Positions 1 to 64,000 of a DNA stretch of 64,000 nucleotides are shown piece by piece. Numbering within the stretch: the stretch's first letter is position 1; every line of letters begins with the position of its first letter. A program made the translations under genes and the position numbers. The DNA lies in contig JACQUZ010000053.1 in the NCBI GenBank assembly GCA_016210055.1, positions 1 to 64,000 of the forward strand, read 5' to 3'. Origin of the DNA: Deltaproteobacteria bacterium. GTDB lineage: Bacteria > Myxococcota_A > Polyangia > Haliangiales > SHYZ01. A model generated the notes under the pieces. The model had not been told where the DNA came from. It was given only the letters and a program-made list of their open reading frames with translations, and made no database searches.

Positions 1-1512
1 GTACTGGCCAAGACAATCAAGGGGTACGGCCTCGGGGAGTCGGGCGAGGGACGCAACATCAGCCATCAGCAAAAGAAGCTCAATGAAGACGAGCTGCGCC
101 AGTTTCGTGCTCGGTTTGGAATCCCCATATCCGATGATCGAGTGGCTGAAGCACCGTTCTACCGACCGCCCGATGACAGCCCGGAAATCCAATACCTCCA
201 CGAGCGGAGGGCGCAGCTCGGTGGATACTTGCCATCCCGTGTGGAACATGCGCCGCCGCTCGAGACCCCAAAGCTGAATACGCTCGTGGAGCTCCTCGAG
301 GGGAGCCGCGGGCGCAACGTAGCGACGACCATGGCGTTCACCCGGATCCTTGCCAAGCTCATAAGGGATCCCACGCTCGGCAAGCTCGTCGTTCCAATCA
401 TCCCAGACGAGGCACGAACTTTTGGAATGGACGTCCTTTTCCGCGAGGTAGGAATCTACAACCCGGCGGGCCAGCGCTATGAGCCCGTGGACAAGGCGAC
501 CCTCCTGTTTTATCGCGAGCAAGAGAACGGGCAGCTCCTCGAGGAAGGAATCACCGAGGCAGGCGCCATGGCCTCATTCATCGCAGCCGGGACCGCCCAC
601 TCGACCCACGGCCTCCAGGCGATCCCCTTCTACATGTTCTATTCGATGTTCGGCTTCCAGCGCGTCGGCGACCTAATTTGGGCCGCCGCGGATGCCAGGG
701 CTAGGGGCTTCCTCTTGGGGTGCACGGCTGGGCGGACCACGCTCAACGGAGAGGGGCTTCAGCACCAGGACGGCCATAGTCATGTGCTCGCCACGTCGGT
801 CCCAAGCGTTATCGCCTATGACCCCGGATTCGCCTACGAAGTGGCGGTCATCGTTCAGGAGGGGCTCCGGCGCATGGTTGAGGCGTGCGAGCCAATCATC
901 TTTTACATCACGCTCTATAACGAACAATACGCCATGCCCGAGATGCCGACGGGGGCCGAAGAAGGGATTCTTCGAGGCATGTATCGGCTGCGGCCGCTGG
1001 ACGTGCCGGGGGCAAGAGCACGGCCACAGCTCTTTGCCAGCGGTCCCCTTCTCAGGGAAACGCTGCGGGCGCAGGAGATCCTCGCCGAAACCTTCGGCGT
1101 GCCGAGCGACGCATGGAGCGTGACGAGCTACAAGGAGCTTCGTCGCGACGCACTCGCTGCCGAAAGGTGGAATCGCCTGCACCCCACGAGCGAGCCTCGA
1201 ACGTGCCACTTGTGGCAATCCATTACGGGGAACCAGGGACCTTTCATTGCCACGAGCGATTACATGAAGTTCAATGCCGAGCAGGTGGCTCGCTGGATCC
1301 CGGGGAGGTTCGTCCCGCTCGGCACCGACGGTTTTGGACGGAGCGACACCCGGGAGACCCTGCGTCGATTCTTCGAGGTGGACGCGGAGTCGATCGTGCT
1401 CGCCACGCTCCATGCCCTTTGCGAAGACGGTACCTACCCAAGAGACCAGCTCCCGAAGGCAATTGAGCAGCTAGGACTCAATCCCGACGGAGCGGACCCA
1501 GTCCGCGCGTGA
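1..1512 (+). CDS. aceE: Pyruvate dehydrogenase E1 component, homodimeric type (3' part)
   Basis: Thiamine-diphosphate E1 subunit that decarboxylates pyruvate and acetylates the lipoyl arm of E2. The frame is open from base 1, so the gene begins outside the window; 503 residues are visible against about 890 in the family, so the N-terminal 40% is missing. The visible part starts with the conserved KGYG...GEGRNISHQQKK region and contains the transketolase-like pyrimidine domain (EAGAMASFIAAGTAHSTHG, RTTLNGEGLQHQDGHSH) and the C-terminal segment GTDGFGRSDTRE. It is followed 8 bases after its stop by aceF, so the two form an operon. No dihydrolipoamide dehydrogenase gene is seen here. Identification is firm. 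Confidence 0.96.
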   Translation, partial: VLAKTIKGYGLGESGEGRNISHQQKKLNEDELRQFRARFGIPISDDRVAEAPFYRPPDDSPEIQYLHERRAQLGGYLPSRVEHAPPLETPKLNTLVELLEGSRGRNVATTMAFTRILAKLIRDPTLGKLVVPIIPDEARTFGMDVLFREVGIYNPAGQRYEPVDKATLLFYREQENGQLLEEGITEAGAMASFIAAGTAHSTHGLQAIPFYMFYSMFGFQRVGDLIWAAADARARGFLLGCTAGRTTLNGEGLQHQDGHSHVLATSVPSVIAYDPGFAYEVAVIVQEGLRRMVEACEPIIFYITLYNEQYAMPEMPTGAEEGILRGMYRLRPLDVPGARARPQLFASGPLLRETLRAQEILAETFGVPSDAWSVTSYKELRRDALAAERWNRLHPTSEPRTCHLWQSITGNQGPFIATSDYMKFNAEQVARWIPGRFVPLGTDGFGRSDTRETLRRFFEVDAESIVLATLHALCEDGTYPRDQLPKAIEQLGLNPDGADPVRA

Positions 1513-1520
1513 GGTGGCCA

Positions 1521-2891
1521 ATGGAAGTTGCATTCGCACTCCCCGAGCTTGGAGAGAACATCGAGGGAGCGAACGTCGTGCGCGTCCTTGTCCGCGAGGG
1601 GGACATTGTCCAATCCGGGCAGGACGTCGTGGAGCTGGAGACCGAGAAAGCCTCGATTCAGCTTCCATCCCCCCACACGGGCCGTGTTGCGCGCGTGCCC
1701 ATCAAGGAAGGCGACCACCTAAGAATCGGCGATTCGGTCCTCGTTATCGAAACCGAGGCCGTGCCAGAGGCGCCGCCGCCCACCAACGGCAAGCGGCGTC
1801 CCGAAGCTCGTCCCGAAGCCCCCGAGGAGATCGCACGCCAAGAAGTCCCACGCGCCGAGGCCCCGACACCACGCCGAGTTGTGGCGCCACAAGAAGCCCC
1901 CCCCGTGGGGGCGCCGTGGCCGCCACAGCCCGAGGCGCAGCCCAGGATCGCGGCACCGCCTCGTGAGGAGCCGTCGGAGCCTCCGTCCGGGATTCCCATG
2001 ATGGAGACGGCGGCTCCCTCCACGCGGCGACTCGCCCGGGAGCTGGGCGCTGATCTTTCCCACGTTCGTGGAACTGGCCCCTCGGGGCGCATCACGCAGG
2101 AAGACGTCAAAGCGCACGTCCGAAGGCTCGTCACCGGACGCGAGGTCCCAGGGCGCGCGCCATCACTTCCTGATTTTTCCAAGTGGGGAGAGGTCGAACG
2201 CCGTCCAATGAACGGCGTCCGGCGAAAGACCGCCGAAGTGATGGACCTCTCGTGGCACACCATTCCGCACGTGACTCATTTCGACCTGGCTGACATCACG
2301 GCGCTCGAGGACGCGCGCCGCCACCATGAACCAAATCATCGAGGCGCAGACCATGAGAAGGTGACCGTTACCGCGTTGGTCATTAAGGCCTGTGCCGCCG
2401 TGCTCAAGGATTACCCGCAAGTCAACGCGAGCATGGACTTCGAAGCCGAGGAGCTGATCCTCAAGCGCTACATTCATGTCGGCGTTGCCGTAGATACGGA
2501 GCATGGCCTCGTCGCTCCTGTGATTCGCAATGCGGATCAGAAGAGCGCGCGTGAAATCGCCCGTGAGCTGAACGACCTGGCAGCGCGAGCTAGGGAACGC
2601 CGCCTCGACGTGTCCGAGATGCGCGGTGCGACCTTTACCGTGACAAACCTTGGTGGCATTGGAGGCGTCGCCTTCACGCCGATCGTCAATTTCCCTCAGG
2701 CCGCTATCCTGGGCGTATCCCGAACGCGAACAGAGCTCTCGCTTCACGATGGTGAGATCCGCCCGCGGACGATGCTCCCACTGAGCCTCTCGTACGATCA
2801 CCGGATTATCGACGGGGCCCTTGCCGCGCGATTTACGCGCCAGGTCGCCGCGCTCCTCGCGGATCCGTTTGCGCTGTTTCTCGAGGCTTGA
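1521..2891 (+). CDS. aceF: Dihydrolipoamide acetyltransferase, pyruvate dehydrogenase E2
   Basis: E2 core of the pyruvate dehydrogenase complex; transfers acetyl from lipoamide to CoA. The 456-residue protein has one N-terminal lipoyl domain with the modified lysine at about residue 43 (ETEKASIQ), a long Pro/Glu/Ala-rich linker, a peripheral subunit-binding domain (about 165-200, STRRLARELGADLSHVRGTG) and a catalytic domain ending in the active-site motif DHRIIDGA. A GTG at 1509 overlaps the aceE stop, but the ATG at 1521 is preferred because the lipoyl fold starts directly after it and a GAGGTGG lies just upstream. E. coli AceF usually has three lipoyl domains; this has one. It converges on sdhB with a 13-base gap. 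Confidence 0.95.
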   Translation: MEVAFALPELGENIEGANVVRVLVREGDIVQSGQDVVELETEKASIQLPSPHTGRVARVPIKEGDHLRIGDSVLVIETEAVPEAPPPTNGKRRPEARPEAPEEIARQEVPRAEAPTPRRVVAPQEAPPVGAPWPPQPEAQPRIAAPPREEPSEPPSGIPMMETAAPSTRRLARELGADLSHVRGTGPSGRITQEDVKAHVRRLVTGREVPGRAPSLPDFSKWGEVERRPMNGVRRKTAEVMDLSWHTIPHVTHFDLADITALEDARRHHEPNHRGADHEKVTVTALVIKACAAVLKDYPQVNASMDFEAEELILKRYIHVGVAVDTEHGLVAPVIRNADQKSAREIARELNDLAARARERRLDVSEMRGATFTVTNLGGIGGVAFTPIVNFPQAAILGVSRTRTELSLHDGEIRPRTMLPLSLSYDHRIIDGALAARFTRQVAALLADPFALFLEA

Positions 2892-2904
2892 CGCGGGTCG
2901 TCCG

Positions 2905-3653
2905 TCACGCGTCTCCCCTCAAGTTCGCCGCGAGCCACTCGCGATTCATCCGCGCGATTGCCTCGAGCTTGATTTCCGCCGGACACGCGGCGGCGCACTC
3001 GCCGATTAACGTGCAGTGGCCGAACCCCTCCTTTCGCGCAGCGTCCGCCATCCGCGTCACGCGTCGCCGTCGCTCTGGCCATCCCTGAGGGAGGATGCTC
3101 AGGTGGGCAATCTTCGCGCCTGTAAAAAGGGCGGCCGAAGCGTTGGGGCACGCCGCCACGCACGCGCCACAGCCAATGCAGGCGGCCGCGTCGAGAGCGC
3201 GCTCGGCGACCTCCTTGGGAACCGGGATGGTGTTCGCCTCCGGGGCGCTTCCCGTCGGGATCGAGATGTATCCACCTTGGACGAAGATACGATCGAGCGC
3301 GCCTCGATCGACAACCAGGTCCTTGATGACCGGAAATGCACGCGCTCGAAATGGCTCCAGCCAGAGCTCATCACCGTCGCGAAAGTGACGCATGCGAAGC
3401 TCGCACGTGGCGATGCCCCTCACCGGACCGTGCGCGATCCCGTTGATCATGAATCCACAGGTGCCGCAGATCCCCTCACGGCAATCGCTCTCAAATGCGA
3501 TCGGCCGCACGCCCTTGGTGATTAGCTCCTCGTTAATGACGTCCAGCATCTCGAGAAAGGACATGTCGGGCCTCACGTCGCTCGCCTCGAAGCGTGCGAA
3601 GCCGCCCCTGTCCGTCGCGCTCGCTTGGCGCCACGCGTGGATGACGATCCGCA

Positions 3654-3654
<1 letters not shown>
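2905..3654 (-). CDS. sdhB: Succinate dehydrogenase/fumarate reductase iron-sulfur subunit
   Basis: Electron-transfer subunit between the FAD subunit and the membrane cytochrome b. The 249-residue protein has an N-terminal ferredoxin domain with [2Fe-2S] cysteines in SDCREGICGTCG and a later TCELR, and two C-terminal cluster-binding stretches, CIGCGACVAACP and CTLIGECAAACP, for the [4Fe-4S] and [3Fe-4S] centres. The ATG at 3654 overlaps the sdhA stop as ATGA, showing translational coupling in the order sdhC-sdhA-sdhB. A longer in-frame extension upstream only reads through sdhA in another frame and is rejected. Confidence 0.95.
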
Positions 3655-5564
<1,910 letters not shown>

Positions 5565-5572
5565 GGCGCCCC

Positions 5573-6256
5573 CTAACCCACGAGTCCGGCCATGACCGCC
5601 AGCGGAATCGAGATGTAGCCGAGGATCAATACGACGGTGAACGCGAAGACGAACCGACGCCACCCCCTGAAAGACCCGCCACGAGCGAATCCGAGCGAGA
5701 AGACCATCGCCCAGCCGCCATGACGGAGGTGCATGCCGAGGAGTACCAGCGCAGCAATGTAGGCAATCGACGACGGTACCTGTCGAAAACCGACCACCAG
5801 GTTGGAATACACGTCCCCGGGGCGGAAATCTGGGTGCGCGGTACCCACGGTTTGATGCAGCAAGTGGTAGACCACGAAGAGGGCAATCGCGGCGCCGCTC
5901 CAGAGCATTGTCCTCGAAGACCACGAGGCCTGGATCGTGCCGCGAGCGTGGTAGCCAACCGGCCTGGCCGCCGAAGAAAGTCGCGCCAGCTGAACCGCCG
6001 ACATGACATGAAAGACGACAGAAGCCAGGAGGATCGCTCTTGTCCCCCAAAGGAGCGAAGGCGTGGCGTGCAGAAATGCCGCATAGGCGTTGATCCGCTC
6101 GCGCCCCAGGAACACCTGCAGGTTGCCAAGAAGGTGGCCGACCACGTAGCCAAAAAGAACGACGCCGCTAATGGCCATGATGGCCTTCCTACCGATCATG
6201 GCATGGAGGAGACCTACCTCTCGCGGCTCCTCCTGCGACAAGGCCCCTTTCTCCAT
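5573..6256 (-). CDS. sdhC: Succinate dehydrogenase cytochrome b subunit (type B, di-haem)
   Basis: Membrane anchor carrying haem b and the quinone site. The 227-residue protein has five predicted membrane segments, and histidines suited to haem ligation sit in [24 protein letters not shown] and [11 protein letters not shown] single large cytochrome subunit, rather than separate SdhC and SdhD, is typical of type-B complexes. First gene of the sdhCAB operon. No strong Shine-Dalgarno precedes the ATG at 6256; a downstream ATG at MIGRK is possible, so the first 19 residues are uncertain. Confidence 0.9.
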
Positions 6257-6325
6257 CGGAGGTGGAATAGGGCTTGCCCAAGGACAGTCAAGGCGGGCCC
6301 CGCACGGACGGCGGGGCGGCAGCGC

Positions 6326-6499
6326 CTACCTAGCGCGAATCAGCGAGCGTAGCCGTCCCTCATCATCGGGGGTGAAGCGGTAGCTATGAATGCTCTCACA
6401 GTGAGCTTGCGCGCGCCGAACGACTTCATTATCGTCGTCGCCAACTATTTCCCACTCGCAATCCCTGGGCAGAAACTCGCGGCATGACATTTTTTTCAT
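6326..6499 (-). CDS. Small DUF1059 family protein
   Basis: A 57-residue protein beginning MKKMSCREFLPRDCEWEIVG. The start Met-Lys-x-Met-(S/T)-C-R-E, a second Cys about 8 residues later (RDCEW), an Ala-x-x-His helix (RRAQAHCESIH) and a basic C-terminus match the compact DUF1059 family, whose function is unknown. The start at 6499 is supported by GAGGAG with a 6-base spacing; an in-frame ATG at 6505 would touch the ribosome-binding site. It lies 69 bases upstream of sdhC on the same strand and may be co-transcribed with it. Confidence 0.8.
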   Translation of the reverse strand: MKKMSCREFLPRDCEWEIVGDDDNEVVRRAQAHCESIHSYRFTPDDEGRLRSLIRAR

Positions 6500-6560
6500 C
6501 GGCATCTCCTCACGGGGTTAATAGCAAGTGCCATTCCAGGCACGCGGACACTTGACGGCC

Positions 6561-8720
6561 ATGCGTGACTGGTTGTGGGGGCTCCTTCTCGGCCTAGCTT
6601 GCGTTGGATTCGCCTTCCCCAGTGCCGTGCTCGGGCGCCAGTCGCTCGTGCCTGCGGCCGCTCTGGCCGGAGATCCGGCGTTTCGAGCAGGATTCCCCGG
6701 AACGGCGACGCACAAGTCGTGGGATCCGTCGGGAATCCTCGTCCACTACCCAGCCGAGCTCGTCGCAGCGCGAGAGATCCGAAAAGGTCGCCTCCCGCTC
6801 TGGAACCCCCATGCGGGCACGGGGATGCCACTTCTCGCCGAAGCGCATTCCGCTCCCCTCTCCCCCTTCTGGGCACCATTCTGGCTGGCTCCGTCGGAAG
6901 CAACCTACAGCTGGGCCCTGCTCCTGCGTCTCGTCGTGGCTGTCGCGGCTGGACACGTTCTTGCCCGGCGGCGGGGATTGGGATCCATGGCAAGCGCACT
7001 GACCGCTCTAACCTACGGAGTGGGTGGATGCGCGATCACGCGGTTCGATCTTCCTACCGAAGGTACGGCCTACGCGATGCTGCCGTTGTGCGTCTTAGCG
7101 GCCGACAGGGTGGCCGCAAGGGGTGTGCGGGCAATCCCCGTTTTCGCTGCAGCCGTCGGGCTCACGATCTATTCGGCCCATCCAGAGCTCGCGGCGCTGG
7201 CTGGCCTGGGAGCAGTGCTCTTTGCCGCCAGCTCGAGAGGAAGTAGACCTCGGGCATGGATGCACCTTCTCATCGGGCTCGCGCTCGGCGTCGGTCTTGG
7301 CGCGACGGTTGTGGTGCCACTCCTCGATTACCTGGCGTTCTCCGGCTCCACCTACAAGACGAGCGCCCCCTTGGCAGGAATGCTGGTGTCCGACCTCAAG
7401 TACTTCGCGGCAGCGCCAGGTTTCGTGCGAATCGGAGGTGCACCCCTTCTCCTCGCAACCCTGCGTCTCGTGGGCCGACTCCAAGATCAGCCCCGGGGAA
7501 CCTCCGCGGCTCGCGCCCTGGTCGCGGTCGTTGGTGTCGGCGCCGCGCTCTATCTCTCCGAGGCTCTCGCCCCGGGTTATTATCGAATGCTCGTTCCGCC
7601 AAAATACGCGATGTTCCTGGTGGTCCTCGCGGTTGCGCTTCTGGCCGGAGAAGGGCTGGAGCTCGTCGCAGCTGCAAGCCCGGCACGTTTTGCTCTCGCC
7701 ACGGGAATCTCGGCGCTCACGTGGGTGGCGATGGATGCGCTGACCTCGTTCCGACTGCACTCCGAGCCTGGCGTCGTCGTCGGCGACGTGTTGGGAGCGG
7801 CAGCGGTCATTGCGGCGCGTGCCTCGCCACGAGCGGCCACGGTCGCGCGCTGGATGGTTCCCGTCGCGGCCGCAGGCGCGTTCCTTTCCTCGGCCCGGCA
7901 GGTGGTGCTTCCCATGACCGCAGCGATACCAATGCCGCCCGTCGTCCACGCCATCCGCGACCTGGCGCCTGCGCCGGCACGCGTGGCAGGCCTGGGCAAT
8001 GCGCTATTCCCCAATCTTGCCACGCTCCTCGGCTCCTCGGACGCGCGTGCCATGGCGGCCATATTTCCGACCAGGTACCGTGCCTACATGACGCTCGTCG
8101 ACGGAGCGCGATGGTTTCCGACGTTCGTGCTGCTATCCCGTCCCCGGGCCGCCCTCCTGGACCTGATGGGCGCCTCGCTGGTTATCACCCCCCAGGAGCC
8201 CCCGTCGGGATGGGAGGTAGTCGCACGCGACAGCATGGTCACGCTCGCCAGAAATCCCGACGCTGCCCCCAGGGCGTTCGTCCCCCGCGGTCTCACGTTC
8301 GCCTTGGATGCCGCCGACTCCCTTGCCCAGCTCGAACAATTGGCGAAAAGCGCTCGGCTTCCCGACGCGGCGGTGGTCGAAGCGCCCATCGGCGTCGTGC
8401 CCGAGACGTCCACGGGGGGCGAAATCCGGGTGGTCGAGTACCTTCCTTCGAGGGTGGCCCTCGAGTCCGAGATGAAGGAGCCGGGGCTAGTCGTCCTCAC
8501 GGACACTTACCACCCAGGATGGATCGCCACGGTCGATGGAGATGAGTCCGCAGTCTACCCAGTAGACCACCTGTTCCGAGGGGTGGCCGTACCCGCTGGG
8601 AAGCACCGCGTGGTCATGACCTTTGAGCCACCGTCGCTGGACCTTGGCTTGTCGCTATCTGCCTGTGCGCTCATGGCTTGTCTCGCGATGTGGCTCGTCC
8701 CCTGGAGACGAGAACGATGA
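6561..8720 (+). CDS. YfhO-family polytopic membrane protein (putative glycosyltransferase-related)
   Basis: A 719-residue integral membrane protein with a hydrophobic N-terminus (MRDWLWGLLLGLACVGF), about ten membrane segments to roughly residue 450, then a soluble C-terminal domain. The tail is typical of YfhO proteins: TDTYHPGWIATVDG followed by FRGVAVPAGKHRVVM and a final membrane helix. YfhO proteins in Bacillus and Listeria take part in glycosylating wall polymers; the role here is unknown. A GTG at 6528 is possible, but the ATG at 6561 gives a clean membrane start. The stop overlaps the next gene's start (ATGA), so it is coupled to the racemase-like gene. Confidence 0.8.
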   Translation: MRDWLWGLLLGLACVGFAFPSAVLGRQSLVPAAALAGDPAFRAGFPGTATHKSWDPSGILVHYPAELVAAREIRKGRLPLWNPHAGTGMPLLAEAHSAPLSPFWAPFWLAPSEATYSWALLLRLVVAVAAGHVLARRRGLGSMASALTALTYGVGGCAITRFDLPTEGTAYAMLPLCVLAADRVAARGVRAIPVFAAAVGLTIYSAHPELAALAGLGAVLFAASSRGSRPRAWMHLLIGLALGVGLGATVVVPLLDYLAFSGSTYKTSAPLAGMLVSDLKYFAAAPGFVRIGGAPLLLATLRLVGRLQDQPRGTSAARALVAVVGVGAALYLSEALAPGYYRMLVPPKYAMFLVVLAVALLAGEGLELVAAASPARFALATGISALTWVAMDALTSFRLHSEPGVVVGDVLGAAAVIAARASPRAATVARWMVPVAAAGAFLSSARQVVLPMTAAIPMPPVVHAIRDLAPAPARVAGLGNALFPNLATLLGSSDARAMAAIFPTRYRAYMTLVDGARWFPTFVLLSRPRAALLDLMGASLVITPQEPPSGWEVVARDSMVTLARNPDAAPRAFVPRGLTFALDAADSLAQLEQLAKSARLPDAAVVEAPIGVVPETSTGGEIRVVEYLPSRVALESEMKEPGLVVLTDTYHPGWIATVDGDESAVYPVDHLFRGVAVPAGKHRVVMTFEPPSLDLGLSLSACALMACLAMWLVPWRRER

Positions 8721-9859
8721 CCTCTGCCGCGGATCTCATCACACCTCACGCCAGCTCATTTCCCCGCCTCGAGATTGACGTCCGAAAGCTCGAGGAGAAC
8801 ACGCGCGTCGAGGTGCAGCGCCTTGCGGAGCAAGGCGTGACCGTCATGGGCGTCAACAAGGTGTTCAACGGAATGCCCGAGACTGCCCAAGCGATTTGGC
8901 GTGGAGGCATCCAGGTCATTGCCGAGTCGCGGGTCTCCAACCTCAAGAAGCTCCAATCCGTCCCCTGCGCCAAGTGCCTGCTTCGGACCCCCGGCCCCAG
9001 CGAGCTCCCCGACGTGATCCGTCACGCGGACATCTCGCTGCAGTCCGACATCCGGATGTTGCGCGCTCTGTCCCGTGAAGCGACGCACCAAGGGAAAACG
9101 CACCGGGTCCTCTTGATGATCGACATGGGCGACCTGCGCGAGGGAATTTGGTTCCGCGACGAAGCGGCGATCCATTCCACGCTGTCGGAGCTCCAGCGCT
9201 TGCCGAACCTCGAGATCTACGGCCTCGGCACCAATTTCAATTGCCTCGGCGCCATCATGCCCACCATGGAGAACGGGGAGCGATTCGTGGAAATCGCCCG
9301 CAAGATGGAGGCACGACTCGGAATTCGCTTCTCTTATCTCTCGGGCGGCAATTGCACGAGCTACCACCTGATTGACAAGGGGACGTGGCCTGCGGGGATT
9401 AACCACCTCCGCATTGGAGCGCTGCACCAGTTTGGTATCGAGTACGTCGACATGAAATACTTGGACGAGTATCATCACTCGCTCATGCCCGTAGAGCGCG
9501 CGACCTCCAATCTTTATCTCCTCAAGGCTGAAGTCATTGAAGTGAACACGAAGCCAACCTTTCCAGTGGGCGTGCAGGGATTCGACGCATTTCTCCAGCG
9601 CCCGCGCTTCGCGGATCGAGGGGAAAGAAGGCGGGCGCTCCTCGCCCTCGGTCGCCAGGACGTCCCCGCGGCGGGCTGCTGGCCCATTGATCCCGAGATC
9701 CAAGTCATCGGGCAAGCGAGCGATCACACCGTCGTCGATATCCACGATTGCGAGCGGGAACATGGGGTGGGCGATATCGTTTCCTTTGAACTCGATTACA
9801 CGGCGCTCCTCGCCGCCTGCAATTCGCCGGGCATTACCAAGGTCGCAGTAACGGGATAG
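8717..9859 (+). CDS. PLP-dependent alanine racemase-fold protein, ornithine racemase-like
   Basis: A 380-residue protein of the N-terminal alanine-racemase (fold III PLP barrel) family, closest by motif to ornithine racemase (Orr/YhfX group): RLEIDVRKLEENTR at the start, VMGVNKVFNG containing the expected PLP lysine, AESRVSNLKKL, MIDMGDLREGIW, a GLGTNFNCLG strand and SGGNCTS near the phosphate site. It probably interconverts L- and D-forms of a basic amino acid; the substrate is not proven. The start overlaps the yfhO-like stop and an EamA exporter follows after 2 bases, suggesting one operon for making and exporting or importing an amino acid. Confidence 0.8.
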   Translation: MTSAADLITPHASSFPRLEIDVRKLEENTRVEVQRLAEQGVTVMGVNKVFNGMPETAQAIWRGGIQVIAESRVSNLKKLQSVPCAKCLLRTPGPSELPDVIRHADISLQSDIRMLRALSREATHQGKTHRVLLMIDMGDLREGIWFRDEAAIHSTLSELQRLPNLEIYGLGTNFNCLGAIMPTMENGERFVEIARKMEARLGIRFSYLSGGNCTSYHLIDKGTWPAGINHLRIGALHQFGIEYVDMKYLDEYHHSLMPVERATSNLYLLKAEVIEVNTKPTFPVGVQGFDAFLQRPRFADRGERRRALLALGRQDVPAAGCWPIDPEIQVIGQASDHTVVDIHDCEREHGVGDIVSFELDYTALLAACNSPGITKVAVTG

Positions 9860-9861
9860 CC

Positions 9862-10839
9862 GTGGAGGCGCCTCCCCAACGGATGACCGCTCGCTCGCCC
9901 GATAAACAGCCGAATCACGAGGGGGAGAAGCGCCCGCCGGCGATCCTCGTCTATTCCGCGGCGGTGGCCATCAACCTCGCCTGGGCGCTTTCTTATCCTA
10001 TTTCCAAGCGCGTGATTACCGAGTGCACGCCCATCGCCCTTTCCTTTTGGCGCATGATCATCGGTGGCACTCTCCTCCTCGTGTTCGTGCGCAGGCGTGA
10101 CGTCCCACGCTCCCCCCGCGTCGCAGACCTCGCGGCGATCGCATTCATGGGGCTCGTCGGCTTTGCGCTCGCCACGGCGCTGCAATACCTTGGCACCGCG
10201 CTCACCCTCGCCGCGAACGTCTCGCTCCTCATCGGGCTGGAACCGGTCGTGATCGTGGCCATGGCCGCGCTCCTCTTGGGAGAGCCCTTCCCATGGAAGA
10301 GCCGCTTTGGGCTAGTCCTCGCCGTATCTGGCGTCGTTCTGGTTTCAGTGGACCCCGCCACCCTCGACCTGCTCTCGAGTCAGTACTTGTGGGGCAACAT
10401 CCTGGTCCTCCTCTCCATCCTCGGGTACGCGTCGTACACCATCGTGGGGAAGAGGCTGGTCCACCGCTGGTCGGCCTCAGCGATGACCGCAATCCCGCTC
10501 CTCGTGGGCGCGGTGGCGACCGTCCCGGTGCTCGCTCTCGACAGCCGCGGCACGAGGCAACTTCTCATCACGGGCGCAAGCGAGGCGTGGGGCGTGGCGT
10601 TCATCGCCATTTTCGCGACCGCCCTGGCCTATGCGGGCTGGAACTGGCTCCTCAAGTGGATGCCCGCCAGCCGGCTCTCCTACTCCTTGTACTTGCAGCC
10701 CCTTGCGGGTGCACTCTTCTCGTATTGGCTTCTCGGTGAGCGCCTGTCGCCCAGCTATTTCCTTGGCGCGACGCTCGTGATGGGAGCAATTGCCCTGGGG
10801 AGCAGCAGCGACGGAAATAGCAAGCCCCTTGGACAGTAG
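9862..10839 (+). CDS. EamA/DMT family transporter
   Basis: A 325-residue protein with ten predicted membrane helices in two EamA repeats (about residues 33-165 and 180-315), led by a 30-residue polar N-terminus. Typical repeat signatures are WALSYPISKRVI, PIALSFWRMIIGG, AANVSLLIGLEPV in the first half and SYSLYLQPLAGALFSYWLLGE in the second. DMT transporters export amino acids and other metabolites; the racemase-like gene immediately upstream suggests an amino-acid-related substrate (inference). The start is GTG at 9862; a downstream ATG at 9883 is an alternative. Confidence 0.85.
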   Translation: MEAPPQRMTARSPDKQPNHEGEKRPPAILVYSAAVAINLAWALSYPISKRVITECTPIALSFWRMIIGGTLLLVFVRRRDVPRSPRVADLAAIAFMGLVGFALATALQYLGTALTLAANVSLLIGLEPVVIVAMAALLLGEPFPWKSRFGLVLAVSGVVLVSVDPATLDLLSSQYLWGNILVLLSILGYASYTIVGKRLVHRWSASAMTAIPLLVGAVATVPVLALDSRGTRQLLITGASEAWGVAFIAIFATALAYAGWNWLLKWMPASRLSYSLYLQPLAGALFSYWLLGERLSPSYFLGATLVMGAIALGSSSDGNSKPLGQ

Positions 10840-10945
10840 ATGTGACTGTTCAAGGGACCCCTGGCTCCAATGAAGCCAAGGGTGGGAGACGAGGGATTTC
10901 CGGCACTTTCAGTGGTGCGAGCGGGGCCCGAAGGCAACACGCTTC

Positions 10946-12196
10946 TTGCAGAGCTTAAGTGCCGTGCGCAACCTCTCATCTCGACGAGTCGGTCTTGGTT
11001 CGAGCGTCCTCATCCTAGCGAGCACCCTTCTCCTTGCCTGCGGGGGCAGAATCATCGAGAACAACAGCGACGGGGGGAAAACGGACCCCTTGGACGGCGG
11101 CAAGGACGACATCCTACCGCGCGCGGACGCCTCCCCACCCGGACCTGATGCGAGGATACCGGATGCCCAGCCGTCCAGGGCTGACGCTTCCGCGCGGGTG
11201 GATGCGAGGCCGACTTCCTCGGATGCAGGCCCTCCCCCAACCGACACGGGCTGGCTCCGCACCGAGGGGAACAAGATCCTCCTCCCAGGCGGGCAGACAT
11301 GGCATGCCCGCGGGGCAAACATCCATGACACGCGCTCGTGCAACGCCTGCACGTGGAGCGCGCCGCGGGTCGGAGAAGTATTAAGGCGTGTTGACGCCCT
11401 GGTGGATGATTGGAAGGCCAATTTCATGCGGCTCGATCTTGAGAGCTATGCCGAGGCCGGCGGCCGTGAACATTACCAAAGCTTCGTGGTTGACCCCCAG
11501 TACATGCAAGATATCCGGACCATCGTGGAGCATGTCGCCACCAAGCCGGGCGTATACGTGATGGTTTCGCTTTGGATCGAGCCCACCACGACCGAGTTGG
11601 ATTGGCCCACCGAGGGAACACGGGTTGCGTGGCGCATGTTGGCCCGGGAATTCGCCAACATGCCACACGTGCTGTACGGTCTCGTGAACGAGCCGCAACA
11701 GAATTACAGCGGCGCACTCAACGCCCAAGTTTGGGACGCCATGAACCAGACGGTTCAGGCGATCCGCGACGTGGAGAATGAGCTCGGCACCCCTCATCAT
11801 ATCGTCGCGGTTCAAGGAACCGGTGGGTGGGCTCGGTTCCTTGACTATTACATCACGCATCCCATTACCGCAGGCAACGGCAAGAACGTGGCCTACGAGA
11901 CCCACGTGTACAATCGCCCCTCGGACTTCGCTCGGCTGTTCATTGAGCCTTCCAAGACACTCCCTGTCATCATCGGTGAGTTTGGTCCCGGCGGCAGCAT
12001 GACCAACGACGACGTCACGTCACTCATGGAAAAGGCGGAGGAGCTCGAAATCCCGTACCTCGCATGGACATTCCACCAACGGTGTGCCCCTAACCTTCTC
12101 GTCGATATTACCGGAAGAGGTTGTGGCGCCGGAATGGCCCTCACGCCAACGCCCTGGGGACAGTTGTTCAAGGATCGGCTCGCCCAGCCGTATTAG
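10946..12196 (+). CDS. Glycoside hydrolase family 5-like lipoprotein (cellulase fold)
   Basis: A 416-residue exported protein. A signal segment ends in lipobox LLLACGG, followed by a low-complexity Ala/Asp/Pro/Ser linker (about residues 40-100) of the kind common on myxobacterial lipoproteins. The catalytic barrel has the GH5 (clan GH-A) landmarks: the early RLDLES strand, acid/base Glu in GLVNEPQ and nucleophile Glu in IIGEFGPGG, with a late AWTFHQRC strand. It probably hydrolyses a beta-glucan or beta-mannan outside the cell; substrate unknown. The open frame starts with TTG at 10946; GTG at 10964 is an equally plausible start. Monocistronic in appearance. Confidence 0.8.
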   Translation: MQSLSAVRNLSSRRVGLGSSVLILASTLLLACGGRIIENNSDGGKTDPLDGGKDDILPRADASPPGPDARIPDAQPSRADASARVDARPTSSDAGPPPTDTGWLRTEGNKILLPGGQTWHARGANIHDTRSCNACTWSAPRVGEVLRRVDALVDDWKANFMRLDLESYAEAGGREHYQSFVVDPQYMQDIRTIVEHVATKPGVYVMVSLWIEPTTTELDWPTEGTRVAWRMLAREFANMPHVLYGLVNEPQQNYSGALNAQVWDAMNQTVQAIRDVENELGTPHHIVAVQGTGGWARFLDYYITHPITAGNGKNVAYETHVYNRPSDFARLFIEPSKTLPVIIGEFGPGGSMTNDDVTSLMEKAEELEIPYLAWTFHQRCAPNLLVDITGRGCGAGMALTPTPWGQLFKDRLAQPY

Positions 12197-12294
12197 CCGG
12201 CAATCCCCCCTTTCGATCAAGCCTCGAGCACCTGGACATTTCCCTCCCGAGCGTGTATTCCCGACGCCCGAAGCCACTAGGCAAGGAGCAGGTC

Positions 12295-12657
12295 ATGTTC
12301 ACGACGAAAATGAAATGGGCCGGGTTCACGGGAATCATGTTGGGCGTCATGCTCGCCCTTTCGGGTTGTCAAGGAGCTGATGAGGAGAACATCGGCCACG
12401 CCACGAGCGAAATTGCGGGCAAGCCAGGATATTGCGCGATCCGCTGCATTGCCCCCCCACCGGGCTGCGAGTACAAGGGTGCCATTACCTCCGGCCCGTG
12501 CCCGGCAGTGACCTGCGGCCACCTCGTGTGCAAGGACGAGTGCCCAATCATTGATTGCGCGGCCCCTCCCCCAGGCTGCCACTATGAGGGAATGGTCCTC
12601 TTCCCATGCAATCAGCAGACGTGCGGTAGTCTCGCCTGCGATGGAAGTACCCTCTAG
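12295..12657 (+). CDS. Small Cys-rich lipoprotein with duplicated PPPGC repeat
   Basis: A 120-residue protein with a signal peptide and lipobox LALSGC, started by ATG at 12295 with AAGGAG six bases upstream. After a short spacer it has two homologous units of about 37 residues, each with the pattern C-x3-C-x-APPPGC-x-Y-(K/E)G...PC...TCG-x-L-(V/A)C (CIAPPPGCEYKG and CAAPPPGCHYEG). All cysteines recur in both units, suggesting paired disulfides. Function unknown; similar short Cys-rich outer-surface lipoproteins occur in myxobacteria. The region between the GH5 gene and this start shows nothing else. Confidence 0.7.
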   Translation: MFTTKMKWAGFTGIMLGVMLALSGCQGADEENIGHATSEIAGKPGYCAIRCIAPPPGCEYKGAITSGPCPAVTCGHLVCKDECPIIDCAAPPPGCHYEGMVLFPCNQQTCGSLACDGSTL

Positions 12658-12731
12658 TACTAGGCGCTGTCTCGTCTTCCTTCTTGTCTTCCACTTGCTA
12701 CCCTGAAAAAATTCCCGCACGGAGGAACCGC

Positions 12732-13457
12732 ATGAACACATGTCGCCTCGTTAGGTGGGTGCTGATCTTGTCATCGATTCAACTCGGGTGCGTGGTGGTG
12801 AGGCCCAGGGCCACCATGGCCCCTCCAGCTGCGCCGGTGCCGGCTCATTCGGCGACGATGACGGCATCCGCTCACGTGGAAGAGGTCACCGATGAGACGG
12901 GGCGCGTGTACCGAATCGAGCAAGGGGAAAAGGCCGAGCCTTCCCTCGTTGGGTGTGCAGACGGCCAAAGAGAGGCTTTCGTCGACCACAACGCCTTTCC
13001 GGCGATCGCGGGCTGCCTGGGAGCTTGGGAAGGCCTCATGAGCCTACGCACGCCCACCACCGGGACAGCGTGCGGCGACGACCTGGGCCCCTGCGGTGCT
13101 CCGGCGGATCTCTGCGCCCCTGGGTGGCACGTGTGCGGTTCTTCGGGGACTGTCGCGGAGCTGCGGCAGGTCTCGGCAGAGCAGTGTGAGCAGGCAGGGG
13201 GCGGGAGGTTTAGTGCCGCGTTCTCGCATTGCAAGAAGCAGCGGGGATGTGAATACGACATGTCGGCGTCGGCCACGTATGAGTGCTTTCCATCCGGCTG
13301 GTGTTCGGAACCTGCGTGCTGTGGTCGAGATTGCGGCGAATTCGGAGCGTGCACCGGAGGCGTTTGGCCCGATAGGACCCATATCCCGCAGGGGACCGAC
13401 CAGGGATGCGGAGCCATGAGCGCCCGTCGCGCCGGTGGCGTCCTTTGTTGCCGCTAG
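12732..13457 (+). CDS. Cys-rich lipoprotein of unknown function
   Basis: A 241-residue exported protein with signal peptide and lipobox IQLGC; the ATG at 12732 has GGAGGA five bases upstream. The mature part begins with an Ala/Pro-rich linker, then a domain with many cysteines: LVGCADGQREAF, a WEG block, CGPWGA-like DLGPCGAPADLCAPGWHVC, and a C-terminal CCGRDCGEFGACTGG ... GVLCCR. The pattern GWHVC...S resembles extracellular lectin-like or formylglycine-like surface domains of myxobacteria, but the family is not recognised with certainty. The frame extends upstream to 12684 only through a region without a ribosome-binding site. Confidence 0.65.
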   Translation: MNTCRLVRWVLILSSIQLGCVVVRPRATMAPPAAPVPAHSATMTASAHVEEVTDETGRVYRIEQGEKAEPSLVGCADGQREAFVDHNAFPAIAGCLGAWEGLMSLRTPTTGTACGDDLGPCGAPADLCAPGWHVCGSSGTVAELRQVSAEQCEQAGGGRFSAAFSHCKKQRGCEYDMSASATYECFPSGWCSEPACCGRDCGEFGACTGGVWPDRTHIPQGTDQGCGAMSARRAGGVLCCR

Positions 13458-13526
13458 GCCCCGCCAGCTCGCTTGCCAAGAACCAGCATTGACATTTTCT
13501 CCGACTGTGATTGGCTTGGATCGTTG

Positions 13527-13931
13527 ATGTCATCTGGGCGGCCGCTCGCGCGACTGATTGCGCTTTTCTTATTGCCCCTCCTCTTTTTTGCAGAGATGGG
13601 CCAAGCAGGCGCGCTGTTCTTCTGTGCCTACGGCGAAATGGCACAGAGTAGATGCTGCTGCCCCGACGCCCATGAGCCAAGCCTGCACGGTCCCGCGAAC
13701 ATCGCGGCTACCTGCTGCTGCGAAATAAGATCCGCACCAAGGATTCCTTCGACACCCCCTGTGACAACGGGTGGACCCGAGTCATCCAGGGCACTCGCGG
13801 TGGCTGCCCTCGTGAGCGGTGTCTTCGAGGAATTCCCTATCCTCCCACCTCCCCGGTGTTCTCTCATCAACAAGCCACGTCCCCCGCCGGGGCCAGAACT
13901 CCTCCTGAAAAAGCACTCCTTGCTGATTTGA
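13527..13931 (+). CDS. Predicted exported Cys-cluster protein upstream of metal-efflux operon
   Basis: A 134-residue protein with a hydrophobic N-terminal helix (LIALFLLPLLFFAEMG) followed by two cysteine clusters, QSRCCCPD and ATCCCEIRS, and a His in between; the C-terminal half is Pro-rich and ends with basic and hydrophobic residues. No known family is recognised. The CCC clusters next to a heavy-metal efflux operon (next gene 107 bases downstream) suggest metal binding, which is inference. ATG at 13527 is chosen; a TTG at 13473 extends the frame by 18 residues. Confidence 0.5.
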   Translation: MSSGRPLARLIALFLLPLLFFAEMGQAGALFFCAYGEMAQSRCCCPDAHEPSLHGPANIAATCCCEIRSAPRIPSTPPVTTGGPESSRALAVAALVSGVFEEFPILPPPRCSLINKPRPPPGPELLLKKHSLLI

Positions 13932-13958
13932 CAACGCTCCCCCGACGTTCACGAAGAA

Positions 13959-13978
13959 TAGGGGCAGGCTTGTCCCTA
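13959..13978. promoter_or_regulatory. Imperfect palindrome upstream of the metal-efflux operon
   Basis: TAGGGGCA and TTGTCCCTA face each other across a few bases, with one G-T wobble. It sits 61 bases before the cusC-like start and 28 bases after the preceding stop. It could be an operator for a metal sensor or a weak terminator; there is no T-tract, so an operator is slightly favoured. Confidence 0.3.
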
Positions 13979-14038
13979 CCGTAAGTCTCGATCCTCGTCG
14001 CTGCCTGTTGCTCCGACGAAGACAAAAGGAAACGTGTC

Positions 14039-15424
14039 ATGGCAAGAGAGTACCAAGCAGTACTGGCCACCGGCGCATTGGTCGTCCTGGTCTCCGCCTG
14101 CGCGGCCAGCTCGAATCGAGCTCAAGAGGCCCCTTGGGTGCCTCGCGGAAAGCCCCAACGCTCGGGAAACGAGCGAGAAAGGGTGCTCACAGCCGAGGCA
14201 AGCCTACCTGTGGATGCGAGCCTGGAGTCGATCCTCGCCGTCGCGCTGGCGAGAAATCCCGAGCTCCTGGCTGCGGAGGCGCGCGTCGAGGAGAGCCTCG
14301 CGCGCGTGCCCATAGCGTCGCGGCTGCCAGACCTCGAGCTCAAGCAAGAGATCTGGGCGGTGCCACTCTCACGCCCCTGGGACATCACTGAAGCGGGCAT
14401 GATCATGCTCGGCGTCCGCCAAGCTTTCCCCCCGCGGGGCAGCCGCGAGGCGCAGGCCCGCGCCGCCCGCGAAGAGGTGGAAATCGCCCGGAGCTCGCTC
14501 CAGGGGCTGAAGCTCGACGTGATTGCCCGTGCCAAGCGCTCCTACTTCGAATACGCGGCAGCCCATGGCGAAGCTGCAATTCATCTCGAGCACGCGGGCA
14601 TCACCGAAAAGATCCTCGAGCTCACGCGCGTCTACTTTCGCACCGGCAAGGTGTCGGAGCAGGACGTCCTTCGCGTTGGAGTCGCCCTCGTCGCACTCCA
14701 CAAGGAGCTCGCCAACATCGAACAGAGACGCCTGACGAGCATCGCCCGGCTCAATACCCTCATGGGACGCACGCCCGGGGCAGTCCTTGGCCCGCCCGCG
14801 GAGCCCAATCCGATGGTCCTTGGAACCCAAGTCGATGAGCTCATCGCTCGCGCCAAGACAGAACGTCCCGAAATCGCCGCCGCGCGCCATGCGGTGAATC
14901 GCAGCGAGGCGGAAAGGCAAGCCACCGATAGGACGACACTGTGGCCTACGATCATGGTAGGTGCCGATTACTGGCTTCAGCCGACCATGGAACCTACCCA
15001 CGCCTACGCGGCCATGGTGTCCATCAACCTCCCCTGGCTCAATCCCAAGCGCAGGGAAGAGGCAGAAGCCGCGCGAAGAGCGGTGGTTGCGGAGAGACGC
15101 ATGTTGGAAGCGCTCGACAACTCCATCAGTGGGGAAGTGGCTGCTGCGCACGCCCGCTACGAGGGAGCGCTCAAGACCCACAGGATCGTCACGGAGGACC
15201 TTCTCCCAGCAGCGCGCAAGAGCTTCGACGCAGCGCAGGCGGGATTCGTGGGTGGCCAGGTTCAATCCCTGGCCCTCTTGGATGCGCTCAGCGCGCTTCT
15301 CGAGGTTCGGCTAAGCGAGGTCCGGGCACGCCTCGACCTCCTCGTAGCCCTTGTCGAGCTCCGGCGCGCGGTCGGTGACGAGATGGAAAAGAACGCAACC
15401 ACTTCGCACGAGGTGACGCAATGA
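14039..15424 (+). CDS. cusC: TolC/CusC-type outer-membrane factor of heavy-metal efflux
   Basis: A 461-residue outer-membrane channel lipoprotein (lipobox LVSAC). Two outer-membrane-efflux repeats follow: the first with ILAVALARNPELLAAEARVEE and PDLELKQE, the second with RPEIAAARHAVNRSEAERQ and NLPWLNPKRREEAEAA, each long and alpha-helical as expected for the TolC barrel and tunnel. It would form the exit duct for the CusBA pump. The stop overlaps the next start by ATGA, giving a coupled cusC-cusB-cusA operon. The metal specificity cannot be read from this subunit; the symbol is by position in the operon. Confidence 0.85.
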   Translation: MAREYQAVLATGALVVLVSACAASSNRAQEAPWVPRGKPQRSGNERERVLTAEASLPVDASLESILAVALARNPELLAAEARVEESLARVPIASRLPDLELKQEIWAVPLSRPWDITEAGMIMLGVRQAFPPRGSREAQARAAREEVEIARSSLQGLKLDVIARAKRSYFEYAAAHGEAAIHLEHAGITEKILELTRVYFRTGKVSEQDVLRVGVALVALHKELANIEQRRLTSIARLNTLMGRTPGAVLGPPAEPNPMVLGTQVDELIARAKTERPEIAAARHAVNRSEAERQATDRTTLWPTIMVGADYWLQPTMEPTHAYAAMVSINLPWLNPKRREEAEAARRAVVAERRMLEALDNSISGEVAAAHARYEGALKTHRIVTEDLLPAARKSFDAAQAGFVGGQVQSLALLDALSALLEVRLSEVRARLDLLVALVELRRAVGDEMEKNATTSHEVTQ

Positions 15425-17121
15425 GCGAGAACGAAAAACCCGCGGATCCCGAGGTCCACGGCCACCACGACGAGGTAATGCCAGAAGGCAAGGAAGCGCC
15501 GCCTCCCGGCGTGCGAACCATGGCCATCATCCGCTGGATTCTCGTAGTCCTCATGGCGGCTATCGCCGCGGCTTCTCTTGCCCGGCACTTCGGCTGGCTC
15601 GACAAGATCGTGTCGTCGCAAGCACGGGCCGAGTACTACTGCCCCATGCACCCGGGAATCGTGCAGGACACGCCGGGGGACTGCCCCATCTGCGGCATGA
15701 CCCTCGTGCCTCTTCCTGAAGGAGGAGCGAAAGAGGGCGACCATTCCAACCACGCCGCTGCGGCAGCCCATGCGCACGCCCCCCAACCTGGGATGCCGAC
15801 CACTGGCGAGTACTACTGCCCGATGCACACCGAGGTGACATCGACCGATCCCAATGCCACGTGCCCCAAGTGCGGCGGGATGAAGCTCGTGCCCAAGCCC
15901 GCGGCCAGCCCCGCCACGAAACCCGGCAACCCCGAGGCATCCTCCCAGGTCCCTGGCCTCGTGCCGATCATGCTCAGTCCGGAGCGGATCCAGCTCATGG
16001 GCATGCGCACTGCCACAGTGGTGAGAGAGACCCTCGAACCGACGATTCGCACCGTCGGAACCGTGGCCGCGAGCGAGAAGGGGCTTGCAGTCGTGCAAGC
16101 GCGCTTCGCCGGGTGGATCGAGGAGCTCCACGTCTCCCAGACGGGTGAGCGCGTGTCCAAGGGGCAGGTCCTCGCCACGATTTACAGCCCCGAGATCCTC
16201 ACGGCCCAGCAGGAATTCCTGCATGCGGTGCGCTGGTCGACGGGCGCGGAGAAGGGCAATCCGGTCGCGAAGCCCGGGGAGATCTTCCCCATCGACGAGC
16301 GTCTCAAGGAAGACGCGCGAAGACGTCTCGAGCTCCTCGGTATTTCAGGGCAGGAGATCGACGCGATCGAGCGAACCGGAAAGCCAATGAGGGCAATCCA
16401 AATTCGCTCGCCCGTCAATGGATACGTGATTGAGAAGAGCGCCCTCAAGGGCCTGTATATCCAGCCGGGAATGGCCCTATTCCAGGTGGCGGACCTCTCC
16501 ACCGTGTGGGTTCTCGCCGACGTCTACGAGTACGAGATCGGCCGCATCCGGCCGGGGCAAGAAGCGGTCATCGAGATGTCCGCGTACCCGGGTGAGCAGT
16601 TCAAGGGCAAGGTCACGTTCATCTACCCCTCCCTCGACACGAAGACGCGCACCCTCCGCGTGCGCATGGAGTTCAAGAACCCGGGCCTTCGCTTGAAGCC
16701 CGGGATGTTTGGGAACGCTTACCTTACGATTGAACGAGCCGAAGGGCTGGTCATTCCCACGGAGGCCGTCGCAGATACGGGCGAGATGCAGTACGTGTTC
16801 GTGGCGAAGCCGGGCGGCACCTTCGAACCGCGAAAGGTACAGCTAGGCCCCCGCTGGGGGGGAAAGGTGCAGGTGCAATCAGGGGTCTCCGAGGGGGAGG
16901 TGGTGGTCACCACGGCCAACTTCCTCCTGGACTCGGAGAGCCGGCTCAGGGCGACGTTCGAGGGTGCGGCAGGTATAGTGCCCGCAGGCCCGTGCGAAAC
17001 GGACTTTGACAAGGCGAAATACCCCGAGAAGGTCGAGCAGTGCAAGGCCTGCGCGGTGCATCGGGGAATGGGGACCATGGAGGAAGACTGCATCAAGGCC
17101 ATTCCAAAGCCTTGGAAGTAG
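15421..17121 (+). CDS. cusB: RND periplasmic adaptor with two heavy-metal-binding domains (CusB-type)
   Basis: A 566-residue membrane-fusion protein. After a His-rich cytosolic N-terminus and one membrane anchor (about 36-58) it has two tandem heavy-metal-binding domains, YYCPMHPGIVQDTPGDCPIC and YYCPMHTEVTS...CPKCGG, separated by a His/Ala-rich spacer. The remainder is the adaptor proper: lipoyl/hairpin halves (ARFAGWIEELHVSQTGERV, SPVNGYVIEKSALKG) and beta barrel. A C-terminal tail carries four more cysteines (CETDF, CKAC, EDC). It collects metal in the periplasm and hands it to CusA. Doubling of the metal domain is notable; most homologues have one or none. Confidence 0.9.
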   Translation: MSENEKPADPEVHGHHDEVMPEGKEAPPPGVRTMAIIRWILVVLMAAIAAASLARHFGWLDKIVSSQARAEYYCPMHPGIVQDTPGDCPICGMTLVPLPEGGAKEGDHSNHAAAAAHAHAPQPGMPTTGEYYCPMHTEVTSTDPNATCPKCGGMKLVPKPAASPATKPGNPEASSQVPGLVPIMLSPERIQLMGMRTATVVRETLEPTIRTVGTVAASEKGLAVVQARFAGWIEELHVSQTGERVSKGQVLATIYSPEILTAQQEFLHAVRWSTGAEKGNPVAKPGEIFPIDERLKEDARRRLELLGISGQEIDAIERTGKPMRAIQIRSPVNGYVIEKSALKGLYIQPGMALFQVADLSTVWVLADVYEYEIGRIRPGQEAVIEMSAYPGEQFKGKVTFIYPSLDTKTRTLRVRMEFKNPGLRLKPGMFGNAYLTIERAEGLVIPTEAVADTGEMQYVFVAKPGGTFEPRKVQLGPRWGGKVQVQSGVSEGEVVVTTANFLLDSESRLRATFEGAAGIVPAGPCETDFDKAKYPEKVEQCKACAVHRGMGTMEEDCIKAIPKPWK

Positions 17122-17132
17122 AGGAGGGCCTC

Positions 17133-20100
17133 ATGGTTGAAAGAATCATCGAGTTCTGTGCAAGGAACCGCCTCGTGGTGTTCTTGGGGGTCGCCTTTGC
17201 CCTCGTTGGAGCCACCTGGTCAATCAGAAATGTAAAGCTGGATGCCATCCCCGATCTCTCCGATCCGCAAGTGATCGTGTTCACGGAGTGGATGGGCCGT
17301 AGCCCCACCCTCGTCGAGGACCAGGTCACATATCCCATCGTGTCTTCCCTGGTGGCGGCGCCTTACGTCACAGACGTGCGCGGGTATTCCATGTTCGGGA
17401 TGTCGTTCATCTACGTCATCTTCGAGGAGGGGACGGACGTCTATTGGGCGCGCAGCCGCGTTCTCGAGTACCTGAACGGGATTCGCGGCCGCTTGCCCGA
17501 AGGGGCCAATCCCGTCATTGGGCCCGACGCCACGGGCATTGGGTGGGTGTTTCAATACGTCCTCGAGGACAAGAGCGGCAAGCACGGATTGGACGACCTT
17601 CGCACCTTCCAGGATTTCACGCTGCGCTATGCCCTCGGCAGCGTTCCCGGCGTGGCCGAAGTTGCATCGGTCGGCGGGTATCAGAAGCAATACCAGGTCG
17701 TCGTGGATCCCAATCGCTTGCGCGCGTACGGCGTGACCCTCGAAGAGGTGACGCAGAAGATCCGGGATTCCAACAACGACGTCGGGGGTCGCGTGATCGA
17801 GTTCTCGGGCCGGGAGTATTACGTGCGCGGCCGAGGCTATATCTACGATCTCGCGTCGATTGAGACCATCGCGGTCCGGTCCTCTGGACCGACAGGGACC
17901 CCAATCCTCGTCAAGGACGTGGGGACCGTTCGCTTCGGGCCCGATATCCGCCGCGGCCTGCTCGAGTGGAACGGTGAAGGTGAAGCGGTGGGCGGGATCG
18001 TGGTCATGCGCTACGGCGAAAACGCGCTGAACGTCATTGACCGGGTCAAGAAGAAGCTGGAGGAGCTTCGACCGAGCCTCCCCGATGGCGTCGACGTCAA
18101 GATCGCCTATGACCGGTCGTCGCTCATCCACCGCTCCATTAACACGCTCAAGCACGCGCTCCTCGAGGAAATGATCGTGGTCAGCCTGGTCATCATCCTC
18201 TTTCTCCTCCACGTGAGGAGCTCGCTCCTGCCTATCCTGTCCCTTCCGGTGGCGGTGGCGATCTCGTTCGTGCCCATGTACTTCCTCGACATCCCCTCCA
18301 CCATCATGAGCCTTGGCGGCATTGCCATTGCCATTGGAGCCACGGTGGACGCCGAAATCGTCATGATCGAGGCCTCGCACAAGAAGCTCGAGCACGCCCC
18401 ACCCGGGGCTGACCGGAGAAAGCTCCTCGCCGACGCGGCCCGCGAGGTCACGCCGGCCATCTTCTTCTCCCTGCTCATCATTGCGGTCGCGTTTCTTCCG
18501 GTCTTCTCGCTTACTGGCCAAGCGGGACGCCTGTTCAAGCCACTCGCCTACACCAAGACGTTCGTCATGCTCGCGGCCGCGGTTCTCTCGATCACGTTCG
18601 CCCCTGCCCTGCGCGATTTCCTCATTCGGGGCAAGATCTACCCGGAGCACAAGCATCCCGTCTCGCGACTGATCATTAGCCTTTACAAGCCTTTCGTGTT
18701 CGTGGCGCTGCGCAAGCCCAAGTCCACGATCGCCATTGGCCTGTTCGCGCTCCTCTCTGCAGTCCCCCTCGCCGCGTCCCTTGGGCACGAGTTCATGCCT
18801 CAGCTCAATGAAGGGGATATCCTTTACATGCCGATTACGGGCACACCCGGGATTTCTATTGAGGAGGCCAAGCGCCAGCTCCAGGCGCAGGACAGGGTCA
18901 TTCGCACGTTCCCCGAGGTGGACTCTGTCTTCGGCAAGATCGGGCGGGCCGAGTCGCCCACCGACCCAGCGCCGCTCACCATGGTCGAAACCACGGTGCG
19001 CCTCAAGCCGGTTGCCCAATGGCGAAAGGCCCATCAGGAGCGCTGGTACTCCCCATGGGCCCCGGATTGGTTAAAGCGCGGCCTCAGGCCCATTTGGCCG
19101 GACACTCGCCCCATTTCCTGGGACGAGCTCACCGCCGAGATGAACCAAAAGATGCAATTCCCAGGGTGGACCAGTGCGTGGACAATGCCCATTAAAACCC
19201 GCGTTGACATGCTCACCACGGGAATTCGCACCCCGATTGGCATTAAGGTCTTCGGCACCGGCTTGGACGAAATCGAGCAGCTGGGCACGACCCTGGAGCG
19301 CCTTCTCGCTCCGATTCCAGGGACAAGGAGCGTGCTTTACGAGCGCAACCTGGGTGGGCTCTACTTGGACATCATTCCGAACCGCGAGGCCCTCGCCCGC
19401 TATGGGCTGACGGTTGGCGACGTGGAGCGCACCATTGAAGCGGCCATCGGCGGCACCCCAATTAGCGTGACCATCGAGGGGCGTAATCGTTTTACGATCA
19501 ACGTGCGTTACCCGCAGGACCTGCGAAGCGACATGGATACGCTCAAGCGTGTCCTTGTACCCGTGAGCTCGCCGATGGGCGGATCGGGAGGCGGAGGGGG
19601 AGGGACGGGCTCCATGCGGGGCGCGCTCGAAGTGGACTCTGAGGGTGAGCCTGTGCTTTATGCCCAGGCGATGCCTGAGATGTCCGGCGGTGGGAAAGCC
19701 GGCCCGTCGCCAATGCCGTCGCTCCCACAGATTCCCGACATGGGTCCGATGTCCGACGTCCAGGCCGGAGGGATGCTAGGAGGCATGGGGGGACGCATGG
19801 GGGGACGCATGGGCGCGCCCATGCCGGCGCCCTCGCCTGCCGGATTGCCCGCAGCCGAGGCGGGTTCACTCCCTGGACTCGCCTTCCCACAAGCGGGACC
19901 AGATGGACGCCTGCATGTTCCGCTCGGGCAGGTCGCCGACATCCGAATCGTGGGCGGGCCACCGATGGTTCGCGACGAGGACGGGCTCCTCGTGGGCTAC
20001 GTGTACGTCGATATCGACCAGGCACGGCGAGACATCGGGGGCTACGTGGACGAGGCGAAGCAGGTCGTCAAGAAGGCCCAAGCGAGTGGGGAAATGACGA

Positions 20101-20927
20101 TGCCGCCCGGCTACTTCCTCAAGTGGACCGGGCAGTACGAGCTCCTCGAAGACATGAAAGCGAGGATGAAGATCGCCATCCCGGTGACCTTCCTCATCGT
20201 GATCGTGCTCTTGTTCCTCCACTTCAAGAACCTGGTGGAAGTGCTCATCGTCCTCTTGTCCATTCCATTTGCCCTCGTGGGGAGCGTGTGGTTGATGTGG
20301 CTTCTCGATTACCGCATCTCCACCGCTGTCTGGGTCGGCGTGATCGCGCTCGTTGGGTTGGCCGCACAGACCGGGATCGTCATGATCGTCTACATCGACA
20401 ATGCCTACGAGAGGCGCAAGCGGGCCGGGAAGATCCGCGACCTGGACGACATCATCTGGGCCCACATGGAAGGCACCGTCATGCGAGTGCGCCCCAAGCT
20501 CATGACCGTGGGGACAATGCTCGTCGGCCTCATTCCCCTTCTCTGGGCGACCGGGTCTGGTGCCGACGTGATGAAGCGACTTGCCGCCCCCATGGTAGGG
20601 GGGCTCGTCACGTCGGCGTTCTTGACGCTCGAGATCATCCCGGTCATCTACACCTATTGGAGACAGGAGCAGGTGCTTTGGGAGCGCATTGCTGGGGAAA
20701 ACCCAAAGCTCCTGTCGCGGCTCAGCGCGTACCGAGGGATCCTCGCCGCAGGCTGGGGGCTGCTTGCGGCGATTGCGCTTGCACTGATCTACACGCGCAT
20801 TCCCGGTGGTCTCCTCTGGACGCTGGTTTCCGTCGGTGCTCTTGGGGTGGTCGCCGGCACCACCTTGTACTTTGTAACGCGGCCTGCTGCGCGCAGGCTC
20901 GCATGGCCAAAAGCCGTCCCTGGATGA
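17133..20927 (+). CDS. cusA: Heavy-metal efflux RND pump (CusA/CzcA family) with Gly/Met-rich insertion
   Basis: Inner-membrane proton-driven pump of 1264 residues, about 200 longer than the usual 1040-1050. The start at 17133 has GAGGAGG upstream; a longer frame from 17040 only overlaps cusB. Family marks include DAIPDLSDPQVIVFTEW near the N-terminus, the first membrane bundle with GGIAIAIGATVDAEIVMIEA (Asp and Glu of the proton relay), LGHEFMPQLNEGDILYMP and the second bundle with GLAAQTGIVMIVYIDNAY. Between VLVPVSS and VPLGQVADIRIVGG (about residues 812-925) sits a Gly/Met/Pro-rich segment that homologues lack. Its methionines suggest Cu(I) or Ag(I) contact, which is inference. Confidence 0.92.
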   Translation: MVERIIEFCARNRLVVFLGVAFALVGATWSIRNVKLDAIPDLSDPQVIVFTEWMGRSPTLVEDQVTYPIVSSLVAAPYVTDVRGYSMFGMSFIYVIFEEGTDVYWARSRVLEYLNGIRGRLPEGANPVIGPDATGIGWVFQYVLEDKSGKHGLDDLRTFQDFTLRYALGSVPGVAEVASVGGYQKQYQVVVDPNRLRAYGVTLEEVTQKIRDSNNDVGGRVIEFSGREYYVRGRGYIYDLASIETIAVRSSGPTGTPILVKDVGTVRFGPDIRRGLLEWNGEGEAVGGIVVMRYGENALNVIDRVKKKLEELRPSLPDGVDVKIAYDRSSLIHRSINTLKHALLEEMIVVSLVIILFLLHVRSSLLPILSLPVAVAISFVPMYFLDIPSTIMSLGGIAIAIGATVDAEIVMIEASHKKLEHAPPGADRRKLLADAAREVTPAIFFSLLIIAVAFLPVFSLTGQAGRLFKPLAYTKTFVMLAAAVLSITFAPALRDFLIRGKIYPEHKHPVSRLIISLYKPFVFVALRKPKSTIAIGLFALLSAVPLAASLGHEFMPQLNEGDILYMPITGTPGISIEEAKRQLQAQDRVIRTFPEVDSVFGKIGRAESPTDPAPLTMVETTVRLKPVAQWRKAHQERWYSPWAPDWLKRGLRPIWPDTRPISWDELTAEMNQKMQFPGWTSAWTMPIKTRVDMLTTGIRTPIGIKVFGTGLDEIEQLGTTLERLLAPIPGTRSVLYERNLGGLYLDIIPNREALARYGLTVGDVERTIEAAIGGTPISVTIEGRNRFTINVRYPQDLRSDMDTLKRVLVPVSSPMGGSGGGGGGTGSMRGALEVDSEGEPVLYAQAMPEMSGGGKAGPSPMPSLPQIPDMGPMSDVQAGGMLGGMGGRMGGRMGAPMPAPSPAGLPAAEAGSLPGLAFPQAGPDGRLHVPLGQVADIRIVGGPPMVRDEDGLLVGYVYVDIDQARRDIGGYVDEAKQVVKKAQASGEMTMPPGYFLKWTGQYELLEDMKARMKIAIPVTFLIVIVLLFLHFKNLVEVLIVLLSIPFALVGSVWLMWLLDYRISTAVWVGVIALVGLAAQTGIVMIVYIDNAYERRKRAGKIRDLDDIIWAHMEGTVMRVRPKLMTVGTMLVGLIPLLWATGSGADVMKRLAAPMVGGLVTSAFLTLEIIPVIYTYWRQEQVLWERIAGENPKLLSRLSAYRGILAAGWGLLAAIALALIYTRIPGGLLWTLVSVGALGVVAGTTLYFVTRPAARRLAWPKAVPG

Positions 20928-20941
20928 AAGGAGCTCAAGCG

Positions 20942-21520
20942 ATGAAATGGGTTCGAGTACTTCTTCTCGCACTGGCAGGCATGGGCGCAGCAGCGGGATG
21001 CACCAGCGAAAAGTCGCAACCCGCGAAGGCGCAGGCCACGAAGGCCGAGGCAGCGAGTGAAAAGGCGAAGGCCGAGGCACCTTCACCGTCCATCGAAGAG
21101 AGTACGCGTCAATCGATCTCCGATGCTCTGGCTGCCTACGAGCGCATCCGCGCCTTGCTCGCAGAGGACAGCATGCAAGGGCTCGCAGAAGCCGCGGAGC
21201 GATTGGCGTCTATCACCAGCGGATTACCCAAGAACCTGCCGGAATCCGTGCGCCCCCACGTGGACGCTATCGCTGCGGCAGCCGGCAAGCTCAAGGGGAA
21301 CGCGTCTACGCTCCCCGACGCGCGAAGCTCCTTTGGGGAGCTCAGCCGCGGTGTCGTCGCGCTCTTGTCGGCCGAGCCATCCCTTGCCAAGGGCCAGCAC
21401 GTGTTCGAATGCGGAATGGCGGAGGGCTACAAGAAGTGGGTGCAGCCGAGCGAGACCCTCGGGAACCCGTACATGGGGACCAAGATGCAGAACTGCGGAA
21501 CTGCGAGCTCCTGGGAATAG
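20942..21520 (+). CDS. DUF3347-type lipoprotein of the metal-efflux operon
   Basis: A 192-residue lipoprotein (lipobox GAAAGC) started by ATG at 20942 with AAAGGAG eight bases upstream and 14 bases after cusA. A charged Lys/Ala/Glu linker is followed by a helical domain of the DUF3347 type (SISDALAAYERIRALLAEDS, then a C-terminal block VFECGMAEGYKKWVQP ending in NPYMGTKMQNCG). In related proteins the (E)CxMA...W.Q...NPY.G..M..CG block occurs on CusB-like adaptors and is thought to bind metal. It probably is a periplasmic metal acceptor for the pump (inference). Confidence 0.75.
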   Translation: MKWVRVLLLALAGMGAAAGCTSEKSQPAKAQATKAEAASEKAKAEAPSPSIEESTRQSISDALAAYERIRALLAEDSMQGLAEAAERLASITSGLPKNLPESVRPHVDAIAAAAGKLKGNASTLPDARSSFGELSRGVVALLSAEPSLAKGQHVFECGMAEGYKKWVQPSETLGNPYMGTKMQNCGTASSWE

Positions 21521-21709
21521 GCACCCACGCCCGTTTCTTGGGGGGATGCACGCCCATTAGGGCCCCTCGACGTATCGCGTCAATCCGGAGATCGTTCTTT
21601 CCCCGGTTCGCCTCGCTTTTGGTATTCCACCCAGGCGAAAGATCAGGGATCCTCTACCAGACGCCTCTGGCGGAGAATTTGGTCGAAGTCTTGCAGCACG
21701 TGCGCGCTA

Positions 21710-22075
21710 ATGGCCGAGAATGTCACAGGTAGCGAGCCTGCCCCCACGTGGTGGGAGTTAGGGTTCGGGTATGACGTGGTGGTGGACGCGTGGCAGGATG
21801 CTCGCCTCGCCACTGCGATTGAGAGGACGTGGCTGGAAGCCGGCAAGCCTCCTGACGCACACGCTTGGTGGATGGCATCTGCTGACGAGTATGCGTTCCG
21901 ATGGTTCCTGAACGAGACGCTGGGCAATATCCTCGACAGCGCCAAGATCACCTGGCGTGATTTCGTCATCGGAAAGACCGAGCGCATCCCACCCCAAGCG
22001 CGCCCCTTCCTTCCCCCCGTCGCCGACGATCCTCAAAGCGCGACGGACACCACGACGAGCACGATAAACAAGTAG
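21710..22075 (+). CDS. Hypothetical protein
   Basis: A 121-residue Trp-rich soluble protein (TWWELGFGYDVVVDAWQDA, HAWWMASADEYAFRWFLNE) without signal peptide or known motif. No ribosome-binding site is obvious before ATG 21710, but codon use and composition look coding and the antisense frame does not. Its last 43 bases overlap the 3' end of the convergent YwiC-like gene, so its C-terminal 13 residues are forced by the overlap. Function unknown. The 190 bases before it show no feature. Confidence 0.5.
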   Translation: MAENVTGSEPAPTWWELGFGYDVVVDAWQDARLATAIERTWLEAGKPPDAHAWWMASADEYAFRWFLNETLGNILDSAKITWRDFVIGKTERIPPQARPFLPPVADDPQSATDTTTSTINK

Positions 22076-22788
22076 ACCGTTTCTCGCACACCAACGACCG
22101 CCGGGCGCGCGTGGCGAAAGCCCGACGTCAGCCCGACGACGCTGTCCGCAAGTCTCGGCACGAGCGCGGCTGCCAAGAGGGGTATCCCCAGCGCAAAAGC
22201 GAGGGCTCCCGCAATGAGAATCAGCCCAAGGCATGCCGCGAGGAACCGCATAGGTGGTGCAAGTCCCTTACGGACAGTGCCCCTAACGACCGGCACCGAC
22301 GAAGCCGCATGAGCGCCGAGCACGGCGGCCAGAGCCAGGGCCGCCTTGGGCACAAGCCCTCCCGCCAGTCCAATAATGCCCGCACAGGTTCCCAAGATAC
22401 CCAGGCCCAGGAGCTCGAACAGCAGGTGCCTATGCTTGCGAGCACGGCGGGCCATCACCGACGAGACGGTCAAAGCCAAGGCGCAGGCGACTGCGAGCAT
22501 GGTGAATCCCCAGTGACGTGAGCCCGCGATTCTCGCCCCTTCCCCCAACGCACAAGCCATGAGCACCACCGCCGTGGCATCCCATTCGCGGAGCGGCAGG
22601 CCGACGACGAGCCGATCGAGCACACCGCGGGCGAGGAATGCCATTCCCAAGGTGAACCCTGCCGCCACGGCTGGAGCTGGATCAGAAGCGGCCAACGCGC
22701 CAGCGATCGTGGCGCCGACCAGCGTGAGGTACGCACCGTGCTCACGCGGAAGGGAAATCCGAGATTGCCGTTCTGTTGCTGCGTCCAT
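22033..22788 (-). CDS. YwiC-like family membrane protein
   Basis: A 251-residue protein with about seven membrane helices, opening with the hallmark SLPREHGAYLTLVGATIAG of the YwiC-like family. Next come paired helices with conserved polar residues (LPLREWDATAVVL, VMARRARKHRHLLFELLGLG). The family is uncharacterised; some members lie near nitrate-respiration genes. AGGAGG lies 12 bases from the ATG at 22788, a longer gap than usual, so a start slightly different from this one is possible; the frame extends upstream without better support. Divergent from the DauA-like gene across 206 bases. Confidence 0.75.
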   Translation of the reverse strand: MDAATERQSRISLPREHGAYLTLVGATIAGALAASDPAPAVAAGFTLGMAFLARGVLDRLVVGLPLREWDATAVVLMACALGEGARIAGSRHWGFTMLAVACALALTVSSVMARRARKHRHLLFELLGLGILGTCAGIIGLAGGLVPKAALALAAVLGAHAASSVPVVRGTVRKGLAPPMRFLAACLGLILIAGALAFALGIPLLAAALVPRLADSVVGLTSGFRHARPAVVGVRETVYLFIVLVVVSVAL

Positions 22789-22994
22789 GGGCGGGTCATG
22801 CCTCCTGCCGAGCGGCACCAGCATTTGGGACTTCCTGCCTGGCACGTCCCGTGCCAGCACGCCAGGAGCGGTTATGGTATGTGTTTTTGGCCCCCATTTG
22901 GACACCGCATGCGAAAATTCTTCGTCCATCCCCTGACCGATAGCAACCGTTGCGTGGCCGATCCGCCCTCGCGCTGCCCAAGGACGAATTCCAA

Positions 22995-24071
22995 ATGACT
23001 GCCCGTCTCTCCGTACAAGTGCTCGTCGTCGGTGGCGGATTTGCGGGCGCGGCCACGGCCTTTTTCTTATCACGCAAGGGAATTGGAGGCGTGGCGCTCC
23101 TCGAGCAGGAACCTTTCTTTGGACTCCATGCCTCGGGACGCAACGCGGCCCTATGTCGACAACTGGTCGAGGACGACGAAGTGACTGCGCTCACCGTCTC
23201 GGGCGCAGAGGTCTTGCATAGCCCCCTGCCCGATCTTTCCCCGAGGCCGCTCGTTTCCAAAAGCGGATCGATCCTCCTCGCGAGCACGGAGGAAGCGCTC
23301 GCCGAGATTCAGGCGAGGGCGCGAACCTTCTCGCTTTCCCACGAGCTCCTGTCCACGCGCCGGGTCTTTTCCTATTGGCCTCTGCTGCAAGACATGAGCT
23401 GCGCTGGGGCGGTGCGATTTCCCGACGACGGGGTCATCGATATCCATGCACTCCTTCATGGATATCTCGCTGCCGCCAGGGAACGGGGCGTCATGACTTT
23501 CCTCGGCTGCAAGGTCGAGCGTGCGGAACCGACGGAGCAGGGTTTTCTCGTCGAGTCCAACCTCGGGACCTTTTCGGCGAGATGCCTGGTGATTGCGGCG
23601 GGCGCCTGGGCGGGTTCGGTGGGGATGGCAGCCGGCGCACAGAACCCAGGGCTCGTGGCGTACCGTCGGCATCTCTTCCTCATGACCCAGCCCGCAGGGG
23701 ATTCCCGCCCGGATCTCCCTTACGCCTGGCACCTGGACGCATCCTTCTACATCCGGCCCGAGTCGGCTGGGTATCTCTTGTCTCCCTGCGATGAGACCCC
23801 AGCGGAACCCGGGGACGACGCGGTCGCCTCGAACGCCGCCGACTTGGTGGCAAGCCGCGTCGTCCCACTGGCGCCAAGGCTGGCAGACTTGCGCGTGGCC
23901 CGTTCATGGGCGTGCCTCAGGACTTTTTCGCCGTCAAAGCGCCCTATCATTGGATGGGACGAAGAGGTGCCTGGCCTGTTCTGGGTCGCCGGGCTCGGCG
24001 GGCACGGCGCGACCGCGAGCGCCACCATCGGACGACTCGCGGCAGAACGCATCGCGTCACAGCTCCCATAA
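22995..24071 (+). CDS. FAD-dependent amino-acid dehydrogenase/oxidase (DauA/DadA-like)
   Basis: A 358-residue DAO-family flavoprotein. It begins with the Rossmann motif VLVVGGGFAGAATAFFLSRKG and LLEQEPFFGLHASGRNAA (the HxSGRNA flavin-contact segment), followed by VIAAGAWAG in the second dinucleotide-binding element. The C-terminal part resembles D-arginine dehydrogenase: SWACLRTF, GLFWVAGLGGHG and a DASFYIRPESAG strand. It probably oxidises a D- or imino-acid to the 2-oxo acid, passing electrons to quinone or oxygen; the substrate is unknown. The racemase-like gene at 8.7 kb could supply D-amino acids, but the genes are far apart. Confidence 0.75.
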   Translation: MTARLSVQVLVVGGGFAGAATAFFLSRKGIGGVALLEQEPFFGLHASGRNAALCRQLVEDDEVTALTVSGAEVLHSPLPDLSPRPLVSKSGSILLASTEEALAEIQARARTFSLSHELLSTRRVFSYWPLLQDMSCAGAVRFPDDGVIDIHALLHGYLAAARERGVMTFLGCKVERAEPTEQGFLVESNLGTFSARCLVIAAGAWAGSVGMAAGAQNPGLVAYRRHLFLMTQPAGDSRPDLPYAWHLDASFYIRPESAGYLLSPCDETPAEPGDDAVASNAADLVASRVVPLAPRLADLRVARSWACLRTFSPSKRPIIGWDEEVPGLFWVAGLGGHGATASATIGRLAAERIASQLP

Positions 24072-24122
24072 CGATCACGCAGGCGAAAAAAATTCGCACC
24101 GCCCCCGATTTGGCGCAACGAT

Positions 24123-25766
24123 TTGCTGCCAGGCTCAGGCAAAGACATTGCAAGCGAAGCCAGCCGTGGCGCGCTGGATGGTTCGCTAATCGTGGAGAGC
24201 TTTTTTGCTGAAATGAAGCGCTACGTGCGCTTCGGCCCAGAAGACGAAGAGGCCCTGCGCGCGCTGGCGCCGCATGCCCTCCCCCACTTCCCGAAGATCG
24301 CCGAGGAGTTCTATGAGCGCTTGAGCGAGCATGCCGAGGCGCGCAAGGTGCTCCTCGGACCGGAGCAAGTGGGCCGCTTAAAGAAGACGCTGTGCGGGTG
24401 GATGGAGCTCTTGTTTACTGGCCCATGGGATCAAGACTACTTCGCGCTGCGCTCGCGAATAGGGCGGATTCACGTCCGAATTTCCCTTCCCCAGCGGTAC
24501 ATGCTCGGGGCGATGAACCTCATCCGGATTTCCCTTACCAAGGTCGCCCAATCGACGTACGAGCACGACCACGAGAAGAGAATCCGGGCCGTCTGGGCCA
24601 TTGCGCGCATCCTGGACATCGAGCTGGCGATCATGCTCGAGACGTTCCGCGAGGCGTTCGTCGAGAAGGTGCAGCATCTCGAGCGCCTGGAAAAGAGCCT
24701 CCTCGAGCGGAGGCTGGCGATCAGCGAGGCCCGCTACGAGGAGATCGTAGAAAAAGGGGAAGTGCTCATCGCGACCGCGGAGCCGAGCGCACGCATTATC
24801 CTGTTTAACCGGCGCTGCGAGGAGATCACGGGGCTCGAGCGTCGAGCTGCCCTGGGGAAGAGCTGGTTCTCTCTTTTCGTCACCGACGGCGATTGGGACG
24901 CGCTAAAGGGGCGCTGGCAGGACGTTCTTCTGGGCAAGCGCGTTCCCCCGTACGAAGGGCAAGTGATCGCCCAGGGAGGGAGTAGGCGCCTGGTTCGCTG
25001 GCATTTCACCACGCTTCCCGCCGCAGGCGGCCCAATCCTTTGCGCCATGGGAATTGACATCACCGAGGAGCATGAGCTGTCCGTGCGCACCCAGCGCGCC
25101 GAGAGGATGGCGGCCCTCGGCACCATGGCCGCGGGCCTCGCCCACGAGATTCGCAATCCGCTAAACGCCGCGCACCTGCAGATGGCGCTTCTCCAAAAAC
25201 GGCTGGCACGCCCGACGGGTCCGGACGTGACGGGTGCGCTCACCGCCGCGGACCTCGCCACCAGTGAAATGAAGCGGCTCGCGATGCTCGTCGAGGAGTT
25301 TCTCCTGTTTGCGCGCCCCCAACCGCTCCGGCTGGCGCGGGCCGACCTGCGCACCACCGCCGAGACCATCGTGAGCCTCATCTCCCCAGAAGCCATCGCC
25401 GCCGGGGTCGACGTGCGCCTGGCTCCAGGCAAGGCCGTGGCCGCCGTGCTCGATGAGGAGAGGGTGAAGCAGGTGATTCTGAACCTGGTTCGGAACGCGA
25501 TCGAGGCAGCGGGCAGCGGCGGCCACGTGGTTATTTCGGTGCGCAACGATGGAGATCAGGCGGTGCTTGAGTTGGAAGACGACGGCCCAGGCCTGCCGGC
25601 CATGGACGCGCCTATTTTCGAACCGTTTTTTACGACCAAGCCCGGAGGCACGGGCCTGGGGCTCTCGATTGTCCATCGCATCGTGAGTGACCACGGAGGC
25701 AAGGTCGGCGTAGAGCGACGCCAAGGCCGCACGGTGTTCACCGTGTCGATTCCCGTTCGCGAGTAG
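24123..25766 (+). CDS. Globin-coupled sensor histidine kinase
   Basis: A 547-residue soluble kinase. Residues about 25-185 form a protoglobin sensor domain (FFAEMKRYVRFGPEDEEALR, EEFYERL, GRLKKTLCGWMELLFTG); His117 in RIGRIHVRISL matches the proximal haem ligand. A PAS domain (about 205-320, IILFNRRCEEITGLE) precedes the HisKA domain with phospho-acceptor His341 in AAGLAHEIRNPLNAA, and the ATPase with NLVRNAIEAA, EDDGPGLP and GGTGLGLS. It probably senses O2, NO or CO through haem and phosphorylates the NtrC-type regulator that starts 121 bases downstream. The start is TTG at 24123; an ATG at 24213 would cut into the globin fold. Confidence 0.88.
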   Translation: MLPGSGKDIASEASRGALDGSLIVESFFAEMKRYVRFGPEDEEALRALAPHALPHFPKIAEEFYERLSEHAEARKVLLGPEQVGRLKKTLCGWMELLFTGPWDQDYFALRSRIGRIHVRISLPQRYMLGAMNLIRISLTKVAQSTYEHDHEKRIRAVWAIARILDIELAIMLETFREAFVEKVQHLERLEKSLLERRLAISEARYEEIVEKGEVLIATAEPSARIILFNRRCEEITGLERRAALGKSWFSLFVTDGDWDALKGRWQDVLLGKRVPPYEGQVIAQGGSRRLVRWHFTTLPAAGGPILCAMGIDITEEHELSVRTQRAERMAALGTMAAGLAHEIRNPLNAAHLQMALLQKRLARPTGPDVTGALTAADLATSEMKRLAMLVEEFLLFARPQPLRLARADLRTTAETIVSLISPEAIAAGVDVRLAPGKAVAAVLDEERVKQVILNLVRNAIEAAGSGGHVVISVRNDGDQAVLELEDDGPGLPAMDAPIFEPFFTTKPGGTGLGLSIVHRIVSDHGGKVGVERRQGRTVFTVSIPVRE

Positions 25767-25887
25767 GTTGGCCCGAGGTTGACATCCGCAAAACTTGCGA
25801 CGTAATAGCGGCCAACGAAATTTTTTCGCAGCAAGAACCTGGAGATACTGGCAGGCTGTGGCATGCAATTCGCTTGGAGGAACAGGA

Positions 25888-27333
25888 ATGCAACCGCGGG
25901 GCAGAATTCTTGTTGTCGATGACGAGGCCAATGCCCGGATGGCCCTGGCAGAGCTACTCCGTGAAGAAGGCTACGCAGTTGAAACAGCCGCCGACGGATT
26001 CAAGGCACTTCCGAAGCTCGACGAGTTCGCGCCGGACCTAGTCCTCACCGATCTCAGAATGCCGGGGATGGACGGCATCGAGCTCTTGCGCAAGGCCCGC
26101 GACAAGGATCCCGAATGCGTGGCCGTCGTCATGACGGCGTTCGGCGCCGTGGAAAGCGCAGTGGCCGCGATGCGCGAGGGGGCGGCGGACTACCTCACGA
26201 AGCCGATCAACATGGATGAGCTGGTGCTCGTGCTCGAGAGGTGCCTGGAGCGGCGGCGTCTCCGGGCCGAGGCCGGGTTCTTGCGACAGCGACTGTCGGA
26301 ACGACACCGCATCCAGAACATCATCGGGTCCAGCCCGGCGATCAAGAACGTCCTGGACACCGTTCTTCAGGTGGCTCCGTCGCGGGCGTCGGTCCTGATC
26401 ACGGGCGAGAGCGGGACGGGAAAGGAGCTCCTGGCGGCGGCCCTGCATGAGCATAGCCAAAGGTCCCATGGCCCGTTCGTGAAGCTCCATTGTGCGGCGC
26501 TGGCGGAGACGCTCCTCGAGAGCGAGCTCTTCGGCCACGAGCGGGGAGCCTTCACGGGCGCGGTGGCACGTCGAGACGGACGTTTTCAGCAGGCGGACGG
26601 CGGGACGCTGTTCCTGGACGAGATCGGCGACATTTCCCCAGCCACCCAGGTGAAGCTCCTGCGCTTCCTGCAGGAACACGAGTTCGAGCGCGTGGGTGGG
26701 AACCAGACCATCAAGGTAGATGTGCGCATCGTGGCGGCGACGAACCGCGACCTCCTTCGCCTGGTAAAGGACGGGAAGTTCCGCGAGGATCTCTATTACC
26801 GCCTGAACGTGGTCTCGATCGAGATGCCGGCGCTCCGCGGCCGCACGTCGGACATCCCGCTCCTGGCGATGCATTTCCTCCGCAAGTACGCCAAGGAAAA
26901 CGAGAAGCAGGTGACGGGTTTTGCAGACGAGGCGCTGGAGTCCCTCACCCGCTACGCGTGGCCCGGGAACGTGCGGGAGCTCGAGAACGCAATCGAGCGG
27001 GCGGTGGTCATCTGCCGCGGCGACACGGTGCAGCGGTCTGACCTCGCCCGCTCCATAGCGACCGCGGCGCATCCGAACGACGACGCACCAACAGTTCCTG
27101 GGGCGACGCTCGCCGAGCTGGAACGCTATGCGATCATCAAGACCCTCGAGCACACGGGCGGCTCCACGTCGAGGGCGGCCGAGATCCTGGGTATCTCGCC
27201 GAGGAAGATTCAGTACAAGCTGCACGAGTACAACGGCAGTTCGAGCAGCAACAAGGAAGCGGTGCAGCCACGAGCGGAGCCGGTGGCGGGGGCGCAGGCG
27301 CAGGGGGGCGGCGAGAAGGAGGGGAGCGAGTAG
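25888..27333 (+). CDS. Sigma-54-dependent NtrC-family response regulator
   Basis: A 481-residue regulator. The receiver domain (1-120) has acidic DDE and phospho-acceptor Asp55 in LVLTDLRMPG. The AAA+ domain (about 145-380) has Walker A GESGTGKE, the sigma-54 contact loop GAFTGA, Walker B LFLDEIGD and the arginine-finger region. The C-terminus holds a Fis-type helix-turn-helix (GGSTSRAAEILGISPRKIQYK) and a low-complexity tail. The ATG at 25888 has GGAGG seven bases upstream. It is the presumed partner of the globin-coupled kinase; target promoters are not visible in the window. Confidence 0.93.
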   Translation: MQPRGRILVVDDEANARMALAELLREEGYAVETAADGFKALPKLDEFAPDLVLTDLRMPGMDGIELLRKARDKDPECVAVVMTAFGAVESAVAAMREGAADYLTKPINMDELVLVLERCLERRRLRAEAGFLRQRLSERHRIQNIIGSSPAIKNVLDTVLQVAPSRASVLITGESGTGKELLAAALHEHSQRSHGPFVKLHCAALAETLLESELFGHERGAFTGAVARRDGRFQQADGGTLFLDEIGDISPATQVKLLRFLQEHEFERVGGNQTIKVDVRIVAATNRDLLRLVKDGKFREDLYYRLNVVSIEMPALRGRTSDIPLLAMHFLRKYAKENEKQVTGFADEALESLTRYAWPGNVRELENAIERAVVICRGDTVQRSDLARSIATAAHPNDDAPTVPGATLAELERYAIIKTLEHTGGSTSRAAEILGISPRKIQYKLHEYNGSSSSNKEAVQPRAEPVAGAQAQGGGEKEGSE

Positions 27334-27415
27334 GAGGGTAGCCGCTTGGAGGGTTTCGCCAAGCGGAGCGAGCACAGCTCGGAGGCGTCGCAGGTCTGGA
27401 TGTGGGTCCGATATC

Positions 27416-27431
27416 GGTCTATATTTTGACC
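27416..27431. promoter_or_regulatory. Palindrome over the -10 of the toxin-antitoxin operon
   Basis: GGTC-N8-GACC encloses TATATT (27420-27425), which is placed as a -10 element 18 bases before the antitoxin ATG. Phd/YefM antitoxins usually bind palindromes in their own promoter, so this is a natural operator candidate. Confidence 0.4.
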
Positions 27432-27443
27432 TACAGGTGGACC

Positions 27444-27725
27444 ATGCGGAAATTGCGACTTTCCGGGGACTTCGTTCCGATCAGCGAGTTTAAGGCACAG
27501 GCGGCCGAGTGGCTGCGCAAGGCCGGAGCAACGGGTTCGCCCGTCGTGGTGACCCAAAATGGGAAGCCGGCTGGCGTTCTTCTTTCCCCGAAAGCTTTTG
27601 ACGAGCTAACCGAGCGGGCGAGGTTTGTTATGGCCGTGGAGGAAGGCCTTGCCGACGCCGACGCTGGTCGCGTGCGCTCGCACGCTCAGGTTGCACGCAG
27701 GATGAAGACTCGGTTCGGCGGCTAG
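27444..27725 (+). CDS. Phd/YefM-type antitoxin
   Basis: A 93-residue protein with the antitoxin fold of the prevent-host-death family: FVPISEFKAQAAEWLRKAG, then VVVTQNGKPAGVLLSPKAFDEL (DNA-binding N-terminal half), and a charged helical C-terminus (MAVEEGLADADAGRVRSHAQVARR) that would wrap the toxin. The ATG at 27444 follows CAGGTGG. The ParE-type toxin starts 5 bases after the stop, so the two are one operon. It should neutralise the toxin and autoregulate through the upstream palindrome (family knowledge). Confidence 0.88.
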   Translation: MRKLRLSGDFVPISEFKAQAAEWLRKAGATGSPVVVTQNGKPAGVLLSPKAFDELTERARFVMAVEEGLADADAGRVRSHAQVARRMKTRFGG

Positions 27726-27730
27726 GACGA

Positions 27731-28075
27731 GTGACGACGAAGCGCGCACGCCGTCGAGGGCCAGGCAGGCCGCTCGCAGTCGTCTGGACGGACCGCGCCT
27801 CTGCGGATCTGGAGGCAATCGGAGACTTCATCGCCTCCGACAGCCCCGCAGCGGCGGCCCAGTGGGCCGGCGAGCTCATGGCCGCCGCCGAGCGTGCCGC
27901 GAGCGCGCCCCTTGCGGGACGGCGTGTCCCGGAGCTCGGCCGTGACGACCTTCGCGAGATCTTCAAGCGAACCTACCGGATCGTCTATCGCGTGACGACC
28001 GAGCACATTGAAATCCTCACCGTGTTTGAGGGACACCGGTGGTTTCCGCGGGACGTAGCACGTGACGACAAGTAG
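27731..28075 (+). CDS. RelE/ParE-family toxin
   Basis: A 114-residue basic protein with GTG start at 27731. Family marks are VVWTDRASADLEAIGDFIAS at the N-terminus, VPELGRDDLREIFKRTYRIVYRV in the middle and ILTVFEGHRWFP at the C-terminus, matching the ParE/RelE toxin fold. ParE toxins attack gyrase and RelE toxins cleave mRNA; the sequence alone suggests ParE more than RelE, but this is not decided. The first 15 residues (RRRGPGRP) form a basic extension not usual in the family. The pair lies at the left edge of the AT-richer island. Confidence 0.85.
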   Translation: MTTKRARRRGPGRPLAVVWTDRASADLEAIGDFIASDSPAAAAQWAGELMAAAERAASAPLAGRRVPELGRDDLREIFKRTYRIVYRVTTEHIEILTVFEGHRWFPRDVARDDK

Positions 28076-28116
28076 GCGATCACCTCGACCGCCTCGAGAA
28101 AAACCGTCCACCTTGC

Positions 28117-28521
28117 CTAAACCCGGTCGGAAGGCATAGGGTGGCAACCGCTTGGGTGGGTTAGTTTCCGAGCGACCAAGTGGATCAGTTTATGAGCGGC
28201 GGGATCAGGGCGGCATTCTTCCACCACGACTAGGTGCGGCTTAAGAAGCGGAGGATTAGTTTGCCACTTCTTCGTCGTAACGGTTTTCGCACACGGATCA
28301 TCGACCTCTTCATACCATCCATAGGCGTTGAACTTGTTGGGCTTGTTGTACATGGTTTCCCAATACCAAGGATCCGACTCCTTGTAGCGCTCCCAGTTTT
28401 GGGCAGAGCGCCGTGATTCGCATAGCGAATTGGCTATCGAGATCCGCCCGCAGCTAGGGCCGCTGCACGTGTAGTTGAGGCAGGAATAAATAAAGGTCGG
28501 TCTATGGCCTTGTGGAGTTCG
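28117..28521 (-). pseudogene. Open frame without a proper start, possible gene remnant
   Basis: A 134-codon frame free of stops, with its only ATG at 28353. The protein-like stretch begins well upstream of that ATG (FIYSCLNYTCSGPSC, then SAQNWERYKESDPWYWET) and continues as MYNKPNKFNAYGWYEEVDDP, rich in Trp, Tyr and Asn like the island genes. Its upstream part lies inside the 3' end of the next gene in another frame. It may be the remnant of a gene joined to, or frameshifted from, that neighbour. No family recognised. Its downstream end runs into the IS21-like repeats. Confidence 0.3.
28157..28191. repeat. Paired TGGRTYAGTTT direct repeats, possible IS21-type terminus
   Basis: TGGGTTAGTTT (28157-28167) and TGGATCAGTTT (28181-28191) are spaced 24 bases apart, followed by GCGGCGGGATCAGG. 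Multiple short TGGGTCAGTTT-like repeats near the end are characteristic of IS21-family elements. No istA or istB coding remnant is seen nearby, so this would be only a relict end. It lies in a 358-base stretch (28076-28433) with no certain gene. Confidence 0.35.
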
Positions 28522-29120
28522 TCAAGATAGCTCTGCTTGAAAAGCTCGAGTTGCCATGGTGCCAAGATCTTTTCCGCTTCGCGCAAGGTCGATTCTTGAA
28601 TCGAATTAAACGAAGAAAAAAGAGCACTACGGCTATCCAAATATGCGGCTTCTCGTTTAGACGAATTCTCGGCACGCATTCCATATTGGGTGAGGATTTC
28701 GTTATACCAATTCGTATCCTCTTGCCAACTCCGCGCCGCATTCTCCTGCGCATCAGCCAGAAGACGAAAAATCGCTTGCTCCTGCACTGGGTCAAGACGA
28801 GCTTGCTCAACGAATCTTTGAACCGTATTAACAAGTCGAACGCGAACCTTGTATTCGATCTCACTTTCCGTTTCTTGGCGCGGTCCCTCAACCAACGAGA
28901 GGCGCGAATCGTCAGATCGCGGCGGCAACGCGCCCGAAAACCGCGCTACCTGCGTGTGCGTGCTAGCTAGCTCGACGCCTATCGGCGGGCGCTGTTCATC
29001 GGATCCGACTTGCAAGCTGCCCATTGCCGAATGCTCAAAGCGACTGAATGACCGCATCGCGAAATAGGTGATCGCCAAGCAAGCTGCTGGAATAAAAAAC
29101 CACGTGATCCCTCGACGCAT
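28434..29120 (-). CDS. Hypothetical membrane-anchored protein of the island
   Basis: A 228-residue protein with an N-terminal membrane anchor (ITWFFIPAACLAITYFAM) and a helical periplasmic domain: VNTVQRFVEQARLDPVQEQA, LADAQENAARSWQED, EAEKILAPWQLELFKQSYLDEL. The Pro-x-Gln elements (LDPVQ, LAPWQ) resemble LTxxQ-type periplasmic helical proteins, but no family is certain. ATG at 29120 has AAGGAGG five bases upstream. It lies 11 bases after the exported Cys-rich protein and is probably co-transcribed. Base composition is clearly lower in GC than flanking genes, indicating transfer. Confidence 0.6.
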   Translation of the reverse strand: MRRGITWFFIPAACLAITYFAMRSFSRFEHSAMGSLQVGSDEQRPPIGVELASTHTQVARFSGALPPRSDDSRLSLVEGPRQETESEIEYKVRVRLVNTVQRFVEQARLDPVQEQAIFRLLADAQENAARSWQEDTNWYNEILTQYGMRAENSSKREAAYLDSRSALFSSFNSIQESTLREAEKILAPWQLELFKQSYLDELHKAIDRPLFIPASTTRAAALAAGGSR

Positions 29121-29131
29121 CGTATCCTCCT

Positions 29132-30037
29132 TCAACGCCTACACTTGCCATTGGCTAGTTTTGTGGCGCGATCGTCGACGCACTGTTCATAGGTTTCCAA
29201 GCATTCGTTGGCCTTCTTTTGTTTCCTTTCCGTGCATAACTGATTCATCCCCTTTCCGCCAGGGGTTGTTATTGTTAATGAGGTGCCATCCGTTGTGATC
29301 GTACCGCTTGCATACGAGCCGCTCAGGCTAGGAGACTGAACATTCAAGTCACCAGGAAGTTTTTTCTGAATACCCCCGCTATTATAGGTGATGGTTTCAA
29401 CTTGGCTACGACCAGTCGATGAGTTCTGCTGTCGCGCCACGGTATCCAAGCCTACCGTCCAGCTCTCGATGCAGTGATTATCATCGAGATACTTCGTTTC
29501 AAACTTTTCGCAGGTTCCGGAGGGGGGATTGAGCTGAGTTTGCACGCTAGGACAGCTCCAGACCCATTCCCACGTAACCTTGTTTCTCACATAGCGGCAT
29601 GCTGACTTGCCCTTAACGCAGTATCTGATCTCACGGATCTGAGCAGCCCGGCCATCGAATCTTTCTTTGTACTTATGGCACATCTCTTCCGCAAGCTCGG
29701 CCACGAACGTAAAACAATCACTCGTGTCCTTGGCCGCATCTTTGGCGCACTGCAAGCGATTCGCCTCACACGGTTCACATGGTGGCTTGGAACTTGTGCC
29801 ACCTCCACCACCTGCTCCCCCCGACGATGCAGTTGAACCACCCTGAGTATCCACTCCTCCGCCTTGTCCTGGGTAGTTCTTCCATTCGGGAATGTATGGC
29901 GGTTCCTGAATGCAGATAACCTCGCCGTCGGGTGGTTGCGGACAATCAGGATCATCATCGTCCCGCGCCTGAGCGTAATCCCCCGCAAGAAGTCCCGCTG
30001 CAAATCCAGGTATAACGAGCATGGCCCATCGATGCAT
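29132..30037 (-). CDS. Cys-rich exported protein with GWKNYP-type N-terminus (long copy)
   Basis: A 301-residue exported protein with a signal peptide (LVIPGFAAGLLAGDYAQA). The mature protein has an acidic start (RDDDDPDCPQPPDGEVIC), an EWKNYPGQGGG block, a Gly/Ser-rich linker (SSGGAGGGGGTSS) and a Cys-rich domain (PPCEPCEANRLQCAKD, SDCF, EEMCHKY, YCVKGKSACRY), then a C-terminal half of beta-type sequence ending in CLETYEQCVDD. At least 14 cysteines suggest disulfides. ATG at 30037 has AAGGAGG upstream. It is divergent from an RHH-type gene. A shorter homologue lies at 30290-30799. No known family recognised. Confidence 0.65.
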   Translation of the reverse strand: MHRWAMLVIPGFAAGLLAGDYAQARDDDDPDCPQPPDGEVICIQEPPYIPEWKNYPGQGGGVDTQGGSTASSGGAGGGGGTSSKPPCEPCEANRLQCAKDAAKDTSDCFTFVAELAEEMCHKYKERFDGRAAQIREIRYCVKGKSACRYVRNKVTWEWVWSCPSVQTQLNPPSGTCEKFETKYLDDNHCIESWTVGLDTVARQQNSSTGRSQVETITYNSGGIQKKLPGDLNVQSPSLSGSYASGTITTDGTSLTITTPGGKGMNQLCTERKQKKANECLETYEQCVDDRATKLANGKCRR

Positions 30038-30074
30038 CCCTGCCTCCTTCGCCGCTACTACGAGCGACAGCAAA

Positions 30075-30110
30075 GCAAGCGCGTGGAGTATCACGCTTGC
30101 AGGGCAAGCG
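30075..30110. promoter_or_regulatory. Three GCAAGCG sites between divergent island genes
   Basis: GCAAGCG occurs at 30075-30081 and 30104-30110 and, inverted as CGCTTGC, at 30094-30100. They lie in the 91-base gap between the exported-protein start (30037, minus) and the RHH gene start (30129, plus). Ribbon-helix-helix proteins typically bind clustered short sites as dimers of dimers, so this is a plausible operator set for the adjacent regulator. Confidence 0.45.
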
Positions 30111-30128
30111 GCAGAGGGAAAAATATAT

Positions 30129-30356
30129 ATGTTTCTACACAGCAGCGAAAAGAGGGCGGAAAACGCTCAGGCGAGTAGAATCACCAGCGTGCAGAAAGAG
30201 GAAAAAGAGAAGAAGACCAAGGCGCGCAAGAAACGCCTTTTGCTCGACATCTCTCCGGAGCTCCATCGGGAGGTGAAGGTGCGGGCAGCTCAGAAGGACA
30301 TGTCGATCCGTGAGTTTGTAGTCCAGGCGCTTGAGAAGGAACTCAGGAAGGGATGA
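30129..30356 (+). CDS. Ribbon-helix-helix (CopG/Arc-like) DNA-binding protein, copy 1
   Basis: A 75-residue basic protein. The C-terminal 43 residues form an RHH motif: RLLLDISPELHREVKVRAAQ (beta strand and helix A) then KDMSIREFVVQALEKELRK (helix B). The N-terminus is a lysine-rich stretch (KEEKEKKTKARKK). ATG at 30129 is the first reasonable start; a GTG at 30190 inside the lysine stretch is an alternative. Probably represses itself and the divergent exported-protein operon through the GCAAGCG sites. It could also be an antitoxin, but no toxin gene adjoins it. Its 3' end overlaps the end of the minus-strand short copy. Confidence 0.65.
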   Translation: MFLHSSEKRAENAQASRITSVQKEEKEKKTKARKKRLLLDISPELHREVKVRAAQKDMSIREFVVQALEKELRKG

Positions 30357-30799
30357 AACCTACGAGGTTGTCGGCCAGCGACGGAAGAACACGCCAGAAT
30401 GTTTTCCTTGTCTGTCGGAGCGGCCGTGTCCCTGCAAAAGCTGTATTCCGTATTCCGGTCCTGGAGGCACTGTTGCAGTTTCTGCATGCACGCCTTGCAA
30501 CGTGGGCTATTCGGCCCCGTAGCTGGCCCACCACCGCCACGTCCTCCCCCTGTGCCAGGGGGATCGGACGTTCCTTGTCCGTCACGATTTCCGGTTCCTC
30601 CTCGAGCAACCGGGTAATTCTTCCACTCGGGAGTCCAGGATTCCACTATCGTGATCGTCTCATCGCCGAAGCAATAGTACTCCTCCACAGTCGGGCACTG
30701 ATCGCCGTCAATCGGCTCCTTCTTCATCGACCATGCGTCACCTCGCACGAGAGCAACGAGCACGACAGCTACAATCATGTTCTCGATTATTTGCCCCAT
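30290..30799 (-). CDS. Cys-rich exported protein (short, apparently truncated copy)
   Basis: A 169-residue homologue of the protein at 29132-30037. Shared features are a hydrophobic N-terminus (IIENMIVAVVLVALVRG), EWKNYP, a Gly-rich linker (TGGGRGGGG) and the CKACMQKLQQCLQD cysteine block. After ENILACSS the similarity stops and the last 35 residues (GRQPRRFHPFLSS...) read through the 3' end of the convergent RHH gene, so the C-terminal half seen in the long copy is missing. It may be a decayed paralogue or a short natural variant. ATG at 30799 has AAGGAGG nine bases upstream; a TTG lies just before it. Confidence 0.55.
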   Translation of the reverse strand: MGQIIENMIVAVVLVALVRGDAWSMKKEPIDGDQCPTVEEYYCFGDETITIVESWTPEWKNYPVARGGTGNRDGQGTSDPPGTGGGRGGGGPATGPNSPRCKACMQKLQQCLQDRNTEYSFCRDTAAPTDKENILACSSVAGRQPRRFHPFLSSFSSAWTTNSRIDMSF

Positions 30800-30828
30800 C
30801 AACCACGCCTCCTTGGCTACTCATGCGA

Positions 30829-30900
30829 GTGCTAGCTAAGCAGGCGATGGGTAGCACGCACGACCTCCGAGCTTCAACAGAAAAACACGCGTGCGCGCAC
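30829..30900. promoter_or_regulatory. Inverted repeats between second divergent island pair
   Basis: The 148-base gap between the short exported-protein copy and the second RHH-type gene holds GTGCTA (30829-30834) facing TAGCAC (30852-30857), CACGCGTG (30886-30893) and GTGCGCGCAC (30891-30900), the last two perfect palindromes that overlap. They differ in sequence from the GCAAGCG sites of the first pair but occupy the same position, as expected if each RHH protein has its own operator. Confidence 0.4.
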
Positions 30901-30947
30901 AGCTAAAAACACCCGCGTTCTCGGTGGAGCTACACTCGGACTTCCGA

Positions 30948-31184
30948 ATGCCGAAGGAGACAGGCACCGCGACAACAAAGCGACCGAGAGGGCGGCCGAA
31001 AGGCCCTCCAAAATCTACGCTTACCTTTCGCTTGTCTGATGACAGGATCGAGACGCTCTATAGGCTCTCCGAGGAGATGGGCGTAACCATGACGAAGATC
31101 CTCGAAAGCGCGATCGATCGGATCGACGAGGTCCACCGCAAGCATCCGGAGGAGAGCTTCCGGAAGCTGTTCAAGAGGTTCTAA
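30948..31184 (+). CDS. Ribbon-helix-helix-type DNA-binding protein with AT-hook-like arm, copy 2
   Basis: A 78-residue protein with a basic AT-hook-like segment (KRPRGRPKGPP, core RGRPKG) followed by an RHH-type fold: STLTFRLSDDRIETLYRLSE and MTKILESAIDRIDEVHR, with C-terminal KLFKRF. The strand TLTFRLSDD and helix pattern resemble Arc/CopG proteins. ATG at 30948 is chosen. It is divergent from the short Cys-rich exported protein, repeating the arrangement of copy 1. Regulation of its neighbour is inference; it has little sequence identity with copy 1 outside the fold. Confidence 0.6.
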   Translation: MPKETGTATTKRPRGRPKGPPKSTLTFRLSDDRIETLYRLSEEMGVTMTKILESAIDRIDEVHRKHPEESFRKLFKRF

Positions 31185-31333
31185 GACGCGTCCCCGACTT
31201 TCGCCGATACTCCCGCACCAGGGAGCGCTCCTCCCAGAAGCCACGATTATTAAGGGACTCTAGTCGACTAAAATCCGCCTATTTCGCTAGTAATTTTGCA
31301 AACTTACAGCTTCGCCTGATGTCTCCCCCCCCT

Positions 31334-33265
31334 CTACCGCCGATACACCCGCACGAGCGACGCGCCCTGGGCCGTCACTTCATAGACGAGCCGCGCGTCG
31401 TCAGGGACACCGAATGTGCCGCGCCCCGTGAGGGCGTGGGCCATCTTTCCGAGATCGTTTTCCACGATCCAATCCGCGTCGTCCGGGCGCGAGTCGCCCC
31501 ATAGGTCCTCGCGCAGCCAGTTGAGGTGGATGGGTTGAAGCACGCGGTAGACGGTGTCGGACGGCGAGGCGTGCTGGTTCACGTAGCGAATCGCCGCTGC
31601 GATACCCTCGCCCCACCAGCCCACCTCGAACCAGCGGCGGCTCGCCACGGTCCTTGGGCCTCCGACGTGCTCGCCGTAGTAATCGAGGTAGAAGGGCCAT
31701 ATCCGCGCGCACGTGACGGTCATGTAAAGGCCGGCTGCTGCGGCAAGCACCCACCCCGCACGCGGCCTCATCGCGCTCATGGCCTGGCATAGCCCAGCGC
31801 CCGCCATGAGCGCGAGCGGAACAAGGGCAGGAAGCACGTAGCGCACGCCATCCTGGCGCACGGGTGAAAACACGACACCGAGCGGCGCCAAGAGCCACGC
31901 CACCACGAGGACCCACCCCTTCTCTCTCCTCGAAATGGCGCGCCAGCCGCCAAGGAGGAACGCGCATGCGAGGAGACCCAAGGGCGCGGTGGCGAGGAGG
32001 TAGGCGGGAAAATAGTGCCAATCAGGCCGCTGGATGATCTCGCCCAAGTATTGCTCTGGGAGGTGCTGCCTCCTTAAGACGCGCCACGCCGCGTGGAGGT
32101 TGCTCTCCGGTGAGCTCCACATGCGGGGCCAACTCAAGACGAACGTGAGGCCCGCGGTGACTGGCACGAGGACCGCGCCGCGGAGCATTGCTCTCTTGCG
32201 CTCGCCGCGCTTAGCGCATGCGAACACCACCACTCCAACCAAAGGAGCGAGAAGGAGGTTCGAGAACCTCGTCGCCATCGCGAGCCCCAGCGCGACGCCT
32301 ACCCAGGCCACGCTCCATTTCCGGGACGACTCACGAACCCCCAGCCAGACGGCGAGGGTCCAGAAGAACACCGACGGAGCCTCGTGACCGACCACCTTGT
32401 CGTGGGCGATGAGCCTGGGCGTGAGGGCGCAGAAGATCCCGGCCAGGAGCCCTGCGCGGGCTCCAAGCAGGCGAGAGCCGATCGCGACCACCAAGGCAGA
32501 CGTGCCTGCCCCGAGGAGCGCGAACAGGCCGCGCGCCACGCCGTAGCCGTCTTGCCAAAGCGCCCCGAGCCCCGCGATGTACTTGGTGACGGGAGGATGC
32601 TCGTAGTTCCAACGCCATGAGGATGGGCGAAAGTCGAGGGAGAGCAGGTTGATCAAGTAGTTCCGGCCGGAGGACCAGTACTCGTCCTCGTCCCAGGTCT
32701 GACCCGCCGCAGAGAGGCCTACCAAGCGCACGGCGAGGGCAAGCGCGAGCACCGCAAGGCATGGGGCGGCCGCTCGCCAGCTGATGGGCCACGCAAGGAC
32801 GCCCAGCACCGCCAGGACTACGAGCAGGATCGCGGTGGCGATGGCGGCATCACCCCAAGACGCTCCCACGTCCGGTCCAAACCGCGCTCGCTCAGGCGGA
32901 TCGGGCGAGAGCGACGACGGCGGGACGTACTCCGGGGCGCCGCGCCTCCCAGGCGGATGCCAGAGAAGGCGTGACGCGGCGGGACCCCGAAAGACCACCG
33001 CGTGGGGCCCCGGTGGGAAGATGACGCGCGCCTTGACCTCGCCGCTGCCAGCGGCGACCTCTCGCCCGTCGATCAGGAGCTCCGCAGGCCCATCGGCCTC
33101 GAACCCGAGGATGTAAGGACCACCACGGGGGAAGTACCAAGATCCGGTCCGCGAATCCCCGTCCTGGTGCAGGCGATCGAGGGGCTCCACCGCGATGCCT
33201 CGCCGGAGTGCCAGGAGCCCTGCGATGAGAAGGACGGACCCCAGGACCACTTGCCATTTCTTCAC
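31334..33265 (-). CDS. GT39/ArnT-like polytopic glycosyltransferase
   Basis: A 643-residue membrane protein. After one N-terminal helix there is a periplasmic domain (about 30-150), then about ten membrane helices with the catalytic loop GQTWDEDEYWSSGRN (acidic pair of GT-C enzymes) and WNYEHPPVTKYIAGLGALW typical of GT39/GT83-type dolichyl- or polyprenyl-phosphate sugar transferases. The GTG at 33265 overlaps the upstream stop as GTGA; the frame continuing to 33475 is only a shadow of that gene. Third of three coupled genes. It probably transfers a lipid-linked sugar to an envelope acceptor; the acceptor is unknown. Confidence 0.8.
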   Translation of the reverse strand: MKKWQVVLGSVLLIAGLLALRRGIAVEPLDRLHQDGDSRTGSWYFPRGGPYILGFEADGPAELLIDGREVAAGSGEVKARVIFPPGPHAVVFRGPAASRLLWHPPGRRGAPEYVPPSSLSPDPPERARFGPDVGASWGDAAIATAILLVVLAVLGVLAWPISWRAAAPCLAVLALALAVRLVGLSAAGQTWDEDEYWSSGRNYLINLLSLDFRPSSWRWNYEHPPVTKYIAGLGALWQDGYGVARGLFALLGAGTSALVVAIGSRLLGARAGLLAGIFCALTPRLIAHDKVVGHEAPSVFFWTLAVWLGVRESSRKWSVAWVGVALGLAMATRFSNLLLAPLVGVVVFACAKRGERKRAMLRGAVLVPVTAGLTFVLSWPRMWSSPESNLHAAWRVLRRQHLPEQYLGEIIQRPDWHYFPAYLLATAPLGLLACAFLLGGWRAISRREKGWVLVVAWLLAPLGVVFSPVRQDGVRYVLPALVPLALMAGAGLCQAMSAMRPRAGWVLAAAAGLYMTVTCARIWPFYLDYYGEHVGGPRTVASRRWFEVGWWGEGIAAAIRYVNQHASPSDTVYRVLQPIHLNWLREDLWGDSRPDDADWIVENDLGKMAHALTGRGTFGVPDDARLVYEVTAQGASLVRVYRR

Positions 33266-34821
33266 GGCCAGGCCCGGTCCTTCCGCTTGAGGAACGTGTA
33301 GTACTCGCCGCGCTCCTTGAGGCCGGGCACGTGCATGGTGACTGGCTCGTACCCATTGGCCTGGAAGTACCCTGCCTCGCCACACAGGTGATAGCGCTCG
33401 GGCGCGCGGTGCAGGTCGTAGCAGTGGAAAATGAACGATGGGTTGTACTTGAGGAGGAGGGGCGCTGGGGCCCACTTCTGATGCCCTGGCCGCGGGTTGG
33501 TGGGCGGCACTTCGTGGGCGACCTCCTCGGACACGAGCCCGAACACGTCGATGGCACGGAGGCGCGCGTAGTACGGCTGGACGCCCGCACCACCGACAAT
33601 CGCGAAGTCCGAGGCCGTGACGCGGGACGCGAGCGCCTTGCCGATGAGCCCGCGATCGTGGGCATAAAGCTTGAGATAGCCAGGCCGGTCAATGCCGTGG
33701 TCGGCCCTGGGAATCATGGCCGCGCGGCTCAAGTCGGCCTGGGTCCAGGTGAATAGCCCCAGCACAGCCGCAGCGACCGAGGCCCCACCAACCCGACGGA
33801 TGCGCGCAGGAAACCAGGCAACGACGGCCCGAAGCCCCAAGGCGAAGATCAGCGCCGTGGTGACGAACAGGGGCATGACGAACCGATGGAGCCCCATGAA
33901 GTCGCCGCCAACCTTGATCGTGTACCCCAGATACACGGACGAAAGCAGGAGCACGAAGCTGCCAAGCCGCGGGTGCTTGACGAGGCCGACGAGCGCCACC
34001 GGCACCGCATAGATGGCTTTCGATTGGGTGGCCCACTGCCAGGCGAAGTAGAGGCCGCTCTCCCACATGCGGCGCGTGAACTCCGGGGTCGGGGTGCCGC
34101 CCGCCTTCACGTAGAACGTGTTCGGGAACGGCCAGCCGTAGGTCCACCAGCGCCAGGCGAAGAACGGCGCGTAGAGGCACAAGAACGAGCCGGCGAAGCG
34201 GACCTCGTCTCGGCCTGGGAGGAGCTTCTTCTCGGCGACCACGCGCGCGATCACCCGGTGGAGGAAGGCCACCGCCATGACGAGCCCCCCCTCGGGGCGC
34301 GTCATCGCGGCGAGGGCCAGGGCCACTCCTGCGCGCCGAGGAGCCTCCTCGAAGAGAAAGCTCACGCCGAGGATCACAAAGAAGGTGAACATCTGCGTCT
34401 CGAGCCCGCCCGATGCCCAGCACGCAAACCCCGACGAAGCCGCCAGGAGCGCCGCCGGGAGAAGGTGCCATAAGCTAGCCTCGCCACGGGCTCCCGGCTG
34501 GGAGGCAAGTGAGCGGGCCGCAAGGCGCGTGACCACGAGCAGGGTGCCCATGGCGAAGAGCGTGCCCAGGGCCCGCGAGGAGAACTCGGGCTGGATGCCG
34601 ACCTTCATGAGTAGCCCGAGGCCGAGGGTCCACAGGAAGTTCGTGTACCCCTCGACCTTGTCGCCCAGGTTGAACACGAGCTGGTTGTGCTCGGCGAAAT
34701 TCCGGGAGAAGACAAACGAGATGTAGGCGTCGTCGCAGACGAAGTCGAAGTACAGGGAGTGAGCCACGAGCGCTGCGCCAATGACGAGCAGCGCCAGGAA
34801 TCCGAGCCCCCGCGCCTTCAC
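33262..34821 (-). CDS. Polytopic glycosyltransferase, arabinofuranosyltransferase-like (GT-C)
   Basis: A 519-residue membrane protein with about ten helices. It opens with LYFDFVCDDAYISFVFSRN, whose Asp pair and following HNQLVFNLGDKVEGYTNFLW are the signature of the GT-C family that includes mycobacterial AftB-like transferases and related uncharacterised bacterial proteins. The C-terminal part is periplasmic (AIDVFGLVSEEVAHEVP, PSFIFHCYDLHRAPERYH). GTG at 34821 overlaps the upstream stop. Sugar and acceptor are unknown. Middle gene of the three-gene operon. Confidence 0.78.
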   Translation of the reverse strand: MKARGLGFLALLVIGAALVAHSLYFDFVCDDAYISFVFSRNFAEHNQLVFNLGDKVEGYTNFLWTLGLGLLMKVGIQPEFSSRALGTLFAMGTLLVVTRLAARSLASQPGARGEASLWHLLPAALLAASSGFACWASGGLETQMFTFFVILGVSFLFEEAPRRAGVALALAAMTRPEGGLVMAVAFLHRVIARVVAEKKLLPGRDEVRFAGSFLCLYAPFFAWRWWTYGWPFPNTFYVKAGGTPTPEFTRRMWESGLYFAWQWATQSKAIYAVPVALVGLVKHPRLGSFVLLLSSVYLGYTIKVGGDFMGLHRFVMPLFVTTALIFALGLRAVVAWFPARIRRVGGASVAAAVLGLFTWTQADLSRAAMIPRADHGIDRPGYLKLYAHDRGLIGKALASRVTASDFAIVGGAGVQPYYARLRAIDVFGLVSEEVAHEVPPTNPRPGHQKWAPAPLLLKYNPSFIFHCYDLHRAPERYHLCGEAGYFQANGYEPVTMHVPGLKERGEYYTFLKRKDRAWP

Positions 34822-36263
34822 TCAGCCACCACCTGGGCGAGGACGTAATCCCCGGCGCTGGCGATCTCGGCAATGATCCGCAGTCCGGGGATCATCGCGA
34901 TGCGGGCCCGCTCCGCGGCGACGAGCAGCTCGCCGCTTGGCCATGGGGGCACCCGAGATACGGTCCCCGCGTCACGGAACACGTCCACTCCACCCACCAC
35001 GCGCACCATCTTGTCGACAGTGGAAAGGAGCCGCCACGGCCTATTGGCGTAATACGCGTAGGCCGGCGCGTACCAATCGAGGGTATACACCGCGCTCCCG
35101 CGAGGCGTCCTCTCGGCAGCCGCCTGGCCAAGGGACTTGGCCTCGGGCGAAGCGATGAGCGATGTGTCGACGGTCGGACTGGCCAAGGTAGTGAGGAGCA
35201 GGGTCACGGCGAGCACTGGGGCGATTACCTTGGCAGAACGGAGGTTCGATGCCAAGGCGTCGATGCGGGCCGCGAGAAGGGCCACGCTAACGGCGGCAGG
35301 CGGGTAGAACACCAAGAGGTAATGGGGGAGCCGGGTCCCAATCGCGGACAAGAGGAGTAGCGTCCCAAGCGCCGAGGACGAAGGAACGGCCAATTCCCAG
35401 TCGCGCTTGGCCATGGCGACGACGAGGGCCAGCGCCACGCCACCGAGGAGCACCAGGGTGACCACGGGTCCGTCGAACCGCCACATGTGCTCCACGTAGG
35501 CGAGCGGCCCGCCGATGCCGATCCCTTCCATCGCCCCGCGCGCCCGCTGCGCCAGGTTGTAGCCCAGGTGCACGTCGACGAACTTGGCGCCGTGGCGCGC
35601 GAGGTTGACCAGGAAAAATGGCAGGGCCAGGGCAAGGAAACCCGCGATTCCCCAGCCGAGGTGAAGCTCTTTCGACCTTCTTCCTCGCCAAGCCGCCCAA
35701 AGCAGCCATGGCACAAGCCCCACCGCAGGAATTGCGGCGGCGAGGCTCTTCATGGCCACGGCCCCGCCCAACGCAACCAGTGCCCAGGCCACGTACCGAG
35801 GCTGGGTCATGGCAGCCATGGTCGCGCCCATGGCGAGGGTGCACGCCAAGACCAGGGGCGGGTCGGAAAGGAGCGCGCGGCCGTAGCAGTAGACCGTGGG
35901 CGCTCCGGTGACCAAGCAAAGCGCGACGACACCTACGCCCGGACGCCTTTTGGCACGCCACGCGATCCACATGGCGGCGGCCCCTGATAGAGCGGTGAGC
36001 AGGCTCGGCATGATCCTGAGCCCGAGCTCTCCCGGGATCACCTTGGCCGCAAGGGCATAGAGCGCCACCGGCAGGGCGGGACGCTGCAGGACCGGAGCGC
36101 CGTCGTATTCCAGGGCAAAGTAGCTCCCGGTGTCGAGCATGCGGCGGATGAACTCGGCATAGAGCACCTCGTCGGTGTTGCCGAAGGTTCCACCCAGGCC
36201 AAGGAGGTACGCAGTGATTGCGCCCAGTGCACAGGCCAAGGCCAAGTAAGTCGCGAGCCGCAT
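34818..36263 (-). CDS. ArnT/GT39-like polytopic glycosyltransferase
   Basis: A 481-residue membrane protein with about eleven helices. The first extracytoplasmic loop has GTFGNTDEVLYAEFIRRMLD, with the TDE acidic motif at the position of the catalytic Asp in ArnT-type enzymes, and LEYDGAPVLQRPALPVALYAL. Later GRALLSDPPLVLACTLAM and RLPHYLLVFYPP are usual in the family. First gene of the operon; its ATG at 36263 is divergent from the PilZ gene. Probably uses a polyprenyl-phosphate sugar to decorate an envelope polymer; specificity not determinable. Confidence 0.8.
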   Translation of the reverse strand: MRLATYLALACALGAITAYLLGLGGTFGNTDEVLYAEFIRRMLDTGSYFALEYDGAPVLQRPALPVALYALAAKVIPGELGLRIMPSLLTALSGAAAMWIAWRAKRRPGVGVVALCLVTGAPTVYCYGRALLSDPPLVLACTLAMGATMAAMTQPRYVAWALVALGGAVAMKSLAAAIPAVGLVPWLLWAAWRGRRSKELHLGWGIAGFLALALPFFLVNLARHGAKFVDVHLGYNLAQRARGAMEGIGIGGPLAYVEHMWRFDGPVVTLVLLGGVALALVVAMAKRDWELAVPSSSALGTLLLLSAIGTRLPHYLLVFYPPAAVSVALLAARIDALASNLRSAKVIAPVLAVTLLLTTLASPTVDTSLIASPEAKSLGQAAAERTPRGSAVYTLDWYAPAYAYYANRPWRLLSTVDKMVRVVGGVDVFRDAGTVSRVPPWPSGELLVAAERARIAMIPGLRIIAEIASAGDYVLAQVVAE

Positions 36264-36342
36264 GCGTGAGAGCGAGTATACCTACCGCAAGGCCGCCATT
36301 TTGCATTACTATTTACCAAGCAATCCGAAAGTGTCGACAGAC

Positions 36343-37002
36343 ATGCAAGCGCTCGAAGTGCTCGCGGTCGGCCTGGCGTTCGAGCTCGTCGCCTCAAGCG
36401 GGGAGACGAAGCAGCGCTTCCACGTGCGGGTCCTCGAGGTCTCCGAGGACACGTTTCGCATCGCGCTCCCCCAGTACATGGGGCGCCCGGCCGCGCTTGC
36501 GGTGGGAACGGTCCTGGAAGGGGTCTTCAATACCTCCGGCGGGATCTGCCTGTTTCAAACCAGGGTGGTCGAGCAGCTCGACAAGCCGGTGCGTTACCTT
36601 CTTCTTTCCCTTCCCGAGCAGGTACGTTCGATTCAGCGCAGGGAGCACGTGCGCGTGGAAGAGCGGCTCCCGTTCACCTTCACCATTGTCACGGGGACGC
36701 GCACCAAGGTGGCACTCGCGGGAGAAACCCGCGACATCAGCGGTGGAGGGCTCCGCTGCAACGCCGAGACGAGTCCGACCGTAAAGCTCGCGGTCGGTGT
36801 CGAGGGGGACGTGCTCCTCTGCCTGCCTGACGAGATGCCGATACGATGCCTCGCCAAGGTGGTGCGCTGCCAGACGATCGGTCCTCCAGGGCGGCTCGAG
36901 TTCAGCATCCAGTTCCTGAACATCCCGGAGCGCGAGCGTTCACGGGTCATTCGGCATGTATTTGCGTGCCAGCGGGACCTGCGCCGACGCGGGCTACTGT
37001 AG
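36343..37002 (+). CDS. PilZ domain protein (c-di-GMP binding)
   Basis: A 219-residue soluble protein. An N-terminal YcgR-like beta domain (about 1-95) is followed by a PilZ domain with both ligand motifs: RREHVRVEE (RxxxR) at about residue 98 and DISGGGLRC (D/NxSxxG), so c-di-GMP binding is likely. ATG at 36343 is chosen because it leaves an 80-base, AT-richer divergent promoter region; an ATG at 36262 would overlap the start codon of the divergent glycosyltransferase, and a GTG at 36331 is also possible. The last 9 bases overlap the convergent kinase gene. Could link c-di-GMP to envelope glycosylation (inference). Confidence 0.8.
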   Translation: MQALEVLAVGLAFELVASSGETKQRFHVRVLEVSEDTFRIALPQYMGRPAALAVGTVLEGVFNTSGGICLFQTRVVEQLDKPVRYLLLSLPEQVRSIQRREHVRVEERLPFTFTIVTGTRTKVALAGETRDISGGGLRCNAETSPTVKLAVGVEGDVLLCLPDEMPIRCLAKVVRCQTIGPPGRLEFSIQFLNIPERERSRVIRHVFACQRDLRRRGLL

Positions 37003-38871
37003 AGGGATTCTGGCCTCCGGCTCGCGGTGGAACTGGAAGCTGTCCATGCCGACGCTTCGCTGGGGCGGGAGCTCGACGGTGAACGTGGCACCCTTTCCCG
37101 CCTCGCTCTCGACGCGGATCTGCCCCCCTAGCGCTTCGACGAGCCGTCTTGCGATCCACAGGCCAAGGCCCGTCCCGGAGAACTTTTCTTCCGCGTGGAC
37201 GCGCACAAAACGGCCGAATATCCTGGCCTGGTCCGCGGGCGCGATTCCGACTCCGCGGTCCCGGACGAAGAGCACGGCTCGCCCCGCTTGCTCATGAACC
37301 CCAAGGTCGATTGGCTTCCCCTTCCCGTATTTCATGGCGTTCGTCATGAGGTTGGTCACCACCTGCTCCACCCGCAGGCGGTCTAGGATCATGACGACCG
37401 GGTGGTCCGGTACATGGAGCGCCAAGGAGCATCCGGCTTGGCCGAGCTCTCTCTGGAACCTATCCGCGACGTCGCGCACCAAGGTAACGAGGTCGACCTC
37501 GCCCGGCTCGAGGACCAGCTTGCCCGCGCCGATCTTGGTGTTGTCGAGCTGGTAGTTGACGAGCGTGGTCATGCGCTTGGTCAGGGCAAAGATTTCCTCC
37601 ACGATTCGCCGCTCTACCGGCCGCTCGCCGATTGAGCGCTCCAACATCTGCGCGTTCAGGAGCAGGCTGCAAAGCGGCGACTTGAGCTCGTGCGCCCCCA
37701 TGCTGAGCGAGTCCAGCGCCTCCTGGGCCTCGCGGTGAAGGCGGGCGTTTTCGATCGCCAAGGCGGCCCGCTGGGCGAGGAGCGTGGCCATGTCGAGGTC
37801 GCTCGGGCCAAGGGGTCGCCCGTAAGGGCCATTGACGAGGCTGATGGCGCCGATGACACGACCCTGCGCGAGCATGGGCACGGTGATGCACGATCGCAGG
37901 CGCAGGCGAGTGGCGAGCAAGGCGCACGCAGGTGGAAGAACCGCGGCGAGCATCTCCTCGGTAACCAAGGGGAGGAACTCTGGCTCGCCGGTCGCGAGGA
38001 CTTTCCCCAGGCCATGCGGCGCACTGTGATCGACGGGATAGTGGGCGGACAACTCATCGAGGAGCGGCTGACACGTCGGATCCGCGTGGGTGGAAACCAC
38101 AGCCTCGAGTCTCCCATTCCGGCCAAGAACGGTGCACACGCACCACTCGACGATCGATGGGACCGCTAGCGCCGCGACTTTCTTGAGGGTCGTGTGGGTG
38201 TCGAACGACTCGGCAAGGGCCGAGCTGGCTTCTGCGAGAAAGCACTTGCGGCGCTCTCCCTGCATGGACTCGGTCACCTCCTGCACCGAGGTAGCCACAG
38301 CGATCACCCGGCCCTCGGGCGTGCGGACAGGAAAGCTGTTCGCCATGAAGTGGCGGAGCTGCGCGGGCGCGCTCGGCAGGATGACGGACATCGGCAAGTC
38401 GAGAATTGGCTCGCCCGTCTTGAAGCATTGGCCGACCCTATCCAGCACCTGCGCGGCAAGGGTTGGCGGCAGGACCTCATGAATCGCGCGTCCGACGTGC
38501 TCTTCTTCCGGCAGAGCGTCAATCCTGGCGATGACCTCGTTGACGCGCACGAAGCGCATGTCCTTGTCCAAGACGCTTATCCCGAATGGCGCGCAGGCGA
38601 ACAGGCCATCGAGCAAGGACAGCGCTTCATCCTTGCGCCGCACGGCCTCCTGGGTGGCCTCGTACAGGGACCGCATGGGCTGAAGGACGCCGAGCACCAG
38701 CGCCACGACGATGATCATCCCCAGGGTGCCGATCGCAAGGACATGCCACCGAGCCGTCATCCCCCAAGCGACGAGCGCCGCCATGACCACCGCGAGCAAC
38801 ACGGCCAGCATGATGCCCAGCACCACCTTGCGCGCAAACCGTGCACTCGGTCGCTGGTCGGCATCAAGCAT
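36994..38871 (-). CDS. Membrane sensor histidine kinase (PAS-GAF-HisKA-HATPase)
   Basis: A 625-residue kinase with two N-terminal membrane helices (about 13-60) and almost no periplasmic loop. Then come a PAS domain (about 85-205, APFGISVLDKDMRFVRVNE), a GAF domain (about 220-385, LRSCITVPMLAQGRVIGAIS), a HisKA domain with the phospho-acceptor in MGAHELKSPLCSL, and an ATPase with NLMTNAMKYGKG, RDRGVGIAPADQARIFGRF and GTGLGLWIARR. No response-regulator gene is adjacent. It resembles the next kinase closely in architecture and probably arose by duplication. Confidence 0.9.
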   Translation of the reverse strand: MLDADQRPSARFARKVVLGIMLAVLLAVVMAALVAWGMTARWHVLAIGTLGMIIVVALVLGVLQPMRSLYEATQEAVRRKDEALSLLDGLFACAPFGISVLDKDMRFVRVNEVIARIDALPEEEHVGRAIHEVLPPTLAAQVLDRVGQCFKTGEPILDLPMSVILPSAPAQLRHFMANSFPVRTPEGRVIAVATSVQEVTESMQGERRKCFLAEASSALAESFDTHTTLKKVAALAVPSIVEWCVCTVLGRNGRLEAVVSTHADPTCQPLLDELSAHYPVDHSAPHGLGKVLATGEPEFLPLVTEEMLAAVLPPACALLATRLRLRSCITVPMLAQGRVIGAISLVNGPYGRPLGPSDLDMATLLAQRAALAIENARLHREAQEALDSLSMGAHELKSPLCSLLLNAQMLERSIGERPVERRIVEEIFALTKRMTTLVNYQLDNTKIGAGKLVLEPGEVDLVTLVRDVADRFQRELGQAGCSLALHVPDHPVVMILDRLRVEQVVTNLMTNAMKYGKGKPIDLGVHEQAGRAVLFVRDRGVGIAPADQARIFGRFVRVHAEEKFSGTGLGLWIARRLVEALGGQIRVESEAGKGATFTVELPPQRSVGMDSFQFHREPEARIPLQ

Positions 38872-38928
38872 GGGCGCATCAAGTAATGGGATTGAGCTTC
38901 GCGGTCAAGAACCATTGTTGGGGGGGGG

Positions 38929-41268
38929 TCAGTGGAGCTGCGGCTGCGCATGCTCCCACGGCGACGCCTCGGCAGGCGGCCCCATGCACGGGAGATCCAC
39001 CGTGAACGTCGAGCCCAGCCCTATCTCGCTTTCTACCCGAATCGATCCACCCATGCCTTCGACGAGTTGTTTTACGATCCAAAGGCCGAGCCCAGTGCCC
39101 GGGCGCCTTGCGCCCGCCTCTGCCCGCTCGAATCGGCGAAAGATGCGGGCCTGGTCCTCCGGGGCGATTCCGCGGCCATGGTCGCGCACGTGCAGGCGCG
39201 CCCACCGACTGCTTGCACGGCCAACCCCTATTTCGACCGGCCTCCCCTCCCCGAACTTGATCGCGTTGCTAAGAAGGTTCGTCACGATCTGCTCCAGCCG
39301 CATGCGGTCCCAGCGCCCCACCACGGACGGTGCCGCTGGGAGGGATAGGGACAACGCGCAACCTACCTTCCGGGCCTCGCTTTGGAAGTCCTCGACCACT
39401 TCCGTGACGACCTCCACCAGATCGACCTCTTCCAGCTCAAAGCGCAAGCTCCCGGTACCGATCCGGGAGATGTCCATGAGCTTCTCGACGAGCGCGGAGA
39501 TCCGGTACGCCTGCAAGAGGCACGCACGCACGCTCGCTTCCATGGCATGTCGGGTCTCGTCGGGAATCCTGCGAAGGAAGCGTTCCAGGAGCTCGGCATG
39601 CAACGTCAACGAGGCCAGCGGGGACCTGATCTCATGAGAGGCGATGCCGAGGGACTCGAGCGCCTCTTGCTCGGCGCGTAGGAGCCGGACGTTGTCCATG
39701 GCGAGACCGGCGTGCGCCGCGAGCTCCCTCAAGGCGGCCAGGTCATCCGGGTCGAGGGCACGCCCCGGCTCGGTCATGGCGAAGAAGATCGTCCCCAGCG
39801 TGCGCCCACGCGCCGTGAGGGGCAGCGTGAGGCACGACCGTATCGAGAGCTCCCGGAGCCACCGCACGCACCCGGGCGACCGCTCCATGCGGCCCACGAG
39901 CTCGTCGGTGACCTCGCGGACGAGCTCGGGCTCCCCAGCCTTTTGCACCCGACCTGGGCCCACTAGGTCGCACGGCCCCGCGGAAAGTCCTTTCAGGATC
40001 TCCTCTGCCCGACGCTGCTCGTTCGGATCCGCGTGCCGTACAATGGTTCTGTCGGAGGCGTCAACTGCACCTGCTTCGAGCCTCACCACGCAAAGATCGG
40101 CCAAGGTAGGCACGGCGAGCTCGGCCAGCCGGGCGAGGGCGGCGGCGCAGTCGAGCAGCGTCGCGAGAACCGCGCTCGCCTCGGCCAGGAACCTCTGTCT
40201 CTCCTCCCGCCTGACGCGGTGAGAGATCTCCGTTATCGCAGAGCCGACCCCGAGCACGCTTCCGCCTGGGAGCCGCACTGGAAACGCGCTCGCGAGAAAG
40301 GTTCGCCGTGTTCCATTGGGTGGGAGCTTGGCGGCGATTTCCACGTTGGTCATCTGAGCGCCGGTCTCCAAGCAACGCTTCACGATCGACTCGACCTTCT
40401 CCGCGAGCCCTTCCGGAAGCACTTGCCGCATCGTGCGACCCACGTGCTCTCGCGAGGGGACGCCGTGCAGGCGCGAAAGGGCATCGTTCACCCGCAGGTA
40501 GCGCATCTGTCGGTCGACGATCGCCATCCCTACCGGTACGCTCGCCACCAGAGCGTCCAGCGTGGCCGTCGCTTCCTCGCGAAGCGAGATGGCTCTTTCC
40601 CTCTCACCATGGAGGCGGCGAATGGGTCGCAGGATGAGGTAGGCGAGGCCGGAGGCTCCGAGCACCCCTAGGCTCGACAGGAGCAAGATGAGGAGCCGCG
40701 CCCTCTTCAGATCAGCTTGTACGCGCGCCTCCGCGGCCGCGACAAGTTCCTCTTGCCGCCGAATGAGCACGTCGAGGGCTTGCTCCTGGAGCGTGAACCC
40801 GGGAACGACCTGATCTTCATAGACCCTGCGTACCGCGTCGAAGCTGGCTCCGCGTCGGCGAAGGGTGATGACCGCGTCCACGCTGCTGCGATGGCGCACC
40901 TTGGTCTCGCCGATCCTCTCTAGCATTCGCAGCGTCTCGGGATCGGCGGTCTCCTTCGAGAGCGTCGTGTAGGCTTGATCGAATTCCTCTCGTCGCCGCG
41001 CGAGACCCGCGAGATCCGAATCGTCCCCGGTAATCAGGTACCCGCGCACCCCGACGACGATGCGCAGCAAGAGCTCGTCCATCCGCTCGGCGTGGGAGAG
41101 GCCCCGGGTGTAATGCATCTCCTGCTCATGATGGCTGATCCCCATCCGCCCTAACGCCTGCTCGGCGAGCACTATCATGATTGCGCCAAGGGCGACCGCC
41201 AGCATGACGCCCCAAGCGGTCTTGCGCGCCAACGAACCTCCGCGCGCTCCCGGTGCGGCCGATGACAT
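38929..41268 (-). CDS. CHASE3-type sensor histidine kinase (PAS-GAF-HisKA-HATPase)
   Basis: A 779-residue kinase. A first membrane helix (about 17-38) and a second (about 193-215) bracket a CHASE3-like extracytoplasmic helical domain (ERMDELLLRIVVGVRGYLIT, EFDQAYTTLSKET). Downstream are PAS (VPVGMAIVDRQMRYLRVND), GAF (LSIRSCLTLPLTARGRTLGT), HisKA with SHEIRSPLASLTLH and ATPase with NLLSNAIKFGEG, RDHGRGIAPEDQARIFRRF and GTGLGLWIVKQ. It is 57 bases upstream of the related kinase and in the same direction; both lack a partner regulator here. ATG at 41268; divergent from the phosphatase-superfamily gene across 126 bases. Confidence 0.9.
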   Translation of the reverse strand: MSSAAPGARGGSLARKTAWGVMLAVALGAIMIVLAEQALGRMGISHHEQEMHYTRGLSHAERMDELLLRIVVGVRGYLITGDDSDLAGLARRREEFDQAYTTLSKETADPETLRMLERIGETKVRHRSSVDAVITLRRRGASFDAVRRVYEDQVVPGFTLQEQALDVLIRRQEELVAAAEARVQADLKRARLLILLLSSLGVLGASGLAYLILRPIRRLHGERERAISLREEATATLDALVASVPVGMAIVDRQMRYLRVNDALSRLHGVPSREHVGRTMRQVLPEGLAEKVESIVKRCLETGAQMTNVEIAAKLPPNGTRRTFLASAFPVRLPGGSVLGVGSAITEISHRVRREERQRFLAEASAVLATLLDCAAALARLAELAVPTLADLCVVRLEAGAVDASDRTIVRHADPNEQRRAEEILKGLSAGPCDLVGPGRVQKAGEPELVREVTDELVGRMERSPGCVRWLRELSIRSCLTLPLTARGRTLGTIFFAMTEPGRALDPDDLAALRELAAHAGLAMDNVRLLRAEQEALESLGIASHEIRSPLASLTLHAELLERFLRRIPDETRHAMEASVRACLLQAYRISALVEKLMDISRIGTGSLRFELEEVDLVEVVTEVVEDFQSEARKVGCALSLSLPAAPSVVGRWDRMRLEQIVTNLLSNAIKFGEGRPVEIGVGRASSRWARLHVRDHGRGIAPEDQARIFRRFERAEAGARRPGTGLGLWIVKQLVEGMGGSIRVESEIGLGSTFTVDLPCMGPPAEASPWEHAQPQLH

Positions 41269-41394
41269 GCGTAGGTACCTAGCGGTGCCGTGTCACCTTG
41301 CAAGAGCGCGGATCGCTCCGTCCAATCCTGGGCAGGAACCCCGAGCGCGGTGGCCACCCCTTCCTGTGACGTGCTAAACGTCCTGTTACACAAA

Positions 41395-44052
41395 ATGTCC
41401 TCCCCATCGAAAGGATCGCCAGTCGCTACGGCGCTTTGGGCCGGTGCCATGGCAGGCGTCGCCGTGGGTACCGTCGACGTCCTTCTTTCATGGGGACGAA
41501 TCGCGCAGTTCCTGCGGGGCGCTGGGGGAAAGCTGGCGTGCCTTCTCCACGTGGGCACGCTTCAGGGTGCCGCCGCCGCGCTCATTACGGCGTTGATTGC
41601 GCTGGCGATGTTGGCGCTCATGAGGGGAACGGTCGTCGGACCGTTGGTTCGCGGAATTGTGAGGGAGCACCAGGCTGCGCGCGCCCGGGATCCGCGCCGC
41701 GCGCTCTGGGGCCTGGGCTTGGCGATGGCCGCCGTGCCGTCGCTCGCAGCGGCGCTCCACGCCGCTTGGACCATCGGCATGCCGGTCATCCTGCACAGGC
41801 ATCACAAGGGGCTCATCGTGGCGGTCGTCGTGGCCGCGACGGCTGCTTGCCTGCTCGGAGCCTTCATCGCGACACTGGTCCTCGGGCGGATCCTCGAGCT
41901 CGGAATGAGGTGGCTTTGCCCTGGGCGTGTCGCGGCGGTTTTCAGCCATGCCGCTGCACCCGGAGTCGTCGTCCTCGTGCTCCTCGCGCTCGTTGCTACG
42001 GCGGCGTGGGTCACTCTCGGCCCCCTGCTCGCGCAGCTTCATCTGAGGCCCTACCTCTCTGCGGCCGGCACGCTGCTCGCCGTCTGGATTACCTGGAACC
42101 CTGCCGGGCGCGTCGTGGCTCGCTTGGCTGCCGCCGCACCGACTCCGCGCGCAGCGGCACACGCAGGGCTCGTGGGGATCCTGCTCTTCGTCGCGCTCGC
42201 CACCGGCAGATCGGATGCCGTTCGCAAGGGTGCGACGGCCGGCAGCGGGCTTGGCGGACCTCTGGCCATCGTGGTCCGATCGGCAGCCGACTTGGACCGC
42301 GACGGCTACTCGTCAGTCCTGGGCGGTGGCGACTGCGACGACTTCCGTCGAGACGTCCATCCGGGCGCCCCGGATTTCCCCGACGATGGCGTCGATCAGA
42401 ACTGCATGGGCGGCGACGTGCGCCTTTCCCGCCAGGCGGACGACGCGCGATTCGTGCCCGTCCCGGGTGGCATCCCACGAGACGTGAACGTCCTCCTCAT
42501 GACCATTGACACGCTGCGCGCCGACCACGTGAGCGCCTACGGCTACGGGCGACCGACCACGCCGGTCCTCGACGCTCTTGCCGGCCGCGGGACCCTCTTC
42601 GAAAACGCCTGGGCCCATGCTCCGTCGACGCGCTACTCGATCCCTGCAATCCTCACGGGCCGCTACCCGTCAAAGGTAAGCTGGGACATGAGCGTGTGGT
42701 GGCCGGCCTTGCGGCCCGAGAACCGGACCATGGCCGAGGTCCTCAAGGACGTCGGATTCACGACCGGCGCCATCTTGAACTACCACTACTTCGACCGCGT
42801 GCGGCGCATGGACCAGGGGTTCGACGAGTACGACAACTCGAACAGCGTCCTCCACCAAGGGCGGGATCCGGCATCGACGCGCGGGAGCTCGTCGCAAAAG
42901 CAGGCAGACGCCGCCATCCGTTTCCTGGAACGCCATGCGTCAGAGCGCTTCTTCCTGTGGCTCCACTTCTACGATCCCCACTTCGAGTACGAGCGGCACC
43001 CGGGCACGCCGGATTTTGGCCCGGGCAAGATCGACCTCTACGACCACGAGATCCGGTTCAACGACGAGCAGATGGGTCGAGTGGTGGCTCGCCTGCAGGA
43101 GCTGGGGCTGGAATCCAAGACCATCATCGCGGTCACCGGTGACCATGGCGAAGGTTTCGGAGAGCACGGCATCGACTTCCACGGGTATCACCTGTATGCG
43201 GCCCAGACCCGCGTGCCCCTGGTCATCGTGGCCCCTGGGCTCGCTCCCAAGCGCCTGTCCATGCCCGTGGGACACGTGGACCTCTTGCCGACGCTGGCCA
43301 ACCTCGCTGGCGCACCTCCCGAGGCCAGCATGATGGGGCGCTCGCTCCTCGGGGAGATGGCCGGGAGCGCGCCCGACGGCGACCGTGAGGTGTTCCAGGA
43401 AGTCAGCTTCGAAGGGCCCACCGAGCGCCGCGCCGTAGCCACGCGGAGCTGGCATCTCCTCTACAACATGGTGCCCGACAACACGTTCGAGATGTACGAC
43501 CTCGCCCGCGACCCGCTCGAGAGGCACGACCTGTCGGGCAGCGTCGAGAACACCGGGCTACGCCAGAAGCTCCTCTCCTGGATCGACGAGAGCCAGTTCT
43601 CACCCGAAGCTGCCGCGAAGATCGCGGCGGCGGTTCACCGCGAGCGACCGAGACCAGGAGTGCCGATCGATGCCGATTTCGGGGATGCGGTGCGCCTCCT
43701 GGGCATCGACCTGGGACGCACCGAAGCGCGCGCTGGGGACGACCTCGAGATCACCTGGTACTTCGAGTGCAAGAAGCCCGTGCGCGGAAGCTGGCGCATG
43801 TTCGTGCACGTCGAGGGGCCGAGCCGGTTTCTGGGCGATCACGACCCGGTGGACGGCGTGCTCCCGTTTTCCCGTTTTCGAACTGGCCAGTTCATCGCCG
43901 ATCGCCAGTCGATTCGCGTGCCGCCGAACTTGCCTTCGGGTGAATACACGATCTATGCGGGGCTGTTCCAAGGCCCCCGCCGCATGGCGGTGGGCGGCGT
44001 GCCCCACGTGGACAACAGGGTGAGGATCGCCAGCATTCGGGTTGTCCCATAG
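41395..44052 (+). CDS. Membrane-anchored alkaline-phosphatase-superfamily (sulfatase-like) protein with MopE-type motif
   Basis: An 885-residue protein: about seven membrane helices (1-285), a short Ca-binding-like motif DRDGYSSVLGGGDCDDFRRD...DGVDQNC as in MopE-type repeats, then a sulfatase/phosphoethanolamine-transferase-like catalytic domain (about 365-680) with VLLMTIDTLRADHVSAYGYG, the probable nucleophile Thr in PSTRYSIPAILTG, and TGDHGEGFGEH. The formylglycine CxPSR motif of true sulfatases is absent, so it likely transfers or cleaves a phospho-group. A C-terminal beta domain (about 760-885) follows. ATG at 41395. Operon leader for glycosyltransferase-like genes that overlap by stop-start. 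Confidence 0.78.
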   Translation: MSSPSKGSPVATALWAGAMAGVAVGTVDVLLSWGRIAQFLRGAGGKLACLLHVGTLQGAAAALITALIALAMLALMRGTVVGPLVRGIVREHQAARARDPRRALWGLGLAMAAVPSLAAALHAAWTIGMPVILHRHHKGLIVAVVVAATAACLLGAFIATLVLGRILELGMRWLCPGRVAAVFSHAAAPGVVVLVLLALVATAAWVTLGPLLAQLHLRPYLSAAGTLLAVWITWNPAGRVVARLAAAAPTPRAAAHAGLVGILLFVALATGRSDAVRKGATAGSGLGGPLAIVVRSAADLDRDGYSSVLGGGDCDDFRRDVHPGAPDFPDDGVDQNCMGGDVRLSRQADDARFVPVPGGIPRDVNVLLMTIDTLRADHVSAYGYGRPTTPVLDALAGRGTLFENAWAHAPSTRYSIPAILTGRYPSKVSWDMSVWWPALRPENRTMAEVLKDVGFTTGAILNYHYFDRVRRMDQGFDEYDNSNSVLHQGRDPASTRGSSSQKQADAAIRFLERHASERFFLWLHFYDPHFEYERHPGTPDFGPGKIDLYDHEIRFNDEQMGRVVARLQELGLESKTIIAVTGDHGEGFGEHGIDFHGYHLYAAQTRVPLVIVAPGLAPKRLSMPVGHVDLLPTLANLAGAPPEASMMGRSLLGEMAGSAPDGDREVFQEVSFEGPTERRAVATRSWHLLYNMVPDNTFEMYDLARDPLERHDLSGSVENTGLRQKLLSWIDESQFSPEAAAKIAAAVHRERPRPGVPIDADFGDAVRLLGIDLGRTEARAGDDLEITWYFECKKPVRGSWRMFVHVEGPSRFLGDHDPVDGVLPFSRFRTGQFIADRQSIRVPPNLPSGEYTIYAGLFQGPRRMAVGGVPHVDNRVRIASIRVVP

Positions 44053-45614
44053 TGCGCGCAAGGATCCTCAAAGCCACTTGGCTCCTCCTGGCTGTGCCTG
44101 GGCTCGTTCACCTGGCGCTCATGGTGGTGGCCATCGCGCAGCGGTTCTTCTACCCCTACGACCTCGAGTGGATGGAGGGTGGTCTTCTCACCCACGCGCT
44201 TCGCCTCTCGCGCGGGGAGCCCATCTACGCACCACCGTCGGTGGAGTTCATCTCGTACCTGTACACGCCGCTGTACCCCGCCCTCCTCGCGGCGCTGGGG
44301 AAGGTCACGGAAATCGGCTACGTGCTCGGCCGCGCAGTGAGCGTCTTGTCCCTCATGGTGACCTGCGTGATCCTGGTCGCCAGCGTGGTGGGCACCGCGC
44401 CTAGGGAGCACCGCACCGAGCGAGGAGCGGCGATCACCGGGGCTGCCTGCGGGCTCGGCTTCTTCGCAGCGACGTATCCGTGGGTGGATGGGTGGTATGA
44501 CCTCGTCAGAGCAGACATGCTCTTCCTTGCCCTGGGCATTTCGGGACTGGCGATGCTCCGCGCGGCGACCGGGAGAGCAGGAGTGGCGCTGGCTGGGCTC
44601 TTCCTGGGCCTGTCCTTTTTTGCCAAGCAGACGGGCGTGCCGCTCGTCCTCGCTGGCGGACTGGCCCTCCTGGTGATGAACTGGCGAGTGCTGCCCATCT
44701 TCGCCGTGGTCACCGGCGCCATCGGCGGAGGAGGCACGCTGCTCCTCAATCGCGTGACGGGCGGCTGGTTCTGGACGTACGTGTTCGCCTACCACCAGCA
44801 GCACGACACGAACCGCGACCGGTTCTTCCTCTCGTTCAAGAACATCCTGCTCCATTTCCCTGCCATGACCTTCGTGATCGCGCTGACGCTCGTCGTGGCG
44901 CTGGTGTCGGGGGCGGTCTCGCGGTCGCTCCCGAGCGCCGCGAAGACCTTTCTATTCTGGACCTGGATGTTCGCCTGCGGCGTGCTCATTGGAGCCGTTG
45001 GGTGGGCGACGCAGTGGGCGCATTTCAACGCGTACATCCCCGCCATGGCCTTGGGCGCCTTGGCCGCAGGGCACGCGATCCCTGCGCTCGTCTCGCTGTT
45101 CCGTGACAAGTGGCCGAGGATCGGCATGGCGGTGGCTCTTGCGTGCGGCGCGACGCTCGCGTTCCAGCTCGCGTGGGTGCGATGGGACCCTCGGCCTCTC
45201 ATCCCGACCGCCAAGGATCGCACTGCTGGCGACAAGCTCATCGCCCGGCTACGCGCCATCGACGGAGACGTGTTTTTCCCGTTCCATCCGTTCTATCCTC
45301 ACCTGGCAGGGAAACGCACCTTCGCTCACCGAATGGGGATCCTCGATGTGACCTACCTCCCGCCTCCGTCTTCGAACAAGCGCCCGCTCCCAGAGGCCGC
45401 GCGGAAGGTCGCAGGTCTTGCCGAGGCGCTCCGCAGCCAGCGCTTCGCCGCCATCGTCCTCGACGATCGCGCGCAGCTCTACGAGCTCCCTGGGCTCACC
45501 GAGGCGTATCGACAGGTCGACACCCTCGGTTGGGACGAGTCGCCACGGGTGGTAAGCGGCGCCCGCACCATGCCCCGCACGATTTGGCAGCCCAAGTCGC
45601 GGAGCGCTCCATGA
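44052..45614 (+). CDS. Polytopic GT-C-like membrane protein
   Basis: A 520-residue membrane protein with about ten helices. The first loop has FFYPYDLEWMEGGLLTHALR, in which DLEWMEGG supplies the acidic residues seen at this position in GT-C glycosyltransferases, followed by ISYLYTPLYPALLAALGK. A soluble C-terminal part (about 385-520) with FFPFHPFYPHLAGKRTFAHR follows. The GTG at 44052 overlaps the preceding TAG stop. Family-level function (lipid-linked sugar transferase) is probable; substrate unknown. Confidence 0.7.
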   Translation: MRARILKATWLLLAVPGLVHLALMVVAIAQRFFYPYDLEWMEGGLLTHALRLSRGEPIYAPPSVEFISYLYTPLYPALLAALGKVTEIGYVLGRAVSVLSLMVTCVILVASVVGTAPREHRTERGAAITGAACGLGFFAATYPWVDGWYDLVRADMLFLALGISGLAMLRAATGRAGVALAGLFLGLSFFAKQTGVPLVLAGGLALLVMNWRVLPIFAVVTGAIGGGGTLLLNRVTGGWFWTYVFAYHQQHDTNRDRFFLSFKNILLHFPAMTFVIALTLVVALVSGAVSRSLPSAAKTFLFWTWMFACGVLIGAVGWATQWAHFNAYIPAMALGALAAGHAIPALVSLFRDKWPRIGMAVALACGATLAFQLAWVRWDPRPLIPTAKDRTAGDKLIARLRAIDGDVFFPFHPFYPHLAGKRTFAHRMGILDVTYLPPPSSNKRPLPEAARKVAGLAEALRSQRFAAIVLDDRAQLYELPGLTEAYRQVDTLGWDESPRVVSGARTMPRTIWQPKSRSAP

Positions 45615-46378
45615 AGGGTCGGATCGCCGGGCTGGCGCTCATTCTCCTCGCGGCGTGGGAAATCGGCGTGCTCTGGCGCTCGAAGCGTGCGGCGCCCACC
45701 GACGCGGATTGGCAGCAGGTGGTGGCCGCAGTGACCGCTTCGCACCAACCTGGCGACCTCATCGTGTTCGCCCCTTCGTGGATGGATCCGGTGGGCAGGA
45801 AATGGCTTGGCGGCCTCATGACCATCGACCAGGCGGCGCGGATGGACGACGCGCGCTACGGCCGCGCTTGGGAGATCTCGGCCCGGGGGGCCGCTGCACC
45901 AGAAACCGAGGGGGCGGGGACGCCGGCGTACGAGTCGCGCTTTGGCGCCCTGCGCGTGAGGCAGTTCACCCGCCCGGCCGCGCAGGTCACGTGGGACCTG
46001 TCGGCGCATTCCGCGCTGCAGGAAGTAGATTTCCAGCCAAGGAAATGCGCGCGCATCGGCGAGCCGAGGCCAGGGAGGCCGGCGGTCCTCGACGTGCCCA
46101 GCGCCACGCTGGGCATGGAGCTCGTGGTGCGCGCGGGTCTCGCTGATTTCCGCGAAAGAAGGGAGAACCGGGCCGTCGCGCTCGTGCGCGTGATCGTCGA
46201 CGGCGAGGAGAAAGCGCGGGCGCAGGTGGGGAATGAGTCTGGATGGCTTCCTCTCCCGCGGGTGGCGACGAATCCGGGGGTCCATCAGGTACGCTTTGAA
46301 GCCACCGTGGATCCAAGCCGTGGCGATCCACAGCGGGCCACGCTGTCGGTCTGCATCGCGGCGGAGGCGCGGCTGTGA
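45611..46378 (+). CDS. Hypothetical membrane-anchored beta-rich protein
   Basis: A 255-residue protein with an N-terminal anchor (IAGLALILLAAWEIGVLW) and a soluble extracytoplasmic part. The N-terminal half (SHQPGDLIVFAPSWMDPVGR) resembles the soluble tails of GT-C proteins; the C-terminal half (about 130-255) is beta-rich (VALVRVIVDGEEKARAQVG, HQVRFEATVDPSRGD) and looks like a carbohydrate-binding or jelly-roll domain. Coupled to both neighbours by overlaps (ATGA and TGATG). It may be an accessory subunit of the adjacent glycosyltransferases; this is inference, and no family is recognised. Confidence 0.6.
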   Translation: MKGRIAGLALILLAAWEIGVLWRSKRAAPTDADWQQVVAAVTASHQPGDLIVFAPSWMDPVGRKWLGGLMTIDQAARMDDARYGRAWEISARGAAAPETEGAGTPAYESRFGALRVRQFTRPAAQVTWDLSAHSALQEVDFQPRKCARIGEPRPGRPAVLDVPSATLGMELVVRAGLADFRERRENRAVALVRVIVDGEEKARAQVGNESGWLPLPRVATNPGVHQVRFEATVDPSRGDPQRATLSVCIAAEARL

Positions 46379-48090
46379 TGGAAATGACGCCCCTTAAGCG
46401 ATCCGACAAGCTCGCGGCCGCCCTGCTCTTTCTTTTGGTCACTGCCGTGACGCTCGTAGCCGCTCCCTCGCAAGGAATCCACCGCGACGAGGCCTATTAC
46501 ATGGACGCGGGCGAGCAGTACATCACGTACTGGGAGCGAGTCCTCACGGGGCAGGAGAAACGCCCATTCTCCGACGGAACCATTCGGCGCTACTGGAGTT
46601 ACAACAGCGAGCACCCGCCGCTCATGAAGCTCGTCTATGGCCTGTCATGGCGGCTCCTGCACAAGTGCGACTGCGCGCGGGACAAGGGCTGGCATCCGGC
46701 CGGCGCGCGCCTTGAGAGCGGCCGCCATGTGACCTTGCCGCTGTTCTCCGAAAGCACTGCCTTCAGGCTTCCGACCATGGCCACGCTCGGCCTTCTGGCG
46801 GCGATCGTGTACCTGTTTTTCATTCAGCTCCTCGGGGAGCTTCCGTGGGCACGCGTGGGGGCGCTGGCGGCGGCTCTTCTCACCGCCGCGCAGCCCCGCG
46901 CTTTTTTCCACGCTCAGACGGCGAGCTTTGACCTGCCCGCAGCGTTTTTCTGGGTCGCGTCGACCTACGCCTACTTCCGTGCGGTGCATAGTCGCAAGCT
47001 CGGCTCGGCGCTCGCCCTGGGCGCGGTCTATGGCCTCTTCCTCGCTACGAAGTTGCAGTCCTTCTTTCTCCCCATCGCGCTTGGCGCCCATTGGCTTTGG
47101 CTGGGCCTGCGCGCAAGACGACAGGGAGCAAGGTGGCCATCGCCTGCACCACTGATTTCCATGGCCACGGTTGGCCCATTGGTCCTCGTTGGCCTATGGC
47201 CGTGGCTATGGCATCAGGCGCCGTCCCGGTTGGCCGAGTACCTGCGCTTTCATTGGACTCACGTCCATTACAACTTCGAATACCTGGGCCGGAACTTCAA
47301 CACGCCCCCTTATCCATGGCACGAACCGCTCGGAATGCTGATCACGACCGCCCCAGTCATGCTCCTTGTCCTGGCATTGGCGGGCATCCTGCTCCTCGCT
47401 TTTCGGAAGGCCACGCCAAGGGTTGGTGCGCGCTCGTTGCTGCTGCTCTCTGGACTCCTGCCGATCTCGCTCTTTTTTCGGGGCGACGTCCCGATCTTTG
47501 GTGAGACCAAGCATTGGCTCGCCACCATGGCTTTTCTTGCCATCGCCGCAGGCGTGGCGGTCGCCCGCCTTTCACTCCGGCTCGTCGAGGAGTGCCGAGT
47601 TGGGCGCCGTGGGCGGGCCTTTCTCCTCGGGGCGCTCGTCGTTGTCGTCACCGCGCCTTCTGTCGTCGAGACGGTGAGGTCGCATCCACATGGTCTCTCC
47701 CACTACAACGCGCTCGCAGGTGGCGCTCCGGGCGGGGCTGACTTGGGCATGAACCGGCAATTTTGGGGCTACTCGATTGTGGGCCTCCTGCCTTGGTTCA
47801 ACACCCACCTGCCCGAGGCGGCACGGCTCTACCTCCACGACTGGAACCACGACGCGTACGAGATCTACCTGCGCGAGGGGCGCCTTCGTTCCGACATTCT
47901 CGACGCTGGAATGGAAGATCCAGGAGTCCGAAGCTCCGACGCCGCGCTCGTGATCCACGAGAAGCACTTCAACAAGTACGAGTACATGATCTGGAACGCG
48001 TTCGGCCATCTCCAGCCGGCCGAGGTGCTCACCCTGGACGGCGTGCCGCTCGTCACCGTGTACAAGCGGCAGCCGCCGAGGTCCCCATGA
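46378..48090 (+). CDS. GT39-like polytopic glycosyltransferase
   Basis: A 570-residue membrane protein with about eleven helices. The first loop contains GIHRDEAYYMDAGEQYITYW, where HRDE provides the catalytic acidic pair, and the NSEHPPLMKLVYGLSWRLL motif shared with the 31.3-kb transferase. Later loops include THVHYNFEYLGRNFNTPPYP. ATG at 46378 overlaps the upstream stop (TGATG); a GTG at 46375 is possible. The C-terminal periplasmic tail has HDWNHDAYEIYLREG. Probably a polyprenyl-phosphate-sugar-dependent transferase. Confidence 0.78.
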   Translation: MEMTPLKRSDKLAAALLFLLVTAVTLVAAPSQGIHRDEAYYMDAGEQYITYWERVLTGQEKRPFSDGTIRRYWSYNSEHPPLMKLVYGLSWRLLHKCDCARDKGWHPAGARLESGRHVTLPLFSESTAFRLPTMATLGLLAAIVYLFFIQLLGELPWARVGALAAALLTAAQPRAFFHAQTASFDLPAAFFWVASTYAYFRAVHSRKLGSALALGAVYGLFLATKLQSFFLPIALGAHWLWLGLRARRQGARWPSPAPLISMATVGPLVLVGLWPWLWHQAPSRLAEYLRFHWTHVHYNFEYLGRNFNTPPYPWHEPLGMLITTAPVMLLVLALAGILLLAFRKATPRVGARSLLLLSGLLPISLFFRGDVPIFGETKHWLATMAFLAIAAGVAVARLSLRLVEECRVGRRGRAFLLGALVVVVTAPSVVETVRSHPHGLSHYNALAGGAPGGADLGMNRQFWGYSIVGLLPWFNTHLPEAARLYLHDWNHDAYEIYLREGRLRSDILDAGMEDPGVRSSDAALVIHEKHFNKYEYMIWNAFGHLQPAEVLTLDGVPLVTVYKRQPPRSP

Positions 48091-49442
48091 AAGCATGGCT
48101 TCAAAGGAACCGCCTGCCCGCCTTTGCTTTTGCCCTGGCCCTCCTCATCTTCGGAGCCACGACAGGAACGCGCCTAAGACGGCAGTCGTCCGACCCGCAT
48201 TTCGTGCTCCAGGCCCATGCATGGCTAAGCGGTCGCCTGCACGTGGAATCATGGCCTTCCGCTGCCGACGATCCGGCCAAGGTCGAGGAGGTCGAGCTCG
48301 ACGACGGCTCCCTGGTGCGTGGCCGCCGCATCGAGGTACGCCGCTCGTTTCGCCTCTTTGGTGGCCAGGAGGTCCCCGTGTCGAGGATCAAGCGCACGGT
48401 TCGGACAATTCACCATGTTTCGTTCCCCTCCTTTCCAGCGGTCCTCATGCTCCCCCAGGCAGCGATCCATGGCCCCATTGCCAACGACGTGGCCACCACG
48501 GTCATCCTCGCCGCGCTGGTGCCCGCGTTCTTCCTGGTGCTCCTCGGGCGCTTGCGCCAAGCAGGGCTCTCGACACGCACGCCCCGAGAAGACGCTTGGC
48601 TCACCGCGCTCCTCACGATAGGGAGCGTCTTCTTCTTCAGCGCGGTGCAGGGGCGGGTATGGTTCACGGCGCACGTGGTTGGCGTGCTCTTGGCGACTCT
48701 CTACGCATGGGCTTCCGTAGGTGCGACGCGACCGTTCCTCGCCGGGCTGTTCCTTGGGCTCGCCTTTGTCACCCGGTCCCCAATGCTCTTCATGTTTCCC
48801 CTGTTCCTGTTCGAAGCCGCTCGCGTCTCACGGCGGGATCGACCGGCGCTTCTCCGACGGATGGCCTGGTTTGCCGCGCCCATCATGGTGATTGGGCTCG
48901 TCGCAGCCTGGCACAACCATGCCCGTTTCGGTGAGCTCGCCGAGTTCGGCCACAGCTACCTGGCCGTAAGGCAAAGGGCGCAGATCGAACGGTTCGGGCT
49001 TTTCGACCTGAGCTACTTGAGCCGCAACTTATCGGTGGCTCTCACGCTCCTTCCTGATTTCTCGCGGACGCCGCCGTTCCTCAGCGTCAGCGGCCACGGC
49101 ATGGCCATCTGGATTACCACGCCTGCGCTCTTGCTTCTCCTCTGGCCCAGGCATAGGGGACCCTTGCACCACGCGCTGTGGACTACGGTCGCCATGGTCG
49201 CCGGATGGTCGCTCCTCTACCAGAACTCTGGGTGGGTCCAGTTCGGATATCGATTCAGCCTCGACTACATGGTCTTCCTAGTCATGCTCCTAGCCGTTGG
49301 AGCTCGGCCCCTCACGAGGACGGTGAAGGGCCTGATCCTCGTCGGGGTGCTGGTAAACCTGTTCGGCGCCGTGACCTTCCACCGCTACGGCAAGTTCTAC
49401 CGCTCGGACACGGCAACCTACGACTGCGTGGTTAGGGACTAG
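48087..49442 (+). CDS. Polytopic membrane protein, GT-C-like
   Basis: A 451-residue membrane protein of about ten helices, last gene of the five-gene operon. The first loop has RRQSSDPHFVLQAHAWLSGR and a basic segment up to KRTVRTIHHVSFPSFPAVL, as in uncharacterised bacterial GT-C-like proteins; the C-terminal helices contain SLLYQNSGWVQFGYRFSLDY, also frequent in that group. Unlike neighbours it lacks a clear DE pair in the first loop, so catalysis is less sure. ATG at 48087 overlaps the upstream stop (ATGA). Confidence 0.65.
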   Translation: MKAWLQRNRLPAFAFALALLIFGATTGTRLRRQSSDPHFVLQAHAWLSGRLHVESWPSAADDPAKVEEVELDDGSLVRGRRIEVRRSFRLFGGQEVPVSRIKRTVRTIHHVSFPSFPAVLMLPQAAIHGPIANDVATTVILAALVPAFFLVLLGRLRQAGLSTRTPREDAWLTALLTIGSVFFFSAVQGRVWFTAHVVGVLLATLYAWASVGATRPFLAGLFLGLAFVTRSPMLFMFPLFLFEAARVSRRDRPALLRRMAWFAAPIMVIGLVAAWHNHARFGELAEFGHSYLAVRQRAQIERFGLFDLSYLSRNLSVALTLLPDFSRTPPFLSVSGHGMAIWITTPALLLLLWPRHRGPLHHALWTTVAMVAGWSLLYQNSGWVQFGYRFSLDYMVFLVMLLAVGARPLTRTVKGLILVGVLVNLFGAVTFHRYGKFYRSDTATYDCVVRD

Positions 49443-49490
49443 GCCTCTGGGAGCGGTGCCGCGGAGTCGGGGCGTCTTGCGGCGGGGCCT

Positions 49491-49682
49491 GGCGCGCAAG
49501 GACTTCCCTCGCGCGCTTCGGACAGTCCTCGCGCGCCGCCGGTCGACGCTCGTCGGTGGTCCGGATCTCAGTGCAAGCTTGCTGTTCGGCGGCTTCGATT
49601 AGGGCGCTGCGGGAGCTTTCCAAGCTTGCTGCCCACCGGCGATAGCCGGCGAACTCGCACGCGAGTGAAGTCCTTGCGCGCC
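49491..49682. repeat. Imperfect terminal inverted repeat, MITE-like element
   Basis: A 25-base arm starting GGCGCGCAAGGACTTC at 49491 is matched in inverted orientation at 49658-49682 with 23 of 25 identities, the first 16 perfect. Inside, CAAGCTTGCTG occurs at 49574 and again at 49621, and a TCG(T/C)CGGTGG block is also inverted, so partial complementarity continues inward. The 192-base unit lies in a 342-base gap (49443-49784) without a gene. It may be a MITE or a large stem-loop ending the glycosyltransferase operon. Confidence 0.55.
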
Positions 49683-49746
49683 ACCCGCCGCCGTGGTGCC
49701 ATGCGGGTGCGACTCCGCCGGCCCGCCCCCACTCTCCTCGACTAAA

Positions 49747-49776
49747 TTGACACCCCTTTAAGCATCCCTGTAAAAT
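49747..49776 (+). promoter_or_regulatory. Sigma-70-like promoter, predicted leaderless transcript
   Basis: TTGACA (49747-49752), 18 bases, TAAAAT (49771-49776). The expected transcription start falls within one or two bases of the ATG at 49785, and no Shine-Dalgarno precedes that ATG, so translation would begin at the 5' end of the mRNA. Confidence 0.5.
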
Positions 49777-49784
49777 TTGGCACA

Positions 49785-51956
49785 ATGCTCTCCAAGAGGG
49801 TCGTCGCGATATCGGCCGACAAGGCCTTCTCCAAGCGCCTGGCGGCCGGCCTTTCCGGAGCAGGGGGAACCGTTGAAACATTTGCTTCCCCCGACGACAT
49901 GGCCAAGGGAGAAATCAAGGCCGAACTTGTCGTCCTCCACGTCACCGATGGCTCGAACAAGCACGTCCAGGCGGTATCGGCACGGCTCAAGGACAACACG
50001 TCCCTCATTGCGGTGATCCCCTCGTCGTCGATCGACGAAACCGTGAAGCTCATGAAGGGGACCAAGGTCTCTGCCGTTCTCGTCGCCGATCAGCTCGAGC
50101 CAGCATCGCTCTCGGCTGTGGCCTCGCGCCTCCTCTTCGGCGACATCTTTGGCCTTGAGAAGATCGTCCCCTGGGGCGTGCGAGTCCACTCCATGCTCGT
50201 CGGTGACTACCAAGAGAAATCGGTGGCCATCTCAGCGGTCTCCGACTTCGCCGCCACAATGGGCGTGCGCCGCAAGTACCGCGAGTCCATCGAGCAGTGC
50301 ATCGACGAGATGTTGATGAATGCGCTCTACGATGCGCCCGTGGACTCGTCTGGAAAGCAGATGTTCGCGGACGTTCCCACGAAGACCCGTATCTCGCTGC
50401 GCATGGAGCAGAAGGCCGTCGTGCAGTACTCCTGCGACGGGAACCGCTTCGCCCTCTCGGTGCGCGACAGCTACGGCGCTCTCAAGGGGAATACTGTCGT
50501 CAAGTACCTAGACAAGTGCCTCCACTCGGAGCAGCAAATCGATCGCAAGACGGGTGGTGCGGGTCTCGGCCTTTACATCATCTCCAACGCGGCGACCCAG
50601 TTCTTCATCAACATCTACTCGGGGCTGGCGACCGAAGCGGTCTGCACCTTTGACCTGAACGCGCCCAAGGTCCAACTCAAGGAGTTCGGGATCTTCTACG
50701 AAAAAATCGATTCGACGGGCCGCCTGGTGGCTGGCCCATCGAAGCTCATGGCCGCGGGCGCGTCGTCGTCTGTGGGCGATGGAACAGCCATCACGAGGTT
50801 GCCGCGTGGCCTTACAGCGGTGCTCGCTGCGGCATGCGCGCTTCTTCTCGCGCTCATCGGCATGGTCGCCGTGCCTCGCTTGACCGGCCCGGACAAGAGT
50901 GAAATCTCAGTGACGACAAGCCCGCCCGGCGCGACCATTGAGGTAGACGGCCGTGCGGTGGGCTCTACTTCCCAGGGCCCCCTGACGATCCCCGACTTGG
51001 ACGTCGGCAAGGACTACAAGGTCACGGCGCGAATCGACGGGTACGAGACATCATTTGACATCATTCGTCCTCAGAAGGGGATCGCCTCGTCGATGAGCCT
51101 CACGCTCCCACCCAAGGCGGCAGTGGTCACGTTCGAGAGCGAGCCGACCGGCGCCACGGTGCTGGCAGGCGACAACGAGCTTGGCACCACACCCGTGACC
51201 ATCGACCAGCTCCCAGCGAGGACAGAGCAGCCCATCACGTTACGCCGAGCTGGATATTCGCAGGTCACCCGCAACGTCCGTATCCCTGCCCCGGGACAAG
51301 AAGCGTCCGTGTTCACGACGCTCACGGTGTCCCCCGATTTCGGCTCCATCCGCCTTGAGTCCGACCCCCCGGGCGCACAGGTGCTCCAGAACGGCGAGCT
51401 CATCGCAGGGCTCACGACCCCGACGAAGGACCATCTCCTTCAGGCGGGCAAGACGTACGCCTTCACGTTCAAGCTTGCGGGCTACATGCCCGAGACAAGG
51501 AACGTCCGCCTGGATGCGGGCGCTCGGGCGGTGCCGGTCCGGGCGCAGCTGAAACCCGGTGCCGCGCTATCCGTCGAGGTCAACATCCCCGGCGCCAGGG
51601 TAACCGTGAACGGCATAGCCGCTTGCCGCGACAGGCCAGCGCCCCTCGTCGACTGCCCGGTTCCGAGCGGCACCTACCGAGTGCGCGTGAGCTCACCACG
51701 ACCGTTCGTCTCCGAGACCTTTGATGTCAAGGTCGCAGTCGCAGACGTCACCAAGCGCGTCCAACTCGGCCTCGTGGAGACCGCCTCCCAGGACCTGGTG
51801 CTCAAGCTGCCAGGCGCACCCGAGGGGACCCGCCGCGCCGCGTTTAGCGAAGGCACGGCCAAGGTGACCGTCGTCCACACGGCAACGGGCCAAAGCGTAG
51901 ACAAGCAAGTCCGCGTCGTCGCCGGCCGCACGGTGACCGTGGACGGCACGCCTTAG
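49785..51956 (+). CDS. Receiver-like/HATPase protein fused through a membrane helix to PEGA repeats
   Basis: A 723-residue protein. Residues 1-120 look like a receiver fold without the usual phospho-Asp pattern (VVAISADKAFSKRLAAGL); 130-310 form a GHKL-type ATPase resembling anti-sigma kinases (IEQCIDEMLMNALYDAPVD, LSVRDSYGALKG, GGAGLGLYIISNAA). After LAAACALLLALIGMVAVPRL (about 345-365) come at least four PEGA domains (SPPGATIEVDG, EPTGATVLAGDNELG, DPPGAQVLQNGEL, NIPGARVTVNG) and a Cys-Cys strand. PEGA domains bind surface structures outside the cytoplasm, so it could signal wall state inward. Own promoter; genes after it belong to another operon. Confidence 0.78.
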   Translation: MLSKRVVAISADKAFSKRLAAGLSGAGGTVETFASPDDMAKGEIKAELVVLHVTDGSNKHVQAVSARLKDNTSLIAVIPSSSIDETVKLMKGTKVSAVLVADQLEPASLSAVASRLLFGDIFGLEKIVPWGVRVHSMLVGDYQEKSVAISAVSDFAATMGVRRKYRESIEQCIDEMLMNALYDAPVDSSGKQMFADVPTKTRISLRMEQKAVVQYSCDGNRFALSVRDSYGALKGNTVVKYLDKCLHSEQQIDRKTGGAGLGLYIISNAATQFFINIYSGLATEAVCTFDLNAPKVQLKEFGIFYEKIDSTGRLVAGPSKLMAAGASSSVGDGTAITRLPRGLTAVLAAACALLLALIGMVAVPRLTGPDKSEISVTTSPPGATIEVDGRAVGSTSQGPLTIPDLDVGKDYKVTARIDGYETSFDIIRPQKGIASSMSLTLPPKAAVVTFESEPTGATVLAGDNELGTTPVTIDQLPARTEQPITLRRAGYSQVTRNVRIPAPGQEASVFTTLTVSPDFGSIRLESDPPGAQVLQNGELIAGLTTPTKDHLLQAGKTYAFTFKLAGYMPETRNVRLDAGARAVPVRAQLKPGAALSVEVNIPGARVTVNGIAACRDRPAPLVDCPVPSGTYRVRVSSPRPFVSETFDVKVAVADVTKRVQLGLVETASQDLVLKLPGAPEGTRRAAFSEGTAKVTVVHTATGQSVDKQVRVVAGRTVTVDGTP

Positions 51957-52059
51957 AACCGCGCGCACAGGCATGGGTGCTGCCCCAGCAGCGCTAGTGC
52001 CGACCCCTGGCAAAACCAGCAGTAATTTCAGCCTCTTTGAATCGACCTGGCGCGTGCCC

Positions 52060-52076
52060 CTTGACTTCTCGTCAAG
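52060..52076. promoter_or_regulatory. Perfect palindrome CTTGAC-N5-GTCAAG upstream of menaquinone operon
   Basis: Six-base arms, perfectly inverted, overlap a TTGACT (52061-52066) that can serve as a -35 with TATGAA (52085-52090) as a weak -10, 18 bases away; the first gene starts at 52136. The layout fits an operator. The operon encodes a GbsR/MarR-type protein that could bind it. Confidence 0.4.
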
Positions 52077-52135
52077 CGGGCGCTTATGAAGTTTCAATTA
52101 TTTTTGAAGAATCTAATGCACGCGAAGGAGGCGAC

Positions 52136-53230
52136 ATGTCCCTTCTGGAGACGCCGGTCCGTGAGGAGCACGCCGGCGAGCACGTCACGCTCAGCCGTCT
52201 AGACACCTCCGCCCTCAAAGGGGGTGACCCGGCCGTCACCCGCACGAGGCTGGCCTCGCTGCGCGAGCTCACAGAAGGCGAGCTAGACAAGCTCGATGCC
52301 TTGCTGCCACGCCTTTGTACCGACGCCCCACGGGACGTGTGCTCTGCGGCAAGGCACCTCCTGTGTGCCGGCGGAAAGCGGGTGCGCCCACTGCTCGTCT
52401 TCCTATCGTCCCGCGCCGCAGGCCTCGAGCCGCCGGCTGCGTCGGCCGTGCGCCAGCTCGCGATCGCCGCTGAGCTTGTCCACAACGCTACCCTATTGCA
52501 CGATGACGTCATCGACGACGCACTGCGCCGCCGGGGGCAGGTTGCCGCGCGCGTGCTCTGGGGGAACACGGTCAGCGTCCTCGGTGGCGATTTCCTCCTC
52601 GTGCGTGCCCTCGAGCTCGTCCAGGCCTCAGAAATCCCTGGCGCCCTGATTTCACTCCTTGCCGTCATCCGCCGCATGGTCGAGGGAGAGGCGCTCCAGC
52701 TCGATCGGCGTGGCAAGCTCGACCCCGACGAGGAGGCGTACCGCGCGGTCGCCGACGCCAAGACCGCCTCCCTCTTCGGGTGGTGCGGCCGCGCCGGCGC
52801 CCTCGCCGCGCGCGCCGACCACGACATCGTCCGCGCGCTCCACCAGTATGGCGTGCACCTTGGGCGCGCCTTCCAAATCGTCGACGACGTGCTCGATCTC
52901 GCAGGGGACTCCGCCGCACTCGGGAAGGACCTCCTCGGAGACCTGCGCGAAGGAAAGCTCACGCTCCCCGTGCTCGTCGCCCTGCGCCGGGACCCGTCTC
53001 TGAGCCTCACGCTAGCAAAGGCCGCCGAAGCGACCGATGAGGCGCAAGGCGCAGAGCTTGCCGCAGCGGTCGCCAAGGAGACCGCCCGCACCGGTGCCCT
53101 GGACGTCGCACGGGCCGAAGCCGTGGCTGAAACCAACGCCGCCTGCGCGGCCCTCGACATCGTGCCCAAGAGCCCCTACCGCGAGGCCCTCGCCGGTATT
53201 GCCCGCGAGCTCGCCCAGAGGGGGTGCTGA
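52136..53230 (+). CDS. Polyprenyl diphosphate synthase
   Basis: A 364-residue trans-isoprenyl diphosphate synthase. The first Asp-rich motif is LLHDDVIDDA, the second FQIVDDVLDL; the GGKRVRP motif for isopentenyl diphosphate and the LVHNATLLHDD stretch are canonical. A 45-residue N-terminal extension precedes the fold. It would make the long isoprenoid chain used by MqnP to form the menaquinone tail. ATG at 52136 has GAAGGAG upstream. First gene of the menaquinone operon; the next start overlaps its stop (TGATG). Confidence 0.9.
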   Translation: MSLLETPVREEHAGEHVTLSRLDTSALKGGDPAVTRTRLASLRELTEGELDKLDALLPRLCTDAPRDVCSAARHLLCAGGKRVRPLLVFLSSRAAGLEPPAASAVRQLAIAAELVHNATLLHDDVIDDALRRRGQVAARVLWGNTVSVLGGDFLLVRALELVQASEIPGALISLLAVIRRMVEGEALQLDRRGKLDPDEEAYRAVADAKTASLFGWCGRAGALAARADHDIVRALHQYGVHLGRAFQIVDDVLDLAGDSAALGKDLLGDLREGKLTLPVLVALRRDPSLSLTLAKAAEATDEAQGAELAAAVAKETARTGALDVARAEAVAETNAACAALDIVPKSPYREALAGIARELAQRGC

Positions 53231-54744
53231 TGGAGCGTCTCCGCTACGACGGGCTGGGCGATTTCATCGATCAACTGGACCAGCTCGGTGAGCTGGTGCG
53301 CATTGAGCGAGAAGTCGACCCCCGACTCGAGATCACGGAGATCGCCGACCGCTGCATGAAGGCTCCCGGCGGTGGTCCCGCGCTGCTCTTCGAGCGGGTC
53401 CGGGGCTCGGGCTTCCCACTCGCCGTAAACCTCATGGGTTCCCGCCGCCGCATGTCGCTGGCCCTTGGGGTTCAGGACATCGACGAGCACGCGAACGAGC
53501 TCTTGGATCTCCTGCGGACTGAGCCCGGCAGCACGCTCTGGGAGAAGCTCAAGGCGCTCCCCAAGCTTGCGCGGCTCGCGAGCATGCTCCCCAAGAGCAT
53601 CCCTTCCGGCGCCCCTTGCCAAGAAGTGGTAGAGGACTCGCCTGATCTCACGAACCTACCCATAGCCACCTGCTGGCCCGGCGACGGCGGGCCGTTTATC
53701 ACCCTTGGCCAAGTCATCACCCGGGACCCGGACAATGGCCATCGCAACGTGGGGCTGTACCGCATGCAGCTCCTCGGCAAGAACACCACCGCGATGCATT
53801 GGCAGGTGCACAAGACGGGGCACCGCCACTACCGCAGGTACAAGGAGCTGAAGAGACGAATCCCGGTCGCCGTGGCGCTTGGAGGCGACCCGGCGCTCAT
53901 CTACGCGGCCACGGCGCCGATGCCCGATGGGGTCGACGAGTACCTCCTCGCGGGGTTCCTGCGCAGGCGCCCAGTCAAGCTGGTGCGATGCAAGACCAAT
54001 GACTTGGAAGTTCCTGCCGACGCGGATTTCGTGCTCGAAGGCTACGTGGATCCGGAGGAACCCCTCGTCGACGAGGGACCATTCGGCGACCACACCGGGT
54101 ACTACACGCCCAAGGACAGGTTCCCGGCCTTCCACGTCACCTGCGTGACCAGGCGCAAGAGCCCCGTGTACCCGCACACCATCGTGGGCCCACCGCCCAT
54201 GGAGGATGCCTGGATCGGCAAGGCCACGGAGCGGCTGTTCCTGCCGCTCCTCAAGATGACGTTCCCCGAAATCGTCGACATGAACCTCCCGGTCGAAGGT
54301 GCGTTCCACAACCTCGCCCTTCTGTCGATCCGCAAGGAATACCCCGCCCACGCGCGCAAGATCGCCCACTCGTTATGGGGGACCGGGCAGCTCATGTTCA
54401 CCAAGTGCGTCATTGTCGTCGACGAAGACGTGGACGTGCAGAATCCCGCGGAGGTCGCTTGGCGGGTGCTCGCCAACCTAGACCCACGAAGAGACCTGTT
54501 CTTCTCCGAGGGACCAACCGACCAGCTCGACCACGCGCCCGCGACGCCGTGCATCTCGTCGAAAGTGGGTATCGACGCCACCAAGAAGTGGCCCGAAGAG
54601 GGCTACGCGCGCGAGTGGCCCGAGATTGCCCGCATGTCCCCAGACATCCAGGCACGCATCGATCGCACTTGGCCCGAGCTCGGGATTCGCCTGCCTGGCA
54701 CGGCGCTCGCGAGCGGACGGCCATTTCCACGAGGAAAGCGATGA
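53230..54744 (+). CDS. mqnL: UbiD-family prenylated-flavin decarboxylase (futalosine pathway MqnL)
   Basis: A 504-residue UbiD-like enzyme. It has the N-terminal FIDQLDQLGELVRIEREVDP, CWPGDGGPFITLGQVITRDP, VAVALGGDPALIYAATAP, EGYVDPEEPLVDEGPFGDHT, and the C-terminal cluster VIVVDEDVDVQNP; FGDHTGYYTP is a family hallmark. It should decarboxylate the prenylated 1,4-dihydroxy-6-naphthoate using prenyl-FMN made by the neighbouring UbiX-like MqnM. Assignment to the futalosine route rests on the surrounding mqn genes; by sequence alone it could be UbiD. ATG at 53230. Confidence 0.88.
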   Translation: MERLRYDGLGDFIDQLDQLGELVRIEREVDPRLEITEIADRCMKAPGGGPALLFERVRGSGFPLAVNLMGSRRRMSLALGVQDIDEHANELLDLLRTEPGSTLWEKLKALPKLARLASMLPKSIPSGAPCQEVVEDSPDLTNLPIATCWPGDGGPFITLGQVITRDPDNGHRNVGLYRMQLLGKNTTAMHWQVHKTGHRHYRRYKELKRRIPVAVALGGDPALIYAATAPMPDGVDEYLLAGFLRRRPVKLVRCKTNDLEVPADADFVLEGYVDPEEPLVDEGPFGDHTGYYTPKDRFPAFHVTCVTRRKSPVYPHTIVGPPPMEDAWIGKATERLFLPLLKMTFPEIVDMNLPVEGAFHNLALLSIRKEYPAHARKIAHSLWGTGQLMFTKCVIVVDEDVDVQNPAEVAWRVLANLDPRRDLFFSEGPTDQLDHAPATPCISSKVGIDATKKWPEEGYAREWPEIARMSPDIQARIDRTWPELGIRLPGTALASGRPFPRGKR

Positions 54745-55445
54745 GCCAAGCCATTCGCACCATGTTCGAGCGGATCGCACCGACGTACGACGTGCTCAAC
54801 CGCACCCTATCCCTTGGCGTGGACAAGCTCTGGCGTCGGCAGGCCGTGGCGACGCTCGGTGATCTTTCGGGCAAGCGCGTTCTCGACCTGTGCGCGGGCA
54901 CCATGGATCTCACTGCCGTAGCTTGCGCGAGGTACCCGACCGCGCGGGTGGTGGCCGCCGACTTTGCCCGGGAGATGCTCCTTGGCGGCCTCGCCTCGGG
55001 AAAGCTGTCCTCGCCGACCGTTTCGGTGCTCCCGATCCAGGCGGATGCGTTGTCCCTGCCCTTCTTGGGCGGAACCTTCGACGCCGCGCTGTGCGCCTTT
55101 GGCGTGCGGAATCTCGACAATCCAGAGGGTGGGCTGCTCGAGCTTCACCGAGTCCTTGCCCCGGGAGGCAAGCTCGTCGTCCTCGAGTTCTTCCGCCCAA
55201 CCGGGACCGTGCGAAAGCTCCTCCACAACATCTACAACCGACACGTCGTGCCGGCCATCGGCGGGATTGTCTCCGGAAGCCCAGGAGCATACCGCTACCT
55301 CGCCGAATCGATGGAGGGCTTCCTATCCCGGGCCGAGTTCGAGCAGTCCGGACGGCGCTGCGGTTTCGTCGTCGACGAGGCGCGTGATCTTTTTCCGCAC
55401 GCCGCCTCGCTCGTGGTCCTTAGAAAGGACGCGGCGCCATGCTGA
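54741..55445 (+). CDS. menG: Demethylmenaquinone methyltransferase (MenG/UbiE)
   Basis: A 234-residue class-I SAM methyltransferase. YDVLNRTLSLGVDKLWRRQA is the UbiE/MenG N-terminal signature, motif I is LDLCAGTMDLT, and CAFGVRNLDNPEGGL, GGKLVVLEFFRPTG and the C-terminal VVLRKD follow in order. It adds the ring methyl group in the final step of menaquinone synthesis. The ATG at 54741 overlaps the mqnL stop (ATGA) and the end overlaps the mqnM start by 7 bases. Confidence 0.92.
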   Translation: MSQAIRTMFERIAPTYDVLNRTLSLGVDKLWRRQAVATLGDLSGKRVLDLCAGTMDLTAVACARYPTARVVAADFAREMLLGGLASGKLSSPTVSVLPIQADALSLPFLGGTFDAALCAFGVRNLDNPEGGLLELHRVLAPGGKLVVLEFFRPTGTVRKLLHNIYNRHVVPAIGGIVSGSPGAYRYLAESMEGFLSRAEFEQSGRRCGFVVDEARDLFPHAASLVVLRKDAAPC

Positions 55446-55999
55446 ACTTGGTCGTCGCGGCCTGCGGGGCGTCTGGTGCCCCGTACACGCGGAGGCTGCT
55501 CCAGGCGCTGCGCGCTGCCGAGGCGCGAGACGTCGCTGTCTCTGTCGTCATGTCGCCCACGGCCCGCGAAGTATGGTCCCACGAGTGCGGCGGTGACGTT
55601 CGCGACCTGGGCTTCCCCTTGTACGACCACCGTGATTTCCACGCGCCCTTTGCCAGTGGCTCGTCAGACACCCAGGCAATGGTCGTGATTCCTTGCTCCA
55701 TGGGAACCCTGGCCCGCATTGCCCACGGGATCTCCCAAGACCTCATCGGCCGCGCGGCCGACGTGATGCTCAAGGAACGAAGGAAGCTGGTCCTCGTCAC
55801 CCGAGAGACGCCGCTTTCCCTGATCCACATCGAAAACATGCGCGCGGTGACCCTCGCGGGGGGCGTGGTCATGCCGGCGTCGCCGTCCTTCTACGGCAAG
55901 AAGGAAACCGTGGAGGATCTCCTCGATTCGGTCGTCGGGCGCGTGCTTGACCACCTAGGAGTCCCCGTCGACCGCGGCCCTCGCTGGGGAGAACCATGA
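55439..55999 (+). CDS. mqnM: UbiX-type flavin prenyltransferase (futalosine pathway MqnM)
   Basis: A 186-residue flavoprotein of the UbiX family: N-terminal VVAACGASGAPYTRRLLQAL, IPCSMGTLARIAHGISQDLI, then RRKLVLVTRETPLSLIHIEN, an almost diagnostic sequence for the prenyl-transfer and FMN site. It makes prenylated FMN for the UbiD-like MqnL. Co-occurrence with UbiD in one operon supports the pair. ATG at 55439; the end overlaps the next gene by 4 bases. Confidence 0.92.
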   Translation: MLNLVVAACGASGAPYTRRLLQALRAAEARDVAVSVVMSPTAREVWSHECGGDVRDLGFPLYDHRDFHAPFASGSSDTQAMVVIPCSMGTLARIAHGISQDLIGRAADVMLKERRKLVLVTRETPLSLIHIENMRAVTLAGGVVMPASPSFYGKKETVEDLLDSVVGRVLDHLGVPVDRGPRWGEP

Positions 56000-56499
56000 T
56001 CACCGACGTCTCCGAGCTGCACATCCTCGCACGCGCCGTGGCAGCGCCGCCGCTCGCCACCGCCACGTACTTTGATCAGTCGCTCGCAGGCCCCGAGTGG
56101 AAAGTGGCCTGCGAGGAAGACGCCCAAGAGCTCTTGCGAGCGCTCGTCCAGCGCGCCCCCACGAACACGGCAGGAACGGCCGCCTTGGCCACGGGGAAAA
56201 CCGGCCTGGACGTCTACCGAAATGCCGCGATCGCGGCGCGCGTCCTCGCAGGTCGAGCCCCAGTGCGCGTGCGGTGGGGTCGCGACATGGGCATCAAGGC
56301 TGCGGCGCTGGCGCTGCTTTTCGGCGCCACCGAGCTTTGTGGCCCCCTAGCCAAGGACGAGCGCCGCAAGGAGATCGATATCATCGGCGGCGACCCGGAA
56401 GATCCGGCGTGCCCCACCCGAGCTTACGTGGAAGCCCAAGTCCGTGCTGCCGGCCGCACCCCCAGGTGGAGGGCCCCGGAGCCAAGGAGCCACTCATGA
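55996..56499 (+). CDS. Stand-alone protein resembling the MqnE C-terminal region
   Basis: A 167-residue protein of unknown function inside the menaquinone operon. Its C-terminal half aligns with the end of the next gene, MqnE: LDVYRNAAIAAR against LRVYAVSRLMLD, then KAAALALLFGATEL against KTAQVALWFGADDI, TRAYVEAQVRAAGRTPRWR against TRAELVHIVRKAGRTPVER. It lacks the radical-SAM CxxxCxxC cluster, so it cannot be a complete synthase. The N-terminal half (SELHILARAVAAPP, EEDAQELLRALV) shows no match that I recognise. It overlaps neighbours by 4 bases on both sides, so it is translated with the pathway. Confidence 0.7.
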   Translation: MITDVSELHILARAVAAPPLATATYFDQSLAGPEWKVACEEDAQELLRALVQRAPTNTAGTAALATGKTGLDVYRNAAIAARVLAGRAPVRVRWGRDMGIKAAALALLFGATELCGPLAKDERRKEIDIIGGDPEDPACPTRAYVEAQVRAAGRTPRWRAPEPRSHS

Positions 56500-57680
56500 C
56501 GTCTTTTTCCAACGTCGCAGAAAAAGCCCGCGCCGGCGAGCGCTTGAGCTTCGACGAGGGTGTCTCCCTCTTCAACTACCCCAACCTGCCCGCCCTTGGG
56601 GCGTTGGCCAACGATGTGCGCGAGCGCCTGCACGGGGATCTTGCGTTCTTCAACGTGAACATGCACCTCAACGCCACGAACGTGTGCGAGGCATCGTGCA
56701 TGTTCTGTGCGTTCGCTCGCCAGGAAGAAGGGAATCCTGGCGCGTACACGATGTCGCTCGCCGATGCGATTGGACGTGTCGAGGCGAGCAAGGACAAGGC
56801 GCTCACCGAGGTCCACGTCGTCAATGGGTTGCACCCAGGACTCCCGTTCGACTACTACGAGGAGCTGCTCCGCGGCATCAAGCGGGTGCGGCCCGACCTG
56901 CACATCAAGGGGTTTACCGCCGTCGAGATCGAGTACTTCGCCCAGAAGTTCGGGATGAGCCGGGAGGAAGTCCTTAGTCGCCTCGTGGACTGCGGGCTCG
57001 GTTCATTGCCCGGCGGCGGAGCCGAGATCTTCGCGCCCAGCGTGCGCCAGAAAATCTGCGCGGACAAGGTCGACGCCGACGGCTGGATCGAGATCCACCA
57101 GATTGCCCATCGCATGGGGCTCAAGTCCAACTGCACCATGCTGTACGGCCACGTGGAGTCCATCGAGGAGCGGGTGGATCACTTGTGCCGCCTGCGAGAG
57201 GCCCAGGACCAAACCGGCGGCTTCCAGTGCTTCGTGCCCCTCGCCTTCCACCCGGCCAACACGTCCATGCAAAGGCTGCCGCCGCCCACGGGGTGCGAGG
57301 ATCTCCGCGTTTATGCCGTGTCGCGCCTCATGCTCGACAACATCCCGCACCTCAAGGCGTACTGGTCGATGGTCGGGCAGAAGACCGCTCAAGTCGCCCT
57401 CTGGTTTGGTGCCGACGACATCGACGGCACCGTCGAGGAAGAGCGCATCTACCACATGGCAGGCGCACGGACACCGCAAGCCCTCACCCGCGCCGAGCTC
57501 GTGCACATCGTCCGCAAGGCGGGACGGACCCCCGTCGAGAGAGACACGCTTTATCGGGTGGTGCGCGTGGAGGCTGAGGGCGATGTCTCAAGGGAAGCAG
57601 CCGCGGACCACGCCGGCCCGACTCGCCGCGCCACGCACTTGCCCAAGCTGCGGGTGGTCACCACGGAGCAGCCCACATGA
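56496..57680 (+). CDS. mqnE: Aminofutalosine synthase (radical SAM)
   Basis: A 394-residue radical-SAM enzyme with the cluster motif CEASCMFC (Cys64, Cys68, Cys71) after NMHLNATNVCE, and FNVNMHLNATN, HPGLPFDYYEELL, GSLPGGGAEIFAP and the late WFGADDIDGTVEEERI. It joins the chorismate-derived enol product of MqnA to adenosyl radical, releasing CO2 and giving aminodeoxyfutalosine. ATG at 56496. The C-terminal 30 residues (after ERDTLYRVVRV) are not usual in the family. Coupled to the MqnA-MqnC fusion by a 4-base overlap. Confidence 0.93.
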   Translation: MTSFSNVAEKARAGERLSFDEGVSLFNYPNLPALGALANDVRERLHGDLAFFNVNMHLNATNVCEASCMFCAFARQEEGNPGAYTMSLADAIGRVEASKDKALTEVHVVNGLHPGLPFDYYEELLRGIKRVRPDLHIKGFTAVEIEYFAQKFGMSREEVLSRLVDCGLGSLPGGGAEIFAPSVRQKICADKVDADGWIEIHQIAHRMGLKSNCTMLYGHVESIEERVDHLCRLREAQDQTGGFQCFVPLAFHPANTSMQRLPPPTGCEDLRVYAVSRLMLDNIPHLKAYWSMVGQKTAQVALWFGADDIDGTVEEERIYHMAGARTPQALTRAELVHIVRKAGRTPVERDTLYRVVRVEAEGDVSREAAADHAGPTRRATHLPKLRVVTTEQPT

Positions 57681-59527
57681 GCTCTCAAGGGGTCCGGCTC
57701 TCCGCCGCGGCTTACCTGAACTCGCGCCCGCTCATTCACGGCCTCGATGTAGGCCACTGCGCGCCCGGTGAATGTGCGCGTCGACTGGACGAGGGCGAAG
57801 CCGATGTAGCCCTGGTCCCCATCGCCTCGGTCGCGCGGGCAGGCGATTGGACAGTCGTCCCTGGCCCGTGCGTCGCCACCCGAGGCGCCGTTCAGAGCGT
57901 CTTGCTCCTCGCCGACTGCGACGTCAAGGACCTCGACGTCGTTGCCTTGGATGCCTCGTCGCGTACCTCGGCGATCCTGGTGCGCCTGGTCCTCAGGCAC
58001 ATCCTGGGCGGAAGAGAGCCGCGGTACGAGCAGCGGGCCCCAGAAAAGCTCGATGGCCTCATCGGCGGTCGCCGTGGGGCCCTCGTCATCGGTGACGCCG
58101 CCCTGGAGCTCGTCCAGCGAAGACGTTTTGCCACGTGCATCGATCTTGGCTCCGCCTGGTTTGAAATGACTTCGCTCCCGTTCGTGTTCGCCGTGTGGGC
58201 GGCGCGAGAGGGAATCCTCACCCGTGACCTCTGCGCGCGCCTCGGCCAAGCCGCAGCTGACGGAATCGCCGCCCGAGAAGAAATCGCCAGGACGTCTCCT
58301 CTCGGCCACGACTTGGCGCTCCGCTACCTCTCCCAGCACCTGCGCTTCACCCTGGGCCCCGAGGAGCGTGCCGGTGCCGAGGAGTTCCTGCGCCGCGCGG
58401 CCGAAGCGGGCCTGCTTCCCAGGACCAAGCTGCGCCTCTTTGGCGAGCCGGCACCTGACCACGATGTCTCGGAGCTCTTGGACCGCGGTGCCCGCGGGGA
58501 GCGCCTGTCCGTAGCCGAGGTGCTCGCGCTCCACGATCGCGCGGACCTCATGGCGATTGGAAGTGCCGCCCACGCGCGGAGAAACGCGCTTCACCCGAAA
58601 CCGATCGTCACGTACATCGTGGACCGCAACATCAATTACACCAACGTCTGCACGACGTCGTGCCGGTTCTGCGCGTTCTTCCGCCCGGTCGGTCACAAGG
58701 AGGGGTATGTCCTCGACCGCGCGACGCTCGCCAAGAAGATGACCGAGGTCCGCGACGCTGGGGGCGTCCAGATCCTCTTGCAAGGGGGGCTGAATCCAGG
58801 CCTGCCCCTCGAGTGGTACGAGGACCTGTTCCGTTGGATGAAGCGCGAGTTCAAGATGATCGCGCTCCACGCCCTGTCTCCCGAGGAGATTGTCCACCTG
58901 TCGGGGGCGTCGGGGCTCGACTTCGAAGGGGTCCTCCGCCGCTTGCACGACGCCGGGATGGACAGCCTGCCCGGGGGTGGCGCCGAGATCCTCGTCGACC
59001 GCGTGCGTCGCCGCATCGCGCGGCAGAAATGCACGAGCGCCGAGTGGCTCGAGGTCATGCGGGTTGCCCACCGCCTTGGGCTCCGGACCACGTCGACGAT
59101 GATGTACGCCCACGTGGAAACTCCACGCGAGCGGGCTTTACACCTCATCAAGCTGCGCGACCTCCAGGACGAAACCGGGAGGTTCACCGCGTTCATCCTC
59201 TGGCCTTTCCAGGAGGGAAACACGAGGCTGGCGGGCGATCACGTGCAGGGGGCAGCGCCCGAGTACTTGCGCATGGTGGCGACCGCCCGCCTGGCTCTCG
59301 ACAACATCCCGAACCTGCAGGCGTCTTGGCCGACCATGGGCCCGGCGGTGGGTCAGGTGGCCCTGGCGTTCGGCGCCAACGACTTTGGCTCCGTCATGTT
59401 CGAAGAGAACGTGGTTTCGTCGGCAGGGACCTTGTTCTCCATGGACGCGGCCAGCATCGAGGAGCACGTCGTCGCCGCCGGATATCAGCCGAAGCGCCGC
59501 AACATGCGGTACGAGCTCTTGGGGTAA
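57677..59527 (+). CDS. mqnA-mqnC: Fusion of chorismate dehydratase MqnA and cyclic dehypoxanthine futalosine synthase MqnC
   Basis: A 616-residue two-domain enzyme. Residues 1-265 match MqnA, a periplasmic-binding-protein-like fold that dehydrates chorismate (RLSAAAYLNSRPLIHGL, DVALVPIASVARAGDW, DASSRTSAILVRLVL, LGSAWFEMTSLPFVFAVWA). From about 270 the sequence is MqnC, a radical-SAM enzyme with CTTSCRFC (Cys325, Cys329, Cys332), ILLQGGLNPGLPLEWYEDLF, DSLPGGGAEILV and QVALAFGANDFGS. No stop or start separates the two, so one chain carries both the first and a late step of the futalosine pathway. The 20-residue joint is RGARGERLSVAEVLALHDRA, itself the normal N-terminus of MqnC. Confidence 0.92.
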   Translation: MSSQGVRLSAAAYLNSRPLIHGLDVGHCAPGECARRLDEGEADVALVPIASVARAGDWTVVPGPCVATRGAVQSVLLLADCDVKDLDVVALDASSRTSAILVRLVLRHILGGREPRYEQRAPEKLDGLIGGRRGALVIGDAALELVQRRRFATCIDLGSAWFEMTSLPFVFAVWAAREGILTRDLCARLGQAAADGIAAREEIARTSPLGHDLALRYLSQHLRFTLGPEERAGAEEFLRRAAEAGLLPRTKLRLFGEPAPDHDVSELLDRGARGERLSVAEVLALHDRADLMAIGSAAHARRNALHPKPIVTYIVDRNINYTNVCTTSCRFCAFFRPVGHKEGYVLDRATLAKKMTEVRDAGGVQILLQGGLNPGLPLEWYEDLFRWMKREFKMIALHALSPEEIVHLSGASGLDFEGVLRRLHDAGMDSLPGGGAEILVDRVRRRIARQKCTSAEWLEVMRVAHRLGLRTTSTMMYAHVETPRERALHLIKLRDLQDETGRFTAFILWPFQEGNTRLAGDHVQGAAPEYLRMVATARLALDNIPNLQASWPTMGPAVGQVALAFGANDFGSVMFEENVVSSAGTLFSMDAASIEEHVVAAGYQPKRRNMRYELLG

Positions 59528-59530
59528 ACC

Positions 59531-60610
59531 ATGGGCACAGCCACTTCGACATGGATCGCCCCGTGGGTCGTGATTCCCGGAAAGCCACCGCTGCGCGACG
59601 GGGCGCTGGTCCTCGACGCCGGCGGCCTCGTGCGCGCGGTCCCGGCTTCCGAGGTGGAATCCGCGCAGGCGGAAGTCCTCAAGGGCATTGTCATGCCCGC
59701 ATTGGTGAACGCGCACACGCATCTCGAGCTCTCGCACATGTCAGTTCCCGGGGGCGATGGGCTAGTCCCTTGGGTTACGCGGCTTGTCGCCCAAAGGACG
59801 CCACCGCTTCCGTCGGCCATCGAGTCGGCGGTACGCTTCCTCGAGAAGCGGGGCACCGGATTCGTCGTGGACATTGCGAACAGCCGCGCCACGTTCGACC
59901 TCTTGTCCGCCTCGCGACTCGCATTCCGCATCTTCCTCGAGCGCGTGGCGCCGCGTCCCGAGGCGGAGCCGACGCTGCCGCACGTGGAGGACGCGCGCGT
60001 CCGCATGACCTCCCACAGCACCTACGCGACCCACGAGCGCGCCCTCAGGGAGACCGGCGCCGCGTCCATCCACGTTGAAGAAGATCCAGCCGAAGGTGAG
60101 TGGCTCACCCGGGGCAAAGGTCCGCTCGCCACGCTTCTTCCTGAACGGATCCCGCCGGGAAAAAGGCCGATCCCGTACCTGGATAGCCTAGGGCTCTTGG
60201 GCCCGGGAGCCCTGCTCGTGCATGCGACCTGCGCCGACGACGACTCATTGCGCTTGGCCGCCGAGCGCGACGCAGTCATCGTCCTTTGCCCAAGGTCCAA
60301 TCACCACATCGGCGGCAAGCTCCCCAGGTGGCAGGCCGTGCGCGCAGCAGGCGTGAGAGTAGCCCTCGGCACCGATTCTCTAGCGTCGTGCCCATCTCTC
60401 GATGTCCTAGGCGATGTGGCTACGCTCGCCCGAGACGGCGCGGATCCGGCATGGCTTCTCCACGTGGCAACGATCTCCGGCCGGGCGGCCGTCGGTTTCC
60501 ACGAGCCACACCCCTTCATCGAGGTTGGGGACAACGCGCGGACCATCCGCGACCCGCTCGCCTTTGTCGCCCACGAGGGGGTGAATTCACCGATACGGAG
60601 GCTTGCATGA
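59531..60610 (+). CDS. mqnX: Aminodeoxyfutalosine deaminase (MqnX-like amidohydrolase)
   Basis: A 359-residue metal-dependent amidohydrolase: NAHTHLELSH (metal-binding HxH), an intermediate His in AASIHVEED, HATCADDDSLRLAAERD, LCPRSNHHIGGKLP and the final GTDSLASCPSLDVLGDV carrying the catalytic Asp. It converts aminodeoxyfutalosine to futalosine by removing the adenine amino group. Position directly after the MqnA-MqnC fusion (3-base gap) supports this rather than another deaminase of the superfamily. The stop overlaps the mqnP start (ATGA). Confidence 0.85.
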   Translation: MGTATSTWIAPWVVIPGKPPLRDGALVLDAGGLVRAVPASEVESAQAEVLKGIVMPALVNAHTHLELSHMSVPGGDGLVPWVTRLVAQRTPPLPSAIESAVRFLEKRGTGFVVDIANSRATFDLLSASRLAFRIFLERVAPRPEAEPTLPHVEDARVRMTSHSTYATHERALRETGAASIHVEEDPAEGEWLTRGKGPLATLLPERIPPGKRPIPYLDSLGLLGPGALLVHATCADDDSLRLAAERDAVIVLCPRSNHHIGGKLPRWQAVRAAGVRVALGTDSLASCPSLDVLGDVATLARDGADPAWLLHVATISGRAAVGFHEPHPFIEVGDNARTIRDPLAFVAHEGVNSPIRRLA

Positions 60611-61464
60611 GTATCTCGGCGATCAAGCGCTACGCGAGCCTCGTGGCGTTGCCGCACACCATCTTCAGCCTCCCCTTTGCCCTAGGCGCTGCGGCCATCG
60701 CAGGTGAAAAGGCGCACCCGCCGTTGTCACGGTATGCCTGGATCGTCTTGGCCGTCGCGTCAGCACGCACCGCGGCAATGTCATTCAATCGCTATGCCGA
60801 CCGCGAGATCGACGCCAAGAACCCGCGCACGAAAGGCCGCGAGATCCCACGCGGTGCAGTTTCGCCGCAGGGAGCACTGGCCCTTTGCGCTGTCGCGTCG
60901 GCGCTCTTCGTCGTCACGGCCTGGAGGCTGGGACCCCTTCCGCTGGCGCTTTCCCCAATCGCCCTGGCGGTGTGCCTGGGCTACTCGCTTGCCAAGCGGT
61001 TCACCTCGTTGCCGCACTTGATCCTGGGCCTCGCCTTGGCCGGCGCTCCTTGCGGCGCATGGATCGCGATCACCGGCGGTTTCGGCTGGGCACCCCTCGC
61101 CCTGTCTCTTGCCGTCGCGGCGTGGGTGGCTGGCTTTGACCTCATCTACGCCTGCCAGGACGCAGGGTTTGACCGGGCGCACGGCGTTGGCTCGGTCGCG
61201 GCGCGCTGGGGAATCCCAGCGGCGCTCAAGCTGTCCTCGGCGCTGCACATGGCCACCTCCGCAGGACTCCTGCTCTTTGGTGTCCTTCTGAACCTTGGCA
61301 TCGCCTACTACGTGGGGACCTTCGCCATAGTGGTCACGCTGGCCTACGAGCACGCGATCGTGTCGCCGGGTGATCTTACCCGCGTCAACCGAGCCTTCTT
61401 CGACCTGAACGGCTACGTCTCGCTCATCTTCGGCGCCTGCGCCGTCGTGGAGGCCCTGACATGA
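60607..61464 (+). CDS. mqnP: UbiA-type prenyltransferase (futalosine pathway MqnP)
   Basis: A 285-residue membrane prenyltransferase with about eight helices. The first Asp-rich motif is NRYADREIDAKNPRT and the second YACQDAGFDRAHGVGS, both placed as in UbiA. It should attach the polyprenyl chain to 1,4-dihydroxy-6-naphthoate. The prenyl donor is probably made by the first gene of the operon. ATG at 60607; the stop overlaps the next start (ATGA). By sequence alone it belongs to the UbiA family; the specific step is from context. Confidence 0.87.
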   Translation: MSISAIKRYASLVALPHTIFSLPFALGAAAIAGEKAHPPLSRYAWIVLAVASARTAAMSFNRYADREIDAKNPRTKGREIPRGAVSPQGALALCAVASALFVVTAWRLGPLPLALSPIALAVCLGYSLAKRFTSLPHLILGLALAGAPCGAWIAITGGFGWAPLALSLAVAAWVAGFDLIYACQDAGFDRAHGVGSVAARWGIPAALKLSSALHMATSAGLLLFGVLLNLGIAYYVGTFAIVVTLAYEHAIVSPGDLTRVNRAFFDLNGYVSLIFGACAVVEALT

Positions 61465-62672
61465 TCGTCCTCTTGGACCCGCACGCCTCTTCGGCCCAGG
61501 TCGCCGCGGTCGAGGCCGAGCTCGCGAGGCTCGGTGCCGGCGCGAGGCGCGTGCAGGGAGGCACCCGGATTGCGCTCGAGGCCCAGGCCATGGGCATCCC
61601 ACTCGCCAGGGACGCGCGCGAGAGGCTCCTCGCACTCCCCGCCGTGGACGACGTTCTCGACGCGAAAAGCCCCCACCCCCGAGCCAGCAGCGCTCCACGC
61701 CTGGTCGTGGTCGGCGATCGGACGCTCGGTAAGCCTGAGGTCGTCCTAGGCGGCGCCGAGGTTGTGCTTTGCGCCGGCCCATGCGCCGTCGACGAGACCA
61801 TCGCCGACGGCGCGCGCATGGTGCGCGCGGCTTCCGCCAAGCTTCTCCGCGGCGGCACGTGGAAACCGCGCACCTCGCCATACAGCTTTCAAGGCGGAGG
61901 CAAGCGCGCCCTCCTGGACCTGCGTGGAGCCGCGGATGCCGTGGGTCTTCCCATCGTCGTCGAAGTCGTCGACGAAGAGTCTCTCGAAGCCGCCGAGCCC
62001 CACGTGGACTTGCTGCAAATCGGCGCCAGAAATGGCCAGAACTATGCCTTTCTAAGCACCGTCGGGGCGGCGAGGCGCCCGGTGCTCCTCAAGCGCGCCC
62101 CCGGAGCCACGGTGCATGAATGGCTCTTGGCGGCGGAGCATCTCCTCCTCGCGGGCTGCCCAGCGCTGGTGTTCTGTGAGCGCGGCATCCGCACCTTCGA
62201 GCCCGGCTCGAGGTACACGCTCGACCTGGCGGCCGTGACCCTTGCTCGCGCCGCGTCGCCCGCCCCCATCTTTGTCGATCCGTCGCACCCGGCAGGGACC
62301 CGCGCGCTGGTCCTGCCGCTCGCTCTTGCGGGCGTCGCTGCCGGCGCCGACGGACTACTCGTCGAGGCGCACCCAGACCCCGGGCGCGCTCGTTCGGACG
62401 CGGCGCAGGCGCTCACCGGCGACGACCTGGCACGCCTATCGCTCTGCGTGGCCTCCGTGGCCGGTGCGGTGGGCCGGCGCTACGCTTGTGAATTGGTGAA
62501 TCATGAGAGCATTACCCATTCCCACGAACGACCCGATCGGCCCGTCACTCCTGAAGATCGCCGACGCGATCGGGGGGCTGATGGAATTCTGGGGATTCAA
62601 GCGGGTCATGGGTCGGATGTGGACCGTCCTGTACCTCACGCCCCAGCCCTTGTCGGCCCAGGAGCTGGGTGA
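61461..62672 (+). CDS. aroF: 3-deoxy-7-phosphoheptulonate synthase, type I beta, with run-on C-terminus
   Basis: DAHP synthase, first enzyme of the shikimate pathway, condensing phosphoenolpyruvate and erythrose 4-phosphate. It has an N-terminal ferredoxin-like regulatory domain (1-75), then VVLCAGPCAVDE, KLLRGGTWKPRTSPYSFQG, LLQIGARNGQNYAF, LLKRAPGATVHEW, FCERGIRTFE, IFVDPSHPAGTRAL and LLVEAHPDPGRARSDAAQ. The family normally ends about 25 residues after that, near GRRYACEL (about 62495). The frame instead continues 57 codons through the next gene in another frame. It supplies chorismate for menaquinone (inference). Starts ATGA-coupled to mqnP. Confidence 0.88.
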   Translation: MIVLLDPHASSAQVAAVEAELARLGAGARRVQGGTRIALEAQAMGIPLARDARERLLALPAVDDVLDAKSPHPRASSAPRLVVVGDRTLGKPEVVLGGAEVVLCAGPCAVDETIADGARMVRAASAKLLRGGTWKPRTSPYSFQGGGKRALLDLRGAADAVGLPIVVEVVDEESLEAAEPHVDLLQIGARNGQNYAFLSTVGAARRPVLLKRAPGATVHEWLLAAEHLLLAGCPALVFCERGIRTFEPGSRYTLDLAAVTLARAASPAPIFVDPSHPAGTRALVLPLALAGVAAGADGLLVEAHPDPGRARSDAAQALTGDDLARLSLCVASVAGAVGRRYACELVNHESITHSHERPDRPVTPEDRRRDRGADGILGIQAGHGSDVDRPVPHAPALVGPGAG

Positions 62673-63060
62673 AACCCTCACCATGAGCGCCGGGGCGGTC
62701 TCGATGACGCTCCAGGAGCTCACCAAGTGGGGAGTCGTCAAGAAGGCTTGGCGTCCCGGCGAGCGGCGCGACTACTACGAGCCCGAGCGGTCCATCTGGA
62801 AAATGGTGTCCCGCGTGTTCCGCGAGCGCGAGCTTCAGCAAGTGCGCGCCATCATCGAGACCTTCGAGGAGGCCCTCTCCGAGGTCGCCAAGGCTCTCGG
62901 CGCCCACCCCGAAGAGAGCGCCCGCCTCAAGTTCGTGACCGAGCGACTTGAGTCCCTGGTGAACCTGGCGCGCGTGGGCGAGAAAATCCTTCGGGCCATC
63001 CTTGACGGTGATCTCATCGGTCCCACGCCGATTAAGAATTTCTTCGAGGGAAACTCATGA
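62503..63060 (+). CDS. GbsR/MarR-type transcriptional regulator
   Basis: A 185-residue winged-helix protein. LMEFWGFKRVMGRMWTVLYL and LSAQELGETLTMSAGAVSMT LQELTKWGVVKK form the GbsR-type helix-turn-helix and its lead-in, followed by the wing GERRDYYEPE and long C-terminal dimerisation helices (about 105-170). GbsR-type regulators control osmolyte and other metabolic genes; here it lies inside the menaquinone operon, which it may regulate. ATG at 62503 lies within the run-on end of the DAHP synthase frame (170-base overlap). The stop overlaps the mqnD start (ATGA). Confidence 0.85.
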   Translation: MRALPIPTNDPIGPSLLKIADAIGGLMEFWGFKRVMGRMWTVLYLTPQPLSAQELGETLTMSAGAVSMTLQELTKWGVVKKAWRPGERRDYYEPERSIWKMVSRVFRERELQQVRAIIETFEEALSEVAKALGAHPEESARLKFVTERLESLVNLARVGEKILRAILDGDLIGPTPIKNFFEGNS

Positions 63061-63863
63061 ACGGGCGCCTTTCCGTCGCTCACTCCGTAGACCTAGACGA
63101 CGCATTCATGTTCTGGGCCCTCGCCACCGGCCGCCTCGATCCGAAGCCCCATGGCGTCTCGAGCGTCGAGTTTCGCGCTGCGGATACAGAAACCCTGAAC
63201 CGCTGCGCCGCAGATGGCAAGGCGGACGTCGTCGCGGTTTCCATCGCCGCGGTCCCGGAGCTGCGAGACTACCTTCTCCTCCCCCATGGAGGCTCGGTTG
63301 GACGTGGCTACGGCCCGGTCGTGGTGGCGCGCGAGCCGCTTGCCGCCCGGGACCTCTCCGGTCGCCGCGTCGGTATCCCTGGAGCTCGGACAACGGCTGC
63401 CCGGCTCTTGGCCGGAGCGGCCCCCAAAGCCGAGCCCGTGGTGGTGCCGTTTCACGGATCCTTCGACGCGCTCGAGGCTGGCGAGGTCGATGCCGCGCTG
63501 CTGATCCATGAGGGCCGGCTCGTTTATCGGAAGCTCGGATATCATCTCGTCCTGGACCTCGGAGAATGGTGGACCAATGAGACCGGTCTCCCGCTTCCCC
63601 TTGGAGGGAACGTCATCCGACGAGCGCTCGGAGCCGAACGGATTGCCACGGTCTCTCAAATGCTACGCGAGTCGATCGCCATGGCACTTGCTCGGCGCGA
63701 TGAGGCCATCGACGAGCTCCTGGCGACGCGCCCATCCATGTCCCGCGGTGATGCGAGCGAGTACCTGTCGCTCTATGCCAACCAGGACACCCTCGATTAC
63801 GGCCCCGAGGGACGCCGCGCGATCAGTCGCCTTCTCGGCATGGATGTGGAGTGGGCCCCCTAG
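63057..63863 (+). CDS. mqnD: 1,4-Dihydroxy-6-naphthoate synthase
   Basis: A 268-residue periplasmic-binding-protein-fold enzyme that converts cyclic dehypoxanthine futalosine to 1,4-dihydroxy-6-naphthoate. Marks of MqnD are HSVDLDDAFMFWALATG near the start, GGSVGRGYGPVVVAREPL, VGIPGARTTAARLL, EVDAALLIHEGRLVYRKLG and NETGLPLPLGGNVIRRALG. Last gene of the operon on this strand, starting ATGA after the regulator. Its TAG shares the palindromic CTAG with the stop of the convergent gene. Confidence 0.93.
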   Translation: MNGRLSVAHSVDLDDAFMFWALATGRLDPKPHGVSSVEFRAADTETLNRCAADGKADVVAVSIAAVPELRDYLLLPHGGSVGRGYGPVVVAREPLAARDLSGRRVGIPGARTTAARLLAGAAPKAEPVVVPFHGSFDALEAGEVDAALLIHEGRLVYRKLGYHLVLDLGEWWTNETGLPLPLGGNVIRRALGAERIATVSQMLRESIAMALARRDEAIDELLATRPSMSRGDASEYLSLYANQDTLDYGPEGRRAISRLLGMDVEWAP

Positions 63864-64000
63864 AGGACCCGCCCGAGCGCCAAGATGGCGGCCTGCTCCG
63901 CGGACTTCGCGTGGACCTGCCACTCCTTGCGCGCGCCCTCTCCAACATGGTTGGCGACTGCCAGGAGCGCTGCGACCGGCACGCCCGCTCTGGCGCAGGC
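63860..64000 (-). CDS. mqnB: Nucleoside phosphorylase-family fragment, probable futalosine hydrolase MqnB (3' end)
   Basis: The last 46 codons of a gene that enters from the right edge on the minus strand. The visible end includes ACARAGVPVAALLAVANHVG followed by EWQVHAKSAEQAAILALGRVL, which fits the C-terminal AvsN-VG...W helix of the PNP/UDP phosphorylase fold. MqnB, which removes hypoxanthine from futalosine, belongs to this family and is the one futalosine enzyme not found elsewhere in the window, so the identification is mainly by context. Another nucleosidase is possible. Confidence 0.5.
   Translation of the reverse strand, partial: ACARAGVPVAALLAVANHVGEGARKEWQVHAKSAEQAAILALGRVL

Follow-up and report, generated by a model that had tools for sequence, protein, structure and literature searches.

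A cysteine-rich exported protein followed by a putative membrane-tethered Spy/CpxP-like protein in a deltaproteobacterial genome

We identified a pair of genes, encoding a Cys-rich exported protein and a putative membrane-anchored LTXXQ-type protein, in a 64,000-nt stretch (the window) of contig C28 from a draft deltaproteobacterial genome (5.43 Mb in 180 contigs). Both genes are on the minus strand. The first (29132..30037, 301 aa) was called as an ORF and has a paralogue on another contig, C180. The second (28434..29120, 228 aa), hereafter P0004, was assigned to the LTXXQ proteins (Spy/CpxP/CnrX fold) from its paralogues, an AlphaFold2 model and Foldseek matches. We read the pair as a two-gene export operon, in which a disulfide-rich secreted protein would be accompanied by a dedicated, tethered periplasmic chaperone, and we give this reading about an even chance of being correct.

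The Cys-rich protein begins with a Sec signal peptide, likely cleaved after AQA at residue 24. It is followed by an N-terminal piece (2 Cys, with the sequence EWKNYP), a Gly/Ser-rich linker and a C-terminal part (14 Cys), bringing the mature protein to 16 Cys. The paralogue on C180 is its sole full-length homologue in the genome (36% identity over residues 22-300, E-value = 8e-40). Despite an identity of just 33-36%, the mature cysteines of the two full-length copies align without exception (16/16). A fully conserved, even number of cysteines in a protein carrying a signal peptide points to disulfides, and the 16 residues probably form eight of them. Searches of Pfam, NCBIfam, PHROGs, PADLOC and PDB with this protein returned only noise; an apparent match to papillomavirus E2 (E-value = 0.016) and low-complexity PDB matches were dismissed as such. 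The initial annotation had recognised no family for the exported protein, and indeed none of the libraries searched describes it. Its structure prediction reached a pLDDT of 35, and the model was not used.

The gene for P0004 had been overlooked by the initial annotation, although it is the constant partner of the full-length Cys-rich genes. Its single-sequence AlphaFold2 model exhibits a transmembrane (TM) helix, a disordered stretch of about 50 residues and a block of four helices (85-107, 111-145, 150-185 and 188-206; pLDDT mostly 68-92), with LDPVQ at the first helix junction and LAPWQ at the last. The genome encodes four proteins of this group in total (P0004-P0007), all of which carry two LTxxQ-type motifs: LDPVQ/LAPWQ in P0004, LTPEQ/LTPEQ in P0005, LSPDQ/LDDTQ in P0006 and LTPDQ/LTERQ in P0007. 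P0005, encoded on C180 and alignable with P0004, matches positions 7-97 of 100 of PF07813 (E-value = 1.7e-4) with 22.7 bits against a cut-off of 24.3; in the whole-genome search, in its frame, it scores 24.8 bits, above the curated cut-off. It also exhibits a weak match to the E. coli Spy model (E-value = 0.0045). P0004 and P0006 did not match PF07813. A profile built from the four sequences found Spy chains among its best PDB matches, each of them weak (0.07-0.3). With the P0004 model, the leading Foldseek matches included Spy, CnrX, CpxP and the Spy-like STV, the best chains having a target TM-score of 0.42-0.57 and a probability of 0.35-0.96, with all E-values above 0.2. These E-values, and the position of P0004 below PF07813 detection, weigh against the tethered-chaperone reading. 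Taken together, the paralogues and the predicted model make the assignment of P0004 as a Spy/CpxP/CnrX-type LTXXQ four-helix protein moderately firm.

LTXXQ proteins are stress or metal sensors as well as chaperones, a point against the tethered-chaperone reading. P0004 could be a CpxP/CnrX/ZraP-type sensor or modulator in the envelope, with the Cys-rich protein as its stress-handling or metal-handling output. CnrX, itself TM-anchored, is among the Foldseek matches, and the LTXXQ genes of relatives often point the same way, several in the order lying behind an apparent sigma factor/anti-sigma factor pair (read from the upstream ORFs) or being His-rich. However, no His/Met/Cys ligand set is conserved among the four LTXXQ proteins, in which the positions of such residues differ, and this makes a sensor role less likely. 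No sigma or anti-sigma gene was seen at the loci described here, and the LTXXQ gene sits tightly behind the gene of an exported protein instead. We regard the sensor explanation as unlikely.

The two genes at C28 are separated by a gap of 11 nt (29121..29131, minus strand) with the ribosome-binding site AAGGAGG, an arrangement that suggests their translational coupling. At C180 the gene order is the same and the LTXXQ gene again follows the Cys-rich gene by 11 nt; a second, more distant LTXXQ gene comes after the first, making two in a row. Pairwise scores within the group include Z = 26.4 for P0006-P0007, Z = 23.7 for P0004-P0005 and Z = 22.8 for P0005-P0007. The best partner of P0004 is P0005, both being encoded behind a Cys-rich gene, and P0006 and P0007 pair together. 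This pattern fits the duplication of the Cys-rich and LTXXQ genes as one unit, but the subtype split is suggestive rather than sharp, since P0005 lies scarcely farther from P0007 than from P0004. On a third contig, C157, P0007 lies behind other exported proteins, of which one has an HExxH-like motif and another matches TSP3 weakly. Since this type B LTXXQ protein follows unrelated exported proteins, the LTXXQ group is not tied to one type of client, which counts against the tethered-chaperone reading. Upstream, the C180 and C157 operons have in common the sequence GTGTGnCCnCCCGCACCCTCC ... TTGAC ... CCTGsCCCCTAAAC, probably a common promoter. As a gapped pattern it occurs at exactly two sites in the genome, those of the two operons; being derived from these same sites, it indicates only that both operons share it. 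Outside these sites, nothing in the genome matches the first half of the pattern with fewer than 3 mismatches.

The consecutive LTXXQ genes on C180 speak for a different explanation, according to which the Cys-rich proteins are lineage-specific surface or spore-coat type proteins and the LTXXQ neighbour is itself structural, for instance by anchoring a surface layer in the membrane. Gly-rich linkers and many cysteines would suit structural surface proteins, for which orphan status is usual. Against this, chaperones and sensors are the best-known proteins with the LTXXQ fold, and no repeat or sorting signal was seen in the Cys-rich protein. This structural explanation seems to us quite improbable.

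Under the tethered-chaperone reading, the first gene would yield a Sec-exported protein with its conserved cysteines probably joined in disulfides, and the second, translationally coupled gene would yield a Spy/CpxP-like four-helix protein held at the inner membrane by its TM helix and a flexible linker. This anchored protein would most likely bind the Cys-rich protein as it emerges and before it is oxidised, prevent its aggregation or the mis-pairing of its cysteines, and let the folded client go for secretion or surface display. A stronger form of the proposal is that a membrane-tethered, Spy-like LTXXQ domain was turned into a one-client foldase for an eight-disulfide secreted protein; this lineage-specific operon family would then contain a counterpart to the lipase/Lif pair that arose independently. 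We put this forward tentatively, as a possible but doubtful extension.

A second exported gene of 169 aa lies nearby at 30290..30799 on the minus strand. The four ORFs delineated by the initial annotation, this one included, have the coordinates claimed for them, and its view that the two exported proteins are related stands as well. BLASTP aligns them with an E-value of 5e-6, and with the Gly-rich linker masked their Smith-Waterman score is 81, against 29 +/- 5 for shuffled sequences, of which 0/500 reach it. EWKNYP is present in both, as claimed, whereas the cysteine block, described as C-x2-C-x4/5-LQC, actually reads C-x2-C-x6-C-x10-C in the two proteins. The homology stops at the sixth cysteine of the second protein (C122, about position 30434); the "twice-repeated" module of the initial annotation thus holds for the 5' half and not for the rest. 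The homologous part (30434-30799) is followed by an unrelated tail (30290-30433), which overlaps the 3' end of a neighbouring ribbon-helix-helix (RHH) gene in antisense. A search in all frames detected nothing left of the missing C-terminal part, and there is no LTXXQ gene behind this copy. The simplest reading of these sequences is that the second gene is a decayed partial duplicate.

That RHH gene, RHH1 (30129..30356, plus strand, 75 aa), encodes a HicB/Arc-type protein. It matches Pfam HicB (PF05534, E-value = 3e-7, 30.7 bits against a cut-off of 21) and a PHROG Arc-like repressor (1.3e-7), and no homologue was found in the 32 other genomes of the order that were searched. RHH1 is a putative local regulator or orphan antitoxin. 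The other gene taken for RHH-type, RHH2 (30948..31184, plus strand, 78 aa), is weakly CopG/RHH_1-like; its RHH matches are sub-threshold (14.8 against 21.6 bits), with a PHROG repressor at 1.4e-5. Between each C28 Cys-rich gene and its divergent RHH gene lies a 55-bp leader block (30042..30096, minus strand) and its homologue in the second copy (30807..30859, minus strand), defined by local alignment with a score of 46 against 22.9 +/- 4.1 (0/1000 shuffles). Since this block is common to both leaders, the promoter region was duplicated; and since the leader and the 5' half of the exported gene are both homologous, they were duplicated together, although the RHH genes that now adjoin the two copies differ. 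Most of an inverted repeat (GCAAGCG..CGCTTGC, 30075-30100) falls within the block at 30042..30096; the repeat is not significant alone and could be an operator.

A duplicated leader beside a divergent RHH gene is the part of the proposed RHH/exported-protein module that survives. If such a module existed, the RHH protein would act as an autorepressor or an antitoxin-like partner of the exported protein, and the position of both C28 Cys-rich genes, divergent from an RHH-type gene across the homologous leader, is in its favour. As a unit it does not hold: the one other full-length Cys-rich gene, at C180, has an LTXXQ gene as its neighbour, RHH1 and RHH2 are unrelated in sequence (no BLASTP alignment), no RHH gene is present in the 122 bp visible upstream at C180, up to the contig end, and none was found near the C157 LTXXQ operon. 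PADLOC gave nothing above noise. Moreover, a type II toxin-antitoxin system would combine an RHH antitoxin and a cytoplasmic toxin in one co-directional operon, whereas each RHH gene here points away from a gene encoding a signal-peptide protein, and type II toxins are not exported proteins. We consider this module improbable; at most, the divergent RHH genes at C28 would regulate the duplicated leader locally.

The region is an AT-richer island, as had been noted, with a GC content per kb of 0.53-0.57 against 0.60-0.69 elsewhere. Horizontal gain had been suggested from this composition and from a possible IS21-type end. The latter was borne out by two adjacent 19-bp repeats of that type downstream of the operon (28156-28174 and 28180-28198). 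The low GC is not peculiar to this island: GC3 is 0.52-0.69 for all three LTXXQ operons (C28, C180 and C157), and 0.59-0.69 for those of C180 and C157 against 0.80-0.81 in the neighbouring genes measured there. Since low GC is common to all three operons, AT-richness is weak evidence for acquisition. A Phd/ParE pair adjoins the region, and a partial duplicate of the 3' end of the mannosyltransferase gene is present at the locus. From these features and the IS21-end-like repeats it is clear that the site underwent rearrangement. Debris 3' of the operon includes an open frame without a start (28117..28515, minus strand, CLNYTCSGPSC...), for which a Pfam search gave zero matches. No transposase was found at the locus, Rfam and tRNA searches of the region returned nothing, and the only DNA-level copy of any part of it elsewhere in the genome is one 82-bp repeat. 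In six relatives the flanking mannosyltransferase gene is conserved together with its neighbour on the other side; nothing on the island side is conserved, so the comparison with these six yielded no clean empty site.

Recurrence in myxobacterial genomes had been proposed as a check of the module. The check failed: searches for relatives of the Cys-rich protein came up empty in 95 genomes of related bacteria other than the source genome, in 379 genomes of the phylum and, with a profile, in all 318 available genomes of the class. Five weak profile matches at class level were rejected, three being wrong frames of other genes or Gly-rich stretches and two containing stop codons. GTDB contigs, plasmids and viral contigs likewise contained no relative apart from the source genome itself; the GTDB and viral contigs were scanned with short peptide patterns, by which distant relatives are missed. 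Among the order relatives, no LTXXQ gene lies behind a Cys-rich exported protein. The full-length Cys-rich/LTXXQ pairs thus number two, both in one genome, with no independent recurrence. The Cys-rich family is an orphan, undescribed in the libraries searched and attached to a known superfamily. This one-genome range limits the weight it can bear. If the tethered-chaperone reading is true, the Spy-like fold would have been recruited as a dedicated chaperone, in a membrane-tethered form travelling with one disulfide-rich exported protein, and the two genes would offer a small, directly testable client-chaperone pair.

Three known systems invite comparison. Like Spy and CpxP (PF07813), P0004 is predicted to have four helices, and its two LxxxQ motifs fall between helices 1 and 2 and between helices 3 and 4, where Spy carries its LTXXQ motifs; its paralogue P0005 matches this family above the curated cut-off in the whole-genome search. 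Spy and CpxP of E. coli are soluble, general, stand-alone periplasmic proteins and are not known to be paired with one client, whereas P0004 has a TM helix and a long linker and shares an operon with an exported protein. CnrX, the membrane-anchored metal sensor of Cupriavidus, likewise combines a TM anchor with an LTXXQ-type domain (Foldseek target TM-score about 0.55), but the LTXXQ proteins described here lack conserved metal ligands and adjoining sigma/anti-sigma genes. Steric foldases such as LipH consist of a TM helix, a disordered linker of usually 30-55 residues and a helical chaperone domain; the lipase foldase gene shares an operon with that of the secreted client, and the foldase's tether stops co-secretion with that client (PMC13381987). 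P0004 differs from Lif/LipH in its helical domain, which has no lipase-chaperone Pfam match at E-values up to 5, and its client is not a lipase. It shares with them the TM anchor, the disordered linker, the helical domain and a gene directly behind that of the exported protein, and this layout as in Lif supports the analogy that P0004 may work like a tethered foldase, in that sense only.

A promoter-like element occurs only twice in the genome, at 4948-5032 of locus L013 on contig C157 and at 3-82 of locus L010 on contig C180, in each case upstream of an operon of exported-protein and LTXXQ (PF07813, Spy/CpxP/CnrX-type) genes. An exported protein gene of C157 (L013, 5084-7449), whose product exhibits no Pfam match, appears to be frameshifted near 6700-6850; its downstream frame encodes an HExxH-like motif, HEGAH, and a Cys-rich tail.

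In the window, a Phd/YefM antitoxin and ParE toxin pair (27402-28075, plus strand; PF02604, 3e-16 and PF05016, 3e-17) immediately flanks the AT-richer island. An open frame without a start (CLNYTCSGPSCGRISIANS..., 28117-28515, minus strand), with high Trp and Cys content and no family match, is possibly the severed end of another gene. For the mannosyltransferase gene, a second copy of its 3' end (79%) lies 136 bp away (31192-31224 and 31328-31360). Between these two copies sits an 82-bp repeat (31224-31306), of which one further copy is found, on contig C67 of the same genome (81%); both 82-bp copies lie outside annotated main ORFs.
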